Below the pieces are notes generated by a model. It was not told the origin of the DNA. It saw nothing but the letters and a program-made list of their open reading frames with translations, and ran no database searches. Of a stretch of 64,000 bases of DNA, positions 1 to 64,000 are shown one piece after another. The stretch is from an uncultured Cocleimonas sp. GTDB taxonomy: Bacteria > Pseudomonadota > Gammaproteobacteria > Thiotrichales > Thiotrichaceae. The first letter of the stretch is position 1. Each line of letters starts with the position of its first letter. The DNA lies in NCBI RefSeq assembly GCF_947495625.1, contig NZ_CANLZW010000021.1, positions 1 through 64,000 on the forward strand. The letters run 5' to 3'. A program made the position numbers and the translations under genes.

Positions 1-84
1 TATGGAAGCAAATCTATCCCTGTCAAAACGGTTGAATATTATTTTGCAAAAATGGAGGAGACCATATATGGGGGGTGTCATTAA
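1..84 (+). CDS. possible C-terminal end of a truncated gene
   Basis: Frame 1 is open from the window edge to a TAA at 82-84, giving 27 residues with a protein-like composition (Lys, Glu and Tyr rich, ending GGCH). The last codons overlap the G-run of a degenerate copy of the dispersed element. A 27-codon open frame is not rare by chance, so this is a weak call. The sequence to the left of the window would settle it. No function can be assigned. Confidence 0.3.
   Translation, partial: YGSKSIPVKTVEYYFAKMEETIYGGCH
66..79 (+). repeat. dispersed G-run element, degenerate copy 1
   Basis: ATATGGGGGGTGTC retains the G6-TG core but lacks the A-tract and the AAAGTA part. It sits just beyond the remnant of a duplicated gene end, as copy 2 does beyond the intact radical SAM gene, so the two were probably duplicated together. 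Confidence 0.5.
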
Positions 85-89
85 AAGAC

Positions 90-152
90 TTATTGTTTAT
101 TAAATCCCTTCGCCAGTGCCTGCGCAATAAAGTCCGGCTTTACTCGGGTGTT
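90..152 (-). pseudogene. remnant of a radical SAM gene 3' end
   Basis: On the minus strand this reads TRVKPDFIAQALAKGFNKQ and stop. The C-terminus of the intact radical SAM protein at 1006-2928 reads TRVKPDYIAQALA and stop. Over about 44 bases the DNA agrees at roughly 80% by eye, and the resemblance continues past the stop into the adjacent G-run element. This is a duplicated gene end, either from a former tandem paralogue or a segmental duplication. The frame stays open to about 212, but homology is only visible to about 152. The toxin-antitoxin module lies between the two copies. Confidence 0.65.
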
Positions 153-167
153 TCTTAATTGCAAAGT

Positions 168-195
168 AGACCAACTAGGTCTGATTTGGTATAAT
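168..195 (+). promoter_or_regulatory. promoter and likely autoregulatory operator of the toxin-antitoxin module
   Basis: A -10 hexamer TATAAT lies at 190-195, about 28 bases before the antitoxin start. Just upstream, AGACC-AACTA-GGTCT (168-182) is a perfect inverted repeat that would lie in the -35/-10 region. Phd/YefM antitoxins usually bind such palindromes over their own promoter, so autorepression is inferred. An AAAGGT ribosome site precedes the ATG. Confidence 0.55.
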
Positions 196-223
196 GCACC
201 ATATTTGAATTTAAAGGTATCTT

Positions 224-457
224 ATGATTATTAATATCTCCGAAGCTAAAACGAATCTATCCAAGCTTATTGATATGGTGTATCACGGTGAAAAAGTAAC
301 CATTGCTAAGAATAATCTTCCTATCGCTGATCTTGTGATTCATAAGTCTTTGGGTAAACGCAAGCTGGGCTTGCTTAAAGGGAAAGTGTCAATACCTGAA
401 GATTTTAATAAGGAAGATGACTCGATTAATGATCTGTTTTATGGCTCTGAAAAATAA
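224..457 (+). CDS. Phd/YefM-type antitoxin
   Basis: This 77-residue protein has the N-terminal Phd/YefM fold signature (IISEAKTNLSKL-like start, then a VTIAKNNLPIADLV strand), which forms the DNA-binding dimer. The C-terminal tail is acidic and would wrap and block the toxin. Its TAA overlaps the ATG of the PIN-domain gene by one base (TAATG), so the two are translationally coupled. Length and order (antitoxin first) are normal for the family. It should neutralise the VapC-like nuclease and repress the operon through the palindrome upstream. Confidence 0.88.
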   Translation: MIINISEAKTNLSKLIDMVYHGEKVTIAKNNLPIADLVIHKSLGKRKLGLLKGKVSIPEDFNKEDDSINDLFYGSEK

Positions 458-828
458 TGAGAATCATAATTGATACTTACATATTTTTATGGGCGATATC
501 AGATCCGTCTAAGCTTGATGACAAACAAAGATTAGAGATTGAGACGGCGGCAAATATTATTTACGTGAGTTCTGTTTCGATCACTGAGTTAATGATTAAG
601 GCTTCCATAGGTAAATTAGTGGTTAATTATGATCCGATTGCTATAGCAAAAGAGAGTGGGTTTGAATTATTAGACTTTTCAGCAGAGGATGCGCTGGCTC
701 TAAAAGAACTACCGTTTCATCATAAAGACCCTTTTGACAGAATGCTTGTCTCACAAGCACTGAATAGAAAGTATGCGCTAATGACTGATGATGGCAAAAT
801 GTCGCAATATGATTGTCGTTTAATTTGA
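457..828 (+). CDS. PIN-domain toxin, VapC-like
   Basis: This 123-residue PIN-domain protein is predicted to be a metal-dependent RNase and the toxic partner of the preceding antitoxin. Visible PIN features are an N-terminal IIDTYIFLW strand with the first acidic ligand, a central Glu in the SITELMIKA segment, the HHKDPFDRMLVSQA motif that marks this VapC subfamily, and a late TDD segment with another acid. The usual His or Asn after the first Asp-Thr is Tyr here. All acidic positions are present, so it looks intact. A terminator-like hairpin follows at 882-905. Confidence 0.88.
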   Translation: MRIIIDTYIFLWAISDPSKLDDKQRLEIETAANIIYVSSVSITELMIKASIGKLVVNYDPIAIAKESGFELLDFSAEDALALKELPFHHKDPFDRMLVSQALNRKYALMTDDGKMSQYDCRLI

Positions 829-881
829 TTGTTTAAATCATTTATATTTGATGGTCTTTGCCTTATTGCTAATGAATTATT

Positions 882-905
882 AGCCACCGAAAGTGAGGCT
901 TTTTA
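882..905 (+). terminator. probable terminator of the toxin-antitoxin operon
   Basis: AGCCACCGAAAGTGAGGCT forms a short imperfect hairpin around a CGAAA loop and is followed by TTTTT. It lies about 55 bases after the VapC stop. The stem has a bulge, so strength is uncertain. Confidence 0.5.
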
Positions 906-959
906 AAAATATCCATCGCATTACACTCTGATGATTTAGCATAAGCTAATAAAGGAGTT

Positions 960-976
960 GTAAGTAGGGGGGGCAT
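960..976 (+). repeat. dispersed G-run element, copy 2
   Basis: GTAAGTAGGGGGGGCAT: the TAAGTAG(G)n part is intact, but the tail is CAT rather than TGAC and there is no A-tract. It lies 30 bases beyond the stop of the minus-strand radical SAM gene. Confidence 0.6.
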
Positions 977-1005
977 CTAAATAGTTAGTAATTGTTACTA
1001 AACCC

Positions 1006-2928
1006 CTAAGCCAACGCCTGCGCAATATAGTCCGGTTTAACCCGAGTGCCACCAACCTGCTGATTCGTTTTGTCATCAAACCAGAATTGCATGGGCTGTT
1101 CGTAACCTAATCCGTGCATATAGTTATACAGCGCTTTCTTTAGTCCTTCTCCTAATAGATCATGATCGACATTTTCAGGGTCACTAAAGGCGACATCGTT
1201 ATTGGCAAAGGTGATGTTTTTATTCGGGTGTAAGGTTATCTTATATTCATCAGGCTGTAAGCCTACAGGGCTGTGAATAGTGGCTGAGAATCGATGCCAG
1301 TATGCCGATTGGAAACAGCCATGAAACATTAACTGTCTGACGACTTCTAATGAGTCTACGGTTTCTTCTGCAGTTTGTGTGGGGAAGCCATACATAAGAT
1401 AGGCATGAACGAGAATCCCCGCATCGGCAAAACCACGTGTGACGCGTGCGACTTTTTCGATGCTTACGCCTTTTTTCATTAGCGTTAATAGTCTGTCGGA
1501 TGCGACTTCTAATCCACCACTAATTGCGATGCAGCCTGAGTCTGCCAGTAGCTGACACTTTTCGGGAGTAAAGGTTTTTTCAAAACGGATATTGCCCCAC
1601 CAGGTAATGATGAGGTTTTTTTCAATCAATTTTTCTGCCATTGCAAACAGCACTTTGGGTGGTGCGGCTTCATCGACAAAGTGAAAGCCTGTTTGACCTG
1701 TTTCTGCTATTAACTGTTCGATACGTTCAACAATGATGTCAGCTCCGGCTTCGTCATAGCGACCAATATAATCCAGGCTGATATCGCAAAATGTACATTT
1801 GGACCAATAACAACCGTGTGCAACGGTCAGTTTATTCCAGCGACCATCACTCCAGATCCGATGCATGGGGTTGAGCATTTCACACAGTGATAAGTACTTA
1901 TCTAGCGGTAGGCCGTCATAACATGGGGTACCAATATCTTTGTGGGGCACATCGGGTAATTGCTTATTATTGCTATAAACGAGTTCGCCTTTTTCTAAAT
2001 GCTTGTTTTTCAGGTGATACGTCCTTACCAAGTCAGCTTCAGTCGCTTCCCCTTGCAAGTAATCAAGCAGACTCAATAATGGCTGTTCGCCATCGTCTAA
2101 TAAAATGAAGTCGACATATTCAAACAAACGAATGTCTTTTAATGTGCGTAACTCTGTATTGACGTAACCTCCGCCCATCAGCACGGGCATGTCAGGTTTG
2201 ATTTCTTTGCAGTATTTAGCGATCTGCAAAGCACCCAGCATATTCCCCGGAAATGGCACGGTAATGCCTACGACATCGGGTGATTCCTGCGCCAGATAAT
2301 CATCCAGCAAGCAGCGGATATGTTCTTCTGTAAAGCTTATGTCGCCGTGCAAGGTTTCATATAAGTCATCGAAACTTGGGTTTGATGCGGCGAGGCGTTC
2401 ACCGTAACGCGATACTTCAAAGTTAGGGTCTACGCCGTCATGAATAACTGCGACTAAGTCATCAATGTACAAACTTGCCAAATACTTGGCTTTATCTTGC
2501 GTGCCTAAATCACCGAAGGCCTGATGCAAAACATTCTCGGAAATCTCCTGCATCTCATTGAGGTTTTCGAATGTGGGCCCTTCAGGTAAAAACTGTCGGG
2601 ACACTATACGAAGCGCCAAGCTAGGATCTTTACCCTGTAAGAAACGCAGCACAGGTCCTGTACAGCGACGGTAAGCATCCACATGAACGAGAAAATGATA
2701 GATCGAGTCAGGTAACTCATCGTCTTCAAAATCAGCGTAATTATCTTCAACTCTATCCAGTATCGTATCTATGCTTTCGGTTGTCAGCATCGACAACAAC
2801 ACCTCGATAGCCATGTCACGCTGAACTACGTCATAGCCTTCTTTACGCAAGAAGCCAGTGATGTAAGCGGTGGCAGGGTAGGCAGTATTCAACTGCGTCA
2901 TTGGAGGAGTTAGGAAGAGGGATTTCAT
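1006..2928 (-). CDS. B12-binding-type radical SAM protein
   Basis: This 640-residue protein has the layout of cobalamin-binding radical SAM enzymes. An N-terminal half resembles a B12-binding Rossmann domain (PDVVGITVPFPGNMLGA and LMGGGYVNTE strands, no DxHxxG). A central radical SAM core follows, with cluster motif GCYWSKCTFC, and then a C-terminal region. The cluster spacing is C-x4-C-x2-C, not the standard C-x3-C-x2-C. I believe this occurs in some radical SAM subfamilies, but it is worth noting. The substrate is unknown. The start MKSLFLTPPMTQLN is typical of the family. The last 14 residues recur in the remnant at 90-152. Confidence 0.85.
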   Translation of the reverse strand: MKSLFLTPPMTQLNTAYPATAYITGFLRKEGYDVVQRDMAIEVLLSMLTTESIDTILDRVEDNYADFEDDELPDSIYHFLVHVDAYRRCTGPVLRFLQGKDPSLALRIVSRQFLPEGPTFENLNEMQEISENVLHQAFGDLGTQDKAKYLASLYIDDLVAVIHDGVDPNFEVSRYGERLAASNPSFDDLYETLHGDISFTEEHIRCLLDDYLAQESPDVVGITVPFPGNMLGALQIAKYCKEIKPDMPVLMGGGYVNTELRTLKDIRLFEYVDFILLDDGEQPLLSLLDYLQGEATEADLVRTYHLKNKHLEKGELVYSNNKQLPDVPHKDIGTPCYDGLPLDKYLSLCEMLNPMHRIWSDGRWNKLTVAHGCYWSKCTFCDISLDYIGRYDEAGADIIVERIEQLIAETGQTGFHFVDEAAPPKVLFAMAEKLIEKNLIITWWGNIRFEKTFTPEKCQLLADSGCIAISGGLEVASDRLLTLMKKGVSIEKVARVTRGFADAGILVHAYLMYGFPTQTAEETVDSLEVVRQLMFHGCFQSAYWHRFSATIHSPVGLQPDEYKITLHPNKNITFANNDVAFSDPENVDHDLLGEGLKKALYNYMHGLGYEQPMQFWFDDKTNQQVGGTRVKPDYIAQALA

Positions 2929-3070
2929 TTTTAGATTATAACGTGAAAGGCTAGAAGTGCTACAGTGGTACTGGTCTCTGAATAGTTATTTTTGCGAATA
3001 GGGTGTAGCTGGTTTGTAGTGCTAATTTCAGATCAAATTTCACCAATAATTTCATCTCCTAATAAGCCAG

Positions 3071-3099
3071 GAAAAACTGCCTAAAAGTAGGGGGGTGAC
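3071..3099 (+). repeat. dispersed G-run element, full copy 3
   Basis: A-tract GAAAAAC, then TGCCTAA, then AAGTAGGGGGGTGAC. It lies between the 5' ends of two divergent genes, so it is not at a transcript end here. Confidence 0.85.
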
Positions 3100-3258
3100 A
3101 GTTGTTTGTTTTTACTTGTTTTTAATTAGAGTCGCAGCGTAGTTTGTTAGAATGTCAGTTCGTTATCTGGCATTATGTTGTCTAATTGCATCCTTTACTT
3201 CGTTCTTAACTACACACTTACTTCACTATCTTTCATATCAAAAACGAGCTCCTTAATT

Positions 3259-4296
3259 ATGCCACTTGCTTCTCTGCTGAATACTGCTTTAGCTAAACGT
3301 GCTGACCTTATTGCTCAACTAAGTACAGCATCCTCTGATTCATTAAAAACGGATTCATCAAAAACAAATTGTTTTCGCGTATTTCATGGCACGGTTGAAG
3401 GTGTAAATGGACTGAATATTGATCGTTATGGTGATGCCTGGTTAATTCAAACGTTTCATCAGACGCTTACCGAAGATGAAATTGAGGTGATTCACAAAGA
3501 GTTGCTAGCGGTAGCTGATTTGCCGATTGTGTATAACGACCGTTCCAATAGAAACTCGCGCATTCTTAATGAGCTTGATGCTGAAACTGAAGCTTTTGCT
3601 CGATCAGAACAAGTGATTTCTGAGAATGGTATTTTATACACGAGCAAATTACGTCATGAAGGGCAAGACCCACTGCTGTTTTTAGATATGCGTGTTGGTC
3701 GAGAGTTTTTTAAAGCAAACAGCCATAAGAAGAGTGTGCTGAATCTATTTGCTTATACGTGTGGTATTGGAACGGCTGCTGCAGTCGGTGGTGCTAAGCG
3801 AGTTGTTAATGTTGATTTCTCATCATTTGCTTTAGAAGCTGGGAGAAAGAATGCAGAACTGAATGAGGTTGGATCTGTGTGTCAGTTTATACACAGTGAT
3901 GCCTTTCCCGCACTGCGCCAATTAGCTGGTCTGAAAGTGACTGGCCGTAACCCTAAAAAACTCCCAAGTTACCCTAAAATGTCGGCATCGCAGTTTGATC
4001 TGGTATTTTTAGATCCGCCTCGGTTCGCTAAAAGTGCGTTTGGCACTGTCGATTTAATCAATGATTATCAAAGCTTATTTAAACCTGCGGTATTAGCGAC
4101 GAAGCCCGGGGGTAAGGTTATCGCCTGTAATAATGTGGCGAAGGTTGATAGAGAAGACTGGTTCAATAGTTTAGTGCGTTGTGTTGAAAAACAGGGGCGC
4201 TCAGTCAGTGAGGCGACGTGGTTAGATTGTCACGATGACTTCCCTTCATTTGATGATAATCATCCTTTGAAAATAGTGTCTTTAACCATCGATTGA
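3259..4296 (+). CDS. class I SAM-dependent RNA methyltransferase, RlmI-like
   Basis: The protein is 345 residues from the preferred ATG at 3259. An upstream in-frame ATG at 3175 would add a hydrophobic, non-family 28 residues. The N-terminal part resembles the PUA/RNA-binding portion of RlmI-type rRNA cytosine methyltransferases. It is followed by GQDPLLFLDMRVGRE, the SAM-binding strand VLNLFAYTCGIGTAAA, an acidic strand end (VVNVD), and the catalytic-type motif VFLDPPRFAKS. RlmI has the very similar LDPPKFAKS. It probably methylates a ribosomal or other structured RNA; the exact base cannot be read from sequence. Confidence 0.8.
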   Translation: MPLASLLNTALAKRADLIAQLSTASSDSLKTDSSKTNCFRVFHGTVEGVNGLNIDRYGDAWLIQTFHQTLTEDEIEVIHKELLAVADLPIVYNDRSNRNSRILNELDAETEAFARSEQVISENGILYTSKLRHEGQDPLLFLDMRVGREFFKANSHKKSVLNLFAYTCGIGTAAAVGGAKRVVNVDFSSFALEAGRKNAELNEVGSVCQFIHSDAFPALRQLAGLKVTGRNPKKLPSYPKMSASQFDLVFLDPPRFAKSAFGTVDLINDYQSLFKPAVLATKPGGKVIACNNVAKVDREDWFNSLVRCVEKQGRSVSEATWLDCHDDFPSFDDNHPLKIVSLTID

Positions 4297-4369
4297 TGAG
4301 TTTTAAAATAGATGTTTGAATGAGATAGATTTAAACCCATCTACAAAAGAAAAGAGATAGCCAACCATT

Positions 4370-4825
4370 ATGTCAGACACATCTGAAGCACGATTAAGAA
4401 TACTCAATAAAATAAGAGAGACTATTCCACTAAGCAACGCGATGCAGTTTTCTATATCGTTATTAGAAGCTGATTCAATCGTAGTGAGAGCACCCTTATC
4501 TGAAAATTTTAATCTCCATGGAACAGGCTTTGCAGGTAGCATTTATTCAACAGGAATTCTGGCTGGCTGGGCATTGTGTTACTACAATATGGAATTATTT
4601 GAAATGTCGGGTGATCTGGTAGTTGGTAAAGCCGAGATTATGTATAAGTCTCCCGTCACTGACGATATAGTCTGTAGCGCATCAGTTAACAGTGAAGAAC
4701 GTCAAGCTTTTCATCAAAATTTTAAAGATAAAGGAAAAAGTACCATGCGTTTAACGATTAAGATTGGTGAGTCAGAAAATGCGATCTTAAAAGCACGTTA
4801 TTTTGCCATTGCATCAAAATCTTAA
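4370..4825 (+). CDS. YiiD-C-type putative thioesterase
   Basis: This 151-residue single-domain protein matches the hotdog-fold family known as the YiiD C-terminal domain (putative acyl thioesterase). The signature is NFNLHGTGFAGSIYSTGILAGWAL, with a central helix, followed by the VVGKAEIMYKSPV strand. The family is predicted to hydrolyse acyl-CoA or acyl-ACP, but no substrate is established that I know of. It is a free-standing domain without the acetyltransferase part found in E. coli YiiD. It follows the methyltransferase by 73 bases on the same strand, possibly co-transcribed. Confidence 0.8.
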   Translation: MSDTSEARLRILNKIRETIPLSNAMQFSISLLEADSIVVRAPLSENFNLHGTGFAGSIYSTGILAGWALCYYNMELFEMSGDLVVGKAEIMYKSPVTDDIVCSASVNSEERQAFHQNFKDKGKSTMRLTIKIGESENAILKARYFAIASKS

Positions 4826-4996
4826 TGTTATCTGTTATCAATTAGGTACTCTTAAGTTGAAAGAAACTTGAAAAAAAAATCATAAGAAATGTGAAAGACA
4901 AAAACCTTATAATATTGACTCGTTATATCTATTGAGGCCGACCCCTTTTATTATGATCGTTTCGATTAAAACTCCTTAAGACAATAAGAGCATTTC

Positions 4997-6796
4997 ATGC
5001 AGACTCTGGACCCAAGCTACAATCAGCAACCTAGCAACAATCAAAATCCCGCAACAGAAGTAGCGTTCAGTTCGGCTGCCAGTGATGAGAGTTTAAATAT
5101 AGAAACGCTTAACGATCTTGCAAGTCTGGCAGATTATTCGCTGTTGAATACGCTCGATGCAGATCCTGATGCGAAAACAGACGGAGTCAACCAGTCGCCT
5201 CGTCAGGTGTTCTCGGGACACTATGTGCCGGTTACTCCGATGCAAATTGAAAATCCTGAATACGTCACGCATAGTAAAACCTTTTTTCGTGAACTGGGCT
5301 TCGCTGACAACATGGCGCAATCAGCTGACTTCAAGAGTATGTTCTCTGGTGATCTTTCAAATCTTCCACACCCGATGCGCAAGATAGGATGGTCAACGGG
5401 GTATGCGCTTTCTATTTACGGTAACGAATACACCCAGCAATGTCCTTTTAAAACGGGTAACGGCTACGGCGATGGACGCGCAGCGTCAGTGCTTGAGGCT
5501 GTTATTAAAGGCCAACGCTGGGAAATGCAACTCAAAGGAAGCGGACGCACGCCTTATTCTCGCGGTGCAGATGGTCGTGCGGTGTTGCGTTCTAGCGTGC
5601 GTGAGTTTTTGGCGCAGGAGCAGATGCATGCGCTGGGCGTTCCCACGTCACGATCTTTAAGTTTGTACGCATCGAAAACAGAAACGGTTAAGCGACCGTG
5701 GTATTCGGAAGGATCTCGACAGAAAGATCCGGATATTATGGTTTCCGATGCAGTGGCTATTTCGACTCGCGTTGCCCCATCATATATTCGCGTGGGTCAA
5801 CTCGAACTCTTCGGACGTCGAGCGCGTGGTAATGAGCATCCACAGGCAATGGCAGAGTTAGAGAAGATTGTGTTGCACTTGATCGATCGTGAGTACGCTG
5901 ATGTTATAGATCCGCAATTAACTCTTGATGACAAAGTCGTGTTGCTTGCACGCGAGTTTCGCTGTCGCCTGACGACACTGATCGCAAACTGGATTCGCGT
6001 CGGCTACTGCCAAGGCAACTTTAACAGTGATAATTGTGCTGCTGGTGGCTTCACGCTTGATTACGGCCCTTATGGATTTTGCGAATTGTTTGATCCACGT
6101 TTCCAGCCCTGGACGGGAGGTGGAGAGCACTACTCCTTCCTCAATCAACCAGTAGCAGCGGAAAAGAACTTTGGGAGTTTTTGTTCGGCTTTAAAGCCTT
6201 TACTGGCTTCGAATCCAGAGGCTTTGCAACAACTCAATGACATTGACGATGGTTTTGCACTTGAGATGCATACCGAAATGGAAAAGATGTGGGCTGCCAA
6301 ACTTGGACTTTCAACATTTGACCCTGCGTTATTCAGAGAACTATTCAAAGAGCTGTTCACGTTGATGATGCAAACGTCTGTCGATTACACGATTTTCTTC
6401 CGCGAACTTTCAGGGATACCTGACAATATTGACCCACTCAAAAAGAGTTTCTACTCAAATTCGAACTCGAGCGCAAAAGAGTTGGATGAGCGCTGGTCAG
6501 CGTGGCTTACAAAGTGGAAAACGTTAATAAACGGTGACTCATCTTCTCAGTCAAATGAGGAAATTTCCAGACAGATGAAACGCGTTAATCCCAAATACAT
6601 TTTGCGAGAGTGGTTCGTAGTGCCTGCTTATAAAAATGCTGCGATCGGGAACTACGATTTAATTCGTGAGCTACAAGATATCATGACGCAGCCTTACGCA
6701 GAACAGTCGAAGGAGATTGAGGAAAAATACTATAGACTGAAACCACCTCAGTTCTTTGAAGCGGGTGGTACGTCGCATTATAGTTGCTCGTCATAG
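4997..6796 (+). CDS. selO: divergent SelO (YdiU) pseudokinase, protein adenylyltransferase
   Basis: SelO proteins have an inverted kinase-like active site and transfer AMP from ATP to protein hydroxyls. At 599 residues this one is long; the extra length is mainly a polar N-terminal extension of about 70 residues. Family motifs are clear: [31 protein letters not shown], and [18 protein letters not shown] with the metal-binding Asp near residue 355. The metal-loop segment reads QGNFNSDN, whereas classic SelO has HGVMNTDN. The key Asn and Asp are kept, but the His is Gln. This suggests a separate SelO subgroup. It has a C-terminal Cys (YSCSS), as many SelO proteins do. It ends 17 bases from the convergent ptrB. 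Confidence 0.9.
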
Positions 6797-6813
6797 CTTT
6801 TTGATTCGCTGGT

Positions 6814-8952
6814 TTATTCTTCAATGCCATGGGCCAAGAACATAAACGCGTATTCTTCAGCGTAATCTTTTAAACGGCCATAACGACCACTATTAGAAAA
6901 ATGTCCGGCACCCATATTAATTCGCATCACTAATAGGTTCTCATCCGTTTTTAGTTCGCGCATTTTGGCTGTCCATTTTGCAGGCTCCCAGTAAGTCACT
7001 CGAGGGTCGTTAATACCACCACTCACAAACATGGGTGGATATTCACGTTTCTCGATATTGTCGTAAGGGGAATAGCTGGCGATCAAGTCATAATCTTCAG
7101 GACTTTCAATTGGATTTCCCCATTCTTTCCATTCCGGTGGCGTTAATGGCAGGCTGGCATCGAGCATGGTATTTAATACATCAACAAACGGCACACCCAG
7201 GTTAACTGAGCGCCATAACTCTGGTGCCTGAATGACCGCAGCACCCATTAATTCGCCACCCGCACTGCGTCCTGAAATTGAGATATTGCCAGCGCTTACG
7301 TATTTTTCATCCACCAAATGACGGGCGACATCAACAAAATCATTAAATGTGTTGGTGCGCTTCTTTAATTTACCGTCTAAATACCATTGGTAACTCATCA
7401 TTGAGCCACCGCGAACATGCGCGATTGCATAGACAAAACCACGATCAAGCGCACTGAGTAATCCTGATGAAAACGAAGGTTCGATGGTAGCTGCGTATGC
7501 ACCATAGCCATAAAGCCACATTGGATGGCTACCGTCTTGTTTGAAGCCTTTTTTATATACCAATGACACGGGAACCATCACGCCATCTCGTGCGGGAGCC
7601 ATAATGCGCTTGGTTTCGTATTGGGATTTATCGTAACCCGATGGAATCTTTTGTACCTTACGGGTGCTTAATTCACGCTTGGTTAAATCGTAATCGAACA
7701 CGGTATGCGGTGTGATCATCGACTCATAAGACAGACGAATAAAGCTTTGATCAAATTCAGGGTTAACGCCCAAACCAGCAGTAAATAATGGCTCAGGAAA
7801 CTCGATAATATGTGCTTCTATATTTTTTGAGCTTGTATTGGACGTGACATCAGGCGAAACATCAGGCGAAACATAGGGCAGAACATGAATTTTTTCTAAA
7901 CCCAGATCACGGGTTTTAAGCACAAAGAAATCTTTAAAGGTTTGTAGTCCCAATAAATAAGATGCATCAGAACCGTCAATAATCGTTTTCCAATTTTCTT
8001 TAACGGGGTTTTTATCACTGACTGTGGCTAAACGAAAGTTTGAGTGTGTATCGTTGGCAAGAATATAAAATTCACCATGCGCATGGTCAACTGACTGGGT
8101 AAAGCCTTCACTTCTGTCTACCAAGGTAACAAGCTCCCCAGAAAAATCAGCGCTTAAAACATGCGATTCTTCAACTTCGCCTTGTGAAGATACAATCACC
8201 ATAAATTCTTCACTGCTGGTTTTATCGAAACCGATGTAAAAGCCATCGTCTTCTTCTGTATAGACGCTTATGTCGTCTTTCTGCTGTTCACCAATTGTGT
8301 GTACGTTTATGTTTTTAGAAAGCCAACGACCTTGCTCAAGCAAGGCATACATGAGTTTTGTGCCATCAGTATTGAACTCAAGTTCGCCTTGAACGTCATT
8401 CAATACGTCATCTAAATACTCATCAGTCTCAAGATCTTTGATACGAAGCTGATAGCGCTCGTCACCATCAGTATCGAATGTGTACGCTAAATAGCGATTA
8501 TCAGGGCTGATATCCCAATCCCCAATAACAAAATAATCATGGTCTTTTGCTAAGGCAGTTTCGTCCAAAAATATGGCTTCTTCACCCGTTACTAAATTCT
8601 TGCGGGTTCGCGTGCGGTACTCTTCTCCCGCACGAAAATACCACTGATATTCATAACCGTTCGAGACGTATGGCACAGAGGTTTCTTGCTCATCGGTACG
8701 CCCTTTAAACTCCTGAAAGATAGTCTCGACTAAAGACTTATTAGGTTTCAAAAACGATTGGTAGTAAGCGTTTTCTTCTTCTAAATATCCGATAATTTTT
8801 TTATCATCAACCATTGGATAGTTCTGGTCTTTTAACCAATGATAAGGATCATCCAGGGTGCGAGAATGATGCGTTTCTTGATGTGGAATTTGCGTTGCAA
8901 TGGGTGCCGCTTGGTCTAGTTGGCGCAAGCGCTGGTATTTATTTTCAGACAT
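6814..8952 (-). CDS. ptrB: oligopeptidase B (S9A serine peptidase)
   Basis: This 712-residue cytoplasmic peptidase cleaves short peptides after Arg or Lys. The N-terminal half has propeller-like repeats (DGDERYQLRIKDLET and similar). The C-terminal half is an alpha/beta-hydrolase with the nucleophile in SGRSAGGELMG (Ser563), Asp649 in GGINDPRVTYWEP and His684 in NMGAGHFSNSGR. The segment VPFVDVLNTMLDASLPLT matches E. coli PtrB closely. There is no signal peptide. A small tandem duplication lies in the propeller (SPDVSPDV), a likely loop insertion. The gene is monocistronic and convergent with selO. Confidence 0.95.
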   Translation of the reverse strand: MSENKYQRLRQLDQAAPIATQIPHQETHHSRTLDDPYHWLKDQNYPMVDDKKIIGYLEEENAYYQSFLKPNKSLVETIFQEFKGRTDEQETSVPYVSNGYEYQWYFRAGEEYRTRTRKNLVTGEEAIFLDETALAKDHDYFVIGDWDISPDNRYLAYTFDTDGDERYQLRIKDLETDEYLDDVLNDVQGELEFNTDGTKLMYALLEQGRWLSKNINVHTIGEQQKDDISVYTEEDDGFYIGFDKTSSEEFMVIVSSQGEVEESHVLSADFSGELVTLVDRSEGFTQSVDHAHGEFYILANDTHSNFRLATVSDKNPVKENWKTIIDGSDASYLLGLQTFKDFFVLKTRDLGLEKIHVLPYVSPDVSPDVTSNTSSKNIEAHIIEFPEPLFTAGLGVNPEFDQSFIRLSYESMITPHTVFDYDLTKRELSTRKVQKIPSGYDKSQYETKRIMAPARDGVMVPVSLVYKKGFKQDGSHPMWLYGYGAYAATIEPSFSSGLLSALDRGFVYAIAHVRGGSMMSYQWYLDGKLKKRTNTFNDFVDVARHLVDEKYVSAGNISISGRSAGGELMGAAVIQAPELWRSVNLGVPFVDVLNTMLDASLPLTPPEWKEWGNPIESPEDYDLIASYSPYDNIEKREYPPMFVSGGINDPRVTYWEPAKWTAKMRELKTDENLLVMRINMGAGHFSNSGRYGRLKDYAEEYAFMFLAHGIEE

Positions 8953-9151
8953 TTTAGATTCAAATGATAGCTAGAAGTGGCAGGAGTCTAACACAGTACT
9001 TTGTGGTAGATTTCTGTCTTTATTTAATCGAATTAAGAGTGAAAAAAAAGACACTCATTACATGATAATAGAGCTGAATGTAAATTCAGCACATATTCAT
9101 TGCGGCTATGCCACTATAGATGCTAGATTTTGAATAGATACAATAAAGTTT

Positions 9152-9532
9152 ATGAAAAACTCACTTAAAGCAGCTTTGCTCTCAGCGTTGGTTTTACCTG
9201 GCGCAGGTCATTTTATGCTTAAGCGGTATTTGTCTGGTGCTATTTATGCTGTGATTTCAGTGACCGCATTGGCTGTTATCGTAGCGAAAATCATCAAACT
9301 GTCTAGTGCAATAATTACTAAAATAAATAGCGGTGCTTTAGATCAGATGAGTAACGGATTGATCGGCATACTCTCTGACAGTATGGTCGAAACTAATACT
9401 GGTGTTATGAATACGGCATTTTTGATTTATTTGGCGGTGTGGATTCTGAGTATTCTTGATGCGTATCGTGTTGGTGATATTGCCGATAAAAAGCAGGACA
9501 AACAAAATTCGGCTAGTTTTAATTTTTCATAA
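9152..9532 (+). CDS. small membrane protein of unknown function
   Basis: This 126-residue protein has two or three predicted membrane segments: about residues 5-20 (ALLSALVLPGAGHF), 27-48 (LSGAIYAVISVTALAVIVAK) and 88-106 (TAFLIYLAVWILSILDAY). A soluble, perhaps periplasmic, stretch of about 40 residues lies between them. The LPGAGHF-x2-KRY-x-SGA start resembles small TM2-like membrane proteins that open with a P-G-x-G-x2-Y motif, but I do not recognise the family. The tail is charged and polar. Confidence 0.7.
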   Translation: MKNSLKAALLSALVLPGAGHFMLKRYLSGAIYAVISVTALAVIVAKIIKLSSAIITKINSGALDQMSNGLIGILSDSMVETNTGVMNTAFLIYLAVWILSILDAYRVGDIADKKQDKQNSASFNFS

Positions 9533-9586
9533 AGAGATTTTCAATCTACTTATTATTACCAATCTTTATTCTGCCTAAATTAACAA

Positions 9587-9619
9587 TAAAAAAAAACCCC
9601 GTACTCTTCGAGTAAAGGG
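9587..9619 (-). terminator. intrinsic terminator of the small secreted peptide gene
   Basis: On the minus strand CCC-tt-TACTC-gaa-GAGTA-cg-GGG forms a hairpin followed directly by nine T residues, about 50 bases after the stop of the 72-residue peptide gene. On the plus strand there is no T-tract right after the stem, so it acts mainly leftward. Confidence 0.8.
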
Positions 9620-9667
9620 CTTCTAAGGAGAGAGTTTTTTTACTTTTTACTGAGCTTTCGCTAGATC

Positions 9668-9886
9668 TTATTGACCTTCACCCTGTGGGAAAAGTTCTGC
9701 ATCTAGTTCTGCACTGATAGTTGATTTATCTGCTGCAGAGTAATTCACTTTTTCCATCATTACTGATTGGCTTTTAGCAGATAATTCTGCGTAAACGCTG
9801 CCTTCTATATTTTGTCCAGCGATTGCAGATTGGCCTGCAAATACTGCTGTAAGAAGTGTGCTTGCGATGATTGCTTTAGTGTTCAT
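9668..9886 (-). CDS. small secreted peptide, paralogue A (72 aa)
   Basis: It begins MNTKAIIASTLLTAVFAGQSAIAGQ, a clear Sec signal peptide with likely cleavage after AIA. The mature part is about 48 residues, polar and acidic, and ends FPQGEGQ. AGAGGAAC provides a good ribosome site. The neighbour at 10003-10176 shares nearly the whole leader and the VM-x2-KV-x-Y motif, so the two are tandem duplicates. No cysteines are present. The function is unknown. Confidence 0.8.
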   Translation of the reverse strand: MNTKAIIASTLLTAVFAGQSAIAGQNIEGSVYAELSAKSQSVMMEKVNYSAADKSTISAELDAELFPQGEGQ

Positions 9887-10002
9887 GTCTTTGTTCCTCT
9901 AATTTTGTTTTAAAAATCGTTTTAGGTTATTTTCAAACGTTTTATTTAATGTTTTATCTGTTAAATATTTATTTATTTTCTGCCGCTTACTACAGTTTCT
10001 TC

Positions 10003-10176
10003 CTAATCAAATGTTGATGCGTCGTAGCGAACTTTGTCAGTCATTACTGATTCAGTTACTACAGTATTTGTTGCGAAAACACCTTGGTCATTATCTTGAC
10101 CAGCGATTGCAGATTGGCCTGCAAAAAGTGCTGTTAAAAGTGTGCTTGCCAAGATTGCTTTTGTTTTAGTGTTCAT
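10003..10176 (-). CDS. small secreted peptide, paralogue B (57 aa)
   Basis: This short gene starts at 10176 and stops at 10003. It encodes MNTKTKAILASTLLTALFAG and continues QSAIAGQD..., almost the same leader as the gene at 9668-9886. Mature residues include SVMTDKVRYDAS, paralogous to SVMMEKVNYSAA of the neighbour. The neighbour has about 15 more C-terminal residues. An AGGAA ribosome site lies 7 bases before the ATG. It is 116 bases upstream of paralogue A on the same strand, and no terminator is obvious between them. The function is unknown. Confidence 0.8.
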   Translation of the reverse strand: MNTKTKAILASTLLTALFAGQSAIAGQDNDQGVFATNTVVTESVMTDKVRYDASTFD

Positions 10177-10446
10177 AATAATTTCCTTTAAAATTTAGTT
10201 AATGTTTCCTGTTATTTTGCTTAAGACTTAATCGTCTGTGTCTTGGTTATAGAAACGCAGCATTATTTTTTTTGGATTCATTTATTTTTAAAATAATTAT
10301 TTTATGAATGCTAAAAATATCTTAAAGAAATAGTTTTTCAAATTACAAAGATGCTATTTATAGAATAGTTAAGTTATTGTTTGTAATAAGAAATATTGAT
10401 ATATTTTTGTGAGTATGTATACGTATTAGAAGAGTAGAATTTTAAG

Positions 10447-10477
10447 ATTAAATTAATTGAATAAAAATTAATTTAAT
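10447..10477. repeat. AT-only 12-base inverted repeat
   Basis: ATTAAATTAATT and AATTAATTTAAT are perfect complements around a 7-base loop (GAATAAA). It contains no G-C pair, so it would be weak as RNA. It may be a protein site or just low-complexity DNA. Confidence 0.5.
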
Positions 10478-10521
10478 TCATTTTAGCTCGTTTCAATCTA
10501 TATTTTTGAAGGATTAACAAG

Positions 10522-10551
10522 CAAAAAACATGCTTAAAGTAGGGGGGTGAC
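10522..10551 (+). repeat. dispersed G-run element, full copy 4
   Basis: A-tract (CAAAAAACA), TGCTTA, then AAGTAGGGGGGTGAC. It ends 12 bases before the stop codon of the minus-strand TauE gene, so it lies at that gene's transcript end. Confidence 0.85.
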
Positions 10552-10563
10552 ATAATATTGAAT

Positions 10564-11310
10564 TTAAAAAGCCACTTGAATCAAAATGATGATCGCTAAT
10601 ACAAGTAATAGTCTTTTGAGTATTTTTTTGTATAGATCGGCCTCGATTCTTTTTTTGATTTTAATGCCAATAAAAAGGGCAAATGATGTGACCAAAATCA
10701 TGATCAAAGAGTTTGTCAATTCGCTCTGATTAAACAGGCCGTATGATGAGAACAGGATGATCTGGATCAGCTTGCCAAACATAAAGCACAAATTATTTGC
10801 CTGAATAATCTGTTTTTTAGTATGGCGTGATTCTAAGGAATAGATGATTAGAACCGGCGCCATAACATTGGTCAAGCCACCGAGAAAGCCAGCAGATGTG
10901 CCGAAGATTAGTTTTGATAGTTGGGGTCGTTGCCTTATCCAGGATAAATTGAACTGGACTTTGTCGATGTATAAATAGATTAGGATAGCTATCCCTAATA
11001 GCGCTTTGAAAATGTCTGAATTCAGTGATATCAGTAATATCGTACCTAGCGAACTCCCAAGTAAGGCATATAAAGCCAGTGGTACATGTTGTTTTACCGC
11101 GGCCAAAGCGTTCCCTTCGCTGATAATGCTAACCAGATTAACTAGTACCGTTGGAATTAACGTTAGAATAATTGCAATCTGAAGGTCTGTAATTAACGCC
11201 AGCAGTGGTGTCGCGATCATGGGAAAGCCGGTGCCAATGCTGCCGTGGAATATGCCTGCAACGAAGAAAATAATCGCGGCAATGATTAGAAAATCTGGGC
11301 TCATTAGCAT
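10564..11310 (-). CDS. TauE/SafE-family sulfite exporter-like permease
   Basis: This 248-residue protein has about eight hydrophobic segments in two repeated halves. It carries the family's GIFHGSIGTGFPMIATPLL motif in the first half and the related SAGFLGGLTNVMAPVLI motif in the second. Members export or import small sulfur or organic anions; the substrate here is unknown. ATG codons at residues 1 and 3 are both possible starts. The gene is flanked by two copies of the dispersed element in opposite orientation (10522 and 11359). Confidence 0.82.
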   Translation of the reverse strand: MLMSPDFLIIAAIIFFVAGIFHGSIGTGFPMIATPLLALITDLQIAIILTLIPTVLVNLVSIISEGNALAAVKQHVPLALYALLGSSLGTILLISLNSDIFKALLGIAILIYLYIDKVQFNLSWIRQRPQLSKLIFGTSAGFLGGLTNVMAPVLIIYSLESRHTKKQIIQANNLCFMFGKLIQIILFSSYGLFNQSELTNSLIMILVTSFALFIGIKIKKRIEADLYKKILKRLLLVLAIIILIQVAF

Positions 11311-11677
11311 TAGGTTTCTAAACCCCTATCTAAATAAATATATCTGGTTTTATCTAAAGTCACCCCCCTACTTATAGCCCTTTTTTATTGCGAATGTATT
11401 CTCATTCGTTATTTAGCTCATTTTATTTTATTTATTTGTAATTATATTAACCGTTTATCTGGATTAAGCAATTTTTATGAACGAGGAGTAAAGTTAAGTA
11501 GACTGAATAGTGTTAGCTTGGCTTGCTAATTTAAAATCTAGAAATAAACTATTATCAATTAATATTTGTGCGCAATATAACACATTGATTATATTATATT
11601 TATTGTCTAATTTATGATAGGCTAAGCAAAAATTATAATAAAAAATAAAATACATAATGTATGGGGAACATTCAATT
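11311..11677. other. 367-base AT-rich divergent intergenic region
   Basis: It separates the TauE gene from the secreted-protein gene that starts at 11678. It holds one reverse-oriented dispersed element (11359-11386). The rest is very AT-rich with no gene I can support; a short minus-strand reading frame here lacks protein character. Confidence 0.55.
11359..11386 (-). repeat. dispersed G-run element, full copy 5, reverse orientation
   Basis: Read on the minus strand it is AAAAAAGGGCTAT then AAGTAGGGGGGTGAC. It is one of only two copies in this orientation and lies upstream of the TauE gene. Confidence 0.85.
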
Positions 11678-12511
11678 ATGAAATTTACAAAAGTTTTACC
11701 TTGTTTATTACTTTCGTGGTCGTTATTCACGCCACAAACTTATGCGGTTGAAGGGCAAGACATCGCAAAAGTACAGAACCTAATAGAGGCTTTCAAAAGT
11801 AGAAACACGGCAAGTATTGCTAAACTTGTTTCATATCCATTAATGGCAAAAACAAATAGGCCAGCGATTAATAACGAGTACGAATTTGTCTCTCGCTTCG
11901 ATGAGGTATTTGATCAAAACCTGTTTGAATCTATTGCCTCATCTGATGCACGTAAGGATTGGAATGCAGTTGGCTGGCGCGGCATTATGTTATTCGATGG
12001 CGATGTTTGGCTGGATCACGATGGAAATATTCTTTCACTGAAACAAACGTCTACTTATGTAAGCAATAATAAAAGCTCAAATAAGACATATACTTATCAA
12101 CCAGTAAAATCACATGTTAAGCCACAAATGAAGCAGCAAGTGAAACCTCAAATATTGGCAAGAGGACGAAGTGCGCTACATAGAAGTGTGAGTAACTACG
12201 CACAATCGGTTTTAGAGTGGAAAACTAATCGTTACCATGTTCGTGTAGATGATATTGGAAATGGGCGCTTACGCTATGCTTCCTGGCCTGTAAATGTGAG
12301 TACAGCAGTTAAGCCAGATATCGTTTTATCAAACGGTCGTTTGGAAGTGGATAGAACAGGCAGAAATCATCGTTATGTATTCAATAACGGTAATTTCAGT
12401 TACCACCTGAATGTCAATGCGAAAGGAGATCAATCACCTGGTTTACTAGAAGTATTTAAAGGTAATCAGAGATTTCTGACAGATAATGTAAAAGAGATAA
12501 TTAGACGTTAG
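11678..12511 (+). CDS. secreted protein of unknown function
   Basis: The preferred start is the ATG at 11678, which begins a signal peptide (MKFTKVLPCLLLSWSLF, cleavage near TYA-VEG). An in-frame ATG at 11657 would put seven polar residues before it. The product is 277 residues. The N-terminal mature part (DIAKVQNLIEAFKSRNTASIAKLV) looks like a SnoaL/NTF2-type helix that often binds small ligands. It is joined by a basic linker to a C-terminal beta-rich region (RYHVRVDDIGNGRLRYASW). I do not recognise the family. It is probably periplasmic. Confidence 0.7.
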   Translation: MKFTKVLPCLLLSWSLFTPQTYAVEGQDIAKVQNLIEAFKSRNTASIAKLVSYPLMAKTNRPAINNEYEFVSRFDEVFDQNLFESIASSDARKDWNAVGWRGIMLFDGDVWLDHDGNILSLKQTSTYVSNNKSSNKTYTYQPVKSHVKPQMKQQVKPQILARGRSALHRSVSNYAQSVLEWKTNRYHVRVDDIGNGRLRYASWPVNVSTAVKPDIVLSNGRLEVDRTGRNHRYVFNNGNFSYHLNVNAKGDQSPGLLEVFKGNQRFLTDNVKEIIRR

Positions 12512-12572
12512 TAAGTGTTTTTTTATTAGTAAATATGTGGTCTTAAGCGTTTAAAGACTAATCAATTTATAG

Positions 12573-12600
12573 AGTAGGGAGGTTAGGTCACCCCCCTACT
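12573..12600 (+). terminator. hairpin made from two opposed G-run half elements
   Basis: AGTAGGGAGGT (12573-12583) and ACCCCCCTACT (12590-12600) pair over 11 positions with one A.C mismatch around a 6-base loop. It follows the secreted-protein gene by about 60 bases and could end its transcript, although no T-tract follows. The right arm is part of a reverse-oriented dispersed element. Confidence 0.5.
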
Positions 12601-12605
12601 TATGA
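12587..12605 (-). repeat. dispersed G-run element, copy 6, reverse orientation
   Basis: Minus strand: CATAAGTAGGGGGGTGACC. The core is intact, but no clear A-tract precedes it. It is the second of only two reverse-oriented copies. Confidence 0.75.
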
Positions 12606-12728
12606 ATGATATTAGGTTTTTGTAGTTTAAAAACCTAAATAGAATTTATGCAGAGCTAAGCCTTTTTTTGTTAAAGACTTATTTTGATTCACCATATTAC
12701 CTATAATTTTCTATATTGCCTATTTCCT

Positions 12729-13499
12729 CTATCCCACATAGGTATTTTCAAGCCGACCAATTCCATCAATATTAATTTCAATAGTCTGTCCAATTTGCAT
12801 ATCAATCGCACCGGAAGACGTTCCGCAGGCAATGACATCACCAGGAAGTAGTTTTATATCCTGAGAAATAATGCTGACGATCTCTTGTGGGCTAAAAATC
12901 ATATCTGACACTGGATAATTCTGTTCTAACTTACCATCCAGTATCGCTTGAATGTTTAGCTTTGATGGATCAATATCGGTTTCTATAAAAGGGCCTAAAG
13001 GTCCAAACGTTGGGAAACTTTTTGAGCGACACCAATGTGTGAATCCTTCTTCTTCAAATAGAGTTTCTGGTGCGGTGACATCGTTGACACAGGTATATCC
13101 GAAAATATAATCATCAACGTCTTCTGTTGAAACTTGAAAACATTCTTTGCCAATCACTACACCTAGTTCAGCCTCAAATTTAACACGCTGATCATAACCT
13201 TTAGGAAGTGATATCTCGCTTTTATGACCCGTAATGCAGCTAGCAAGTTTGACGAAAATAAGCGGTGATTTCGGCATGAAAAGTTTGTCGAGAACACGCC
13301 GCTCGTGGAAGTTATTCCACAACCCTAAAAACTGTTTAGGATCACTGGGAGCTAGAAAATTTGCTTCTGCGATTGCAACGGTTAAACCGTTTTCTTGATG
13401 GTCAGAAAACAAATCGCCATCGTGCAAATGTAGCGTATCTCCTTTGACTTCAGCTATTGTCGGTTTACCTTGATAATCTATTCGAGCCCATTTTGACAT
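12729..13499 (-). CDS. fumarylacetoacetate hydrolase family protein
   Basis: This 256-residue protein has the FAH fold used by 2-keto-diacid and acylpyruvate hydrolases. Metal ligands are visible as Glu-x-Glu in VKFEAELGVVIGKEC and Asp in GYTCVNDVTA. The late LLPGDVIACGTSSGA segment corresponds to the conserved GD-(V/I)-I-x-TGTPxG loop. In most homologues that loop has TGTP where this has CGTSSG, so substrate preference may differ. It probably cleaves a C-C bond in a dicarbonyl compound, but the substrate cannot be fixed. It is followed 82 bases upstream by nnrS on the same strand. Confidence 0.85.
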   Translation of the reverse strand: MSKWARIDYQGKPTIAEVKGDTLHLHDGDLFSDHQENGLTVAIAEANFLAPSDPKQFLGLWNNFHERRVLDKLFMPKSPLIFVKLASCITGHKSEISLPKGYDQRVKFEAELGVVIGKECFQVSTEDVDDYIFGYTCVNDVTAPETLFEEEGFTHWCRSKSFPTFGPLGPFIETDIDPSKLNIQAILDGKLEQNYPVSDMIFSPQEIVSIISQDIKLLPGDVIACGTSSGAIDMQIGQTIEINIDGIGRLENTYVG

Positions 13500-13581
13500 T
13501 GATTTATTACCTTATTCATTTTAGATAACTCATCGTATAAGTTAGCAACGAATCAGACAAGTATTGATAGGATCTTTGTTA

Positions 13582-14766
13582 TTAATCTGGCTCTTTGGCT
13601 TTCATCAAGAGAGGTAAATAAGTAATGAAAAAGGTGAGAAAAGCTAATATCCATAAGCCCTGAGATATTTCAATCCACAATACATAATGGCTGGAATCAA
13701 TTAATGGCAAGAATACACGGACTATTGCGCCAAGAATCAGAATGCCAAAGGCAATACCTACCGCTTTAGGCGGGTTACTTACATCTCTACCAGAGTGACC
13801 TAAGCCAACTCGAGACATCATTCCTAATGTGATTGCGCCGATACCCGCATAAGAAAGTGCATGAATGGCAACAAATTTAGAAATGCCTAAAAAATAACTT
13901 AAACCGAACAGAAGAAATCCAACACAGATAAACCAGATAGCGATATATAAACTCCATAGTAATGGCTTTTTCCAAATGCCTGGTGTGTGCCAATTTACTA
14001 AACGAATTGCGTTAACGATAAACAACAAAATTGCACTATAGGCTGAAAACATAGGGCTGATATTGCCAAGTTCTAATACGACAAAAATCAAAAATAACGC
14101 GAGGCTAGAAAGGTCGAGATACCTGGAGTTTTTGAGTGTCACGGTTTCATCTACACCACGTTCTATAAAGAATGGGACAACGCGACGAGCCATCATGAGT
14201 ATCAAGCCTATTACCATATATAGTCCACCATAGATGCCCCAATTGACACCTTGATCAAGTATTCCCATTGCGCCTAAATAGAATAGAGCGTTAGTGACGA
14301 GTAATAATAGCAGTTTCACCACAATAGCTAATTGCGACCACTGTTTGGTTTTAACGATTGGCGTGACAATAGCTTGTGAAAGCCACAAGGTAAAAAGTAA
14401 ATCAAATAAAGCTGCCGCCATTATTTGCCCAGAGAACAGCGCGATACGAGCCGCTATCCATACACATGCAAGCGCAAATAGAGGTTTTCCATTTAATGTT
14501 TGGATGCCAGTCCAGTTCTTGGTTGCAGTTAACAAAAAACCAGCGATTACAGCAATGCTATAACCATAAATCATTTCATGGGCATGCCATTGCATACTTG
14601 AAATGGGTGATTGCGGCATTTGAAAACCCATCGAGTATACGAGTAACCAAATAAAAATTGATACCACCGCATATAACGCAGCGCCTAAGAAAAATGGTCT
14701 GAATCCCAGATCAAAAAAAGAAAATTTAGGCGGGTTACTGGGAGAGCTTAGGTTAAGAACTTGCAT
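13582..14766 (-). CDS. nnrS: NnrS family heme/copper membrane protein
   Basis: This 394-residue integral membrane protein has about twelve hydrophobic segments. The N-terminal signature FFDLGFRPFFLGAALYA and WHAHEMIYGYSIAVIAGFLLTA are diagnostic for NnrS. Histidines in HAHEM, IHALSY and GLGHSGR are candidate heme or metal ligands. NnrS is associated with tolerance to nitric oxide and nitrosative stress and is often under NO-responsive control. No denitrification genes lie nearby and no NO-regulator site was identified here. Confidence 0.9.
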   Translation of the reverse strand: MQVLNLSSPSNPPKFSFFDLGFRPFFLGAALYAVVSIFIWLLVYSMGFQMPQSPISSMQWHAHEMIYGYSIAVIAGFLLTATKNWTGIQTLNGKPLFALACVWIAARIALFSGQIMAAALFDLLFTLWLSQAIVTPIVKTKQWSQLAIVVKLLLLLVTNALFYLGAMGILDQGVNWGIYGGLYMVIGLILMMARRVVPFFIERGVDETVTLKNSRYLDLSSLALFLIFVVLELGNISPMFSAYSAILLFIVNAIRLVNWHTPGIWKKPLLWSLYIAIWFICVGFLLFGLSYFLGISKFVAIHALSYAGIGAITLGMMSRVGLGHSGRDVSNPPKAVGIAFGILILGAIVRVFLPLIDSSHYVLWIEISQGLWILAFLTFFITYLPLLMKAKEPD

Positions 14767-14851
14767 GGTCTAGTGAATCCATTGGTTTGTAACAATTTTG
14801 AGAAAGAATATCTCAATTAGGATTATTATGGCTTGATCACTATCAAGGAAC

Positions 14852-15511
14852 TTAGAGCAAGTTGTCGATTTCTTTTGGGTAGTCAATGAAGTGGTTTCGA
14901 GTGCCCTGTAGGTCTTCGATAATATCGTTGCGGCGCTTTTCTTCTTTGCTGGGTTGGTCAAGTTTATTCCAGTAAGCGAGTGTTTTTGCTTGTTTGGAAA
15001 AGATCTTAAGTTTATAAGTTTCTGACATGTGAAACATGGCACGAGCTATTTCACCCTGACTTGCGGGCGCCGGTTCAACCATTCTTCTTTTGTTGTCTAC
15101 TTTAAAATCGTAAGAGCCGAATAATCTGACTTCGCCTTTTATTGCTTTGTCTATTTTGTCTTGATTTGGCGAGTCTTTATGTTTGATCGAGCCAAAGCGA
15201 TGACTGGCCCTTAGCATATTCAAATCACGCCTGCTGGGGAATAGGTTGTGCATATCCGATTCGATGAAATTAAATTTGGTCGAGTTACTGCGGCAGTCTC
15301 TGCGGTCACGGCATTTTAACGATTTGACTACCCATGCCATTGGAAAAACATGTTCTATATTAATCCAGTCTGGTTTAGTTGGTCCGAAGTGTTGTTGGCT
15401 ATATAATGTTTTTCCGCCAGTCATGTATAGCTCTTTCCAGAAAAGTCTAATCGCTTGTTGGTAGCTACCCAAATGTGTTTGTGGTCTATTCATTGGCGCT
15501 AACTGTAGCAT
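14852..15511 (-). CDS. endonuclease I family nuclease
   Basis: This 219-residue protein matches EndA/Vvn-type nucleases of the beta-beta-alpha-metal fold. Motifs are NIEHVFPMAWV with the catalytic His, ESDMHNLFPSRRDLN with the metal-binding His-Asn, and GEIARAMFHMSETYKL. E. coli EndA is exported, but this start (MLQLAPMNRPQTHLG) shows no signal peptide. A second Met at residue 7 does not change that. Either the enzyme is cytoplasmic or the N-terminus is truncated. The gene starts about 23 bases from a dispersed element on the other side. Confidence 0.82.
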   Translation of the reverse strand: MLQLAPMNRPQTHLGSYQQAIRLFWKELYMTGGKTLYSQQHFGPTKPDWINIEHVFPMAWVVKSLKCRDRRDCRSNSTKFNFIESDMHNLFPSRRDLNMLRASHRFGSIKHKDSPNQDKIDKAIKGEVRLFGSYDFKVDNKRRMVEPAPASQGEIARAMFHMSETYKLKIFSKQAKTLAYWNKLDQPSKEEKRRNDIIEDLQGTRNHFIDYPKEIDNLL

Positions 15512-15533
15512 AGTAATTTCTCTGTCACATAAA

Positions 15534-15563
15534 CAAAAACTGCCTTAAATGTGGGGGGGTGAC
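15534..15563 (+). repeat. dispersed G-run element, full copy 7
   Basis: CAAAAAC, TGCCTTAAATGTG, then GGGGGGTGAC. The usual AAAGTAG reads AAATGTG and the G-run has seven bases. It lies in a divergent promoter region (15512-15642). Confidence 0.75.
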
Positions 15564-15642
15564 AATAGAAATATAAGATTATTAATTAATTCTCTACTAT
15601 TAATAGTAGGGTGATTTAGAAGTATTAGTTGGGCTTATAGAT

Positions 15643-16320
15643 ATGGATTCATTTTTAACACCTTTTTCTGGTGAATACCTTTACAGCATTGCAGCTGTTT
15701 TTAGCTTTGCAGCATATGTTTTTAGTAATATTTTCTGGTTAAGAGTTTTCTTAATTATTGCCGCCTTGTTATATATTGTTGCCGGTATCAGTTTGGGGTT
15801 AACCTCTATGGCTGGATGGAATGCGGCTTACTTGGTTATTAATTCATATCATGCAGCAATGATCTTGTTTAATCGAAGTACGGTGATGTTGCCAGATCAG
15901 ATAAAGGGTATATACAAAGAAGCATTTACAACATTGACAACGCGCGAATTTAAAAAAATTATCACGACTAATCCCTATCATGTTTATAAGGCAGGAGAAA
16001 GAATTATGTCTGAAGGTGAGGATACTAATGAATTATTCTTATTATTGAGTGGGACTGCTTCTGTTATTTCTTCATTTAATGAAATTGCATCTATCACCAG
16101 TGGTGATTTTATTGGCGAGATGAGTTTTATGAGTAAGCAAACAGCATCCGCTGATGTGTTTGCTAAAAATGATGTGGTGGTTGCGTACTGGACGCATGCT
16201 GATTTGTATAAGCTCGAGCAAAAAAATATTAAAATTTATAATAAATTCTTAACGATTGTCGGGCGTGATCTAGTGAAAAAATTAAAAAGAAAGAATCAAC
16301 AAATAGTCAAATCTGTATAG
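15643..16320 (+). CDS. membrane-anchored cyclic-nucleotide-binding protein, Popeye-like layout
   Basis: This 225-residue protein has about three membrane segments in the first 85 residues (LYSIAAVFSFAAYVFS, WLRVFLIIAALLYIVAGI, AAYLVINSYHAAMILF). One cyclic-nucleotide-binding beta-roll follows at about residues 115-200 (GERIMSEGEDTNELFLLLSGTASV, then SGDFIGEMSFMS). The GDFIGEMSF phosphate-binding cassette is well kept, but the Arg usually following it is not evident (SKQTASADV). The order of three helices and then the cNMP domain is that of animal Popeye-domain proteins and their bacterial relatives. There is no output domain. A sensing role at the membrane is inferred. Confidence 0.78.
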   Translation: MDSFLTPFSGEYLYSIAAVFSFAAYVFSNIFWLRVFLIIAALLYIVAGISLGLTSMAGWNAAYLVINSYHAAMILFNRSTVMLPDQIKGIYKEAFTTLTTREFKKIITTNPYHVYKAGERIMSEGEDTNELFLLLSGTASVISSFNEIASITSGDFIGEMSFMSKQTASADVFAKNDVVVAYWTHADLYKLEQKNIKIYNKFLTIVGRDLVKKLKRKNQQIVKSV

Positions 16321-16603
16321 TTATGAGTATTGCAAAGACTCTATAGTTTGTGTAAGTATTAATAGTAATCGAGTATTACTATTAAAGTAGTATGATAGTA
16401 AACTAAAATGGCAAAGTAATAATCTGTATTAAATGTCTGATAGGATTTATACATTTGTAGGTATAAAAAGCTATTAAAAAGCTGGTATACTGTCCTGCCC
16501 TTTTTACCCCAAACCCCTAATTTCAAGGGCTTATTTGGGTGAGTCTTTAATTGAAAATAACATAATTAATAGACTTTTCTAGATGGATTTGTCGAGGAAT
16601 TTT
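16321..16603 (+). promoter_or_regulatory. gltBD leader region with nested hairpin
   Basis: This 283-base stretch before gltB has no gene. A nested inverted repeat occurs near 16508-16538: CCCAAA with TTTGGG outside, and CCCT with AGGG inside. It could be an RNA leader structure or an operator for nitrogen control. No NtrC, Lrp or sigma-54 site could be identified with confidence. Confidence 0.35.
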
Positions 16604-19600
16604 ATGCGCACTAAAGCAACATCAGCTTCAAAAGCTAATAAATCGAAGTTAAACCTTAAGAATAATGCTTCAACTAATACGATAATAAAAGAGAGCATGA
16701 ATATTCTTCCAGCCAAACAAGGTTTGTATGATCCTGCGAATGAGCATGATGCTTGTGGCGTGGGTTTTGTTGCTCATATTAAAGGCGAGAAAAGTCATAA
16801 CATCGTTGAGCAAGGTCTTACAATACTCGAAAGAGTAACGCATCGTGGAGCTGTAGGTGCAGATTCAAAAGCGGGTGATGGTGCTGGCTTGTTGATGCAG
16901 ATTCCTGATGAGTTTTTTCAGGGTGATGCGACAGATTTTAATTTACCAGAGTCAGGAAAATATGGCGTTGGTATGCTGTTTATGCCTAAAGATGGGCGTC
17001 AACGTGCTGAGCTTAAAGGGCTTGTTCAAAGTGTGATAAAAGAAATTGGCCAACGTTTCATTGGTTGGCGTCAAGTTCCGGTTGATTCTAGAGGCCTTGG
17101 TGAATCGGTAAAACCAACCGAACCAGCCGTGTTTCAGGTGTTTATAGCCTGGGGTGATGAAATTAAAGATCAGGACGAATTCGAGCGAAAGCTGTTCGTT
17201 ATTCACAAAATTCTAACTGCAAGAGTTGATTCTGATGAGGTTGACGGTAGTCGATTCTTCTATATCTGTTCTATGTCTTCTAGAACTATTGTTTATAAAG
17301 GCATGCTTTTAGCGGAACAGGTGGGTGAGTACTATAAGGATCTAGTCGAGCCAAATGTTAAATCTGCTTTAGCACTGGTTCATCAACGTTTTTCAACGAA
17401 TACCTTCCCAACGTGGAATTTGGCTCATCCATTTAGAATGATTGCGCATAATGGCGAAATCAACACTAATCGAGGTAATGTCAATTGGATGGCTGCACGT
17501 CAGTCTTCAATGAAATCAACACTATTAGGTGATGATTTAGAGAAAATATGGCCCGTTATTCCAGAAGGTCAATCTGATACAGCCTGTCTCGACAATGCAT
17601 TAGAGCTTATGGTTGCCGGTGGTTATTCCTTAACTGAAGCCATGACTATGCTTATTCCAGAGGCATGGAAAGACAATGAGCATATGGACAAAGACCGGGT
17701 TGCTTATTATGAATATAACGCAGCATTGATGGAGCCATGGGATGGTCCTGCTGCTGTAGCTTTCAGTGATGGACGCCAAATTGGTGCAATGCTGGATCGA
17801 AATGGTTTACGACCTGCTCGTTATTTAATTACAGATGACGATCTTGTTGTTATGGCATCTGAAATGGGTGTTTTAGATATTCCCGAAAACAAGATAATTA
17901 AAAAGTGGCGTTTAGAGCCTGGCAAAATGTTCTTGATAGACATGGAGCAAGGTAGGATTATTTCTGATGATGAACTAAAAACAGATCTTGCTACATCTCA
18001 TCCTTACAGTGAATGGCTGGATGAAAATCAGATAAAGGTGTGTGAGATTTTTGGTGATAGTGATATTCCTGAAGACCTGGATTCGGCTGAATTACTAAAA
18101 CAGCAACAGGCTTTTGGTTATACACAGGAATATATCAAGTTCTTATTAGAACCTATGGTCAAAGATGGTATGGAAGCGACGGGTTCAATGGGTGTAGATA
18201 GCCCTGTTGCCGTTCTTTCTCATCGTGCACGACATTTATCAAACTATTTTAAACAGAATTTTGCTCAAGTAACGAATCCACCTATAGATCCGATTCGTGA
18301 AGAAATAGTTATGTCTTTAGTAAGTTTGATTGGTCCACGTCCTAATTTATTAGGACACAATAATCGTGGCACCAGTATGCGCCTCGAAATCAATCAACCG
18401 ATTATGACTAATGAGCAGTTATCAACCGTTCGAAAAATTACTGATCATGCGGGTGATGACTTCAGAACCAAAACTCTTGATATGACTTATGACGCCGCAC
18501 TAAGAGGCGGTGGCATGAAGGAAGCTCTAAGGTCTTTGTGTGACCAGGCGAAAGAAGCAGTTGATGGCGGACATTACAATATTTTGATTCTTTCAGACAG
18601 AAGTATGTCTGCTGAAAGAATGGCTATTCCTTCTTTACTGGCTACCTCTGCAGTACATCATCATTTAATTAAAAACGGTTTACGTACAAAAACAGGACTA
18701 GTTATTGAAACTGGTGCGGCACTAGAGATACATCACTTTGCAACACTTGCAGGTTATGGAGCGGAAGCGATTAATCCATGGCTTGCGCTGCAGACTGTTG
18801 ACGATAACTATAGTAAGTTTGATTCAAAACTGGATAAAGTGACAGCGGAAAAGAATTATATAAAAGCCGTCGGTAAAGGCTTGAAAAAAGTCATGTCTAA
18901 AATGGGTATTTGTACTTATCAATCCTATTGTGGTGCGCAAATTTTTGATGCGGTTGGATTGTCGACAGACTTTATTGAGGAATTTTTCACTGGCACTTCT
19001 ACGACTGTAGAAGGTGTTGGTTTGAAAGAAATATCTAGAGAAGCGCGCCGTTGTCATTCACGAGGTTATGGTGACAAGAAGCTATATGAGAAGCATCTAG
19101 ATGTGGGTGGTGATTATGCCTATCGCGTTCGTGGTGAAAAGCATATCTGGACACCAGTTACTATTTCAAAGTTACAACATGCTGTTCGCGGAAATGATGC
19201 CAGTAGCTTTGCTGAATTCTCAAAAACAATTGATGAGCAGTCAGAAGGTTTGTTAACACTTCGTGGTTTAATGGATTTTAACTATTCAGAAAACCCGATT
19301 CCACTAGATGAGGTAGAGTCAGCAAAAGATATCGTAAAACGCTTTGCTACAGGTGCGATGTCATTTGGAAGTATTTCCTATGAAGCGCATTCAACTTTAG
19401 CGGTTGCAATGAATCAGATTGGTGGTAAATCAAATACGGGTGAAGGTGGTGAAGAAGCATCGCGTTTCAATCCCTTAGAAGATGGCTCAATGAATCCAGA
19501 GCGTTCTGCAATTAAGCAAATTGCATCAGGACGTTTTGGTGTAACGACTGAATACCTGGTTAATGCAGATGATTTGCAAATCAAAATGGCTCAGGGCGCC

Positions 19601-21265
19601 AAGCCTGGAGAAGGTGGTCAGTTACCGGGTCATAAAGTCAATGAACAAATAGGTCGTGTACGTCATTCTACACCAGGTGTAGGTTTGATCTCTCCACCGC
19701 CGCATCACGATATTTACTCAATCGAAGATTTGGCTCAATTAATTCATGATTTGAAGAATGTGAATCCTAAAGCACGTATTTCGGTGAAGTTAGTATCTGA
19801 AGTAGGTGTAGGTACAGTTGCTGCAGGTGTAACTAAATCTCATGCGGATCACGTTACAATTTCTGGATATGACGGGGGTACCGGTGCATCACCGCTGACT
19901 TCATTGCGTCATGCAGGTTCTCCTTGGGAAATTGGTTTGGCTGAAACCCATCAGACACTCGTTCTTAATAAACTACGTAGTCGCGTTTGTGTGCAGGCTG
20001 ATGGTGGTTTGCGTACAGGAAGAGATGTTGTTATCGCTGCACTTTTAGGTGCTGACGAGTTCGGTTTTGCTACGGCTCCTTTGATTGCTGAAGGTTGTAT
20101 TATGATGCGTAAGTGTCATTTAAATACCTGTCCAGTGGGCGTTGCAACTCAAGACCCAGAATTGCGTAAGAAATTTACGGGTAAGCCAGAGCATGTAATT
20201 AACTACTTCTTCTTTGTTGCTGAAGAGATGCGCCAACTTATGGCAAAACTTGGCTTCAGAACAATCTCAGAAATGGTTGGTCAGTCTGACAAGTTACGTA
20301 TGAAATCTGCAATTGATCACTGGAAAGCTAAAGGTCTTGATTACAGCAAAATATTAACTAAACCAGTAGCTGCCACACATGCAGAAGAGCATCACACTAT
20401 GGGACAAGACCATGGTATTGAAAAAGCTTTGGATAATGAGCTAATTGTTCAAGCAAAACCTGCTTTGGATGGCGGTGAAAAAGTAGTCATCAATATTGAT
20501 ATTCATAACCATAATCGTACTTTCGGTACGATGTTGTCAGGTCGTGTAGCAGAAAAGTATGGTCATGAAGGTTTGCCTGAAGACACTATTAGCATCAATG
20601 TGTCTGGTACGGCAGGTCAGTCATTTGGAGCCTGGGTAACTAAAGGTGTAACGATTAAGTTATCTGGTGAAGGAAATGACTATGTCGGTAAAGGTTTGTC
20701 TGGTGGCAAGATCATTATCCAGCCTCCGGCTGATTGTAAAATAGATAAGCATCAAGATAATATTATTGTGGGCAACACTGTTCTTTATGGTGCTATTTCT
20801 GGTGAAGCTTATTTCAATGGTTCTGGTGGCGAACGTTTCTGCGTACGTAACTCAGGGGCAACTGCTGTAGTAGAAGGTATTGGTGATCATGGTTGTGAAT
20901 ACATGACCGGTGGTGTTGTGGTTTGTTTAGGTAAAACAGGGCGTAACTTTGCAGCAGGTATGTCTGGCGGTATAGCTTATATTTTTGATGAGAATAATGA
21001 ATTTTCCAGACGATGTAACACCGAAATGGTGGAGCTAGAAAACTTACGCCCAGATGGTGCTAATGTTAATACTGCTGACTTGTTACAAGCAGATGAAACA
21101 CGTCTGAAGCAACTGGTTGAAAATCATCAAAAATATACGGGCTCTGAATTGGCTCAATCTATTTTGGATAACTGGGCAGAAAACTTACCAAAATTTATTA
21201 AAGTGATGCCTGTTGATTACCGCAAGGCGCTTGAAGGTCAAAGCGCTAAGAAAGTAGCGGCTTAA
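16604..21265 (+). CDS. gltB: glutamate synthase (NADPH) large subunit
   Basis: This subunit makes two glutamates from glutamine and 2-oxoglutarate. The ATG at 16604 is preferred because GAGGAA lies 5 bases upstream; an ATG at 16583 is also in frame. The propeptide ends before the glutaminase nucleophile Cys in [10 protein letters not shown] (about residue 51), slightly longer than usual. Class II amidotransferase motifs follow ([25 protein letters not shown]). Then come the central domain, the FMN synthase domain ([30 protein letters not shown]), the 3Fe-4S cysteines ([13 protein letters not shown]) and the C-terminal beta-helix. It has 1553 residues and is full length. gltD follows 88 bases downstream. 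Confidence 0.97.
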
Positions 21266-21353
21266 GTCATTCATATAATAGATTATTGAATATAGTTTAA
21301 AAAACCATTTCCAATAACCGTAGTAGAAACGATTAGATAGGTAGTTAAGAACC

Positions 21354-22817
21354 ATGGGAAAAATCACAGGATTTAAAGAGTTTGCTCGTCATGATAGATC
21401 ATACGAACCTGTAGAAGAGCGTATTATCAATTTTCAAGAATTTGTTATTCCACTAGATGATGAGGAATTGCAGACTCAGGGTGCTCGTTGCATGGATTGC
21501 GGTATTCCTTTTTGTCATGATGGTCCTGAAGGAGGTTGCCCGGTGAATAACCTGATTCCTGATTGGAATGACCAGGTATATCACGGTGAATGGCAAGATG
21601 CGCTTGAAACCTTGCATTCAACAAATAACTTCCCGGAAATAACAGGCAAAATTTGTCCAGCGCCTTGTCAGGAATCCTGTACGCTAAATATCAATGATGA
21701 TTCTGTAACGATTAAAACAATCGAAGCAGCGATTATCGATAAAGGTTTTGAAAATGGTTGGGTTGTTCCTGAAATAGCCAAGAATAAAACAGGCATGAAA
21801 ATCGCTGTCGTGGGATCTGGGCCTGCGGGTATGGCTGCTGCACAACAACTGGCCCGTGCGGGTCACGATATCGTCTTATTTGAAAAAGAATCACGTATTG
21901 GTGGTTTGATGCGTTTTGGTATTCCGGATTTTAAGCTTGATAAAAAAATCATCGACAGACGTATGAAGCAAATGTCTGCTGAAGGTGTTGAATTCAAAAC
22001 CAATATTAATATAGGTGTTGATATTCCTGCAAAACAATTACTTGCCGAATTTGATGCCGTTGCATTGACTGGTGGTTCAGAAAAACCACGTGATCTTCCA
22101 ATTCCCGGACGTGATTTGAAAGGCGTGCACTTTGCAATGGATTACTTAAAAGCAAACACCAAATGGGTTCAAGGTGTGCATGGAGAAGATCAGGTTATAT
22201 CTTCAAAAGGTAAGCATGTTGTAGTTATCGGTGGTGGTGATACAGGATCTGACTGTATTGGAACCTCAATACGTCATCATGCTGCATCAGTTACTCAAAT
22301 AGAGATTATGCCGCGTCCTCCTGAGAAAGAAGATAAAGGTCTGGTATGGCCAGATTGGCCAAATAAAATGCGTACTTCTTCTTCACAAGAAGAGGGCTGT
22401 GAAAGACTTTTCTCAGTTGCCACTAAAGAGTTTGTTGGTGATGATGAAGGTAATCTTAAAGCAATTAAATGTGTCAAAGTAGCTTGGGATAAAGACGAGA
22501 ACGGATCTTGGTTAATGTCTGAAGTTGCTGGCTCTGAATTTGAATTAAAAGCCGATATTGCGACTTTGGCAATGGGGTTTGTTCATCCGGTTCACGAAGG
22601 TATGCTTGAAGAGCTAGAGTTGGAATTAGATGCTCGCGGCAATGTTAAAGGCGATACGGAAGGCTATCAGGCTTATTCTACATCTCTGGAGAAAGTGTTT
22701 GCTGCAGGCGATATGCGTCGTGGACAGTCCTTAGTGGTATGGGCTATCCGGGAAGGGCGACAGTGTGCGGTTTCTATTGATGAATACTTAATGGGTTATA
22801 CCAGTTTATCCCGATAA
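21354..22817 (+). CDS. gltD: glutamate synthase (NADPH) small subunit
   Basis: This 487-residue FAD/NADPH subunit passes electrons to GltB. The N-terminal cysteine clusters for 4Fe-4S centres are visible in RCMDCGIPFCHDGPEGGCPV and KICPAPCQESC. The FAD dinucleotide fold is GSGPAGMAAAQQLARAG and the NADPH fold is VVIGGGDTGSDCIGTS. Near the end, VFAAGDMRRGQSLVVWAIREGR is the typical FAD-closing motif. It is in an operon with gltB. A dispersed element follows the stop by about 85 bases. Confidence 0.97.
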   Translation: MGKITGFKEFARHDRSYEPVEERIINFQEFVIPLDDEELQTQGARCMDCGIPFCHDGPEGGCPVNNLIPDWNDQVYHGEWQDALETLHSTNNFPEITGKICPAPCQESCTLNINDDSVTIKTIEAAIIDKGFENGWVVPEIAKNKTGMKIAVVGSGPAGMAAAQQLARAGHDIVLFEKESRIGGLMRFGIPDFKLDKKIIDRRMKQMSAEGVEFKTNINIGVDIPAKQLLAEFDAVALTGGSEKPRDLPIPGRDLKGVHFAMDYLKANTKWVQGVHGEDQVISSKGKHVVVIGGGDTGSDCIGTSIRHHAASVTQIEIMPRPPEKEDKGLVWPDWPNKMRTSSSQEEGCERLFSVATKEFVGDDEGNLKAIKCVKVAWDKDENGSWLMSEVAGSEFELKADIATLAMGFVHPVHEGMLEELELELDARGNVKGDTEGYQAYSTSLEKVFAAGDMRRGQSLVVWAIREGRQCAVSIDEYLMGYTSLSR

Positions 22818-22901
22818 TTGTTTCTGATTTACAACGTTATTATTGAGCTATAATTAAAGAAACTTAACAAAGCTTTGATTTAAACCTTGCTGAATCTTTG
22901 C

Positions 22902-22929
22902 AAAAACCCCCTATAAGTAGGGGGGTGAC
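22902..22929 (+). repeat. dispersed G-run element, full copy 8
   Basis: CAAAAACCCCCTAT then AAGTAGGGGGGTGAC, located between gltD and dnaG, both on the plus strand. CCCCC upstream of the G-run could pair with it in RNA (loop TATAAGTA), giving a G-C hairpin unusual among the copies. Confidence 0.85.
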
Positions 22930-22988
22930 TTTTAAATTTAACACATCTGAATATTCTTATTTTAGATGAGTAATCAAGAATCCTGACT

Positions 22989-24767
22989 ATGGCATCTGGG
23001 CGTATTCCTCGTGAATTTATTGACGATCTTCTGACGCGTGCAGATATTGTTGATGTAATCAATGCAAGAGTACCACTCAAAAAGAAAGGCCGTGAATTTA
23101 CTGCATGTTGTCCTTTTCATAATGAAAAAACTCCATCGTTTACCGTAAGCCCAAACAAGCAGTTTTATCACTGTTTCGGTTGTGGTGTACATGGATCTGC
23201 AATTTCATTTTTGATGGAGTATGAGCATTTAGATTTTGTTGAAGCCATAGAGTCACTGGCAGATTCAATGGGTGTTGCTGTTCCTCGTGAAAAAGGCGGG
23301 AAAGGTGCGCCGACCGAGGCACAACGACAGCGTAGCAAGGATTTGTATACGCTTCTGGATGATGCTAATCAGTATTACCAACTACAACTAAAAGGTTCAC
23401 CCACTGCTATTGAATACCTAAAAGGTAGAGAACTTAGTGGTGAAATTAGTAAACGATTCAATATCGGTTACTCCTTGAGTGGTTGGGACCATTTACTGAA
23501 TCATTTTAAAGGCTCGTATCAAGAGCAACAATTAGTAGATTCTGGTTTAGTCATCAAGAAAGACGATGGCAAAATTTACGATAGATATCGCGACCGGATC
23601 ATGTTTCCAATTCGGAATCGCAAAGGTCAGGTGATTGGGTTTGGTGGGCGCGTTTTAGGTGATGATTTACCTAAATACATTAACTCTCCCGAGACTTCGG
23701 TTTTTCATAAAGGACGTGAGTTATATGGATTATACGAAGCCAGAATCAATACGCAAAAGCTCGATAGAATTATCGTTGTTGAAGGCTATATGGATGTCAT
23801 CGCTTTAGCGCAATTTGGTGTCTCTTATGCAGTTGCGACATTAGGAACTGCCACTACAGAAGAGCATATAAAACAGTTGTTTAGAGCAGTTCCTGAAATT
23901 ATTTTCTGTTTTGATGGTGATCGTGCTGGTAAAGAAGCGGCATGGCGAGCATTAGAAAATGCGATGCCTGTTATGCAGGATGGCAAAGAGATTAAATTTT
24001 TGTTCTTGCCCGACGGTGAGGATCCTGATACGCAGATCAGAAAAATTGGTAAGGATGCGTTTGAAGAAAATTATCAACAAGCAGATTCTCTTACCACTTA
24101 CTTCGTTGATAATTTGCATTCGCAGTTTAATATTACTTCTGATGAGGGTAAAACACGTTTCTTGAAAGAAGCGGCGAAACTCTTGACCAAAATGCCAGAT
24201 ACTTTAATTAAGGATCAATTAGTGCAGCGTTTATCTGACATGACAAATGTTGATAAGAAAGTGCTATTTCAGCGTGAAATTACATCAAATAATTCTCTGA
24301 AAGATAATTCTACGAATGAACTAAACTCTAATAGATCTCGTCTAAATTATCGTAGCGTTAGTCTGACTCCCATACGATATGCTATTAGTTTATTGCTTTC
24401 TGAGCCATCATTAGTAAAACTTATTGAAAATATTGAAGAAATTGCGTTATCAAAACTGCCAGGTTCTGATTTATTGACTACACTCATTGAAGCAATCCAA
24501 GAGAGCCCAGAGATTAAACCAATAGTGCTGCTGGATAGATGGAAAGATACAGAATTTGAAGCCCCGCTAATACAGCTGATGAAATGGCAGCCAGAGTCTG
24601 ATGACATAGCAATTCTGAGTGATGAATTTAAGGATTGTTTAAATAAAATATATGATAGGGCAGAGAAAATAAAGTTAGAAAACTTAATACATAAGGCGCA
24701 AGTACACGGTATGGACAGTCTTACTGATATGGAATTACAAATATTTCGTTCTATGTATCGTGGATAG
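22989..24767 (+). CDS. dnaG: DNA primase
   Basis: This 592-residue primase makes RNA primers at the replication fork. The N-terminal CHC2 zinc finger is complete (CPFHNEKTPSFTVSPNKQF then HCFGCG). The RNA-polymerase core has GFGGRVLGDDLPKYINSPETS, and the TOPRIM domain has VVEGYMDVIAL and FCFDGDRAGKEAAWRA. A C-terminal helical region should bind DnaB. rpoD follows, as in the macromolecular synthesis operon, but rpsU is not upstream; gltBD is there instead. Confidence 0.97.
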   Translation: MASGRIPREFIDDLLTRADIVDVINARVPLKKKGREFTACCPFHNEKTPSFTVSPNKQFYHCFGCGVHGSAISFLMEYEHLDFVEAIESLADSMGVAVPREKGGKGAPTEAQRQRSKDLYTLLDDANQYYQLQLKGSPTAIEYLKGRELSGEISKRFNIGYSLSGWDHLLNHFKGSYQEQQLVDSGLVIKKDDGKIYDRYRDRIMFPIRNRKGQVIGFGGRVLGDDLPKYINSPETSVFHKGRELYGLYEARINTQKLDRIIVVEGYMDVIALAQFGVSYAVATLGTATTEEHIKQLFRAVPEIIFCFDGDRAGKEAAWRALENAMPVMQDGKEIKFLFLPDGEDPDTQIRKIGKDAFEENYQQADSLTTYFVDNLHSQFNITSDEGKTRFLKEAAKLLTKMPDTLIKDQLVQRLSDMTNVDKKVLFQREITSNNSLKDNSTNELNSNRSRLNYRSVSLTPIRYAISLLLSEPSLVKLIENIEEIALSKLPGSDLLTTLIEAIQESPEIKPIVLLDRWKDTEFEAPLIQLMKWQPESDDIAILSDEFKDCLNKIYDRAEKIKLENLIHKAQVHGMDSLTDMELQIFRSMYRG

Positions 24768-24869
24768 TTTTAAGCTTCTGACTTTAAATTTCATTTTTTA
24801 TCACAATATTTGACTGTAGATGAGTATCAAATAGTAATCATGAATATCCAAACTCTCTCAATATGGGTA

Positions 24870-24898
24870 CATTGAAGAGCGTTTAACTGTGATATAAT
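24870..24898 (+). promoter_or_regulatory. probable sigma-70 promoter of rpoD
   Basis: A perfect TATAAT at 24893-24898 has CATTGA at 24870-24875 with a 17-base spacer. It lies about 109 bases before the rpoD start. The words GAAGAGCGTT recur at about 24874 and 24979 in this leader, of unknown meaning. Confidence 0.5.
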
Positions 24899-25006
24899 GT
24901 CCGACTGATTTTTTATATGTAATAGTTTTCAATATCAGCATTATAGACATCATTGATGTTTCGTATTGTTACATTAGGAAGAGCGTTAAAGGCGCGATAA
25001 AAATAT

Positions 25007-26962
25007 ATGAGTAAAGAAGAACTAAATAAAGAAAAACAGGCAGCAGAAGCTAGCAATAAAACTGATCAGTCAGTAGTAGCGCAAAGCCAGTCTGGTTTGA
25101 AAATGCTTATCCTTAAAGGTAAGGAGCAGGGCTACTTAACTTATGCAGAAGTCAATGATCACCTTCCAGATTCAATCGTAGACCCAGAGCAAATCGAAGA
25201 GATTGTTACAACAATCGGCGATATGGGTATCAAGGTTTACGAAAAAGCGCCAGATGAAGACAGTCTTGTACTAACTGAAGAAGCAACAGACGCTGATGAT
25301 GATGCCGCTGAAGAAGCAGCTGCAGCACTAACAAGTGTTGATAATGACTTTGGTAGAACCACTGACCCAGTTCGTATGTACATGCGCGAAATGGGCACTG
25401 TTGAGCTATTAACACGTGAAGGTGAGATCGAAATTGCGATTCGTATTGAAGAAGGCCTATACGAAGTACTTACTGCATTATCTGAATTCCCGGCATCAAC
25501 AGAATACTTATTGAATTTCTACAACAAAGTAGAGACTGAAGAGAAACGTCTTACTGATCTTATTTCAGACTTTGTTGATCCAAATGCTGAGCGTCATGTA
25601 ATACCTGAACCAGCACCAATCGTCACACCAGAATCAAAAGAAGCTGCTGAGAAAAAAGCGGCTGAAGCTGCAGAGGCAGCAGAAGATAGTGATATAGACG
25701 ATGAAGATGAAGAAGAAGTAGAACCAGAAGATACAGGTCCAGATCCAGAGATCGCTCAGGAGAAATTTACCGCACTTAATGAGCTTTATGTTCAGGCTTG
25801 TCAGGCTTGTGAGAATGATGATTACGAAGAGTATGAAAGAGTTCGTCAGGAACAGGCAAAAAAGATGCTGGAGTTTAAATTAACTCAACCAGTCATCGAT
25901 GAAATCGGTAGTCAATTACACGCCATTATTGAGCGAATTCGTGGATACGAACGCCAGATAATGAAGTTATGTGTACAAAAAGCAGCAATGCCGAAAAAAG
26001 ACTTCATAACTAGTTTTCCAAAGAGCGAAACAGATACAGATTGGCTTAATAAATATATCGAAAGCAAACCAAAATTTCAGGAGAGCTTAGAGCCATTTAA
26101 AGACGATATTATCTTCAATCAAATACAGTTACAGAAGATTGAGAAGGAAACTCGTCTTAGCATCACGCAAATAAAAGACATCAATCGCATTGTATCCGTA
26201 GGTGAAGCGAAAGCACGTCGTGCGAAGAAAGAAATGGTCGAAGCTAACTTGCGTTTGGTTATCTCTATTGCTAAAAAGTACACCAACCGTGGCTTACAGT
26301 TCCTTGATTTGATTCAGGAAGGTAATATCGGTTTGATGAAAGCGGTTGATAAGTTTGAATACCGTCGTGGTTACAAGTTCTCAACTTATGCTACATGGTG
26401 GATACGTCAGGCTATTACGCGTTCGATTGCGGATCAGGCTAGAACTATTCGTATTCCAGTGCATATGATTGAAACGATCAACAAACTTAATCGTATTTCT
26501 CGTAAACTTCTACAGGAAAAAGGCCGCGAAGGTACACCTGAAGAATTAGCGGTTGAAATGGAAATGCCTGAAGATAAGGTTCGTAAAGTGATGAAAATTG
26601 CTAAAGAGCCTATTTCAATGGAAACCCCTATTGGTGACGATGAAGATTCATCGTTAGGTGATTTTATTGAAGATGGCAATGTGCAATCTCCAATCGAGTC
26701 TGCAACATCGACTGGTTTGGGTGAAAGTACACGCGATGTCTTGAGTAGTTTAACCCCTCGTGAAGCTAAAGTACTTCGTATGCGTTTCGGTATTGATATG
26801 AATACGGATCACACCTTAGAAGAGGTGGGTAAACAGTTTGATGTAACGCGTGAGCGAATCAGACAAATTGAAGCAAAAGCATTAAGAAAATTGCGTCATC
26901 CAAGCCGATCAGATATGCTACGCAGCTTCCTTGAAATGGATAAAGATATAGGCGCATCTTAG
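25007..26962 (+). CDS. rpoD: RNA polymerase primary sigma factor
   Basis: This 651-residue housekeeping sigma factor has region 1.1 at the start and then an acidic non-conserved insert (a run of Glu, Asp and Ala near residues 205-245). Region 2 has [50 protein letters not shown], which reads -10 DNA. Region 3 is normal, and region 4.2 reads [20 protein letters not shown] for -35 recognition. It is full length. Its own promoter candidate is in the 239-base gap after dnaG. Confidence 0.98.
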
Positions 26963-27065
26963 CCTGTATCTTGCAGGTGCAAACCTGTTATTCATTGGAT
27001 TCTTTTAAACTGATTTTTTATATGGATTTTTATAGAAGTTATCAGTAAAATCCTGAATCCACTGG

Positions 27066-27142
27066 GGGCCTGTAGCTCAGTTGGTTAGAGCAGTAGACTC
27101 ATAATCTATTGGTCGGAGGTTCGAGTCCTCCCGGGCCCACCA
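27066..27142 (+). tRNA. ileX: tRNA with CAT anticodon, probably tRNA-Ile2
   Basis: This is a full 77-base cloverleaf with encoded CCA. The acceptor arm GGGCCTG pairs with CGGGCCC, the D-arm has AGCTCAGTTGGTTAGAGC, the anticodon loop is CTCATAA and the T-loop is TTCGAGT. A CAT anticodon means tRNA-Met or the lysidine-modified tRNA-Ile2. The GGGCC acceptor resembles Ile2 species, and its place beside rpoD matches E. coli ileX. It is therefore called Ile2, with Met not excluded. Confidence 0.9.
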
Positions 27143-27157
27143 TTTACAATAAAAAAA

Positions 27158-27188
27158 GATCAATTAGTAATTAATTGATCTCTTTTTT
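27158..27188 (+). terminator. intrinsic terminator after the tRNA
   Basis: GATCAATTA and TAATTGATC form a 9-base stem around GTAAT, followed by TCTTTTTT. A-residues precede the stem, so it may also work leftward for the PLDc_N gene. Confidence 0.8.
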
Positions 27189-27251
27189 CGCCTGCATTAA
27201 TTAGATATCTAATTAAAAGACTAATTACATGTATAACTATAAAGTTAGTAT

Positions 27252-27431
27252 TTAGGACTTTGGACCTGCAAAGAACCATACGATAAGACCTAGAACTGGT
27301 AAAAATACGATTATTAATGTCCATAGTAATTTACCTCCAGTACTTGTTCCGCTATTCATCACTTTTATTATTGCCAGAATATCCAAAATCAGTACGATTA
27401 AACCAAATATTCCACCTACTTCGATTCCCAT
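27252..27431 (-). CDS. PLDc_N-type small membrane protein (59 aa)
   Basis: This short gene starts at 27431 with AAGGAG seven bases upstream. It encodes MGIEVGGIFGLIVLILDILA and continues to a second membrane segment WTLIIVFLPVLGLIVWFFAGP. The second helix with P-x-LG-x-IVWFFAGP is the hallmark of the phospholipase-D-nuclease N-terminal domain, found alone in many small stress-related membrane proteins. It heads the downstream end of a minus-strand cluster of small stress-type genes. Confidence 0.82.
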   Translation of the reverse strand: MGIEVGGIFGLIVLILDILAIIKVMNSGTSTGGKLLWTLIIVFLPVLGLIVWFFAGPKS

Positions 27432-27507
27432 TTGTTGCTCCTTATCATTTATTCAAAATGATTTTATATTTCAAAATTAATTACAGTTCTCGTTAAAGAC
27501 GTTTTAT

Positions 27508-27954
27508 CTACCAGTCTTTGCGTTTCTGTACTGTCATTTCTTTATCGTAGTCAGAAGCTAGATCAGCTTTTTCTTTGTCGGTGAGTACTTTTCCACCCAT
27601 TTGAAAAACTTCATGCTCTTCCTCATCTAAGTGATGATGAATTTTATGTTGTAGTTTTTTTGCTTCTACTAACCAGGCAGATGAGCTGTAGTCAGTTTCT
27701 TCCAGTTTCTCAATCATTTCATCTATTTCATGGTGTTCTGCGACGCTGTGACGTGATTTTTCCTGGGTTAAGTCATGCTCCATAAGTGGAATATAAAAAT
27801 GCCTTTCCTCAGCAGCAGCATGGGCTTTAAGTTCTATCTTCAATTTTGAAAACATCTCATCTCGTGACGCGGTATCTCCATGTGTTTGAATGAGTTCTTC
27901 TGCAATGTCACGTTGAACATCATGATCCTTTCTTAATGCTTCAAATATATTCAT
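27508..27954 (-). CDS. hemerythrin HHE-domain protein
   Basis: This 148-residue all-helical protein carries the di-iron hemerythrin ligand pattern: H in LRKDHDVQ, H-x4-E in LKAHAAAEERHFY, H in VAEHHEIDEM, and H-x4-E in HHHLDEEEHEVF. Such proteins bind oxygen, NO or iron. It belongs to a minus-strand run with DUF1840, coiled-coil and PLDc_N genes, each with its own good Shine-Dalgarno sequence. A role in oxidative or general stress is inferred from this company. Confidence 0.88.
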   Translation of the reverse strand: MNIFEALRKDHDVQRDIAEELIQTHGDTASRDEMFSKLKIELKAHAAAEERHFYIPLMEHDLTQEKSRHSVAEHHEIDEMIEKLEETDYSSSAWLVEAKKLQHKIHHHLDEEEHEVFQMGGKVLTDKEKADLASDYDKEMTVQKRKDW

Positions 27955-28040
27955 TTCTATACTCCTTAAAAATGTTGCTGATTACATTTTTGTATTTGTA
28001 AAAATATAAAATTAATTAATTTTTTTGATTTAAACGTAAG

Positions 28041-28346
28041 CTATTCGTATTCCCACATGACTGATTGATTCTTCTTTACGGCCATGTTGAGAAGCTCCAC
28101 TAAGGGGAAGGCTCTGTTTTTAAAAGATACAGAATCATCTTTAGCTTTAGCATCTTCGGCAGTTACTGGCTGAACAGTTGAGATGCTACTTGCATGTTTA
28201 ATAAGGTTAATGGCTGCAGGAATATCTTCAGGGTTCATTGCTCCTGGTATATTTCCACTCATTTCCATAACTTTGAGCATGCTTTGAGCATCTTTTTCAA
28301 ACATGGATATTTTTTGTCCATTGATGTAACTGAAATTTACCAACAT
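28041..28346 (-). CDS. DUF1840 family protein
   Basis: This 101-residue cytoplasmic protein begins MLVNFSYINGQKISMFEKDAQSMLKVM and has GNIPGAMNPEDIPAAINLIK, the typical DUF1840 pattern. The C-terminal part (RAFPLVELLNMAVKKNQSVMWEYE) is also standard. The function is not known to me. It sits between the coiled-coil and hemerythrin genes, probably co-transcribed. Confidence 0.85.
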   Translation of the reverse strand: MLVNFSYINGQKISMFEKDAQSMLKVMEMSGNIPGAMNPEDIPAAINLIKHASSISTVQPVTAEDAKAKDDSVSFKNRAFPLVELLNMAVKKNQSVMWEYE

Positions 28347-28418
28347 GATATTTTCCTTTTGTCTTGGAATAAAAACGGGTTACTTTTAGTTTTGTCTTAG
28401 TTGCTTTTATCTAGACCT

Positions 28419-28685
28419 CTAAGAAAATGCTTTTCTCATACGATCATAAGCATCAGTAAAGCCATCTTTTAGTGAATCCCATGCATCATCTGAAGCATCA
28501 GCTACTTTATTGAGCCATTCTTTCGCTTCATTTCGTTGCTCTTTTAATTCTTCAACCTTTTCTTTATATTCAATTTCAGCATCCGCTGAAGCCTGGTCTG
28601 CTTTAACCTGATATCTTTCAATGTTTGCTTCAAGTTCATCAAGTTGTGCTTTCATTTTATTAATGTATGCATGTTTGGTATCCAT
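28419..28685 (-). CDS. small coiled-coil stress-type protein
   Basis: The ATG at 28685 (MDTKHAYINKMKAQL) is chosen because AAGGAG lies seven bases upstream; the frame is open further to 28748 but without a site. The 88-residue product is almost wholly helical and charged (LDELEANIERYQVKADQA, then KVEELKEQRNEAKEWLNKV), predicting a coiled coil, and ends in an amphipathic tail. It resembles small Sll1863-type stress proteins. It is the first gene of the minus-strand cluster. Confidence 0.75.
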   Translation of the reverse strand: MDTKHAYINKMKAQLDELEANIERYQVKADQASADAEIEYKEKVEELKEQRNEAKEWLNKVADASDDAWDSLKDGFTDAYDRMRKAFS

Positions 28686-28877
28686 TTCAAAACTCCTTTT
28701 AATTAGATAATTAGTGACAAATAAAACTGGTTGAATCCACTTGAGCAATTTTTCCAGCCTCTTTCAAATTCACATTGATAGTGTCTATGTATCAACGTTA
28801 TGAGAATGTTACATCTGTAAATGAATCAGGGAATTCAGTTAACTCTGTTAACACTGTAGGGATTTTGTTGGACTCTA

Positions 28878-28895
28878 TGTAAGTCTTGTCTTACA
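28878..28895. promoter_or_regulatory. GacA-box-like dyad 1
   Basis: TGTAAGTCTTGTCTTACA is a perfect match to TGTAAG-N6-CTTACA, the upstream activating sequence described for GacA at rsm RNA genes in pseudomonads. The centre is 50 bases from dyad 2. The NarL/GacA-type regulator at 31638-32285 is the candidate binder. Confidence 0.7.
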
Positions 28896-28927
28896 ACAGA
28901 AATTCTATCTGTCGCTGCTGCACATTG

Positions 28928-28945
28928 TGTAAGACGACACTTACA
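28928..28945. promoter_or_regulatory. GacA-box-like dyad 2
   Basis: TGTAAGACGACACTTACA again matches TGTAAG-N6-CTTACA exactly. The 50-base phasing to dyad 1 is close to five helical turns, which fits cooperative binding on one DNA face. Confidence 0.7.
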
Positions 28946-29153
28946 TTTTTTACCGCATGTTCTGATTTTCGATGAAGCACTAAGGCTTTAAGGTTGAGAT
29001 AGGCTAGGAATCAAGACTAGTCGTTTTTGATGCTCTAAATAAGATTGAAAGTTGAAGTACTTTTAATTGTTGCTGTCTCTTAACAGAAGATGTCTCTGAG
29101 TCGATATATTTGAGCAATAACCGAAAAAAATAAGGTAATCAATCACAAAAATT

Positions 29154-29336
29154 ATGAAATATTATTCAATTACATATGCCGTACTTGCTATAGCATTTGG
29201 CTTGCTTGGGTTCTTCTTTCTGGAGAGTGGTAGCATGAAATATATCTTCAAAACCCTAGGTATTATTTTTACCATAATCGCAGTTATTGGCTTTGCTCTT
29301 GAGCATTATTTTTCTGATAGAGATAATTCTGAGTAA
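29154..29336 (+). CDS. small two-helix membrane protein (60 aa)
   Basis: Two hydrophobic segments (ITYAVLAIAFGLLGFFFL and YIFKTLGIIFTIIAVIGFAL) are joined by a short loop, with a polar acidic tail. I do not recognise a family. It is divergent from the stress-gene cluster across the two dyads and ends at a strong terminator, so it is likely its own unit. Confidence 0.65.
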   Translation: MKYYSITYAVLAIAFGLLGFFFLESGSMKYIFKTLGIIFTIIAVIGFALEHYFSDRDNSE

Positions 29337-29387
29337 TTGAGATTGGATTTTAAGTAGTATGAATCGATATAAAATTTTAAAAAACAC

Positions 29388-29424
29388 AAAAGGAAAAGCG
29401 ACTATAAAGTCGCTTTTCCTTTTT
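29388..29424. terminator. strong bidirectional terminator
   Basis: AAAAGGAAAAGCGACT and AGTCGCTTTTCCTTTT form a perfect 16-base stem around ATAA. A-rich sequence lies to the left and T-rich to the right, serving the 60-residue membrane protein (plus) and the DUF1328 gene (minus). Confidence 0.92.
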
Positions 29425-29447
29425 CGGGGTTATTCTAATTGGGTTGA

Positions 29448-29609
29448 TTAATGTGGTCTTCGACCTGTAACAAACATTATCAATGACACAATTAAACCAA
29501 CAACAAAAAGAATCCATGCAATGTTAGTCGCAGTACCTGCTATTCCACTAAGTCCCAGAAGGCCTGCGATAATTGCTACTATTAAAAATATTACGGCTAG
29601 ATTAATCAT
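29448..29609 (-). CDS. DUF1328 (YtjA-type) small membrane protein (53 aa)
   Basis: This short gene starts at 29609 with AAGGAG seven bases upstream. It encodes MINLAVIFLIVAIIAGLLGL and continues with SGIAGTATNIAWILFVVGLI before ending GRRPH. The G-L-L-G-x2-GIAG-x-A-x2-IAW-I-LF motif is the DUF1328/UPF0391 signature. These two-helix proteins accompany general stress genes in many proteobacteria; the mechanism is unknown. It is divergent from the histidine kinase gene. Confidence 0.88.
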   Translation of the reverse strand: MINLAVIFLIVAIIAGLLGLSGIAGTATNIAWILFVVGLIVSLIMFVTGRRPH

Positions 29610-29763
29610 GACTATCTCCTTTATTATATGAACAGATAAGTTCTATGACATCGTAAAGACTGACAATCGAACAACTTGTAAAATAAGTCGTATTTCCTGA
29701 TACGCTTAAGACATATTATGAGAGTTTCTAAAAATGAAATATGTCAGCCAAGTCATAAGGTTT

Positions 29764-29781
29764 TGTAGTCTTTGTCTGGCA
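29764..29781. promoter_or_regulatory. weak dyad-like site before the kinase gene
   Basis: TGTAGTCTTTGTCTGGCA agrees with dyad 1 at 12 of 18 positions. It lies between the divergent DUF1328 and kinase genes. It is a tentative third regulator site. Confidence 0.3.
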
Positions 29782-29849
29782 AACATAAGTGATATTCCAC
29801 AAATGAATGTGATATCAGCAATCAAATATTTCCCAGAACGAATTTATAA

Positions 29850-31208
29850 ATGGATAAGATGAAAAAGAATTTTCTACAAGACATGAGTCGCAACCGCCTT
29901 CATATATTGTTTAGTATTTTCAGTGCGATAATCATCATCCTATTCGTTTTCTTTTTAAAATTCGTATATGACTCAAAAGCCTCAATAAACTCGACGCGTA
30001 TTAATGCACTGCATCTTGATTACAGTGATCGACTTTTGATTAATATGTTGAATATTCAAACGGGTGCAAGAGGGTATTTGTTATCAGATGACCCCGAATT
30101 CTTAGAGCCCTATAACGAAGGTATTAAAAACCTGGAAAACACCTTTGATTCAGTTGAAAAACATTGGCCAGATTATTTGAGTCAGCGAGAGATAGACGCC
30201 TTAGAATCAGAAGTGAAAAAAACCATTGTTCAGATATCTGATTTGGTGAGCCAAAAAGCACTTGATCAGAAAACCAGAATTTCAGAATTTGATGTTACAA
30301 AAAAACTGATGGATAGTTTACGCGACAGAATTTCTGAAATTAGGCAAACGATAAAAGAGAGTAATGCCAAGAATACTCAAGATAATTTAAATTCCTTAAA
30401 TCTAATAAAGTGGTTATTGATACTACTCATTCTGATTGCATTTGGGTTGTTGTTTTTGTCTTTTGCGTTAACCGAACGCCAACAAAAAATGTTAAAAAAT
30501 CACGCTGATGATATCGCTTTACGAAATAAAGAATTAGAAAAAACTGTCAATCAGAGGACTACAGATCTGGTTGATCTTGCGTCACATGTGACGACAACCA
30601 GTGAAAATGAAAAACAACGCCTTGCCAGAGAATTGCATGATGAATTGGGCGCACTTCTAACTGCTGCTCGTATGGACAGTACCTGGATCAGTCGCTCTAT
30701 TAATGAAGACCAAAAAGAAAAATTTGAAACCCGATTTACACGATTGATTGATTCGATTGATAAAAGTATTGCGCTAAAACGTCATATAACAACCAGTCTG
30801 GTTCCCCCTTTACTTAGGGAGATGGGCTTACATGAAGCAATCATTGCGATGACAGAAAATGATCCTAATCAGCCGCCAGCCACCTACCATGTCAAAATTG
30901 AAGACTCTCTCCCTGAGCTAGATAAAGACAGAGAACTCGCACTGTACCGTATCTGTCAGGAATCAATTAATAATATCTGGAAATATGCGAATGCTACCGA
31001 GGTATTCATCGAACTTAGCGTAGAAGATGATTTTTACTATTTAACCATTAAGGATAATGGCGAAGGTTTTGATCAAGCTCAAATAAAGAAAGGAACCCAT
31101 GGGCTAGCTGGAATTCGGGCACGAGCAGCAATGTTTAAAGGAACTATGGAAATTGAATCAGCACCGGGAAAAGGGACGATCGTTAAGAGTAAATTAACAG
31201 TTAGTTAA
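29850..31208 (+). CDS. CHASE3-domain sensor histidine kinase (HisKA_3, NarX-like)
   Basis: This 452-residue membrane kinase has helix 1 near residues 19-38, a periplasmic CHASE3-type helical sensor (LLINMLNIQTGARGYLLSDDPEFLEPY), helix 2 near 188-208 and a coiled-coil linker. The HisKA_3 dimerisation domain follows, with the phospho-accepting His in QRLARELHDELGALL (about residue 263), and then an HATPase domain (QESINNIWKYANA, DNGEGFD, GLAGIRARA). The start could also be the Met at codon 4. It belongs with the NarL-type regulator encoded convergently at 31638-32285. The signal is unknown. Confidence 0.9.
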   Translation: MDKMKKNFLQDMSRNRLHILFSIFSAIIIILFVFFLKFVYDSKASINSTRINALHLDYSDRLLINMLNIQTGARGYLLSDDPEFLEPYNEGIKNLENTFDSVEKHWPDYLSQREIDALESEVKKTIVQISDLVSQKALDQKTRISEFDVTKKLMDSLRDRISEIRQTIKESNAKNTQDNLNSLNLIKWLLILLILIAFGLLFLSFALTERQQKMLKNHADDIALRNKELEKTVNQRTTDLVDLASHVTTTSENEKQRLARELHDELGALLTAARMDSTWISRSINEDQKEKFETRFTRLIDSIDKSIALKRHITTSLVPPLLREMGLHEAIIAMTENDPNQPPATYHVKIEDSLPELDKDRELALYRICQESINNIWKYANATEVFIELSVEDDFYYLTIKDNGEGFDQAQIKKGTHGLAGIRARAAMFKGTMEIESAPGKGTIVKSKLTVS

Positions 31209-31209
31209 A

Positions 31210-31602
31210 TTACTTTTTAGCCGCTTCTTCTATCCAGTCCATCATTTCGAATAACTGATAGGACTTATCGTAGAAGCCCTGAATATCTTGTTCCAGACAC
31301 TTTTTCTTTAAATGCTTGGATGTATGATTGGTTAAAACCAGTTTCTCTGGTGTGCCATAAAGTTCCGGGTGATTATTGATTTCATTCAATACACCCAGAC
31401 CATTGCCTTCATTTAATTCAAGATCGGCAATAACCAGATTGGGTTTATGCTCTTCAATCTCATTAAGTGCCTGAATTTGCCGGTCAGCTGTTGCGACTAC
31501 ATTCACTTGTTCAATACTGTCCAGATTCTCCAGGACAATATCTCTGAGTAATGGGTTGTCCTCGACAAGGACAATGGATAATTTTTCTGTGTTTAAAGCC
31601 AT
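31210..31602 (-). CDS. single-domain response regulator receiver
   Basis: This 130-residue receiver has no output domain: acidic pocket VLVEDN, phospho-acceptor Asp in NLVIADLELNEGNG, Thr in LVLTNHTS and Lys in GFYDKSYQ. It stops one base after the kinase gene ends (convergent) and follows the NarL-type regulator by 35 bases on the minus strand, probably as one operon. Such CheY-like proteins can act as phosphate sinks or relay partners of the same kinase. Confidence 0.85.
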   Translation of the reverse strand: MALNTEKLSIVLVEDNPLLRDIVLENLDSIEQVNVVATADRQIQALNEIEEHKPNLVIADLELNEGNGLGVLNEINNHPELYGTPEKLVLTNHTSKHLKKKCLEQDIQGFYDKSYQLFEMMDWIEEAAKK

Positions 31603-31637
31603 AATATTGCCAATGTATTCATGGGTTAATTTTATTT

Positions 31638-32285
31638 TTATAGGTCTAGTTCATTTTCTATTAAGCCGTGGTTTACGGCATAAATAGCTAATTCTGCGTT
31701 ACTGTTCACACCCATTTTTTCCAGTAAACGCGAACGATAGGTACTGACGGTTTTAACGCTCAGATCGAGAATGTTAGCAATGTCAGAGACACTGGCACCT
31801 TCGCTGATACGCATAAATACCTGTAGCTCACGTTCTGATAAGTTTTTATGTGGTTCAGAGTCGTTTTCATTAAAGACCTCTCCAGCAAGTAATTCTGCTG
31901 TTTTGGAAGAGAGATAACGACGTCCCAGGGAAACGGTTCTTATTGCTTTGATTAAATCTTCCTGTTCGCAGTCCTTGCATAAATAACCATTTGCGCCATT
32001 TTTGATCATGGGTAGGGCGTATTGTTCTTCAGGGTGCCCGCTTAGTATAAGTACAGCTAGTTTTTCATAACGTTGACGAAGGTGTCTTAGTACATCCACG
32101 CCACTTTTATTTGGTAGTGAAATATCAAGCAACACAACATCGCAGGGATTATCTTTAAGATAATTAATGATATCTTCACCCGATGAAGCTTCGTACACAA
32201 CATTAAAATCAACTTCATCTTGTAACATTTCATTGAAGCCACGTCTTACGATTTCATGATCATCAACAATTGCAATTTTTACCAC
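31638..32285 (-). CDS. NarL/FixJ-family response regulator, GacA-like DNA-binding helix
   Basis: The 215-residue protein has a receiver (AIVDDHEIVRRGF, Asp in VVLLDISLPNKSG, Lys in GYLCKDCEQ) joined to a LuxR-type helix-turn-helix (NLSERELQVFMRISEGASVS, then VKTVSTYRSRLLEKM). The KTV-x2-YR-x-R recognition pattern is shared with GacA/UvrY, which fits the GacA-box-like dyads nearby (28878, 28928, 32506). It is probably phosphorylated by the HisKA_3 kinase. Whether it is the true GacA orthologue cannot be decided from sequence alone, and no BarA/GacS-type hybrid kinase is adjacent. Confidence 0.88.
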   Translation of the reverse strand: MVKIAIVDDHEIVRRGFNEMLQDEVDFNVVYEASSGEDIINYLKDNPCDVVLLDISLPNKSGVDVLRHLRQRYEKLAVLILSGHPEEQYALPMIKNGANGYLCKDCEQEDLIKAIRTVSLGRRYLSSKTAELLAGEVFNENDSEPHKNLSERELQVFMRISEGASVSDIANILDLSVKTVSTYRSRLLEKMGVNSNAELAIYAVNHGLIENELDL

Positions 32286-32414
32286 ATTATTTACCTACAC
32301 CTCTGATTAATATCAAAAACTATTAACTGTACTTCATTCTGCTTACTTTTATTTATACCAGTTTTTAAATAGATTTCTAAAAGTTTCTATTTAAGTAGTT
32401 GTATATAAGTAGTC

Positions 32415-32443
32415 AAAAAAACAGCCTTAAAGTAGGGGGGTGT
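32415..32443 (+). repeat. dispersed G-run element, full copy 9
   Basis: AAAAAAACAGCCTTA then AAGTAGGGGGGTGT; the last two bases of TGAC differ. It lies about 130 bases upstream of the response-regulator start. Confidence 0.82.
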
Positions 32444-32505
32444 ATTCCCTAATAATAAGATATTCCGTTTAACAGTTTTTAACAATAGGACAATTGAACA
32501 TTTCA

Positions 32506-32523
32506 TGTAGGACATGTCCTACA
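32506..32523. promoter_or_regulatory. perfect 18-base palindrome, GacA-box variant
   Basis: TGTAGGACATGTCCTACA is perfectly self-complementary and fits TGTARG-N6-CYTACA, the same frame as the dyads at 28878 and 28928. It lies 221 bases from the regulator start and 268 from the outer-membrane gene start. Confidence 0.65.
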
Positions 32524-32578
32524 GTTCATTTTTGATAATTATACTCCATCGTCATCCTTTTATCGTTGTATCCAGTTG

Positions 32579-32596
32579 TGTAAGTCAAAGACTACA
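32579..32596. promoter_or_regulatory. imperfect GacA-box-like dyad
   Basis: TGTAAGTCAAAGACTACA keeps the left arm exactly and TACA on the right. It is centred 73 bases (about seven turns) from the perfect palindrome, on the side of the outer-membrane gene. Confidence 0.45.
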
Positions 32597-32790
32597 TTCG
32601 AATGTGATTCTGCTGACAGCCAGCAATTGATAATTTTTAGAAGATAGATTCCAAGATGAAGTTTGAAAAAAGCTTCTCGTTTATTTTATAACTTTCTCGT
32701 TACTTTATCTGAACAAAAAAGTTAACGAAAAATTAAACAAAGAAAATTTAAACACCATCTATTAATTTTTTATCAAAAAAGGAAAATGTT

Positions 32791-33981
32791 ATGACAAGGC
32801 AATCACTACTAAAAATAGCTATTTCAACGGCAATCGTTTCTGCAAGTTCAACAGCGGTTATGGCTGAACCATTGATTACAGATTATGAAAAAGCCACCTC
32901 AGCATACGAAGATGCTTATTTCTCAGGTAACTTGAATCTAGACAGTGGTAATCAGGATCAGACCAGCTACGATCTGGACTTATCTATCGATTATGAAAAA
33001 GTATTTAGCTCTAAGAACCGTAATACGAAATTGGACTTTTTAGGAACGGGAACGGTATCGAGAGGATCTAGTAGTGGTGATGATAGAGAAAGTACCTATC
33101 AGGCACTGGGTTCAGCAACTGTCGATAATTACTTTAATGCTGATAAGAGCAATGCATTCTGGTATGGCAAAGGTGAAGTAGGTGTTAAAAAAGGACAGGA
33201 AGATCCATTCACTAAAGCAACAGCTGGTGTTGGTTATGGTCGAGTAGTCAATGTCACTCCAATGGCGCGATCAATTCGTATCGTCCAGGAATTACGTGAA
33301 AATGGGTTTATAACGTCAGACCCTTCTAATGCGACCTATCAAAAGATTGCTCAAATCATCGAACGTGAAGCTGAGTATCGTTCTAAATACGGCTATGAGG
33401 ATTATGAGCAATACTGGGTTCAGGATATTGAAACCGAACTTAAAGCTAGCGGTTTGACAAATGGTGCCACTGGTTTGAACGCTAGAGCAATATTAAAGTC
33501 GTATGATGTTCTAGTGAATGAGCGAATCTCAACACGTAAGAGCGGCTGGTTAGTGCGCGCAGGTGTTGGTGCGGTATTATCAGATTATGATGGCGAAGAT
33601 GGCAAGCCAGCATTAGAAATAGGTGCTGAATACCACAAGCCTCTAAGTAATCGTACGCAGTTTTCTAACGAAGCTATTGCTACCGCAACACTTAAAGATG
33701 GCGATGACAGCTTTAACTTCAATAACGCTATGTCATTAACGCACGAATTAACTGACAAAATAGATTGGGAAAACAAGTGGACGCTGGATCATAATGAATC
33801 AGATACAGGTCCAGAACTTACAACCAACACGGTGGGTTCTACTTTCCTATATAGCTTGACTAACAAACTAGACTTTAGTGTTGAAGCAAGGTTGACTGAC
33901 ACTGATGATAGAATTGCCAATAACGGCAATGATGAATTGGATAAAAGTCTGACTATGGGTGTTAGATACCGTCTTAAGTAA
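32791..33981 (+). CDS. outer-membrane beta-barrel protein, unknown role
   Basis: This 396-residue protein has a signal peptide ending at VMA-EP. The mature sequence is dominated by alternating amphipathic strands (DLDLSIDYEKVF, LDFLGTGTVSR, GWLVRAGVGAVLSDYD, LDFSVEARLTDTDDR) and ends GVRYRLK. It resembles DUF481-type barrels, with a helical insert of about 90 residues in the middle (IVQELRENGF to YDVLVN). GGAAAA precedes the ATG. It has a long regulatory region and probably answers to the neighbouring two-component system. Confidence 0.72.
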   Translation: MTRQSLLKIAISTAIVSASSTAVMAEPLITDYEKATSAYEDAYFSGNLNLDSGNQDQTSYDLDLSIDYEKVFSSKNRNTKLDFLGTGTVSRGSSSGDDRESTYQALGSATVDNYFNADKSNAFWYGKGEVGVKKGQEDPFTKATAGVGYGRVVNVTPMARSIRIVQELRENGFITSDPSNATYQKIAQIIEREAEYRSKYGYEDYEQYWVQDIETELKASGLTNGATGLNARAILKSYDVLVNERISTRKSGWLVRAGVGAVLSDYDGEDGKPALEIGAEYHKPLSNRTQFSNEAIATATLKDGDDSFNFNNAMSLTHELTDKIDWENKWTLDHNESDTGPELTTNTVGSTFLYSLTNKLDFSVEARLTDTDDRIANNGNDELDKSLTMGVRYRLK

Positions 33982-34067
33982 AATCAATATAAGCGTCTAA
34001 TGAGATGATGCTATTTATAATTATTAGATGCGAGTATTAGATCTATACATTAGATATATAAAGCACA

Positions 34068-34112
34068 ACAATAAGGGCCTGTTATTAGCAGGTCTTTATT
34101 GTTTTTATTATT
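34068..34112 (+). terminator. intrinsic terminator after the outer-membrane protein gene
   Basis: ACAATAA ... CCTG and CAGG ... TTATTGT form a long stem with a couple of G.T pairs around TTATTAG, followed by TTTTATTATT. It is about 90 bases after the stop; the exact ends are approximate. Confidence 0.82.
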
Positions 34113-34199
34113 AAGCTTATTACTTTCATTGTTTATTTCAACAAGCATTAAGCGATATCAAATCAATTACTATAAATATGCGATAAGGTTATTTAGTCT

Positions 34200-35540
34200 A
34201 TGAAAACACGAATACTTCATTTTCTTGGCAATATCAGCGCGAATTTCTGGATGATTCCGTTGTTTTCACTTTTTATCGGTGCTGGTTTGGCATTCCTTAA
34301 TTTTTATCTCGATAAGACCTTGTTAGCCCGTCACATTGAATATCCTGACTTATATCTTTACTTCAATAATTCACAAAATATTCGCTCTTTGTTGAGCGTA
34401 TCGGCAACCTCTTTTCTAGGAGTAGCCGGGGTTTCTTTTTCCATTACCATTGCTTCTCTTACACTAGCTTCACAACAATTTGGCCCACGCTTATTGCGCA
34501 ACTTTATGTTAGATCGCTTCAATCAATTGGTGCTTGGTTGTTTCATTGGTACATTTTTATATTGTATTTTGCTTTTACAATTTACCAGTTCTATGGACCT
34601 TGAGAAAACTACCCCATTTGTATCGATGATTTTTTTATTGGTACTTATATTCATAAACTTACTAGTACTGGTTTTTTTCATTCATCACGTAGCCGTTGCC
34701 ATACAAGCAGATACCGTTATCAGCGATGTAGATAAAGAATTGGTTGCTCAATTACTAAAACTTTTCCCTGATAAGGTGGAAACAGATGAGCAACCAATAA
34801 AATTAAAAGTACCTTCAAATATCGATCAGAAATTTGAGAAGCAAGGCAAAGAGGTTTTTGCCTATAACTCTGGATATCTACAGGCATTAGATATCGATGC
34901 GTTAATAAAATGTGGCAGTGATAATAAAATCGCATTAAAAATTATCGTGAAGCCCGGTGAGTTTATTATCAAAGACTCGTTGATCGGTTACTTTTTAAAT
35001 AGGGATGAGTCTGATAACGAAGATGCCGTTAAAGATCAAATCAATTCTCAACTTATCATGGGTGTAAAACCAACGCCGGAGCAAGACCCTGAATTTGCTA
35101 TCCGGCAATTAGTCGAAGTAGCGGTAAGAGCATTGTCGCCAGGAATCAATGATCCCTTTACTGCTATCAGTTGTATTGATAGATTAGCTGACAATATTGC
35201 GCTGTTAATGGGTAGACAATTCCCCAGCGATCAGCATGTAGATGATAGCGGTCATCTAGTATTGCAATTAAAGCCATTTACCATAAACGGCATCATCGAA
35301 GCGTCTTTTAACCAGATACGCCAACATGGCAAAAATGATATTGCAGTAACTATCCATTTACTACAAACACTGCATAAGTTGGCATTAATCAGCAATACAT
35401 CCGAACAAGCGAAAGCCATCAACAAGCAAACCAGAGCCATCGTTTCAGAACAAAAAACGAAAGGACTTTCAGAATATGACAGTGAAGATATTAAGCACTG
35501 GGGAGACAAAGTCGAATCAGTATTGAAAGAGAAAATTTGA
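34200..35540 (+). CDS. DUF2254 family membrane protein
   Basis: This 446-residue protein has four hydrophobic segments in the first 170 residues and then a soluble C-terminal domain. The junction motif ASLTLASQQFGPRLLRNFMLDRFNQ is typical of DUF2254, as is ALSPGINDPFTAISCIDRLADNIALL. The function is unknown; predicted to be an inner-membrane protein with a cytoplasmic domain. It may be co-transcribed with the persulfide dioxygenase gene 105 bases downstream. Confidence 0.85.
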   Translation: MKTRILHFLGNISANFWMIPLFSLFIGAGLAFLNFYLDKTLLARHIEYPDLYLYFNNSQNIRSLLSVSATSFLGVAGVSFSITIASLTLASQQFGPRLLRNFMLDRFNQLVLGCFIGTFLYCILLLQFTSSMDLEKTTPFVSMIFLLVLIFINLLVLVFFIHHVAVAIQADTVISDVDKELVAQLLKLFPDKVETDEQPIKLKVPSNIDQKFEKQGKEVFAYNSGYLQALDIDALIKCGSDNKIALKIIVKPGEFIIKDSLIGYFLNRDESDNEDAVKDQINSQLIMGVKPTPEQDPEFAIRQLVEVAVRALSPGINDPFTAISCIDRLADNIALLMGRQFPSDQHVDDSGHLVLQLKPFTINGIIEASFNQIRQHGKNDIAVTIHLLQTLHKLALISNTSEQAKAINKQTRAIVSEQKTKGLSEYDSEDIKHWGDKVESVLKEKI

Positions 35541-35645
35541 GCACTATATTTTTATTATAGTGATTTAATCAAACAATCAGTTTTTATATACAGTAATAAA
35601 TAAATAGAAAGCAATCAATCAATAACAACGAGTAAAGGTGATATC

Positions 35646-36437
35646 GTGATTTTTAAACAACTATATGAACAAGATTCCAGCACTTACACATATCTCATTG
35701 CCTGTGAAGAAACGGGACAGTCAGTATTAATAGACCCTGTTATAGATACGGTTGAACGTGATATGTTGACTCTTAAAGAACTCGGATTGGGTTTAACCTA
35801 CACGCTTGAAACTCACATGCATGCGGACCACCTCACCGGTGCGAAAAAATTAAAACAGTTTGCAGGGAGTAAAATTGTGGTTCCGGCAATGGAGCAATTA
35901 GCGTGTGCCGATTTAGGTGTTTCAGAAGGCACTCCATTTATGGTGGGTAATATTAAGTTAGAACCACTATTCACACCGGGTCATACCGGAAAACATCATG
36001 CCTATTTATTAGATAATGGCATGCAGAAAATTTTGTTTACCGGTGATGCTCTGTTGATTGAAGCCTGCGGCAGAACAGATTTCCAGTCAGGAGATCCCGT
36101 CAAATTATACGAAAGTATTACCCAGAAGTTTTTCACCTTGCCAGACGAGACTATTGTTTATCCTGCGCACGATTATGAAGGACGCCAGATAACAACCATT
36201 GGTCAGGAAAAGAACAGGAATCCACGTTTAGGCAATAATAAATCCCAAGACGAATTTGTGGATATCATGAATGGCCTTGATTTGCCTTACCCACGCAAGA
36301 TTGATTTTGCCGTGCCTGGCAATGAAGCCTGTGGAGAATGTCCGGGTGATATTCCTGAAGAATATCGTGGTCCTTGCGATATCGTAGATTTACCGCAAGA
36401 TTTGATACGCGCAGTTCGCGCAGGTGATCAGGGTTAA
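35646..36437 (+). CDS. persulfide dioxygenase-like metallo-beta-lactamase-fold protein
   Basis: The start is GTG at 35646, with AAAGGTG as ribosome site. The 263-residue protein has the ETHE1-type pattern: THMHADHLTG (His57, His59, Asp61, His62), FTPGHTGKHH, FTGDALLIEACGRTDFQSG and YPAHDYEGRQITTIGQEK. The GRTDFQ-x-GD motif is characteristic of glutathione-persulfide dioxygenases, which oxidise persulfide to sulfite in sulfide detoxification. An added Cys-containing tail (ACGECPGDIPEEYRGPCD) is unusual and might bind metal or sulfur. No rhodanese or SQR gene lies beside it. Confidence 0.88.
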   Translation: MIFKQLYEQDSSTYTYLIACEETGQSVLIDPVIDTVERDMLTLKELGLGLTYTLETHMHADHLTGAKKLKQFAGSKIVVPAMEQLACADLGVSEGTPFMVGNIKLEPLFTPGHTGKHHAYLLDNGMQKILFTGDALLIEACGRTDFQSGDPVKLYESITQKFFTLPDETIVYPAHDYEGRQITTIGQEKNRNPRLGNNKSQDEFVDIMNGLDLPYPRKIDFAVPGNEACGECPGDIPEEYRGPCDIVDLPQDLIRAVRAGDQG

Positions 36438-36443
36438 ATTAAC

Positions 36444-36478
36444 TATTATCGCTAGCAATATAAATGCTAGCGATAATA
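36444..36478. terminator. perfect hairpin after the persulfide dioxygenase gene
   Basis: TATTATCGCTAGCA and TGCTAGCGATAATA form a 14-base perfect stem around ATATAAA, directly after the stop. No T-tract follows, so it may stabilise the 3' end or act as a weak terminator. Confidence 0.7.
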
Positions 36479-36535
36479 AAACACAATCCTACATTGTGAA
36501 GTTTAAGTTCTTTTAGTCATTTCAACTAACTAAAT

Positions 36536-36565
36536 GAAAAAAGGCCTAAAAGTAGGGGGGGTGAC
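36536..36565 (+). repeat. dispersed G-run element, full copy 10
   Basis: AAAAAAAGGCCTAA then AAGTAGGGGGGGTGAC, with seven G. It lies between two convergent genes, 22 bases from the end of nhaA. Confidence 0.88.
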
Positions 36566-36586
36566 CTAAATTAAAGATAATAGTCG

Positions 36587-37948
36587 TTAATTATCTTTGG
36601 CAGATAACACCCACAACCAAATTACCCCTAAGATGCCAGCTAATGCGGTCGCTAGCATAATACTCAGCTTCGCCTGAGTTAGCATTTCAGGATGGTTAGG
36701 AAAACTCAGTGATGCGATAAAAATCGACATCGTGAAGCCCATTCCCGCAAGTAATCCAACTCCAGTAATATGCTTCAGTGTTACATTCTCTGGTAGCTGT
36801 CCCCAATTCAGCTTTATAGCTATCCAGCTCATCAACACGATACCGATGGGTTTACCTAATACTAAACCAGCAATAATTCCCCAGCTGATGGTGGCGGGTA
36901 TCATCGCATTAATGGTATCAAGTGAAATCACAATACCGGCGTTAAGAAACGCGAAAATGGGTATCACGAATAAACTCACAGGCCTTTCTAAGGTGGTTTC
37001 CCAGCTTCTTAAAGGTGTTTTCGTTTCTTTGGCACGTTCTTCAACTGATTCGACAACTTCATGATTGCTGGCCTCTGCCAGCATTTCAGTTTCTGGATTT
37101 TTATCTATTTGATCCATCTGTTTCGCGGCACTTCTCAGTTTTTTCGCTAAATTACGCGGATGAAGTCTAGGACGAGCAGGAATTGCGAAGGCAGCAAGCA
37201 CACCAGCAACCGTAGCATGCACTCCAGATAATAACGTTGCGTACCACAGCAGAATGCTGACCAGCAAATAAGGCAGTGGTTTGCGAATACCTAAACGATT
37301 CATAATCAATAACAAAGCAAACAAACCGGCAGCGACAAACACCAATTGCAAATTAAGTTGCTCGGTATAGAACACCGCAATAACAATGATCGCGCCAATA
37401 TCATCGACAATCGCTAGTGCAACCAGAAAGACTTTCAAACCACTGGGTACTCGTGAGCCGAGCAGAACTAAAGCACCCAACGCAAATGCAGCATCCGTCG
37501 CCATCGGTATTCCCCAGCCTGCAGCGCTTTCGCTATCGTAATTAAATGCAGCAAAGATTAAGGCAGGAACAATCATTCCACCAAACGCTGCCATAATTAC
37601 CGTACTAGACTGGCTAAAAGATTGTAATTCACCCGCTATAAATTCGCGTTTGATCTCCAGACCCAGCAAAAAGAAAAACAGCACCATCAAACCATCATTG
37701 ACCCAATGATGTAATGATTTACGAATTTCGTAGTCATTAAATACGAGGCCAAATTCAATATGTTCAAGCGCGTAGTAATAATCTTTCAGTGGACTGTTGA
37801 CCACAATTAACGCCGCAAACGTTGCAAGGACCAGCAATAGCGCCCCGGATATCTGGTTACTTACAAAACGATTAAAAGGCTCGGTGAGTTTTTCAAACTG
37901 TATTTCAATGGGATTAGCAAGATCAGCTTTAGGCTGCTTATCACTCAT
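36587..37948 (-). CDS. nhaA: Na+/H+ antiporter
   Basis: This 453-residue antiporter has about twelve membrane segments. NhaA landmarks are HHWVNDGLMVLFFFLLGLEIKREFIAGEL, WGIPMATDAAFALGAL (equivalent to the paired-Asp/TDIAFA region) and LAIVDDIGAIIVIAVFY with the ion-binding Asp pair. It is longer than E. coli NhaA because of a charged insert near residues 270-310 (EMLAEASNHEVVESVEERAKE). It expels sodium in exchange for protons, which suits a saline habitat. Confidence 0.95.
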   Translation of the reverse strand: MSDKQPKADLANPIEIQFEKLTEPFNRFVSNQISGALLLVLATFAALIVVNSPLKDYYYALEHIEFGLVFNDYEIRKSLHHWVNDGLMVLFFFLLGLEIKREFIAGELQSFSQSSTVIMAAFGGMIVPALIFAAFNYDSESAAGWGIPMATDAAFALGALVLLGSRVPSGLKVFLVALAIVDDIGAIIVIAVFYTEQLNLQLVFVAAGLFALLLIMNRLGIRKPLPYLLVSILLWYATLLSGVHATVAGVLAAFAIPARPRLHPRNLAKKLRSAAKQMDQIDKNPETEMLAEASNHEVVESVEERAKETKTPLRSWETTLERPVSLFVIPIFAFLNAGIVISLDTINAMIPATISWGIIAGLVLGKPIGIVLMSWIAIKLNWGQLPENVTLKHITGVGLLAGMGFTMSIFIASLSFPNHPEMLTQAKLSIMLATALAGILGVIWLWVLSAKDN

Positions 37949-38183
37949 TATTTAACGCTCCGTTTCTTATTTATTTGAGTTAATCGTTTGGTTTTGAATA
38001 TCAATGGCAGATATGCCTTCTCATTAATTTAGTTCCATTAATTTAGGACTATTAATATAAAAAGACACTAAGAGAAATGCGTTCTAAATACAAACTAACA
38101 CACTGTGAATATTGTTAATATATGTATAAAAAAATGCTGATTAAATTTGAGGTATTTTGTTGTAAATATTTAAAAATTAAGGA

Positions 38184-38795
38184 CTATTTCCATAATACAT
38201 ACAACGCCAAAACTACTTCATTGAAAGCAGTTACGCCATGAATATCATTGGGGTGATTATAGATAACATCACCCGGCACTAATTTTTTGAAAACTTCTGA
38301 ACCACCATAACGCCAGTCGGCCTCGCCAGATAAAACCAAATAAAGTTCCTGAGGTTGATGTTGGTGAAGAGGGTAGCTCTGATGCTTATCAAGCAATAAT
38401 AATCCAACTACGATATCACCTAATTCAAACAATTCATTGAAAATGCCTAGTGCCATTTGTTCTCCTTTTTCGTCAGTTCGGGGAGAAGGTTTCCATACCA
38501 GTTCTGTCGCTATCTGTTGAAAATTAAAGGTAAAAGGTGTCGGTTTTATATGTTTTATTTGCTCTATAACAGGCAATAGCTGAGGGCTAAATTGCTTTAC
38601 CCCGGGGGATTTGATTCTTTGACTAAAGGTTTCAGCGCCTTCTAATAAAATAGGATCACTAGTCTGCTTGCTTATAGCGTCAGCGCATTGTCTTAAAAAA
38701 GACAGGATTTGTTCAGATGTATTCATAGTTTCCGGTATTTTCTTCATCATATTTTTTAAGCCATTTTCAAACCAGTTCCAGACTATTGCACTCAC
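38184..38795 (-). CDS. cupin resembling DMSP lyase (DddQ/DddL type)
   Basis: The single cupin domain is at the C-terminus: SYPLHQHQPQELYLVLSG (His144, His146, Glu150, Tyr152) and HPNDIHGVTAFNEVVLALYVLW (His186). These match the metal ligands and catalytic Tyr of DMSP lyases that cleave dimethylsulfoniopropionate to DMS and acrylate. The helical N-terminal half (residues 25-130) also fits. The 203-residue frame opens with GTG at 38795; ATGs at 38750 and 38726 are equally likely starts. No dddT or acrylate genes lie nearby, so a ChrR-like or other cupin function stays possible. Confidence 0.62.
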   Translation of the reverse strand: MSAIVWNWFENGLKNMMKKIPETMNTSEQILSFLRQCADAISKQTSDPILLEGAETFSQRIKSPGVKQFSPQLLPVIEQIKHIKPTPFTFNFQQIATELVWKPSPRTDEKGEQMALGIFNELFELGDIVVGLLLLDKHQSYPLHQHQPQELYLVLSGEADWRYGGSEVFKKLVPGDVIYNHPNDIHGVTAFNEVVLALYVLWK

Positions 38796-39080
38796 TTAGG
38801 GCTAAGAGTTAACGGCTAACTAGTATGGTTAAGCAATTATTTCTAACATAATGATTATAGGTTTAACTTCTTACTTTTGTGTTCGAATGTTTGTTTGACC
38901 TTTATCAATAGTTACTTCAATTTTTCGTTTTTTAGTTCCAATTCTTGCATGACTATTGTTAGAAAGTAGTACTCTGTAGTGAGAAAAGGAATTGTTAGGT
39001 AAATTTACTGAGATGAGGAGCTTAATACCTAAATCAATAAATGCCGTTAGCAAAATGTTTATAACAAGGGAGAGTTTATT
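38796..39080. other. intergenic region, nothing recognised
   Basis: This gap of 285 bases (longer if the cupin starts later) has no supportable gene, repeat or terminator. A short minus-strand frame within it has no protein signature. GGGAGAG precedes the ATG at 39081. Confidence 0.5.
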
Positions 39081-39359
39081 ATGCTAAATCTACAAGATAT
39101 TATTGGTATGTGTGATTGTACCGAAGAAGAAATTGCAGCAGTTGCTATGCACGAACATGTGCCGGATGCAGTAGCCTCTGAACTTGCTAATTACATTATT
39201 CATGGAGAGGATGGTATTCCTAAGCTACGAAGAATTATTAAAGATGATATCGAAGAAGCTAAAAGAAAAGGTCATGATGAACAAGCAGCTCATCTGAGAG
39301 AAGTGTTAAAGCACTTTATTGCTAACCATCCACTTTATCTGGAAAAAGGTAAAGGATAG
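39081..39359 (+). CDS. conserved small helical protein
   Basis: This 92-residue cytoplasmic protein is predicted to be all-helical, with a start of the form LNLQDIIGMCDCTEEEIAAVAMHEHVPDAVASELANYIIH. I recall similar small proteins in other Proteobacteria (E-E-I-x-A-I-A-x-HEHVP), but none with a known function. A GGGAGAG site supports the start. It is a single gene and convergent with the NTF2-like gene. Confidence 0.75.
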   Translation: MLNLQDIIGMCDCTEEEIAAVAMHEHVPDAVASELANYIIHGEDGIPKLRRIIKDDIEEAKRKGHDEQAAHLREVLKHFIANHPLYLEKGKG

Positions 39360-39401
39360 AACGATAGAAATCATATCATCTGTCACTTCCTGCTTTGAGC
39401 T

Positions 39402-39430
39402 AAAAAAGTGGCTTAAAGTAGGGGGGTGAC
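39402..39430 (+). repeat. dispersed G-run element, full copy 11
   Basis: AAAAAAGTGGCTTA then AAGTAGGGGGGTGAC, between convergent genes, 13 bases from the stop of the minus-strand gene. Confidence 0.88.
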
Positions 39431-39443
39431 TAATAAAGTGGAT

Positions 39444-39896
39444 TTACTTATCTAGGAATACGACGCTCATATTGGCTTGCGACCAGATCTTCCATTCACC
39501 ATTTTCCTGTTTGAAAATCTGTAGCATATCTAGCTCATTGTTTTTAAATGCAGGTCCAGATACTTTCTTGGTAATTTGCTTTACTCGAACATAAGCAAGT
39601 TCTTCGTCGTGTGCGATAAATTTGATACTTTTTATATCGTAATCGAGTTCGTAAATATCGAATAGACGAGCAATCAAATTTTTACTACTTGCGTACAATG
39701 TTGATTGGCTATGGATAGTAGCCATTGTTCCTTCTATATTTTCAGCTTTCATTTGCTTGGCATTTTCTTGAATGACCTGGTACAAAGCTTTAGTAATTTC
39801 AGTATTTTCTGGAATCTTCACTTCCGCATTTGCGGTTGAACTTAGAACTAGTAGTGAAGAAAAGCTTAGATAGATAATTAGTAAGAATGATTTCAT
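39444..39896 (-). CDS. secreted NTF2/SnoaL-like protein
   Basis: This 150-residue protein has a signal peptide (SFLLIIYLSFSSLLVLSSTANA, cleaved before EVK). The mature part has the NTF2-like order of helices and strands: NAKQMKAENIEGTMATIHSQ, YDIKSIKFIAHDEELAYVRVKQ and NNELDMLQIFKQENGEWKIWSQ. The closing GEWKIW-x-Q strand is typical. Such proteins bind small molecules or act as nuclease or lipocalin-like partners; the role is unknown. Probably periplasmic. Confidence 0.75.
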   Translation of the reverse strand: MKSFLLIIYLSFSSLLVLSSTANAEVKIPENTEITKALYQVIQENAKQMKAENIEGTMATIHSQSTLYASSKNLIARLFDIYELDYDIKSIKFIAHDEELAYVRVKQITKKVSGPAFKNNELDMLQIFKQENGEWKIWSQANMSVVFLDK

Positions 39897-40040
39897 GATA
39901 AATCCTGTTGGATGGCTATTTAGATGATTATATAGCTGCTTTTATTTATAGTTTTATAATCACTTATATAAAAGTAGGATTAAATGACGCTTTAAGCAAA
40001 GAGAAAAGATGCTTAATCACAATACTATCGATTCTTAGAG

Positions 40041-41132
40041 TTATTCAACTTTAGTTGTGTCTTGCAGGGTGTCTTGCTCTTGCAGCTTTGCTTGTTCGGC
40101 TGCCTTCTTAAACCATTTAAGGGCCTGCTTTAAGTCTTTTTTTACACCTTGCCCACTTTCATAAAGTGAAGCCAGATTAAATTGAGCTTTGGGGTTACCT
40201 TGTTCTGCCGCTCTACGGTACCACTTCGCAGCTTGCTCCAGATTTTTCTCTACACCTGTTCCATTTTCGTATCGTAATCCAATTTCAAATTGTCTCGTTG
40301 CACTTACTTGTTGTTCTTTAGTAGGAACTATAAAGGGAGCTATAAATACTTTGTTTGTGGATGCTGGCTTTATCAAAGATTGAGTCTTTTGTTTCAGAAT
40401 TTGTTTTTTTCTAACAGGAGACTTCTTTTTGACAGTAGTTTTCTTTCTGATAGTCGCTTTAGGGCGCTTCACTTTTTTGGTTTTTGCCTGTTTTTTGCCT
40501 GTTTTGACTCTGTTTTTAGTCTTACTTTTGTTTTTAACTGTTTTTATTTTTTTGGATAACGATAATTGTCTGGCAACCTCTTCAATAGTTAACTCTGGTT
40601 TCTTTAGTGCTGTCGCTGCAGGGCTTAGCAAGTAGTCATCATCATTTTGATCAAAAGGCGTTGTTGCAGGTTCTGCCGGCGTTGATGATGGAGATTTCAT
40701 ACCATGAGAATGATTAACCCCATTCACAGGGTAAGGATGCGTATGCGTTCTTCCATCATGTTTGTGACGATGAGGATGATTTAATCCAGAAGGAGGCAAA
40801 GGATGACTATGCCATCTACCACCGTGTTGATGTTTTACACTGTTAGGGTCAGGTTTCGTTTGTGGACTGTTGTGCGTATGTTTAAAACCAATTTCAGCAG
40901 AATAAGGATGAATATGACTGCGTCCATTATGCGAATGTCTGTGGAAGTGTTTGATGACAGAAGCAGGGAGAATGTGACTATGCACTCGGCCATTGTGAGA
41001 ATGACTGATAGCTTTCCCTGATGCAGAGTTTGATGCAGTTGATATTGAGCCAGTTGAATTTGAACTTGCAGAAAATACAGGACTCGCTATCAATGAAAGA
41101 AATAGTAATGATAGCACTGTAATCGCCCGCAT
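40041..41132 (-). CDS. secreted histidine-rich protein with Sel1 repeats
   Basis: This 363-residue protein has a signal peptide (VLSLLFLSLIASPVFSA) and then about six imperfect repeats of the type H-x-HNGR-x-HSH-x-LP over residues 45-147, with dozens of His. A Lys-rich, very basic linker follows (residues 195-255), and then two Sel1 repeats (IGLRYENGTGVEKNLEQAAKW and SLYESGQGVKKDLKQALKW). The His block should bind Zn, Ni or Cu; Sel1 repeats mediate protein contact. The function is not known. Alternatives are a metal store or a surface or envelope scaffold. Confidence 0.78.
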   Translation of the reverse strand: MRAITVLSLLFLSLIASPVFSASSNSTGSISTASNSASGKAISHSHNGRVHSHILPASVIKHFHRHSHNGRSHIHPYSAEIGFKHTHNSPQTKPDPNSVKHQHGGRWHSHPLPPSGLNHPHRHKHDGRTHTHPYPVNGVNHSHGMKSPSSTPAEPATTPFDQNDDDYLLSPAATALKKPELTIEEVARQLSLSKKIKTVKNKSKTKNRVKTGKKQAKTKKVKRPKATIRKKTTVKKKSPVRKKQILKQKTQSLIKPASTNKVFIAPFIVPTKEQQVSATRQFEIGLRYENGTGVEKNLEQAAKWYRRAAEQGNPKAQFNLASLYESGQGVKKDLKQALKWFKKAAEQAKLQEQDTLQDTTKVE

Positions 41133-41246
41133 ATCCCAACCTTAAATAAGTGTTCGTTGTTGAGTGTAAACTATTTTGCCAGTTCTGTTTATAGTCTCTT
41201 CAGTGATTCAGACTGTTTATTAAATGCTTTATTAAATAGTTTATTT

Positions 41247-41275
41247 AAAAAGGTGCTCTAAAGTAGGGGGGTGAC
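41247..41275 (+). repeat. dispersed G-run element, full copy 12
   Basis: AAAAAGGTGCTCTA then AAGTAGGGGGGTGAC, between two minus-strand genes, 36 bases beyond the ppnN stop. Confidence 0.87.
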
Positions 41276-41311
41276 TTAAAACCACCTACTTTATAAACAA
41301 TTACTATTATC

Positions 41312-42685
41312 TTACTTCACAATCTCATAACACGGCGTATAAGCCACATCACTCGGTAATTTCATACGATCCTGTTTGATAAATGATTTAAGTAAATCAT
41401 CCATCTTTTGCATGATTTCTGGATCGCCACTCAACTGAAACAGGCCGTGTTTCTCAATTGCACGAATTCCATCATCTTTTACATTACCCGCTACGATCCC
41501 GGAAAAAGCTCGTCGTAAATTAGCCGCGAGTACATGAGTTTCCAGGTCTTTGCTTAATTCAAGATTCGCCATATTTTCATGCGTTGGTATAAAGGTTTGC
41601 TGGAATTCATTATCAATTTTTAAACGCCAGTTAAAGTAATAGGCATCACTGTGCTGACGGCGGAAATCCCTAACTCTTTTAGTTCCTTTCTTGATTTTCT
41701 TCGCTACTTTGGCAGGATTATTGATAATTATTTCATACTGTTCCTGAGCTTTTTTACCCAGCGTTGCACCTATAAAATCATCTATTTTCTGAAAATAATC
41801 ACGCGAACTTTCTGGTGCGGTAAAAATTAATGGAAACGGTAAAGGCTCGTTGTCTGGGTGTAATAATATACCGAGAATATACAGAATTTCTTCGGTCGTG
41901 CCTGCGCCTCCGGGAAACACAATAATCGCATGTCCGGTTCGTACAAACGCTTCCAGACGCTTTTCGATATCTGGCAGAATAACTAAATCATTCACTATGG
42001 GGTTTGGCGATTCGGCCGCGATTATTCCTGGCTCGGTAATACCTAAATATTGACCATCATTAATACGTTGCTTCGCGTGTCCGTATGTTGCACCTTTCAT
42101 TGGGCCTTTCATGGCGCCAGGTCCACAGCCAGTGCAGATATCCATGCCGCGCAAACCTAATTCATAACCTGTTTCTTTGGTGTAATCATATTCAGTACGG
42201 GAGATGGAATGTCCGCCCCAGCAGACCACCAGCTGAGGTCTGGAACGTGGACGAAGATTGCCCGAGTTACGCATTATATGAAACACAGCATTGGTAATGC
42301 CGTCGCTATCAGTCAGGTCAAACTTTGGGTTGTCGATGATATCGTCGTGGGTATAGAGGATGTCTCGCATCACCGCGAATAAGTGTTCATTAATACCCTG
42401 AATCATTCTGCCATCAACAAAAGCTTCCGCGGGTGCGCCTTTTACCTCGAGCTTTATGCCGCGGTCTTGCTGGATAATGCGGATTTGAAACGCTTTGTGG
42501 CGCTCTAAAAGCTCCTTTGCGTCATCGGTATAATTACCGTGGGTTAGTACCGCTAATGCACATTGGCGAAATACCGGGTAAATTCCGGTATTTGAGGCGT
42601 CTAGTAATCTAGAAACTTCGAGTTGAGATAAAATATTGAGGTGTTGCGTAGGCGTAATACGCGCGCTTACTAATTGTTCAGACAT
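41312..42685 (-). CDS. ppnN: pyrimidine/purine-nucleotide 5'-monophosphate nucleosidase, PpnN
   Basis: This 457-residue LOG-family enzyme hydrolyses nucleoside monophosphates to base and ribose phosphate and in E. coli is controlled by ppGpp. The catalytic LOG motif is VFPGGAGTTEEILY, with GLRGMDICTGCGPGAMKGPMKGA before it. The N-terminal domain (ITPTQHLNILSQLEVSRLLD) and C-terminal domain (SDVAYTPCYEI) are typical of full-length PpnN rather than short LOG proteins. It is flanked by dispersed elements on both sides. Confidence 0.93.
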   Translation of the reverse strand: MSEQLVSARITPTQHLNILSQLEVSRLLDASNTGIYPVFRQCALAVLTHGNYTDDAKELLERHKAFQIRIIQQDRGIKLEVKGAPAEAFVDGRMIQGINEHLFAVMRDILYTHDDIIDNPKFDLTDSDGITNAVFHIMRNSGNLRPRSRPQLVVCWGGHSISRTEYDYTKETGYELGLRGMDICTGCGPGAMKGPMKGATYGHAKQRINDGQYLGITEPGIIAAESPNPIVNDLVILPDIEKRLEAFVRTGHAIIVFPGGAGTTEEILYILGILLHPDNEPLPFPLIFTAPESSRDYFQKIDDFIGATLGKKAQEQYEIIINNPAKVAKKIKKGTKRVRDFRRQHSDAYYFNWRLKIDNEFQQTFIPTHENMANLELSKDLETHVLAANLRRAFSGIVAGNVKDDGIRAIEKHGLFQLSGDPEIMQKMDDLLKSFIKQDRMKLPSDVAYTPCYEIVK

Positions 42686-42871
42686 GTATGTTTAATTCCA
42701 TTGGATGTATTCAAAGGTCGCAATCAGATTGGATGTGTCATTTCTTATTGTGCCCATGATTGTTTTTGTTATTTAACTAACTAACTACTTAGATATAAAT
42801 TTAGACGAGTTTAGATAAATTTAGACGAAATAGTGTAATAAGCCAATATTACACTATTATGAATTCCCCTC

Positions 42872-42900
42872 AAAAAATGCCTTAAAAGTAGGGGGGTGAC
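42872..42900 (+). repeat. dispersed G-run element, full copy 13
   Basis: CAAAAAATGCCTTAA then AAGTAGGGGGGTGAC, between two minus-strand genes, 46 bases beyond the avtA stop. Confidence 0.88.
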
Positions 42901-42946
42901 TTAATTTATAATCAGTTTGCACATTTACCCTTAGTTAATCTTAAAA

Positions 42947-44224
42947 CTATGAAGTGATAATGCGATAAATGGCTTCGAGTCCTTTTCTCAAGGTCGCTTC
43001 ATCTTTCGCATAATTGATTCGGATACATTGATGTTTATGCGCCCAGTCATCTTCAATGCCAATAAAGAAGTTATGTCCGGGGATGATATAAACGTCTTCG
43101 CGTTTCAGGCGGGTATAAATTTCTTCACCTGTTATATCCATATCTTTAAACCACAGCCACATGAAAAAGGCACCTTCCAGCTTGTGCAGATAGACCGGCT
43201 GATCAGCAAAAACTTCATTGAATAAGCGCACAGCTGTCGCTGCTTTATCTTCATAAAACGGTCTGATTACATTACGGCATAGATTCAGTAATTCCTTGTC
43301 CTTAATCATTCGAGTCATTAAGGTTGGGCCAACACTGTTCGGCGCTAGAATCATAATGCCATTGATACGACTCAGAGAGCTGATGATTTCATGGTTGGCA
43401 ATCACGATACCGGTTCTTAAACCCGGTAAACCCAATTTGGATAGCGACATGCACAGTATCGTATTCGGATTCCAGGTAAGTTCAGCATCGATGTAAATCG
43501 CCCCGGGAAAAGGATGACCATAAGCATTATCAATAATTAAAGGTATATTATATTGCTGCGCAAGCGTGTCGAGTCGCGATAATTCATCATCGGTAATGAC
43601 ATTGCCGGTAGGATTGGTAGGGCGGGAAACACAGATTGCACCAACGTTATTATGCGTTTCTGCCAATGTTTCTTCCAAGGCATCAAAATCTATTTCGTAT
43701 TTAAACTGCTTAGCGTCATCCGCCGAATACTCTTCGAGTATATTGATGTTCGGCTTGATTGAGATGAACATATCATCGCTTAAACCCTGATCAGCATAAC
43801 CGACATATTCGGGTGCTAGCGGGAATAGGATTTTGTTATTACTGCCGTCAGTCATCTCACCGGCAAGTAGATTAAACAAGCTAAAGAAGTTGCTTTGGCT
43901 ACCATTACTCAGGGCAATATTATTCGCATCAAGTCCCCAGCCGTAACGGTCATTGAGCATATCCGCCAAGGCTTCTCTAAATTCGTCAAAACCCAACGGA
44001 CCATCGTATAAACCTAGCATAGAATCGACTTTAGAACTGGAGATGAGCGCTTGCAACTCTTTAACAAAAAGCGCATTGGATTCTGGTATTAATGCAGGGT
44101 TGCCACCACCCAGCATAACGATATCAGGATTGCCGCTGTTATTCGCATTGCCAAGGTCTTCCATTAACTGGGTAATTCCAGTAGGTTGGGTAAATTTTTT
44201 GCCGAATTTAGATAAGTTCATCAC
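42947..44224 (-). CDS. avtA: valine-pyruvate aminotransferase
   Basis: This 425-residue fold-type I PLP enzyme interconverts valine plus pyruvate and 2-ketoisovalerate plus alanine. Motifs are LGGGNPALIPE, SNGSQSNFFSLFNLL, SRPTNPTGNVI, IIDNAYGHPFPGAI and the PLP lysine in MSLSKLGLPGLRTGIV. The overall match to AvtA rather than generic aspartate aminotransferases is good (DIVMLGGGNPA, YDGPLGFDEFREALA). Two ATGs open the gene (MMNLSKFG), either of which may be used. Confidence 0.92.
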   Translation of the reverse strand: MMNLSKFGKKFTQPTGITQLMEDLGNANNSGNPDIVMLGGGNPALIPESNALFVKELQALISSSKVDSMLGLYDGPLGFDEFREALADMLNDRYGWGLDANNIALSNGSQSNFFSLFNLLAGEMTDGSNNKILFPLAPEYVGYADQGLSDDMFISIKPNINILEEYSADDAKQFKYEIDFDALEETLAETHNNVGAICVSRPTNPTGNVITDDELSRLDTLAQQYNIPLIIDNAYGHPFPGAIYIDAELTWNPNTILCMSLSKLGLPGLRTGIVIANHEIISSLSRINGIMILAPNSVGPTLMTRMIKDKELLNLCRNVIRPFYEDKAATAVRLFNEVFADQPVYLHKLEGAFFMWLWFKDMDITGEEIYTRLKREDVYIIPGHNFFIGIEDDWAHKHQCIRINYAKDEATLRKGLEAIYRIITS

Positions 44225-44617
44225 AGTATTTGAGTAATTATATTTAGGTTAGCGTTACGTTAGTTTGGGCTAGGATATTAGTATGAAAGTTTGAATAAAA
44301 TTGTGCTTAGGTCTAAAAAAGTTGTAATTATAACGCTTGTTAGAAATGCTGTGATGTTTAATTTTTGATGATAGTTTTCAATGTCACTTTAGGTTAAGTC
44401 TTTAAAAAGTGCCTAATCTCTGTATAAATTTTCATTTAAATAAATGATGTATCTTATTTAATTGATGTAAATTAAGAATTGTTAAATCTTCAAAATAATA
44501 AATCATTAATAATGTTAAGTTAATTACATAAAAGATACTTCTAAAACAAGCTGTCATTTCAAATGGCCATCATTTCTGATGAAGATTTACTAATAATGAA
44601 TAACTCAAAAAATACAC
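44225..44617. other. 393-base AT-rich intergenic region
   Basis: This divergent promoter region lies between avtA (minus) and the DUF1538 operon (plus). No gene, repeat element or clear palindrome was found. Control sites for the operon should be here, but none could be recognised. Confidence 0.5.
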
Positions 44618-45355
44618 ATGTTACGTCCACTTAAAGCGTTATTTTTCTCCTTATTGGGTAGCTTGCGTGATCTTTTTCCCATTATTATCGTCATCGGTTT
44701 TTTTCAACTCGTGGTTTTACAACAACCCATTCCTGATCTGGTGAGTCTACTCACTGGAATTCTGTTCGTGTTACTCGGCTTAACCTTTTTTATGTTCGGA
44801 CTAGAAATGGGCCTGTTTCCGATTGGAGAATCGATGGCGCATGCCTTTGCGCAAAAAGGCAGTGTTGTGTGGTTATTGATATTCGCTTTTGCACTAGGTT
44901 TTGGCACGACAATCGCTGAACCTGCCTTAATAGCAGTGGCAGCAGAATCGGCACAGATAGCCGCAGAAGGTGGCGTGATTGATAAGACAGAAGCAGCCAT
45001 GAAAAGTTATGCAACCGGCTTACGCTTGACGGTTGCCGTATCAGTCGGGTTAGCAATTCTAGTCGGAGTTCTTCGCATATTAAAAGGCTGGCCAATACAT
45101 TATTTAATTATCGGGGGTTACATAGGGGTAATGATTATGACAACAATGGCGCCTAAATCGATTATCGGCATTGCCTATGATTCGGGTGGGGTAACCACAT
45201 CAACAATAACCGTGCCGTTAGTGGCAGCTTTGGGTGTGGGACTCGCAAGTAGTATCAAAGGGCGTAACCCAATGGTGGATGGATTTGGTTTGATTGCATT
45301 CGCATCACTTACGCCGATGATTTTTGTCATGGCCTACGGCATGGTCATCAACTGA
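44618..45355 (+). CDS. DUF1538 membrane protein A
   Basis: This 245-residue integral membrane protein has about seven hydrophobic segments. Family motifs are [29 protein letters not shown] and [20 protein letters not shown], then [20 protein letters not shown]. The gene opens a four-gene operon; its TGA overlaps the ATG of the next DUF1538 gene (TGATG). The two proteins share these motifs and are paralogues, perhaps forming a heteromeric transporter. The substrate is unknown. The conserved acidic (AEP) and Thr-rich (GGVTTST) segments look like substrate or ion sites. Confidence 0.85.
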
Positions 45356-46194
45356 TGGCGGGCTTATTACAATGGTTTAGTGATTTCGGTGGCGTGCTGC
45401 TTTCTACCGTAAGAGACGTATTGCCGATTATAGTCATCTTGCTTGGTTTTCAGATATTCGTCTTAAGAAAGGCAATACCTAATCTACGTCGTGTCATTAT
45501 CGGTTTCGCCTATGTCATTGTGGGTCTGGCACTTTTTTTACAAGGCTTAGAACAGGCATTGTTCCCGCTAGGGAGATTGATGGCAGAACAGTTAACCAAT
45601 CCAGAGTTTATATATAACGGTCTTGAAAACTTCAGTGGAACCATTCACTGGCAAGATTATAAATGGGTCTATGTATTTGCTGTCGCTATTGGTTTTAGTA
45701 CCACGATTGCAGAACCTTCGCTGATGGCAGTTGCGATTAAAGCCAATGAAGTTTCAGGCGGAAGCATTGGTGTTTGGGGACTTCGTATTGCTGTTGCGAT
45801 TGGTGTTGCTATCGGTATTGGTCTTGGCGCATTTCGTATTGTTACGGGTTATCCCTTGCACTGGTTTATTATCAGCGGCTATTTTGTGGTGGTGATTCAA
45901 ACCTTTTTCGCACCGAAAATGATTGTGCCTTTGGCATATGATTCCGGTGGTGTAACTACATCCACAGTCACCGTTCCATTGGTAGCTGCATTGGGCTTGG
46001 GTCTGGCAGAAACTGTTCCGGGACGTAACCCATTAATGGACGGTTTTGGTCTTATCGCTTTTGCCAGTTTATTCCCAATTATCGCCGTGATGGCATACGC
46101 TCAGATTTCAGCATTTATGAGTAAACGAAAAGCCGCAAGAATCGACACTAGATCGGCCGAATTAAGCACCGCAAAAATTAATTTAAAGAGGTAA
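45355..46194 (+). CDS. DUF1538 membrane protein B
   Basis: This 279-residue paralogue of the preceding protein has the same key segments: [52 protein letters not shown] and [20 protein letters not shown]. It has an extra loop near residues 80-100 and a basic C-terminal tail (SKRKAARIDTRSA) on the probable cytoplasmic side, where it could touch the P-II-like protein encoded 3 bases downstream. Confidence 0.85.
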   Translation: MAGLLQWFSDFGGVLLSTVRDVLPIIVILLGFQIFVLRKAIPNLRRVIIGFAYVIVGLALFLQGLEQALFPLGRLMAEQLTNPEFIYNGLENFSGTIHWQDYKWVYVFAVAIGFSTTIAEPSLMAVAIKANEVSGGSIGVWGLRIAVAIGVAIGIGLGAFRIVTGYPLHWFIISGYFVVVIQTFFAPKMIVPLAYDSGGVTTSTVTVPLVAALGLGLAETVPGRNPLMDGFGLIAFASLFPIIAVMAYAQISAFMSKRKAARIDTRSAELSTAKINLKR

Positions 46195-46197
46195 ACC

Positions 46198-46548
46198 ATG
46201 CATTTCAAATTGATTATCGCATTGGTAGAAGATGCTAAAACAAACACTATTCTCAATGCTGCCCGCGAGGCTGGGGCAACCGGTACCACTGTGATTAAAA
46301 GTGCCAGTGGCGAAGGAGCGGAAGAAAGCAAAACGTTTTTTGGACTAACCTTAGAAGCGCAGCGCGATGTGTTGTTGTTATTGGTAGAAGAACACTTGAG
46401 TCGCCACATTCTGGAAACGATTAAAACTGCCGGCGAATTTGAAACGCAAAAAGGCGCGGGTATCGCTTTCCAGATAGATGTGGAAGATGTGGTTGGCATT
46501 ACTCATCAAATAGAAAAATTATCCGAAACGGTTGAGGAGAAGCTTTAA
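46198..46548 (+). CDS. P-II-like signalling protein
   Basis: This 116-residue protein has the ferredoxin-like P-II fold. It opens HFKLIIALVEDAKTNTILNAAREAGATGTTVIKS, has a short loop where the T-loop sits (SGEGAEESKTFFGL), then QRDVLLLLVEEHLSRHILETI and a closing GAGIAFQIDVEDVVGI. The uridylylated Tyr of GlnB is absent. Canonical P-II proteins control AmtB and other transporters through 2-oxoglutarate and ATP/ADP; here the likely partner is the DUF1538 pair upstream. Its TAA overlaps the next ATG. Confidence 0.85.
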   Translation: MHFKLIIALVEDAKTNTILNAAREAGATGTTVIKSASGEGAEESKTFFGLTLEAQRDVLLLLVEEHLSRHILETIKTAGEFETQKGAGIAFQIDVEDVVGITHQIEKLSETVEEKL

Positions 46549-46988
46549 TGGTAGATCAAACTAAACATCAATCAACCCTGAAAAAGCAGAAAATTCGCGT
46601 GAAGGAAGTGATGAAAAGTGACTTTAACCTTGCCGATGGACTAGATACGGTAAAATCTGCATTGCAGGAAATGGAGCATCACGAAAGTCATACACTGATT
46701 ATTAATAAGCGCGATGAAGATGACGAGTACGGGATTGTATTACTCGCTGATATCGCAAAAAAAGTGATTGCTAAAGATCGTTCTCCAGAGCGGGTTAATC
46801 TGTATGAGATCATGTCTAAACCAGTAATCTGCGTACGAGCAAATATGGATATTCGCTATTGCGCGCGTTTGTTTAGTAACTTCGGTTTGAAGCTTGCGCC
46901 TGTAGTCGATGAAAAAACAGGCGAACTCGTTGGCACTGTGAGTTATAACGATATTGTTTTAAAAGGTCTGGTTAAATTGATGGATTAA
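46548..46988 (+). CDS. CBS-domain-pair protein
   Basis: This 146-residue protein consists of two CBS motifs, KVKEVM-like RVKEVMKSDFNLADGLDTVKSALQ and LYEIMSKPVICVRANMDIRYCARL. The second ends in LAPVVDEKTGELVGTVSYNDI. Bateman modules bind adenine nucleotides such as AMP or ATP. It is the last gene of the DUF1538 operon, overlapping the P-II-like gene by one base, and is probably a second energy or nucleotide input to the transporter. A dispersed element follows the operon. Confidence 0.88.
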   Translation: MVDQTKHQSTLKKQKIRVKEVMKSDFNLADGLDTVKSALQEMEHHESHTLIINKRDEDDEYGIVLLADIAKKVIAKDRSPERVNLYEIMSKPVICVRANMDIRYCARLFSNFGLKLAPVVDEKTGELVGTVSYNDIVLKGLVKLMD

Positions 46989-47036
46989 TATCAATTCAAA
47001 CTTGTTTTATTTATAGCGAAATAGGTGCCTATAGCT

Positions 47037-47066
47037 AAAAAAAGTGCCCATAAGTAGGGGGGTGTG
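47037..47066 (+). repeat. dispersed G-run element, full copy 14
   Basis: AAAAAAAGTGCCCAT then AAGTAGGGGGGTGTG, between convergent genes, about 35 bases from the acrR stop. Confidence 0.85.
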
Positions 47067-47101
47067 TTTCAAAATAGCATTCCCCACTACTAATTAATTT
47101 T

Positions 47102-47722
47102 TTACTTTAGAAAGCTATTTAGATACAGATCAATCAAATCAATGCCATCTCTTTCAAGATCTATCAGCTTAGTGGGTTCAAGATGCGAGTTTACCAAGCC
47201 ATATAAATAAGAGAGTAATCCCGCTGCAATAGTATCTGCCGAGAGCTCTACTTTAAGCATGGATTGGTTTTTAAGATACCCTAAAGCTATAGCCATACTG
47301 CTGAAATAAGACGCATATTTATCCTGTAGATATGCGCGCAAGGGGGTTTCTTCATCGGTAATTTCAACACAATTCATTATAATCTTGAGCGACTGACTGA
47401 GCTTGGGATCATTCAATACAGCGGCAATCATGCTGTGTAATATTTCCCTAAACGCTACATCAGGTTTTTCAACATCGCTTAAGTGTTCTAGCGCATGCGT
47501 GATTTCTTGATTAAAGCCACCCGCGCCGTCTTCCCATAATGCGAGTATCAATGCATCTTTGTTTTCGAAATGCCAATATAACGCGCCCCGCGTCATGCCC
47601 GCTTCTTTAGCTATATGGTTCAAGGTCGTGTTAGCGATGCCTTGTTTAATAAAGAGACGCTGTGCTGCTTCAAGCAATGCCTGATAAGTTTTTTGTGCCT
47701 CTTCTTTGGTTTTTCTTGCCAT
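47102..47722 (-). CDS. acrR: AcrR-type TetR-family repressor
   Basis: This 206-residue repressor has the TetR helix-turn-helix near residues 30-55 (GIANTTLNHIAKEAGMTRGALYWHFENKD), very close to AcrR/TtgR, followed by a helical ligand-binding domain. It is divergent from the RND efflux genes, with an AcrR-type operator between them. It should repress both and release on binding toxic compounds. Confidence 0.9.
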   Translation of the reverse strand: MARKTKEEAQKTYQALLEAAQRLFIKQGIANTTLNHIAKEAGMTRGALYWHFENKDALILALWEDGAGGFNQEITHALEHLSDVEKPDVAFREILHSMIAAVLNDPKLSQSLKIIMNCVEITDEETPLRAYLQDKYASYFSSMAIALGYLKNQSMLKVELSADTIAAGLLSYLYGLVNSHLEPTKLIDLERDGIDLIDLYLNSFLK

Positions 47723-47764
47723 TAATTAATCCCTAATTTTTGCGCATGCTATCATAAAATAAAC

Positions 47765-47788
47765 TATACATACATGAATGTATGTATA
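47765..47788. promoter_or_regulatory. AcrR operator
   Basis: Two perfect 10-base arms, TATACATACA and TGTATGTATA, are separated by TGAA. The E. coli AcrR operator uses the same TACATACA and TGTATGTA arms. It lies between the divergent repressor and efflux genes and can control both. Confidence 0.85.
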
Positions 47789-47826
47789 TAATATGCAACT
47801 TTATTTAATTTCTGAGTAATCGTGTT

Positions 47827-48939
47827 ATGAACATCGATGCAAAAACAGGGAAAACCTTTTCTCTTTTCTTTATCTTTTTTTTGCTAAGTACTTTGGCAGC
47901 CTGTAAAGGTGAAGAAAAAGCAATGGCGGATGATGTCGTAAAAGAAGAGCTTGTTCGTCCTGCTATTATCTCGGAGGTTCTTGGTTTCGAAGGTACCAGT
48001 ATTCGTACCTTTCCTGCATTGATTGAGGCTAATAAAAAATCTGATTTAGCCTTTAGAGTTCCCGGACAACTGGAAAAAGTAACCGTAAAGTCCGGCTCGC
48101 AAGTAAAGAAAGGGCAGTTGTTAGCGCAGATAGACAGCACTGATTATCAGAATGCTTATGATGATCGCATTGCAAAATTGAATCTCGCAAAGACCAAATA
48201 CAAACAAACTACGACACTTTTCAAGAAACGTTATGCCTCTCAAGCTGAGGTTGATGCTGTGACGGCAGAGCTTAAAGCCGCTCAAGTTGCGGTAAAGCAG
48301 GCTAAAACCGATTTAACCTATACCAAGTTACGTGCACCTTTTACTGGCGCGATCTCACACGTCAATATCGAAAACTTTCAGTTTATTCAGCCACAGCAAA
48401 CCATTGTTCAACTACAAAATACCAATCAACTGGATGTGCAGTTTGATATCCCCGAAACATTGATCAAAAGCTTGAAAAAGTCGGATAAATACAAGTCGAT
48501 GTGCGGCAAGGTGAAGCTAGCTTCTGACAATAAAAATGAAATCAAAGCGTGCTACAAAGAACATGATTCTGTGCCAGACCAGGCGACACGTTCATATCCG
48601 GTTTTATTCAGCTTAAAAAATCCTGAAGACTACAACGTACTTCCCGGTATGAGTGTAGATATCGAATTGGATTTTGCCGCACTGGAGTTGGCTAATGACA
48701 ACAAAGGCCTTTTGATTCCCGTAGAAGCAGTGTTTGATGAAAATGATAAGCAATGGGTATGGAAAGTCACCAATGATATGCGCGTCACTAAAACCGCTGT
48801 GAAAGTGATGGGAATCGTCAAAGATAATATTCAAATCATAGAGGGTTTGAGTGTTGGAGATAAAGTTATATCGGCTGGTGTAAGTTATCTTAAGGAAGGA
48901 CAAAAGATACGTCCATTAACCAAAGAACGTGGTTTATAG
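47827..48939 (+). CDS. RND efflux periplasmic adaptor (membrane fusion lipoprotein)
   Basis: This 370-residue protein has a lipoprotein signal (FFLLSTLAACKG, lipobox LAAC). HlyD-type lipoyl halves flank a coiled-coil hairpin: FRVPGQLEKVTVKSGSQVKKGQLLAQID, then KYKQTTTLFKKRYASQAEVDAV, then TYTKLRAPFTGAISHV. It bridges the RND pump and an outer-membrane channel. No outer-membrane factor gene is in the operon, so a TolC-like protein encoded elsewhere is inferred. The pump gene follows by 24 bases. Confidence 0.92.
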   Translation: MNIDAKTGKTFSLFFIFFLLSTLAACKGEEKAMADDVVKEELVRPAIISEVLGFEGTSIRTFPALIEANKKSDLAFRVPGQLEKVTVKSGSQVKKGQLLAQIDSTDYQNAYDDRIAKLNLAKTKYKQTTTLFKKRYASQAEVDAVTAELKAAQVAVKQAKTDLTYTKLRAPFTGAISHVNIENFQFIQPQQTIVQLQNTNQLDVQFDIPETLIKSLKKSDKYKSMCGKVKLASDNKNEIKACYKEHDSVPDQATRSYPVLFSLKNPEDYNVLPGMSVDIELDFAALELANDNKGLLIPVEAVFDENDKQWVWKVTNDMRVTKTAVKVMGIVKDNIQIIEGLSVGDKVISAGVSYLKEGQKIRPLTKERGL

Positions 48940-48963
48940 AGCAGAATCTCGGGATAAAAATTT

Positions 48964-51900
48964 ATGAATATCGCAGAACGTTCTATACGCCAAAAAACAG
49001 TGAGCTGGATGGTCATTGTGTTGTTAATTGCTGGTGGCATTTTAGCCTTTAATGGCCTGGGTCGTCTGGAAGATCCAAATTTCACTATTAAACAGGCGAT
49101 GATAGTCACCTATTATCCGGGTGCGTCAGCCACAGAGGTAGAAGAAGAAATTACCCTGCCACTGGAAACGACACTGCAAACCTTATCGTATCTGGATAAT
49201 GTGACGTCGACATCGAGTAATGGCATGTCGCAGATTATGGTGGAAATGAAAAGCACCTATCGTAAGGACGACTTAGCGCAAATCTGGGATGAGATGCGCA
49301 GTAAAATTTCAGACTTGACGTCACAGTTACCGGTGGGTTCAAATGCTCCGATTGTGAACACTGAATTTGGCGATGTATTTGGTTACTTCATGGCATTCAC
49401 AGGTAAAGATTATAACTACGCCGACTTAAAAGACTATGTCGATTATCTCAAACGTGAGTTAGTGGTTGTCGATGGCGTAGGTAAAGTACAAGTAGGCGGC
49501 ACTAGAAACGAAGAGTTGATTATCGAAATTAATCGTTCGCGGATGACGGCATTAGGATTAAACATCACTTCACTACAAGGCTTGTTACAAACTCAGAATC
49601 TGGTGAGTAATGCGGGCAAAATTAAAATCGGTTCTGAGTATGTTCGCATCAGTTCGACGGGTACGGTTTCATCGATTGAAGCAATGAAGAACTTAACGGT
49701 TGGACGTAATGGCGATCAATTAGTCTACCTTTCTGACATCGCAACAATCAGCAAACAGTTCGTTGATCCTGCCAGTCACATCTATCATTTCAATGGTGAA
49801 AATGCTTTAACCCTGGCGGTATCATTTGCATCGGGTGTTAACGTTGTTGAGGTAGGAAACGCGATTAAAGCACGTTTAGAAGAATTGGAATTCGCGCGTC
49901 CAGTGGGTATTGAGATCGGCGTCATTTACGATCAGCCAGGGCAGGTTGATGCATCGGTTAAGAATTTTGTCGTAAGTCTGGCGCAAGCGGTCGGCATTGT
50001 TATTGCCGTACTATTGATTGCGATGGGATTACGCCCAGGTATTCTGATGAGTATCGTATTGCTTCTGACGATTCTTGGTACGTTTATTATCATGAACATT
50101 CAGGGGATTGAGCTACATCGTATTTCTTTGGGTGCCTTGATTATTGCTCTCGGAATGTTGGTAGATAACGCCATCGTCATAACCGAGGGAATTATGATCG
50201 GTTTGAAACGCGGTTTGACCCGAATTGAAGCCGCAAACCGCATTGTTAAAAACACGGTCTGGCCATTATTGGGTGCTACGGTCATTGCGATTACCGCATT
50301 TGCGCCGATTGGATTATCGCCTGATGCCAGCGGCGAGTTCACGGGTAGCTTGTTCTGGGTGTTATTTATCTCGTTATTTTTAAGCTGGGTCTTAGCAATT
50401 ACGATTACGCCATTTCTCTGCTATCTGATGTTCAAAGAAGAAATTATTGCGCAACACGATATGGCAGCTGATCCTTATAAAGGTGTTTTTTATGGTACAT
50501 ATCGCTGGTTGTTGCACGTTTTCTTGCGTTTCCGTTGGTTAACCCTTTTCGGCATTATTGGGTTGTTTGTATTTTCCATGATGAACTTTTCGAACGTTAA
50601 GCAGGCTTTCTTTCCTGCGAGTTCATTGCCGGTATTCATACTGGATTACTGGTTACCAGAAGGCAGTGATATTCGTGCGACTGAAAAAGATATCCGTGGC
50701 TTAGAAAACTACATCAAAGAGCAAGATGGCGTTGAGCAAGTAACGGCAACCATCGGCCGTGGTGCAGAACGATTCATGCTGACATATAGCCCAGAATTTA
50801 ACTATCCCAGTTATGCCCAATTACTGGTACGTGCAGAGAGTTTTGAGCGCGTAGGAAGTCTTATGGGTGAAATTAAAACCTATACCGATGCCAATTATCC
50901 GCAGGCATTCACCAAATACGACCGTATGGCTATTGGCCCGAGTACCAAAGCTAAAATAGAAGCGCGATTTATTGGCCCTGATCCAAAAGTGTTGAGAAAA
51001 CTAGGGGCACAAGCCGAGGAAATATTCCTCGCCGAAGAAGATGCAATCAATATTAAACAGGATTGGAGAGAACGCACAAAGCTGGTTCGACCTATATTTG
51101 ATGATAATGCGGCACGACGTTTAGGGATTAGTAAGAAGGATCTTGATGATGCGATTGCATTAAATGTTTCTGGTTCAACCATTGGTATTTTCAGAAATGG
51201 ATCGCAAATTTTACCGATTAAATTACGCCCACCAGAATCTGAGCGAAGCAGTTTTGATGAGTTAAAGAATATTGAAATATTCAGCCCGGCTAAGCAGGCG
51301 TATGTAAATATTGAGCAAGCTACCAATGGTATCAAAGTAGAGTGGGAAGACCCGCTGATTAAACGCCGTGACAGAAAGCGAACGCTTACCGTACTCGCTG
51401 ATCCAAATCCTGCCACAGGCAGTATGCCAGTGCCGCTATTAGCTAAATTGCGTCCTTTAATTGAGGAAATAGAACTCCCGATAGGATATAGCTTAAAGTG
51501 GGGGGGTGAGTATGAAGCCCAGCAAAAAGCCAATAAAGCGGTGTTTGCGTTTGTTCCATTAGGTGCTTTGGTAATGCTGGTTATTACGATCTTTATGTTT
51601 AATTCGATTAAGCAAACATTAGCTGTCTGGATTACGGTGCCGTTAGCGATGATTGGTGTGACCTGGGGTTTACTCGTTACTGGCGCACCTTTCAGTTTCA
51701 TGGCGTTACTGGCTATTTTGAGTTTAACCGGGATGCTGATAAAAAATGGCATAGTGCTGGTCGAGGAAATCAAACGCCTCAATGAAGAAGAGGGCGATGA
51801 AATGCTGCATGCGATTTCAAATGCATCGGTAAGTCGCTTGCGACCTGTAACCATGGCGATGATTACCACCGTATTGGGAATGATACCGTTGCTTTCTGAT

Positions 51901-52020
51901 GTGTTCTTCCAGCCTATGGCGGTTACTATTATGTTTGGTTTGAGTTTCGCGACGGTGCTGACTTTGATTTTAGTGCCTGTACTATACGCTTTATTTTACG
52001 GTGTTAAATACAAGAGCTAG
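48964..52020 (+). CDS. RND efflux pump, inner-membrane permease
   Basis: This 1018-residue permease has the twelve-helix, two-large-loop RND layout. Landmarks are ATEVEEEITLPLETTLQTL in the porter domain, ALGMLVDNAIVITEGI with the proton-relay Asp in helix 4, and MALLAILSLTGMLIKNGIVLVEEI in the second half. The sequence fits the HAE-1-like branch of shorter, AcrB-distant pumps. The segment encoding SLKWGGEYE contains a near-match to the dispersed element (51491-51510). Substrates cannot be predicted. AcrR should repress it. Confidence 0.92.
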   Translation: MNIAERSIRQKTVSWMVIVLLIAGGILAFNGLGRLEDPNFTIKQAMIVTYYPGASATEVEEEITLPLETTLQTLSYLDNVTSTSSNGMSQIMVEMKSTYRKDDLAQIWDEMRSKISDLTSQLPVGSNAPIVNTEFGDVFGYFMAFTGKDYNYADLKDYVDYLKRELVVVDGVGKVQVGGTRNEELIIEINRSRMTALGLNITSLQGLLQTQNLVSNAGKIKIGSEYVRISSTGTVSSIEAMKNLTVGRNGDQLVYLSDIATISKQFVDPASHIYHFNGENALTLAVSFASGVNVVEVGNAIKARLEELEFARPVGIEIGVIYDQPGQVDASVKNFVVSLAQAVGIVIAVLLIAMGLRPGILMSIVLLLTILGTFIIMNIQGIELHRISLGALIIALGMLVDNAIVITEGIMIGLKRGLTRIEAANRIVKNTVWPLLGATVIAITAFAPIGLSPDASGEFTGSLFWVLFISLFLSWVLAITITPFLCYLMFKEEIIAQHDMAADPYKGVFYGTYRWLLHVFLRFRWLTLFGIIGLFVFSMMNFSNVKQAFFPASSLPVFILDYWLPEGSDIRATEKDIRGLENYIKEQDGVEQVTATIGRGAERFMLTYSPEFNYPSYAQLLVRAESFERVGSLMGEIKTYTDANYPQAFTKYDRMAIGPSTKAKIEARFIGPDPKVLRKLGAQAEEIFLAEEDAINIKQDWRERTKLVRPIFDDNAARRLGISKKDLDDAIALNVSGSTIGIFRNGSQILPIKLRPPESERSSFDELKNIEIFSPAKQAYVNIEQATNGIKVEWEDPLIKRRDRKRTLTVLADPNPATGSMPVPLLAKLRPLIEEIELPIGYSLKWGGEYEAQQKANKAVFAFVPLGALVMLVITIFMFNSIKQTLAVWITVPLAMIGVTWGLLVTGAPFSFMALLAILSLTGMLIKNGIVLVEEIKRLNEEEGDEMLHAISNASVSRLRPVTMAMITTVLGMIPLLSDVFFQPMAVTIMFGLSFATVLTLILVPVLYALFYGVKYKS
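51491..51510 (+). repeat. G-run element-like sequence inside the RND pump gene
   Basis: GCTTAAAGTGGGGGGGTGAG differs from the element core at two positions and encodes LKWGGE in a conserved RND segment. No A-tract precedes it. It may be coincidence, because WGGE is conserved in the family, but the GGG Gly codon is unusual for this AT-rich genome. Confidence 0.4.
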
Positions 52021-52116
52021 AATTTCAGTTTGGTTTGAGTATCGTAAAATTAAAAATCGATATCGAGTCTGATTAATATCAACTATAAGTAACCTGAATT
52101 AGTTGATAATGAGAGT

Positions 52117-53523
52117 ATGGAACCCTTCTCATTTATATTGCTAGAGCTCGCTGTCATTATCGGCATGGCTTCTATTGGCCGTGGTCTGGCGTTACGTTTT
52201 AATCAGGCTTCAGTGCTCGGCGAATTGATGATCGGAGTGCTGTTGGGCAATATAGCCTATTGGTTGGGTAACCCATTAGCGACCGTGATTATGCACCTGG
52301 ATGATGCGCAGAAATTGCTTGAAGAAGTGTGGCGCAGTGGTTCCAGTATCAATGATGCCGCACTGCATGTTTTTAACGGCAATGAATTAGCAGAAGGCGG
52401 AATCTCTCAGGAATTAATTTCCATAATAGTAGGTCCTCATGCAATGGATACATTGCTGATGACCATGACGCTTTGGTTATTCTCCAACCTTGGTGTGATC
52501 TTGCTGCTATTTATGATTGGTTTGGAAAACTCAGTCACCGATATGATCAAGGTCGGTACTCGTTCTTTGCTCGTTTCCATCATTGGTGTGGTCGCACCAT
52601 TTTCACTGGGTTTTATTGCCAGTAGTTGGTTTTTACCGGATGCCTCAACGCCTGCTCATTTGTTTATCGGGGCTACATTAAGCGCAACCAGTGTCGGTAT
52701 TACCGCGCGTGTATTAAAAGATTTAAACAGATTTAAAAGCAAAGAAGCGCGTGTCATTCTAGGTGCCGCGGTAATCGATGATATTTTAGGCCTGATCATC
52801 CTCGCAATCGTTATTGGTATTGTCTCTACAGGCAGTGTGCAAATAGCCGATGTGTCACAAATTCTCTTGTTATCGATTGGTTTCATAGCCTTGGTGTTGC
52901 TCTATGGTGAAAAATCCGTCGGCTGGTTGGTGAGTAAGTTTTATCAGGTATTTAGTAAAATTCAGGTAAAACTATTATTCCCATTAGCCCTGGCTTTTCT
53001 AATGGCAGCCTTTACAAATTTTATTGGCCTGGCATCAATTGTGGGTGCTTTTGCCGCGGGCTTAATTGTAAATGATGAACACTTTGGTGATAGTAAAAAA
53101 AGAAGCCAGCACTGTGATGAAAATGGGAGATTTGATTATTCGCCGACCACTCAGGAACTGATTAATCCGATTGAAAGTCTGTTTGCTCCGGTATTTTTTG
53201 TATTGATGGGAATGCAGGTTAATCTAAAAACCTTTCTCGAAACGCAAACTATCTGGCTGGCTGTTATGTTTACTGTGGTGGCAATCATAGGAAAGCTGTT
53301 ATCTGGGCTTGCTGCTGGTAAAGGCGTGAATCGTTTTGTGATTGGTGTCGGTATGATTCCTCGTGGTGAAGTGGGTTTAATATTTGCCAGTATCGGAAAA
53401 GGGCTGGGTGTTATTGGTGATGATGTCTTCAGTGCTATTGTGATTATGGTGATTATAACGACACTGATTACACCGATTGTTCTGAAATGGTCTATTGATA
53501 GAAGCATGGTTAAAAAGATCTAA
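52117..53523 (+). CDS. CPA2-family cation:proton antiporter, KefB-like
   Basis: This 468-residue membrane protein has about twelve hydrophobic segments. CPA2 motifs are SVLGELMIGVLLGN, LFIGATLSATSVGITARVL, ARVILGAAVIDDILGLIILAIV with the ion-binding Asp pair and GMIPRGEVGLIFASIG. It lacks the Kef C-terminal RCK domain. A soluble insert near residues 55-105 (QKLLEEVWRSGSSINDAALHVFNG) is unusual in length. It probably exchanges Na+ or K+ for protons. Confidence 0.9.
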   Translation: MEPFSFILLELAVIIGMASIGRGLALRFNQASVLGELMIGVLLGNIAYWLGNPLATVIMHLDDAQKLLEEVWRSGSSINDAALHVFNGNELAEGGISQELISIIVGPHAMDTLLMTMTLWLFSNLGVILLLFMIGLENSVTDMIKVGTRSLLVSIIGVVAPFSLGFIASSWFLPDASTPAHLFIGATLSATSVGITARVLKDLNRFKSKEARVILGAAVIDDILGLIILAIVIGIVSTGSVQIADVSQILLLSIGFIALVLLYGEKSVGWLVSKFYQVFSKIQVKLLFPLALAFLMAAFTNFIGLASIVGAFAAGLIVNDEHFGDSKKRSQHCDENGRFDYSPTTQELINPIESLFAPVFFVLMGMQVNLKTFLETQTIWLAVMFTVVAIIGKLLSGLAAGKGVNRFVIGVGMIPRGEVGLIFASIGKGLGVIGDDVFSAIVIMVIITTLITPIVLKWSIDRSMVKKI

Positions 53524-53544
53524 GTATTTATTACATAGCAATTA

Positions 53545-53574
53545 GAAAAAAGTGCACAAAAGTAGGGGGGTGAC
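53545..53574 (+). repeat. dispersed G-run element, full copy 15
   Basis: AAAAAAGTGCACAA then AAGTAGGGGGGTGACC, about 22 bases after the antiporter stop and before ampD, both on the plus strand. Confidence 0.88.
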
Positions 53575-53612
53575 CTTTTACCGTATATGCATTGTTCTGG
53601 CATAATATCGAT

Positions 53613-54245
53613 ATGCTAAAAATTGTAAAAAAACACTCAGAATCAAATAACAATATTAATAAAGGTTTTTTAGAAAGTGCGCGGGTTTGCCCTTCGCCAA
53701 ATCATGATGATCGTCCAGACAGCGATGATATTTCTTTAATCGTGATTCACAATATCAGCCTGCCACCGAATCAGTTTGGCGGCGAAGGTATCGATCAGCT
53801 ATTTACCAATACGCTGAATAAGGATGAGCATCCTTTTTACGAAGAAATTGATCACTTGCGAGTATCAAGCCATTTATTGATCAGACGTGATGGTGAAGTT
53901 GTACAGTACGTACCGTTTGAAAAACGTGCATGGCATGCGGGTGAATCCAGCTATTTAGGTCGAAGCGTGTGTAATGATTTTTCTATCGGTATTGAAATGG
54001 AAGGGACAGATTTCGAACCCTTTACGGATATTCAATATCAGGTGTTAGAAACGACCATCCATTCCTTACTGGAACGTTATCCTACATTGTCGAAGCAGAA
54101 TATTACTGGTCATGAACATATTGCGCCAGGTCGCAAAACCGATCCGGGCCCATATTTTAAATGGGAAAAACTAGCAAAGTCCTTAGATACAAAACTGCCT
54201 GCAGATGCTTGTAATGAGAGCAATGAGGTTAACAAAGATGACTGA
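53613..54245 (+). CDS. ampD: 1,6-anhydro-N-acetylmuramyl-L-alanine amidase
   Basis: The protein has 210 residues from the ATG at 53613; an ATG at 53592 is also in frame but adds non-family residues. AmpD zinc ligands are visible: His in LIVIHNISLPPNQFGG, then His and Asp in GHEHIAPGRKTDPGPYFKW. The catalytic-site Glu is in SIGIEMEGTDFEPF. It recycles peptidoglycan in the cytoplasm by cutting anhydro-MurNAc from peptide. It ends with a charged tail and overlaps the phosphatase gene by eight bases. Confidence 0.93.
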   Translation: MLKIVKKHSESNNNINKGFLESARVCPSPNHDDRPDSDDISLIVIHNISLPPNQFGGEGIDQLFTNTLNKDEHPFYEEIDHLRVSSHLLIRRDGEVVQYVPFEKRAWHAGESSYLGRSVCNDFSIGIEMEGTDFEPFTDIQYQVLETTIHSLLERYPTLSKQNITGHEHIAPGRKTDPGPYFKWEKLAKSLDTKLPADACNESNEVNKDD

Positions 54246-54831
54246 GCAAACGACTACGATAATCGATATTCTCCGCCATGGTGAGCCTGAGGGTGGCAGT
54301 ATGTATCGAGGTGGTGGTACAGACCATCATTTGAGCGATGTCGGTTGGAAGCAAATGCATAGAAGCGTTGAGCGAAATACAGCTGATTGGTCGTCAATAA
54401 TCACTTCACCAATGCTGCGTTGTAGCGAGTTTGCTCAGCAATTAGCGGATAGTAAAGATATACCGATTGAAGAGGTAGAAAACTTTCGTGAAGCGGGTTA
54501 TGGCAAATGGGAAGGACGCACTGCAACAGAAATCATGCGAGAGTCAGAAAAGGAATATTGGAATTTCTTCGATGATCCTGTCAAACATCGTCCAGAGAAT
54601 GCAGAGTTATTAGAGTTTTTCACACCAAGAGTAAACGATGCATTTGGTAAATTATTGTCAGATCATCAGGGGCAGCATGTGTTATTGGTAACACACCTTG
54701 GAGTTACACGCGCCATTCTAGGTATTATTCTGGGGATGCCATTAGCAAGTCAGCAGTTAATAGATATGCCTTTTGCGGGAATGGTGAGAATCATTAATGA
54801 CCGAAAAGGTCTTAGATTATTGTTGCGATAA
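54238..54831 (+). CDS. histidine phosphatase (phosphoglycerate mutase-like)
   Basis: The ATG at 54238 (MTEQTTTIIDILRHGE) is chosen because the earlier in-frame ATGs lie deep inside ampD and GAGG lies upstream of this one. The 197-residue protein has the RHG motif in DILRHGEPEGGSMYRG, a second-site SPMLRCSEFAQQLA, the Glu in NFREAGYGKWEGRT and the late His in LLVTHLGVTRAILG. The family includes alpha-ribazole phosphatase (CobC); substrate not assignable. It is translationally coupled to ampD. Confidence 0.88.
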   Translation: MTEQTTTIIDILRHGEPEGGSMYRGGGTDHHLSDVGWKQMHRSVERNTADWSSIITSPMLRCSEFAQQLADSKDIPIEEVENFREAGYGKWEGRTATEIMRESEKEYWNFFDDPVKHRPENAELLEFFTPRVNDAFGKLLSDHQGQHVLLVTHLGVTRAILGIILGMPLASQQLIDMPFAGMVRIINDRKGLRLLLR

Positions 54832-54901
54832 TTAGCTGAGAAAATACGCTGAGGTAATACAACTTGCATAAGGATTAGCATAAGTAAGATATGCAGAAAC
54901 T

Positions 54902-55474
54902 CTAGGTATCTTTCATCGCTTTTTTAATTTCAGTCATCATCTCTTTTTTTGCCTGCGCTGCTTCTCTCGTTTCTACACGACACTTCCAGCGGTGTTTAAT
55001 GTTCTTACGCCATATCGTGTTTATCGTAAAGTATCCCACTGCTGATGAAACAATCGCTAGAATCAAACAACCAAATAATAATGGCTGCCAGATTTGATGA
55101 AGAGTTGAGGTAAACCATTCCCAGCTTAGGTCCATCGGCACCGATTCTAATTCCACACCGAGCATCACGCTGCCTAATTTATAGGCGAAGTAGAACATCG
55201 GTGGAATCGTGATTGGGTTGGTAACAAAAACTAGCGCTACGGATATTGGTAAGTGTGCGCGATAATATATGGCGAGTATTGCAGCAATAACGGTTTGCAA
55301 GGGAAAAGGTATCCAGGTGCAAAATAAACCAATGGCAAAAGCCTTGGAAACCGAGCTACGATTCATGTGCCATAAACTAGGGCGATGAAGATCTTCACCT
55401 AAATAAGATAATGCCTTGTTCTCCCGAATGGTTTTCGGGCTTGGAGAATAGCGTTTCAAGAACTTACGTGGCAT
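54902..55474 (-). CDS. DUF2062 membrane protein
   Basis: This 190-residue protein has about three hydrophobic segments. The DUF2062 signature is RSSVSKAFAIGLFCTWIPFPLQTVIAAILAIYYRAHLPISVALVFVTNPITIPPMFYFAYKLG. The C-terminal tail is basic and helical. The function is unknown. The gene is divergent from comEC, as is common in gammaproteobacteria. Confidence 0.87.
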   Translation of the reverse strand: MPRKFLKRYSPSPKTIRENKALSYLGEDLHRPSLWHMNRSSVSKAFAIGLFCTWIPFPLQTVIAAILAIYYRAHLPISVALVFVTNPITIPPMFYFAYKLGSVMLGVELESVPMDLSWEWFTSTLHQIWQPLLFGCLILAIVSSAVGYFTINTIWRKNIKHRWKCRVETREAAQAKKEMMTEIKKAMKDT

Positions 55475-55543
55475 ATGTTATATTTTATCTAAATACACAA
55501 TTTAAATCATAATAAACAGACGAATAATACAAATAATATTTTA

Positions 55544-57985
55544 ATGAGATTTTATTCAATTCTATTTTTATTGGGGACAGTATCGCTCCAATTGTTTCAA
55601 ACCTTACCTAATAATCGTGATTTATTCCCGGTTTGCTTAGCAATGAGCTTGACGCTAATCATTGTACTATTAGCCTTTCATTTCAAGGCTAATAAAGCGT
55701 TTAATCAGATAAAATCTCAACAATTATTGATAACTGTCCTGAAATCTTTAAGTATTTTCTTATTTGGTTTTGCTTTGGCAATGTTTGCTGCAAAAAAACA
55801 AATCGATAATCGTTTGTCAAATCAGTATGAAGGCAAAGAGTTACTGCTTCAGGGTAAAATTCAGAATATACCCAATGCGACTGAAGAGGGCGTGCGTTTT
55901 ATATTAAACGTTGATAAAGCAGAGCTGATTAATGATGTAGCAAATGATAAAGACAATAACAGCGTCAATAATGACGTCAACAATGCCGACAGCAAAAACA
56001 CTCAAAATATTCCTATCGATCTTAAAGGTAAGGTCAGGCTTGGCTGGTTTAGACACCAGCAGTTAGTCAATGCAGGTGAGAAATGGCAATTTAAAGTCCG
56101 TTTAAAAAGACCGTCTGGTTTCATGAATCCAGGTAGCTTTGATTACGAGAAATGGTTGTTTACAGAACGGATAATAGCCACCGGCTATGTCCGAAAATCA
56201 CAAACGTCTAATAAGCGCCTAGAAGAATCCAAGTGGTATTCAATTAACCGTTTACGTCAGACTATCCATGAAACCATTCAACAGAATGTTGAAAATAAAT
56301 CTTCGGCAGCGGTACTTAGTGCCTTAACCGTTGCTGTTAGAACCCAACTGGACGATAGGCAATGGGCATTGCTGCAACAGTCCGGTACTAGTCACTTGAT
56401 TGCGATATCAGGCCTGCATATCGCGCTACTGGCAAGCTTTGCATTTTTACCTATCATGCTGCTTTGGAAACTGTTTCCACGTTTGAATGAACGTGTGCCT
56501 GTTCGTATAGCAGGTTCAATCATGGGTGTTGTCTTTGCTTTAATTTATGCCATGTTGGCGGGTTTCACTTTACCCACACAGCGTGCTTTGTTGATGGTGG
56601 TGATTGGTGTTTGGGGGCTTAATAGCCGCAAAAATCATGACTCAACTACGGTGTTAGCCATTGCTTTGATTCTGGTGTTATTGCTTGATCCTCTGGCTGC
56701 AATGACAATAAGTTTCTGGTTATCATTTTTAGCAGTGGCAATTATTCTGTTTTTCATCAAACGCCAGCACCAAAAGCCACGCTGGATGATGGTTAAATTA
56801 CAATTACTGATTTCTTTGGCAATGCTGCCGCTGACTATTTTATTTTTTGGAACAGCGTCTTTGACCTCTCCAGTGGCTAACTTAGTCGCTATTCCCTGGG
56901 TGTCTTTGGTGGTGGTTCCCTTGAGTTTATTGGCTTTGATAGTGATGCCGGTATCTACTGCTTTATCAGACCTACTGTTTAAAATAGCCGCCGTAGCGAT
57001 TGATTATTTATTTGAGGGATTGGAATTAATTGATGGGACAATGCTGTCTAAATTCTATCCCGCAGAAATTCCCATCAGTTTTTTGGTTTTGGCATTTGTT
57101 GGTCTGCTTTACCTGTTTGCACCAAAAGGTTTTCCTGCGCGTTGGCTTGGTGCGGTATTAATGCTACCTGCGGTGTTATTTTCACCCGATAAAATCAATC
57201 ATGGCGAATTCACTTATACCATGCTCGATGCTGGACAGGGCATGGCGTCAGTCGTTCAAACATCATCGCATACCTTGATTTACGACACCGGTACCAAAGC
57301 CAGTGAAAGCTTTGATGTGGGTAAGCTTGTAGTCATTCCTTATTTGCGATCTAAAGGTATCTCTAACGTTGATACGTTGTTGGTTTCTCATGAGGATATT
57401 GATCACCGCGGTGGCGCAAAATACATCCACGATAATATTCCTGTGACAGAAGTCATCAGCAGTGATCCGAGTGTCTTAGAAAATGCAAAAGTGAATGCCT
57501 GTGAAGGGAGTAAGAAATGGCAGTGGGATAATGTTGATTTTGAAATACTCTCACCACCCGCTGTATATCCGCAAAATGATAATAATCGTTCTTGTGTATT
57601 GAAGGTGTCGAATGGCTATCATTCATTGATGCTTACAGGAGATATCCAGAAATTGGCTGAGAATGATATGCTTGATAATTATCTGGAGACTAATCCAGAA
57701 AAACTCAAAACAGAAGTTATCACTGTGCCGCATCATGGCAGTAAAACTTCATCGACTGTTGAATTTATCGAAGCAGTATCACCGAAAATTGGATTGATTA
57801 CCGCAGGCTACCGAAGTCGATTTGGTCATCCTAAACCAGAAGTTAAAAAACGCTATGAAAGTAGGGGGGTGACCTTAATGAATACGGCGCATCATGGTGC
57901 GATTTCACTTCACTTTCCAGCTAAGGATAAGGCTATTGAAACAAAGTCCTATCGACTCACAAACCATGGGTTCTGGAGTCGATAG
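55544..57985 (+). CDS. comEC: ComEC/Rec2-family DNA uptake channel
   Basis: This 813-residue protein imports single-stranded DNA across the inner membrane in natural transformation. Its layout is N-terminal helices, a DUF4131/OB region (GKELLLQGKIQNIPNA), and the competence membrane core with SGTSHLIAISGLHIALLAS and AGFTLPTQRALLMV. The C-terminal metallo-beta-lactamase-like domain has MLDAGQGMASVV, SHEDIDHRGGAKY, LMLTGDIQ and PHHGSKTSS. A full dispersed element lies in frame in the last part (57845-57873), encoding KKRYESRGVT. Confidence 0.93.
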   Translation: MRFYSILFLLGTVSLQLFQTLPNNRDLFPVCLAMSLTLIIVLLAFHFKANKAFNQIKSQQLLITVLKSLSIFLFGFALAMFAAKKQIDNRLSNQYEGKELLLQGKIQNIPNATEEGVRFILNVDKAELINDVANDKDNNSVNNDVNNADSKNTQNIPIDLKGKVRLGWFRHQQLVNAGEKWQFKVRLKRPSGFMNPGSFDYEKWLFTERIIATGYVRKSQTSNKRLEESKWYSINRLRQTIHETIQQNVENKSSAAVLSALTVAVRTQLDDRQWALLQQSGTSHLIAISGLHIALLASFAFLPIMLLWKLFPRLNERVPVRIAGSIMGVVFALIYAMLAGFTLPTQRALLMVVIGVWGLNSRKNHDSTTVLAIALILVLLLDPLAAMTISFWLSFLAVAIILFFIKRQHQKPRWMMVKLQLLISLAMLPLTILFFGTASLTSPVANLVAIPWVSLVVVPLSLLALIVMPVSTALSDLLFKIAAVAIDYLFEGLELIDGTMLSKFYPAEIPISFLVLAFVGLLYLFAPKGFPARWLGAVLMLPAVLFSPDKINHGEFTYTMLDAGQGMASVVQTSSHTLIYDTGTKASESFDVGKLVVIPYLRSKGISNVDTLLVSHEDIDHRGGAKYIHDNIPVTEVISSDPSVLENAKVNACEGSKKWQWDNVDFEILSPPAVYPQNDNNRSCVLKVSNGYHSLMLTGDIQKLAENDMLDNYLETNPEKLKTEVITVPHHGSKTSSTVEFIEAVSPKIGLITAGYRSRFGHPKPEVKKRYESRGVTLMNTAHHGAISLHFPAKDKAIETKSYRLTNHGFWSR
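57845..57873 (+). repeat. full-length G-run element inside comEC
   Basis: AAAAAACGCTATG then AAAGTAGGGGGGTGACC: both the A-tract and the core are intact, at the normal spacing, inside the coding sequence. The reading frame runs through without disruption and uses rare-looking AGG and GGG codons. The encoded residues align with the usual RY-x2-RG-V part of ComEC, so nothing seems inserted. Confidence 0.8.
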
Positions 57986-58072
57986 GTATTATAAACGAAT
58001 TAGACAATTCTTAAGAAATACCCCCACCTCCGCATAAACTCTATTTACGTTTTAAAGAGCATAAGTGAAATG

Positions 58073-58100
58073 AAAAACTCACTAAAAGTACGGGGGTGAC
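58073..58100 (+). repeat. dispersed G-run element, full copy 18
   Basis: GAAAAACTCACTAA then AAGTACGGGGGTGAC. One G of the run is C. It lies between convergent genes, 14 bases beyond the stop of the minus-strand gene and about 200 bases from the copy inside comEC. Confidence 0.82.
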
Positions 58101-58114
58101 TTAACATACGGTTG

Positions 58115-59110
58115 TTAAGTAAAATTCATCGTCACCCACAAGAAGGAACATCCCGTTAACGCCAGCATCGGTCCATCATTGGTATGCGGGCTAAATGCTT
58201 CAGCGACGGTCATAATGATCGGCAAGAAGATCAATGAAATGATTAACTGAGTGCTGGTGAATAAATCGCTATACATCAGTAATACCACGATTGAAATGAT
58301 ATACACCATGGCGCTGCCTTCGAGGCTTCGTTGAAAATCGCCGTTCCAGAATTTACCGTTGTACCACAATGATCGCGTGCGGTACTTATGGCGCCCAAAT
58401 CGAATCCCGATCGGTTCTGCCAAACCATCCCCAAATTCGTTAATCAGGTTAGGAATCATAATGATGATGGATGCCTTGCCGAAGATGATGATGAAAGGTA
58501 AATAAACAATGAATCTAAGGATATCTTCAAGCATGTCATAGCGCAGTGTATAAGGTCTATCTTCAATTCGATCCCAGGATACAAACGCATAGGCCAATAT
58601 AGGAACTTTTCGCCTAATAACATTCCATTCGGTAAAGATGGTTTTGAGTTGATCCATAAAAAACAACATACAGATAATATGTACTGCATCTTTACCCTCA
58701 ATAACGAAGAATAGGGTAATGACATATATCTTTAATTTTCGCCAGGGTCTTATTGCCAACTTTCTAATATAGTTGATCTTTATTTTAAAGCGATGGATGC
58801 TCCATGAAAAAACCACTTTTCCCAATAATTCAATGAATACTGCAAAAATAAAAGCGAAATAAATATTGGGGTTTATTTCTGGAAGGATGCCCTTAGCTTC
58901 CAGTCCCAACAGTGTGGCAATGCCAATTCCGTAAACGAGTAAAGAAAAATAGACAAATGTGTTTTCCCCTCCCCAATCATATTTTTTATTTTTTAAGCCG
59001 TAAGGGTCAGCAAATAAAGTTTTAAAGTAAATGTCACGAGATTCGTGAGCTGACATTGTTGCTGATTTTAAGCTGCGCATGTTTGCTAGCATCGTGCTGA
59101 TTTTTTCCAT
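58115..59110 (-). CDS. phytol/dolichol kinase-like (CTP-transferase fold) membrane protein
   Basis: This 331-residue protein has about eight hydrophobic segments. Near the end, FGDGLAEPIGIRFGRHKYRT, then FQRSLEGSAMVY and AEAFSPHTNDGPMLAL, matches the order GD-x-A-x4-G-x-R-G-K-H, K-SLEG-S and E-x7-DN of dolichol kinases, phytol kinases and CTP-dependent diacylglycerol kinase. It probably phosphorylates a lipid alcohol or diacylglycerol using CTP. The neighbour upstream on the same strand is a phospholipid remodelling fusion, consistent with lipid metabolism. Several Met codons could start the gene. Confidence 0.7.
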   Translation of the reverse strand: MEKISTMLANMRSLKSATMSAHESRDIYFKTLFADPYGLKNKKYDWGGENTFVYFSLLVYGIGIATLLGLEAKGILPEINPNIYFAFIFAVFIELLGKVVFSWSIHRFKIKINYIRKLAIRPWRKLKIYVITLFFVIEGKDAVHIICMLFFMDQLKTIFTEWNVIRRKVPILAYAFVSWDRIEDRPYTLRYDMLEDILRFIVYLPFIIIFGKASIIIMIPNLINEFGDGLAEPIGIRFGRHKYRTRSLWYNGKFWNGDFQRSLEGSAMVYIISIVVLLMYSDLFTSTQLIISLIFLPIIMTVAEAFSPHTNDGPMLALTGCSFLWVTMNFT

Positions 59111-59225
59111 TCATCCTCCATGATGTTGAAAAACTCAGTTTAAGACTAGCAATATTTCACGCTAATATCTTACATGTTATGCAATATGGTTAAAATTTAA
59201 GCACAAGCAAATAAAAGTCCTAAAT

Positions 59226-59253
59226 AAAAAAGGCCTAAAACCAGGGGGGTGTG
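59226..59253 (+). repeat. dispersed G-run element, copy 19
   Basis: AAAAAAGGCCTAA then AACCAGGGGGGTGTG. AAGTAG reads AACCAG and the tail is GTG rather than GAC. It is about 80 bases beyond the stop of the minus-strand fusion gene. Confidence 0.78.
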
Positions 59254-59332
59254 AATGTACAGGAAGGCTATGCAGGGTGACTGTTAAAAGTGATTACATT
59301 CAAGCAGATATAATAGCTCTCCATTGGCGAAG

Positions 59333-62300
59333 TTATAGCTCTCCTAATGCTACTTTTTTAGAGGTGGCGAAATCAGTCTTGCCACTACCTAATTTAGGTA
59401 CGGCATTGACATTGATAAAGGCAGAAGGAATCATCAACGGATTCATGTCGGCATCAATCAACGCTTTTTTAAGCTCTCTACTCGACATTTCATTAACAAT
59501 TAATAGTGTTACTTTCTCGCCTTTTTTATCATCAGGTAAATTAACAGCAACTAACTCAAGCTCTGGGTCACCGAGTGCGGTTCTGATTTTCTCTTCTACC
59601 GCGGAAAGGCTGACCATTTCACCGCCAAGTTTTGCAAACCTCGAATAACGATCGACGATGGTACAGAATCCATCTGAATCTAGATGACCTTTGTCTCCAC
59701 TTTTGTACCAACGATGATTATCCATCTCTACAATAACGTCATCCGTTTTATCTGCTTGATTGAGATAGCCTTTCATCACCTGCGGCCCTCCAATCAAAAT
59801 TAAACCATCTTCACCCGTCGCAAGTTCCTCAAGAGTGTCTGGGTCAACAATGCGAAAACTTGTCCCAGGTAAAGGCATACCTACTGTTCCTTGCTTATTA
59901 CCTAGTTGTGGCTTCCAGTAATTGGTATCCAGTTCATCCGGGATATTCACCGCAGCAACTGGGGATGTTTCAGTGGCGCCATAACCTTCTAACAGTTGTT
60001 TGTTAAATTTAAGGGTAAAAGCATCACGAGTATCCGGGTTTAATCGCTCGGCACCTGCAATTACTAAACGCAAAGGTCTGAGCATTAGCGGGTGCACCTT
60101 TTTATTCATGCTGTATAAGCGTAAGAAGGTCGATGTGCCAAAGAGCAAGGTAGCTTGATGTGTGGCAACACCTTTAGCGATAGTGACAACATCAGTAGGG
60201 TCGGGATGACAAATTATCGGAATGCCTTCTGATAAAGGCATAAAGGTTGTCGCTAATAGGCCGAATGCATGAAAAGTGGGAAGCGTAGACATAACGATAT
60301 CGTTTTCACGAGTATTCAATACATCTGCCACCTGGCGTGAATTTGCCGCCAGATTTAAGTGGCTTAATTCCACACCCTTGGGAACACCTTCACTGCCACT
60401 CGAAAATAATATCGCTGCGGTATTTTCCAATTTGATTGGTTTAATAAACATCCATTGAAGAATTTTGGTTGGTAGCAGCATCACAGAGATCAAAGTGAAT
60501 AACATTCTTGCTTTGGATAATTCTGCTTTAAACTCTTCTAAATAGATCAGTTTCGTTTCTGGCAGTATCTCTTTGATTTTTATGCCACGTTGTTCCAGTT
60601 TATGAAGGAATTTTTTCGAAGTGTAAACAGTTTGAATGTCCGCACTTTTTATTGCCCCTTGAATAGCTTCTGGACTAGCGGTGAAGTTTAGATTAACCGC
60701 TGTTTTGCCAGCCGATAAAACTGCCATATTTGTGATGGCACCGCCAACACTTGCTGGTACTAAAATACCAATATTTTGTTCAGGGCTCTTCTTTTTAATC
60801 AAGCTAGAAAAAGCGAATACACCCGTAATAAATTTATGATGACTAACAGGGTCTCCGGTAATATCGGTAGCCGCCATTTGAAAGCTCATGCGCTTCGCTG
60901 TTTTTAACCAGGACACAGGAATAGGGTCGAGTGTTTTGGAATATTTTTGCCAGGAAGTAAAAGATAAGTCGAAAACTCGACGCTTTAACTGGTCCGGAGT
61001 GGTATCTGCAGGTAACGGTTTACCAAAGGCGACGATCACATCCCGTTTAAAACCTGATTGGCGGGAATCTTTCAGGAATCCGCTTGAGCGGGAGAAACGA
61101 CTGCCCCAGAGTCCATGCAGGTAGAAGGGCACGATTCTCGCTTTAGTGCCCTCAATAGCGCGTTGATAACCACGTTTGAATTCAGAAAGCTGACCCGTAC
61201 GACTAATCGTTCCTTCAGGGAAAAGACAGACTGCTTTACCATCTTTGAGTAATTGTTTTATTTTATCGATAGAACCCGAACTGTCGCCACTATTAATCGG
61301 AATCGCGCCAAACATTTTTAGTACGCCTGTAAGGTACCAGCGTTCATAATAACCACGCTCAATCACAAAATTAAGCTGTCGCGGACTGGCTATTTGAACC
61401 AATGCCCAATCAACAAAACTGATGTGGTTACCCAGCAGCAACATGCCACCAGAATGGGGTAAATTCTCAAACCCGATAACTTTCATGCGATAGCGTGCTG
61501 CAAATATTCTGGCAACGATAAAGCGCAATAAGGACTCTGGTATTTTAAAGATGGCATAAAGAGTCCCTAGAAAAGCAATCAGTGCCAGACCCCAGAGTAT
61601 TCCGGTGCTTCCAAATTTGTAGTAACTAAGAATCGTGGTTGTAGCCAGAAATAACAACATCACACTGAACTGGATGAGGTTGTTAGTGGCTAACATTCTA
61701 CCTAATTGATTATTTTGTGCGTGATACTGTAATAGTGCATTGAGTGGAACAACAATAAAGCCGCCCATAACCCCAAGGAACATAAAGTTTAAGGCTTGTA
61801 ACACACTCGAATCAAACGCTCTAATGAGGATTAAAGAGATGGTGATGCCAATCGCACCTACAGGCACTAAACCCGTTTCGATATGATCTCTTGATACTCT
61901 GCCAGCGATTAAAGAACCAACCATCACACCGATACCGGCAAATGCCATCAAGCCTTGGACAACCGCAGTATTGGTAATACCCAAGAATTCTTTAGCGTAA
62001 GCAGGGTAAGTGGCTAAAACAACTTGTGAAATTGCCCAAAAGATTGAAAGTCCTAAGATCGATAACCAGATATAAGGATGGCGTTTTGCTAAGCGGATAT
62101 TTCTCGCTTGAGTTCTGCCGTGAAAATAATCATCCCAACGAAAAGACATTTTGCTATTGGTTTCATTGGTTTTTGGTAATCGGTAGGCTAAGACTAATTC
62201 AATCGAGGTTAAAGCAACCAGCACCCAGCCAAGCGGTGCCATCATTTGAATCAGGGAATCTTTATCGGTAATTTCAAAGCCAGCAATTATATTTTCGAAT

Positions 62301-62782
62301 AGGATCGAGAAGAAAAATGTTCCCAATAAAATACCAGTAGTGGTAACTGCTTGTAGTAGTCCATTTGCCTGAGCTAATCGTCGACTGCCCACCAGGCCTT
62401 TCACATAACCATATTTAGCAGGCGAGTAGAACGCGCTTTGCATGGCGAGCATAAAGGTCATGGCAAATGCTACCCAAAACCAGCCTTGATAATAACTAAA
62501 GGTTATTAGTAGCGTTATCCCTAAAGCGACCCAGGCACTGACTCGCATTACGGAGTTCTTTGCATATTTGTCGGAGATATAACCTGTCGGCGTGAAGAGT
62601 AGAATAAACGGCAATAAAATCAGTGCATTAACAATAGAAGTTAAAACGATTAATTCTGGACCATCGTAGTTTTTAAAGATGGTGTTCTGGATGATTATTT
62701 TATGTCCTAGATCTACAAATGCATTCAAAAAAGCAACTGCTAAAAATGTAAATAATCCGGTAACTTTCAGGGCATTCTTCAT
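59333..62782 (-). CDS. LplT-PlsC-acyl-ACP synthetase fusion (Aas-like)
   Basis: This 1149-residue protein has three parts. Residues 1-430 are an MFS transporter like LplT (lysophospholipid flippase: SPAKYGYVKGLVGSRRLAQANG). Residues 435-625 are a PlsC acyltransferase with HX4D in GNHISFVDW (His about 453) and FPEGT in CLFPEGTISRTG. Residues 660-1149 are an AMP-binding acyl-ACP/CoA ligase with LFSSGSEGVPKGVELSH and GYGATETSPVAAVN, ending KLGSGKTDF. In E. coli, LplT and Aas are separate proteins that retrieve and re-acylate lysophosphatidylethanolamine; here they are fused, so transport and repair are one polypeptide. Confidence 0.9.
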   Translation of the reverse strand: MKNALKVTGLFTFLAVAFLNAFVDLGHKIIIQNTIFKNYDGPELIVLTSIVNALILLPFILLFTPTGYISDKYAKNSVMRVSAWVALGITLLITFSYYQGWFWVAFAMTFMLAMQSAFYSPAKYGYVKGLVGSRRLAQANGLLQAVTTTGILLGTFFFSILFENIIAGFEITDKDSLIQMMAPLGWVLVALTSIELVLAYRLPKTNETNSKMSFRWDDYFHGRTQARNIRLAKRHPYIWLSILGLSIFWAISQVVLATYPAYAKEFLGITNTAVVQGLMAFAGIGVMVGSLIAGRVSRDHIETGLVPVGAIGITISLILIRAFDSSVLQALNFMFLGVMGGFIVVPLNALLQYHAQNNQLGRMLATNNLIQFSVMLLFLATTTILSYYKFGSTGILWGLALIAFLGTLYAIFKIPESLLRFIVARIFAARYRMKVIGFENLPHSGGMLLLGNHISFVDWALVQIASPRQLNFVIERGYYERWYLTGVLKMFGAIPINSGDSSGSIDKIKQLLKDGKAVCLFPEGTISRTGQLSEFKRGYQRAIEGTKARIVPFYLHGLWGSRFSRSSGFLKDSRQSGFKRDVIVAFGKPLPADTTPDQLKRRVFDLSFTSWQKYSKTLDPIPVSWLKTAKRMSFQMAATDITGDPVSHHKFITGVFAFSSLIKKKSPEQNIGILVPASVGGAITNMAVLSAGKTAVNLNFTASPEAIQGAIKSADIQTVYTSKKFLHKLEQRGIKIKEILPETKLIYLEEFKAELSKARMLFTLISVMLLPTKILQWMFIKPIKLENTAAILFSSGSEGVPKGVELSHLNLAANSRQVADVLNTRENDIVMSTLPTFHAFGLLATTFMPLSEGIPIICHPDPTDVVTIAKGVATHQATLLFGTSTFLRLYSMNKKVHPLMLRPLRLVIAGAERLNPDTRDAFTLKFNKQLLEGYGATETSPVAAVNIPDELDTNYWKPQLGNKQGTVGMPLPGTSFRIVDPDTLEELATGEDGLILIGGPQVMKGYLNQADKTDDVIVEMDNHRWYKSGDKGHLDSDGFCTIVDRYSRFAKLGGEMVSLSAVEEKIRTALGDPELELVAVNLPDDKKGEKVTLLIVNEMSSRELKKALIDADMNPLMIPSAFINVNAVPKLGSGKTDFATSKKVALGEL

Positions 62783-63097
62783 GCCTTGTCTCCTAGGGTC
62801 ATGCTTTTTTCCTATTTTGGTATTTATTATTAATATTTTATTTTTATGTCATTAAATTATGCGAATCAGTTTAGCATGAGAAAGTGTCACTGATACCAGT
62901 CTAATAACTTCCTATAAGAAAGTATTAAAAAGAGTAACGAAAGGTCTAAATTTTTAATGCTAATTGCTGTTTTACGTCATTTATCATGCTCTTGGAAATG
63001 ACATTTGGAAACAATAGACATGAGCTAGATCAAGGTCATTAACAGCAGAAATAGTAAAATGAAGCTAATTAAAGTGCTTTTTTGAGGAGCGGTTTAA
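62783..63097. promoter_or_regulatory. 315-base divergent region with an FNR-type half-good box
   Basis: It lies between the fusion gene (minus) and the small membrane protein (plus). No gene is seen. ATGAG-CTAG-ATCAA at 63020-63033 agrees with the FNR/Anr box TTGAT-N4-ATCAA at 8 of 10 fixed positions, and a GAGGAG ribosome site precedes the ATG at 63098. Confidence 0.5.
63020..63033. promoter_or_regulatory. FNR/Anr-like box, weaker
   Basis: ATGAGCTAGATCAA matches TTGAT-N4-ATCAA at 8 of 10 fixed positions. It is 65 bases before the start of the small membrane protein gene, a normal distance for anaerobic activation. Confidence 0.45.
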
Positions 63098-63310
63098 ATG
63101 AAAGAGAATGATATAAAGTTAATCGTTAAGATTTTAATGTTTATTGGTTTTTTATTAATTGTGATTGGCGTAGGTTTAATATTTTTTACCAATATGCAAA
63201 TTACCATTACTGGCGTATTAGTCATTACCAGTATTCTCGGTATCGGTATATTCATTGCCATACCATCAAAAATTTATCTGACTATTCAGGCATTAAAAAA
63301 GAATGCCTAA
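63098..63310 (+). CDS. small two-helix membrane protein (70 aa)
   Basis: Two hydrophobic segments occur (IVKILMFIGFLLIVIGVGLIFF and ITGVLVITSILGIGIFIAI), with short charged ends. I do not recognise a family. GAGGAG gives a strong start. The FNR-like box upstream and hemN downstream suggest expression at low oxygen, with perhaps a role near respiratory complexes. Confidence 0.7.
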   Translation: MKENDIKLIVKILMFIGFLLIVIGVGLIFFTNMQITITGVLVITSILGIGIFIAIPSKIYLTIQALKKNA

Positions 63311-63406
63311 AGTATCTTTGTATTAACTAGAGCATTAACTGGTTTAACAGCTAGTACAATTAAAAAAGCATCTGTTAAATAGGCAGTTACAAGTTATTTT
63401 AAAAAC

Positions 63407-63420
63407 ATGATACAGATCAA
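63407..63420. promoter_or_regulatory. FNR/Anr box before hemN
   Basis: ATGATACAGATCAA matches TTGAT-N4-ATCAA at 9 of 10 fixed positions, 68 bases upstream of the hemN start. FNR/Anr control of hemN is known in other gammaproteobacteria, which supports the call. Confidence 0.7.
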
Positions 63421-63487
63421 AGTGAATAAGAATGATTAACGTTATTCTTTAGCCCATATTTTAAAAAGTACATCTCAGAGTAATACT

Positions 63488-64000
63488 ATGAAAATTGAAT
63501 TCGATATCGAAAAAATCAAAAGCTATGACACAGCAGGCCCGCGATATACCTCATATCCTACTGCAGTAGCTTTTACACCATCGTTCACTGAAGTTGATTT
63601 TCGTAAACATGCCGAGCTTAGCAATACCGAGCAGGACAATGGTCCGATTTCGCTTTATTTTCATATTCCTTTCTGTGACACGGTTTGTTTTTATTGTGCC
63701 TGTAACAAGATAGCGACCAAAGATTATTCAAAAGCAGATACGTATCTTGAATATTTGTATCGAGAAATCGATATGCAAGCCAAGTTATATAATACCGATC
63801 GCGTCGTTGAGCAACTTCATTGGGGCGGAGGTACACCTACATTTCTGAATCATCAGCAAATTAAAGATTTAATGGCTTATACGCGTAAGTCTTTCAATCT
63901 ACTAGATAACGATACTGGTGATTATTCAATTGAGATTGATCCACGCAGTGTTAGTGAAGAAACAATTAAAGTATTACGCGAAGTTGGTTTCAATCGTTTT
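63488..64000 (+). CDS. hemN: oxygen-independent coproporphyrinogen III oxidase, 5' part
   Basis: The gene begins at 63488 and runs past the window edge; 171 codons are visible. The product starts MKIEFDIEKIKSYDTAGPRY, then TSYPTA, the family's N-terminal trip-wire region. The radical SAM cluster motif is HIPFCDTVCFYCACNK (C-x3-C-x2-C plus the extra Cys of HemN). It is followed by the SAM-binding HWGGGTPTFL and EIDPRSV. It makes protoporphyrinogen IX for heme without oxygen. The FNR-type box upstream fits low-oxygen control. Confidence 0.95.
   Translation, partial: MKIEFDIEKIKSYDTAGPRYTSYPTAVAFTPSFTEVDFRKHAELSNTEQDNGPISLYFHIPFCDTVCFYCACNKIATKDYSKADTYLEYLYREIDMQAKLYNTDRVVEQLHWGGGTPTFLNHQQIKDLMAYTRKSFNLLDNDTGDYSIEIDPRSVSEETIKVLREVGFNRF

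Follow-up and report, generated by a model that had tools for sequence, protein, structure and literature searches.

GacA-type dyads near a GacA-sister regulator in Cocleimonas: predicted operators of a putative envelope-stress regulon

The 18-bp inverted repeat TGTAAG-N6-CTTACA is the site of GacA (PMC4950607) and also the consensus of UvrY (PMC4682653). In Pseudomonas aeruginosa, rsmY and rsmZ provide the only significant GacA sites detected genome-wide (PMC9159945). GacA boxes are usually read as markers of the Rsm/Csr small RNAs. Stress sets containing genes of the CsbD, BON, DUF1328 and YqjD types are generally attributed to sigma factors (RpoS or SigB, for example). Outside model bacteria, the control of sll1863-, DUF883-, CsbD-, BON- and DUF1328-type genes is little explored, and a literature search found no paper treating CsbD, DUF1328 and a response regulator together.

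The window analyzed here, a stretch of 64,000 nucleotides from an uncultured Cocleimonas sp., carries the same 18-bp site as the GacS/GacA system of Pseudomonas and the BarA/UvrY system of E. coli, and its putative targets are of the kinds found in the general and envelope stress sets with CsbD/BON/DUF1328/YqjD-type clusters. Unlike the sets attributed to sigma factors, those of Cocleimonas appear to have a dedicated two-component system with its own operator. It is probable (about 0.8) that the dyads are binding sites of the NarL-type regulator encoded at 31638-32285, as part of an autoregulated system of CHASE3 kinase, REC protein and NarL-type regulator that would control an envelope-stress regulon directly. 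Such a system would newly pair a protein-coding stress regulon with an operator class and a regulator superfamily that are both known already.

The dyads and the genes around them

The original prediction, made from the letters of the window, rested on two perfect TGTAAG-N6-CTTACA dyads; both are exact and form the 18-bp inverted repeat of the GacA/UvrY box. It had overlooked three further sites: a third dyad (32506), a weaker dyad nearby (32579) and a fourth dyad beyond the window (72926). The dyads of the window are listed below, together with their state in the sister species Cocleimonas flava.

28878..28895, no strand: dyad 1, TGTAAGTCTTGTCTTACA, exact match; position and 50-bp pairing kept in C. 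flava, one arm base changed
28928..28945, no strand: dyad 2, TGTAAGACGACACTTACA, exact match; arms exact in C. flava
32506..32523, no strand: dyad 3, TGTAGGACATGTCCTACA, in the interval separating the regulator and DUF481 genes; arms kept in C. flava, spacer changed
32579..32596, no strand: weaker dyad, TGTAAGTCAAAGACTACA, one mismatch; overlaps an 88-bp conserved block

A first-order Markov model built on the window predicts 0.0044 exact dyads in a stretch of 64 kb and 0.32 in the genome. The assembly comprises 89 contigs (4.6 Mb), and a search of all of it for TGTARG-N6-CYTACA gave four places (28878, 28928, 32506 and 72926, all on the window's contig and within 44 kb), compared with one place for the reversed control. 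All four lie upstream of genes and fit TGTARGAC-N4-CYTACA on at least one strand. One-mismatch dyads number 23 genome-wide versus 30 in the control, which is background, so the signal is carried by the exact sites only. A dyad that was frequent across the genome and unlinked to the regulon would have spoken against the original prediction; it is rare, and its four places all lie within 44 kb around the regulator. Dyads 1 and 2, for which five-turn phasing had been claimed, begin 50 bp apart, which corresponds to about 4.8 helical turns of 10.5 bp. C. flava keeps this spacing, but precise phasing is not general, because other doublets are spaced by 73 bp (32506/32579), 38 bp (the same pair in C. 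flava) and 37 bp (in G375, a genome of another family).

Dyads 1 and 2 were correctly placed between divergent genes, with an sll1863-family gene starting at 28682 on the minus strand and the gene of a 60-aa membrane protein starting at 29154 on the plus strand. Dyad 3 is flanked by the regulator gene (start 32285, minus) and the divergent DUF481 gene (start 32791, plus).

27252..27431, minus: PLDc_N small membrane protein (Pfam), leftward unit; relative in the G164 cluster
27508..27954, minus: hemerythrin protein (Pfam), weakly like PA2171 (NCBIfam, below cut-off), leftward unit
28041..28346, minus: DUF1840 protein (Pfam), leftward unit
28419..28682, minus: stress protein of the sll1863 family (88.7 bits for NCBIfam NF052504, whose cut-off is 35), encoded first in the leftward unit
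29154..29336, plus: 60-aa membrane protein, putative rightward target
29448..29609, minus: DUF1328 small membrane protein (Pfam); relatives in the G375, G234 and G225 clusters
32791..33981, plus: DUF481 outer-membrane protein (Pfam), possible target

The dyad at 72926 is located 120 bp before an operon for a DUF883/YqjD-like protein, a weakly Holin-X-like membrane protein, a small protein and a membrane protein with a resemblance, and only that, to AI-2E transporters. The DUF883/YqjD-like label also denotes a general resemblance, as no Pfam family scored above its cut-off.

Conservation in the genus is consistent with this arrangement. In the 4.5 Mb of C. flava DSM 24830, exact dyads are limited to the same three promoters, and more than 100 bp of the DUF883-like promoter are identical to those of the source genome. 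Across 57 relatives, the source genome and C. flava have the highest dyad counts (4 and 3), the next being 2; a search with the regulator found a close relative of it, among the relatives' contigs, only in C. flava. Ten same-genus genomes lacking a close regulator contain no dyads, which is supporting evidence only, since those genomes are mostly smaller or less complete. Dyad-like sites in G013, G016, G033, G049, G050, G054 and G056, among others, were set aside: they are near unrelated genes and look like background.

The regulator and its relatives

Three genes between the two pairs of dyads encode the parts of a putative two-component system.

29850..31208, plus: sensor kinase with CHASE3, HisKA_3 and HATPase_c domains (Pfam)
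31210..31602, minus: stand-alone REC protein (Pfam)
31638..32285, minus: NarL-type response regulator of a GacA-sister clade, predicted dyad binder (Pfam REC and GerE; NCBIfam; tree; recognition helix)

The regulator has the features of the NarL/FixJ family, with PF00072 and PF00196 above cut-off and the motif LLDIS containing Asp54. The likely acceptor residues are His263 in the kinase, Asp60 in the REC protein and Asp54 in the regulator. Its best NCBIfam match is the UvrY/SirA/GacA model, at 186 bits versus the 280 required for membership. It also shares its domain make-up with MctR, EvgA and FimZ of the NarL family, whose models it matches at 104-148 bits, below the UvrY/GacA score and far below their own cut-offs. 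When E. coli UvrY was used as query, this regulator was the top match in both Cocleimonas genomes (36% identity, 150 bits; the next at 112); therefore no closer GacA is present, and the search found no GacA orthologue in either.

A maximum-likelihood tree places UvrY and the GacA-like rows in one clade of 16 rows (support 98/94). The Cocleimonas regulator is not a member of it, but groups in another clade with the two copies of G375 and that of G164 (100/99), and then with G234 and G127 (95/89). Since this clade is separate and well supported, the regulator is, as judged by its sequence, no GacA orthologue but a member of a sister subfamily. It nevertheless resembles UvrY in its recognition helix: SVKTVSTYRSR in Cocleimonas and SPKTVNSYRYR in UvrY, the stretch KTVSTYRSR agreeing with the GacA-type pattern K-T-[VI]-[NS]-[ST]-Y-R. 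The system also differs in its kinase, which is a simple CHASE3-HisKA_3 protein, unlike the hybrid kinases GacS and BarA.

The order of regulator, REC protein and convergent CHASE3-type kinase is the same in G375 and G164, which belong to different families. In several gammaproteobacterial families, CsbD-, BON-, DUF1328- and YqjD-type genes recur around regulators of the clade, whose neighbors also include ChaB, HSP20 and PLDc_N genes. When a matrix built from the Cocleimonas sites was applied, nine dyads were found within 3 kb of the regulator at the loci of G375 (two copies), G164 and G127, against 0.39 expected; the threshold and the 3-kb range were chosen after the sites had been seen, so that this count is indicative. 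No dyad above threshold was found by the same scan at two of the closest regulator loci (G234 and G280), and six more distant loci gave none, with 0.66 expected. For all 12 regulator loci together, the figures are nine dyads and about 1.3 expected. A stricter count over these loci (205 kb, at most one mismatch) gave four sites, compared with zero to two for five control patterns. By our reading, all nine matrix sites fall outside real genes, the small predicted ORFs over some of them being taken as spurious. The relatives' dyads near the regulator gene sit beside CsbD, DUF1328, BON, PLDc_N or DUF883-like genes. For instance, the 60-aa protein (34%, E 4e-6) and the DUF883-like protein (27%, E 5e-12) have homologues encoded beside the regulator and dyad of G164, an arrangement that connects the distant fourth site of Cocleimonas with this system.

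The proposed system and its alternatives

In the proposed mechanism, kinase, REC protein and regulator would form one phosphorelay. A signal, presumably envelope or general stress, would cause the kinase to phosphorylate the regulator, and the phosphorylated dimers would, as the fit between helix and site suggests, use the GacA-like helix to bind TGTARG-N6-CYTACA, in which AC usually follows one TGTARG arm. The pair at 28878/28928 would serve to control the divergent sll1863-DUF1840-hemerythrin-PLDc_N unit as well as the gene of the 60-aa membrane protein; occupation of 32506 (with 32579) would result in autoregulation and perhaps in control of the DUF481 gene; and binding 44 kb away would control the DUF883-like/holin-like operon. 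Activation, and not repression, is assumed by analogy, and the stand-alone REC protein may modulate the system.

The rarity and linkage of the dyads, their conservation in C. flava, the GacA-like helix and the co-occurrence of dyads with the clade in other families all argue for this mechanism, and the comparison thus favors the original proposal that a GacA-like regulator directly controls a stress regulon with no Rsm RNA involved. Its choice of the regulator at 31638-32285 is likewise favored, with the refinement that this protein is a sister of GacA and that the putative regulon also includes its own promoter and the DUF883-like operon. Several points count against the proposal: G234 and G280 gave no dyad above threshold, the matrix count of nine depends on limits chosen after inspection, and the four sites would make a small regulon, with three of them close to the regulator.

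It is important to consider whether the dyads could be classical GacA boxes driving a CsrA/RsmA-sequestering small RNA that has escaped recognition in 28683-29153. The dyad is the exact GacA/UvrY consensus, CsrA is encoded in the genome, and about 200 bp separate each dyad from the next gene, a distance from site to gene similar to that of GacA and UvrY. Even so, this reading is very improbable. The original prediction had seen no GGA-rich RNA here, and none that would sequester CsrA came to light at these sites: Rfam has no match within the window, RsmZ has none in the genome, and only three to four GGA motifs per strand are present in the 471 bp. Moreover, the genome has no GacA orthologue and the remaining dyads also precede protein genes. 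In contrast to GacA and UvrY, the Cocleimonas regulator appears to target protein-coding stress genes along with its own gene.

A different response regulator might instead bind the dyads, their link to the CHASE3 system being due to chance or co-regulation. The genome encodes many response regulators (35 matches to the one at 31638-32285), and NarL-type half-sites overlap between proteins. This alternative is unlikely, given that the linkage of dyad and regulator recurs in other families, that same-genus genomes without the regulator are also without dyads, and that the eight paralogues read have different recognition helices (KTVDKHR, GTVKLHV, RTVECHR and the like). Finally, T-runs come directly after dyads 2 and 3 in the source genome, as they might after weak transcription terminators, but C. 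flava does not keep those runs, and for this reason a terminator was discarded as an explanation. The stems of dyads 1 and 2 have just two G-C pairs, and no terminator is needed between genes that diverge; chance palindromes, for their part, are excluded by the genome-wide count and the Markov expectation. Either origin is hardly credible.

Direct control by the GacA-sister regulator is therefore preferred, and it has two implications. If a sister subfamily uses the same operator for protein-coding stress genes, as indicated here, the presence of a GacA box is not enough to infer an Rsm RNA. In addition, a candidate regulator and operator become available for stress genes of the sll1863, DUF883, CsbD, BON and DUF1328 types. 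A broader suggestion, which we hold tentatively and at slightly less than even odds, is that a widespread and apparently undescribed gammaproteobacterial system (CHASE3 kinase, stand-alone REC protein and GacA-sister regulator) uses GacA-type boxes to run an envelope-stress regulon dedicated to it, and that it is the sole user of this operator class in Cocleimonas, which keeps CsrA and lacks GacA.

Other elements in and around the window

Several further observations were made in these genomes. Both Cocleimonas genomes encode CsrA, but a GacA orthologue and an RsmZ-type RNA were found in neither. Two GTTAAC palindromes, 11 bp apart (AGTTAACTCTGTTAACA, window 28830-28870), adjoin dyads 1 and 2 and are conserved in C. 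flava; they are possibly the site of a second regulator or a promoter element. Between the regulator and DUF481 genes, an 88-bp intergenic block (32578-32665) shares 93% identity with C. flava, in contrast to much of the intergenic DNA around it, which diverges. A short GC stem and the greater part of the weaker dyad fall within this block, which may represent a promoter region or encode a small RNA. In G049, a genome with a regulator of the GacA clade, two near-perfect dyads of the same core (TGTAGGAAATATCCTACA and TGTAAGAAATATCTTACA, at L067:7287 and L068:6739) lie near genes resembling those of a D-aminoacyl-tRNA deacylase and a sugar transferase.

The 12-mer AGTAGGGGGGTG precedes two target promoters and was first read as a second element of the regulon; with 780 copies in the source genome it is not specific, and this role was ruled out. 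C. flava has 721 copies and the reversed control none. The 12 copies in the window are at 3086, 10538, 11361 (minus), 12589 (minus), 22916, 32431, 39417, 41262, 42887, 47053, 53561 and 57860, all but one of them intergenic; elsewhere, some copies form inverted pairs 43-44 bp apart. The consensus derived from 54 copies is aAAAAA..gcct.aAAGTAGGGGGGTGacttt. The element is confined to the genus, in which six of 12 genomes have 75-780 copies, with zero to two in the other six and in other genera, and it resembles a DNA-uptake-type or other high-copy oriented element.
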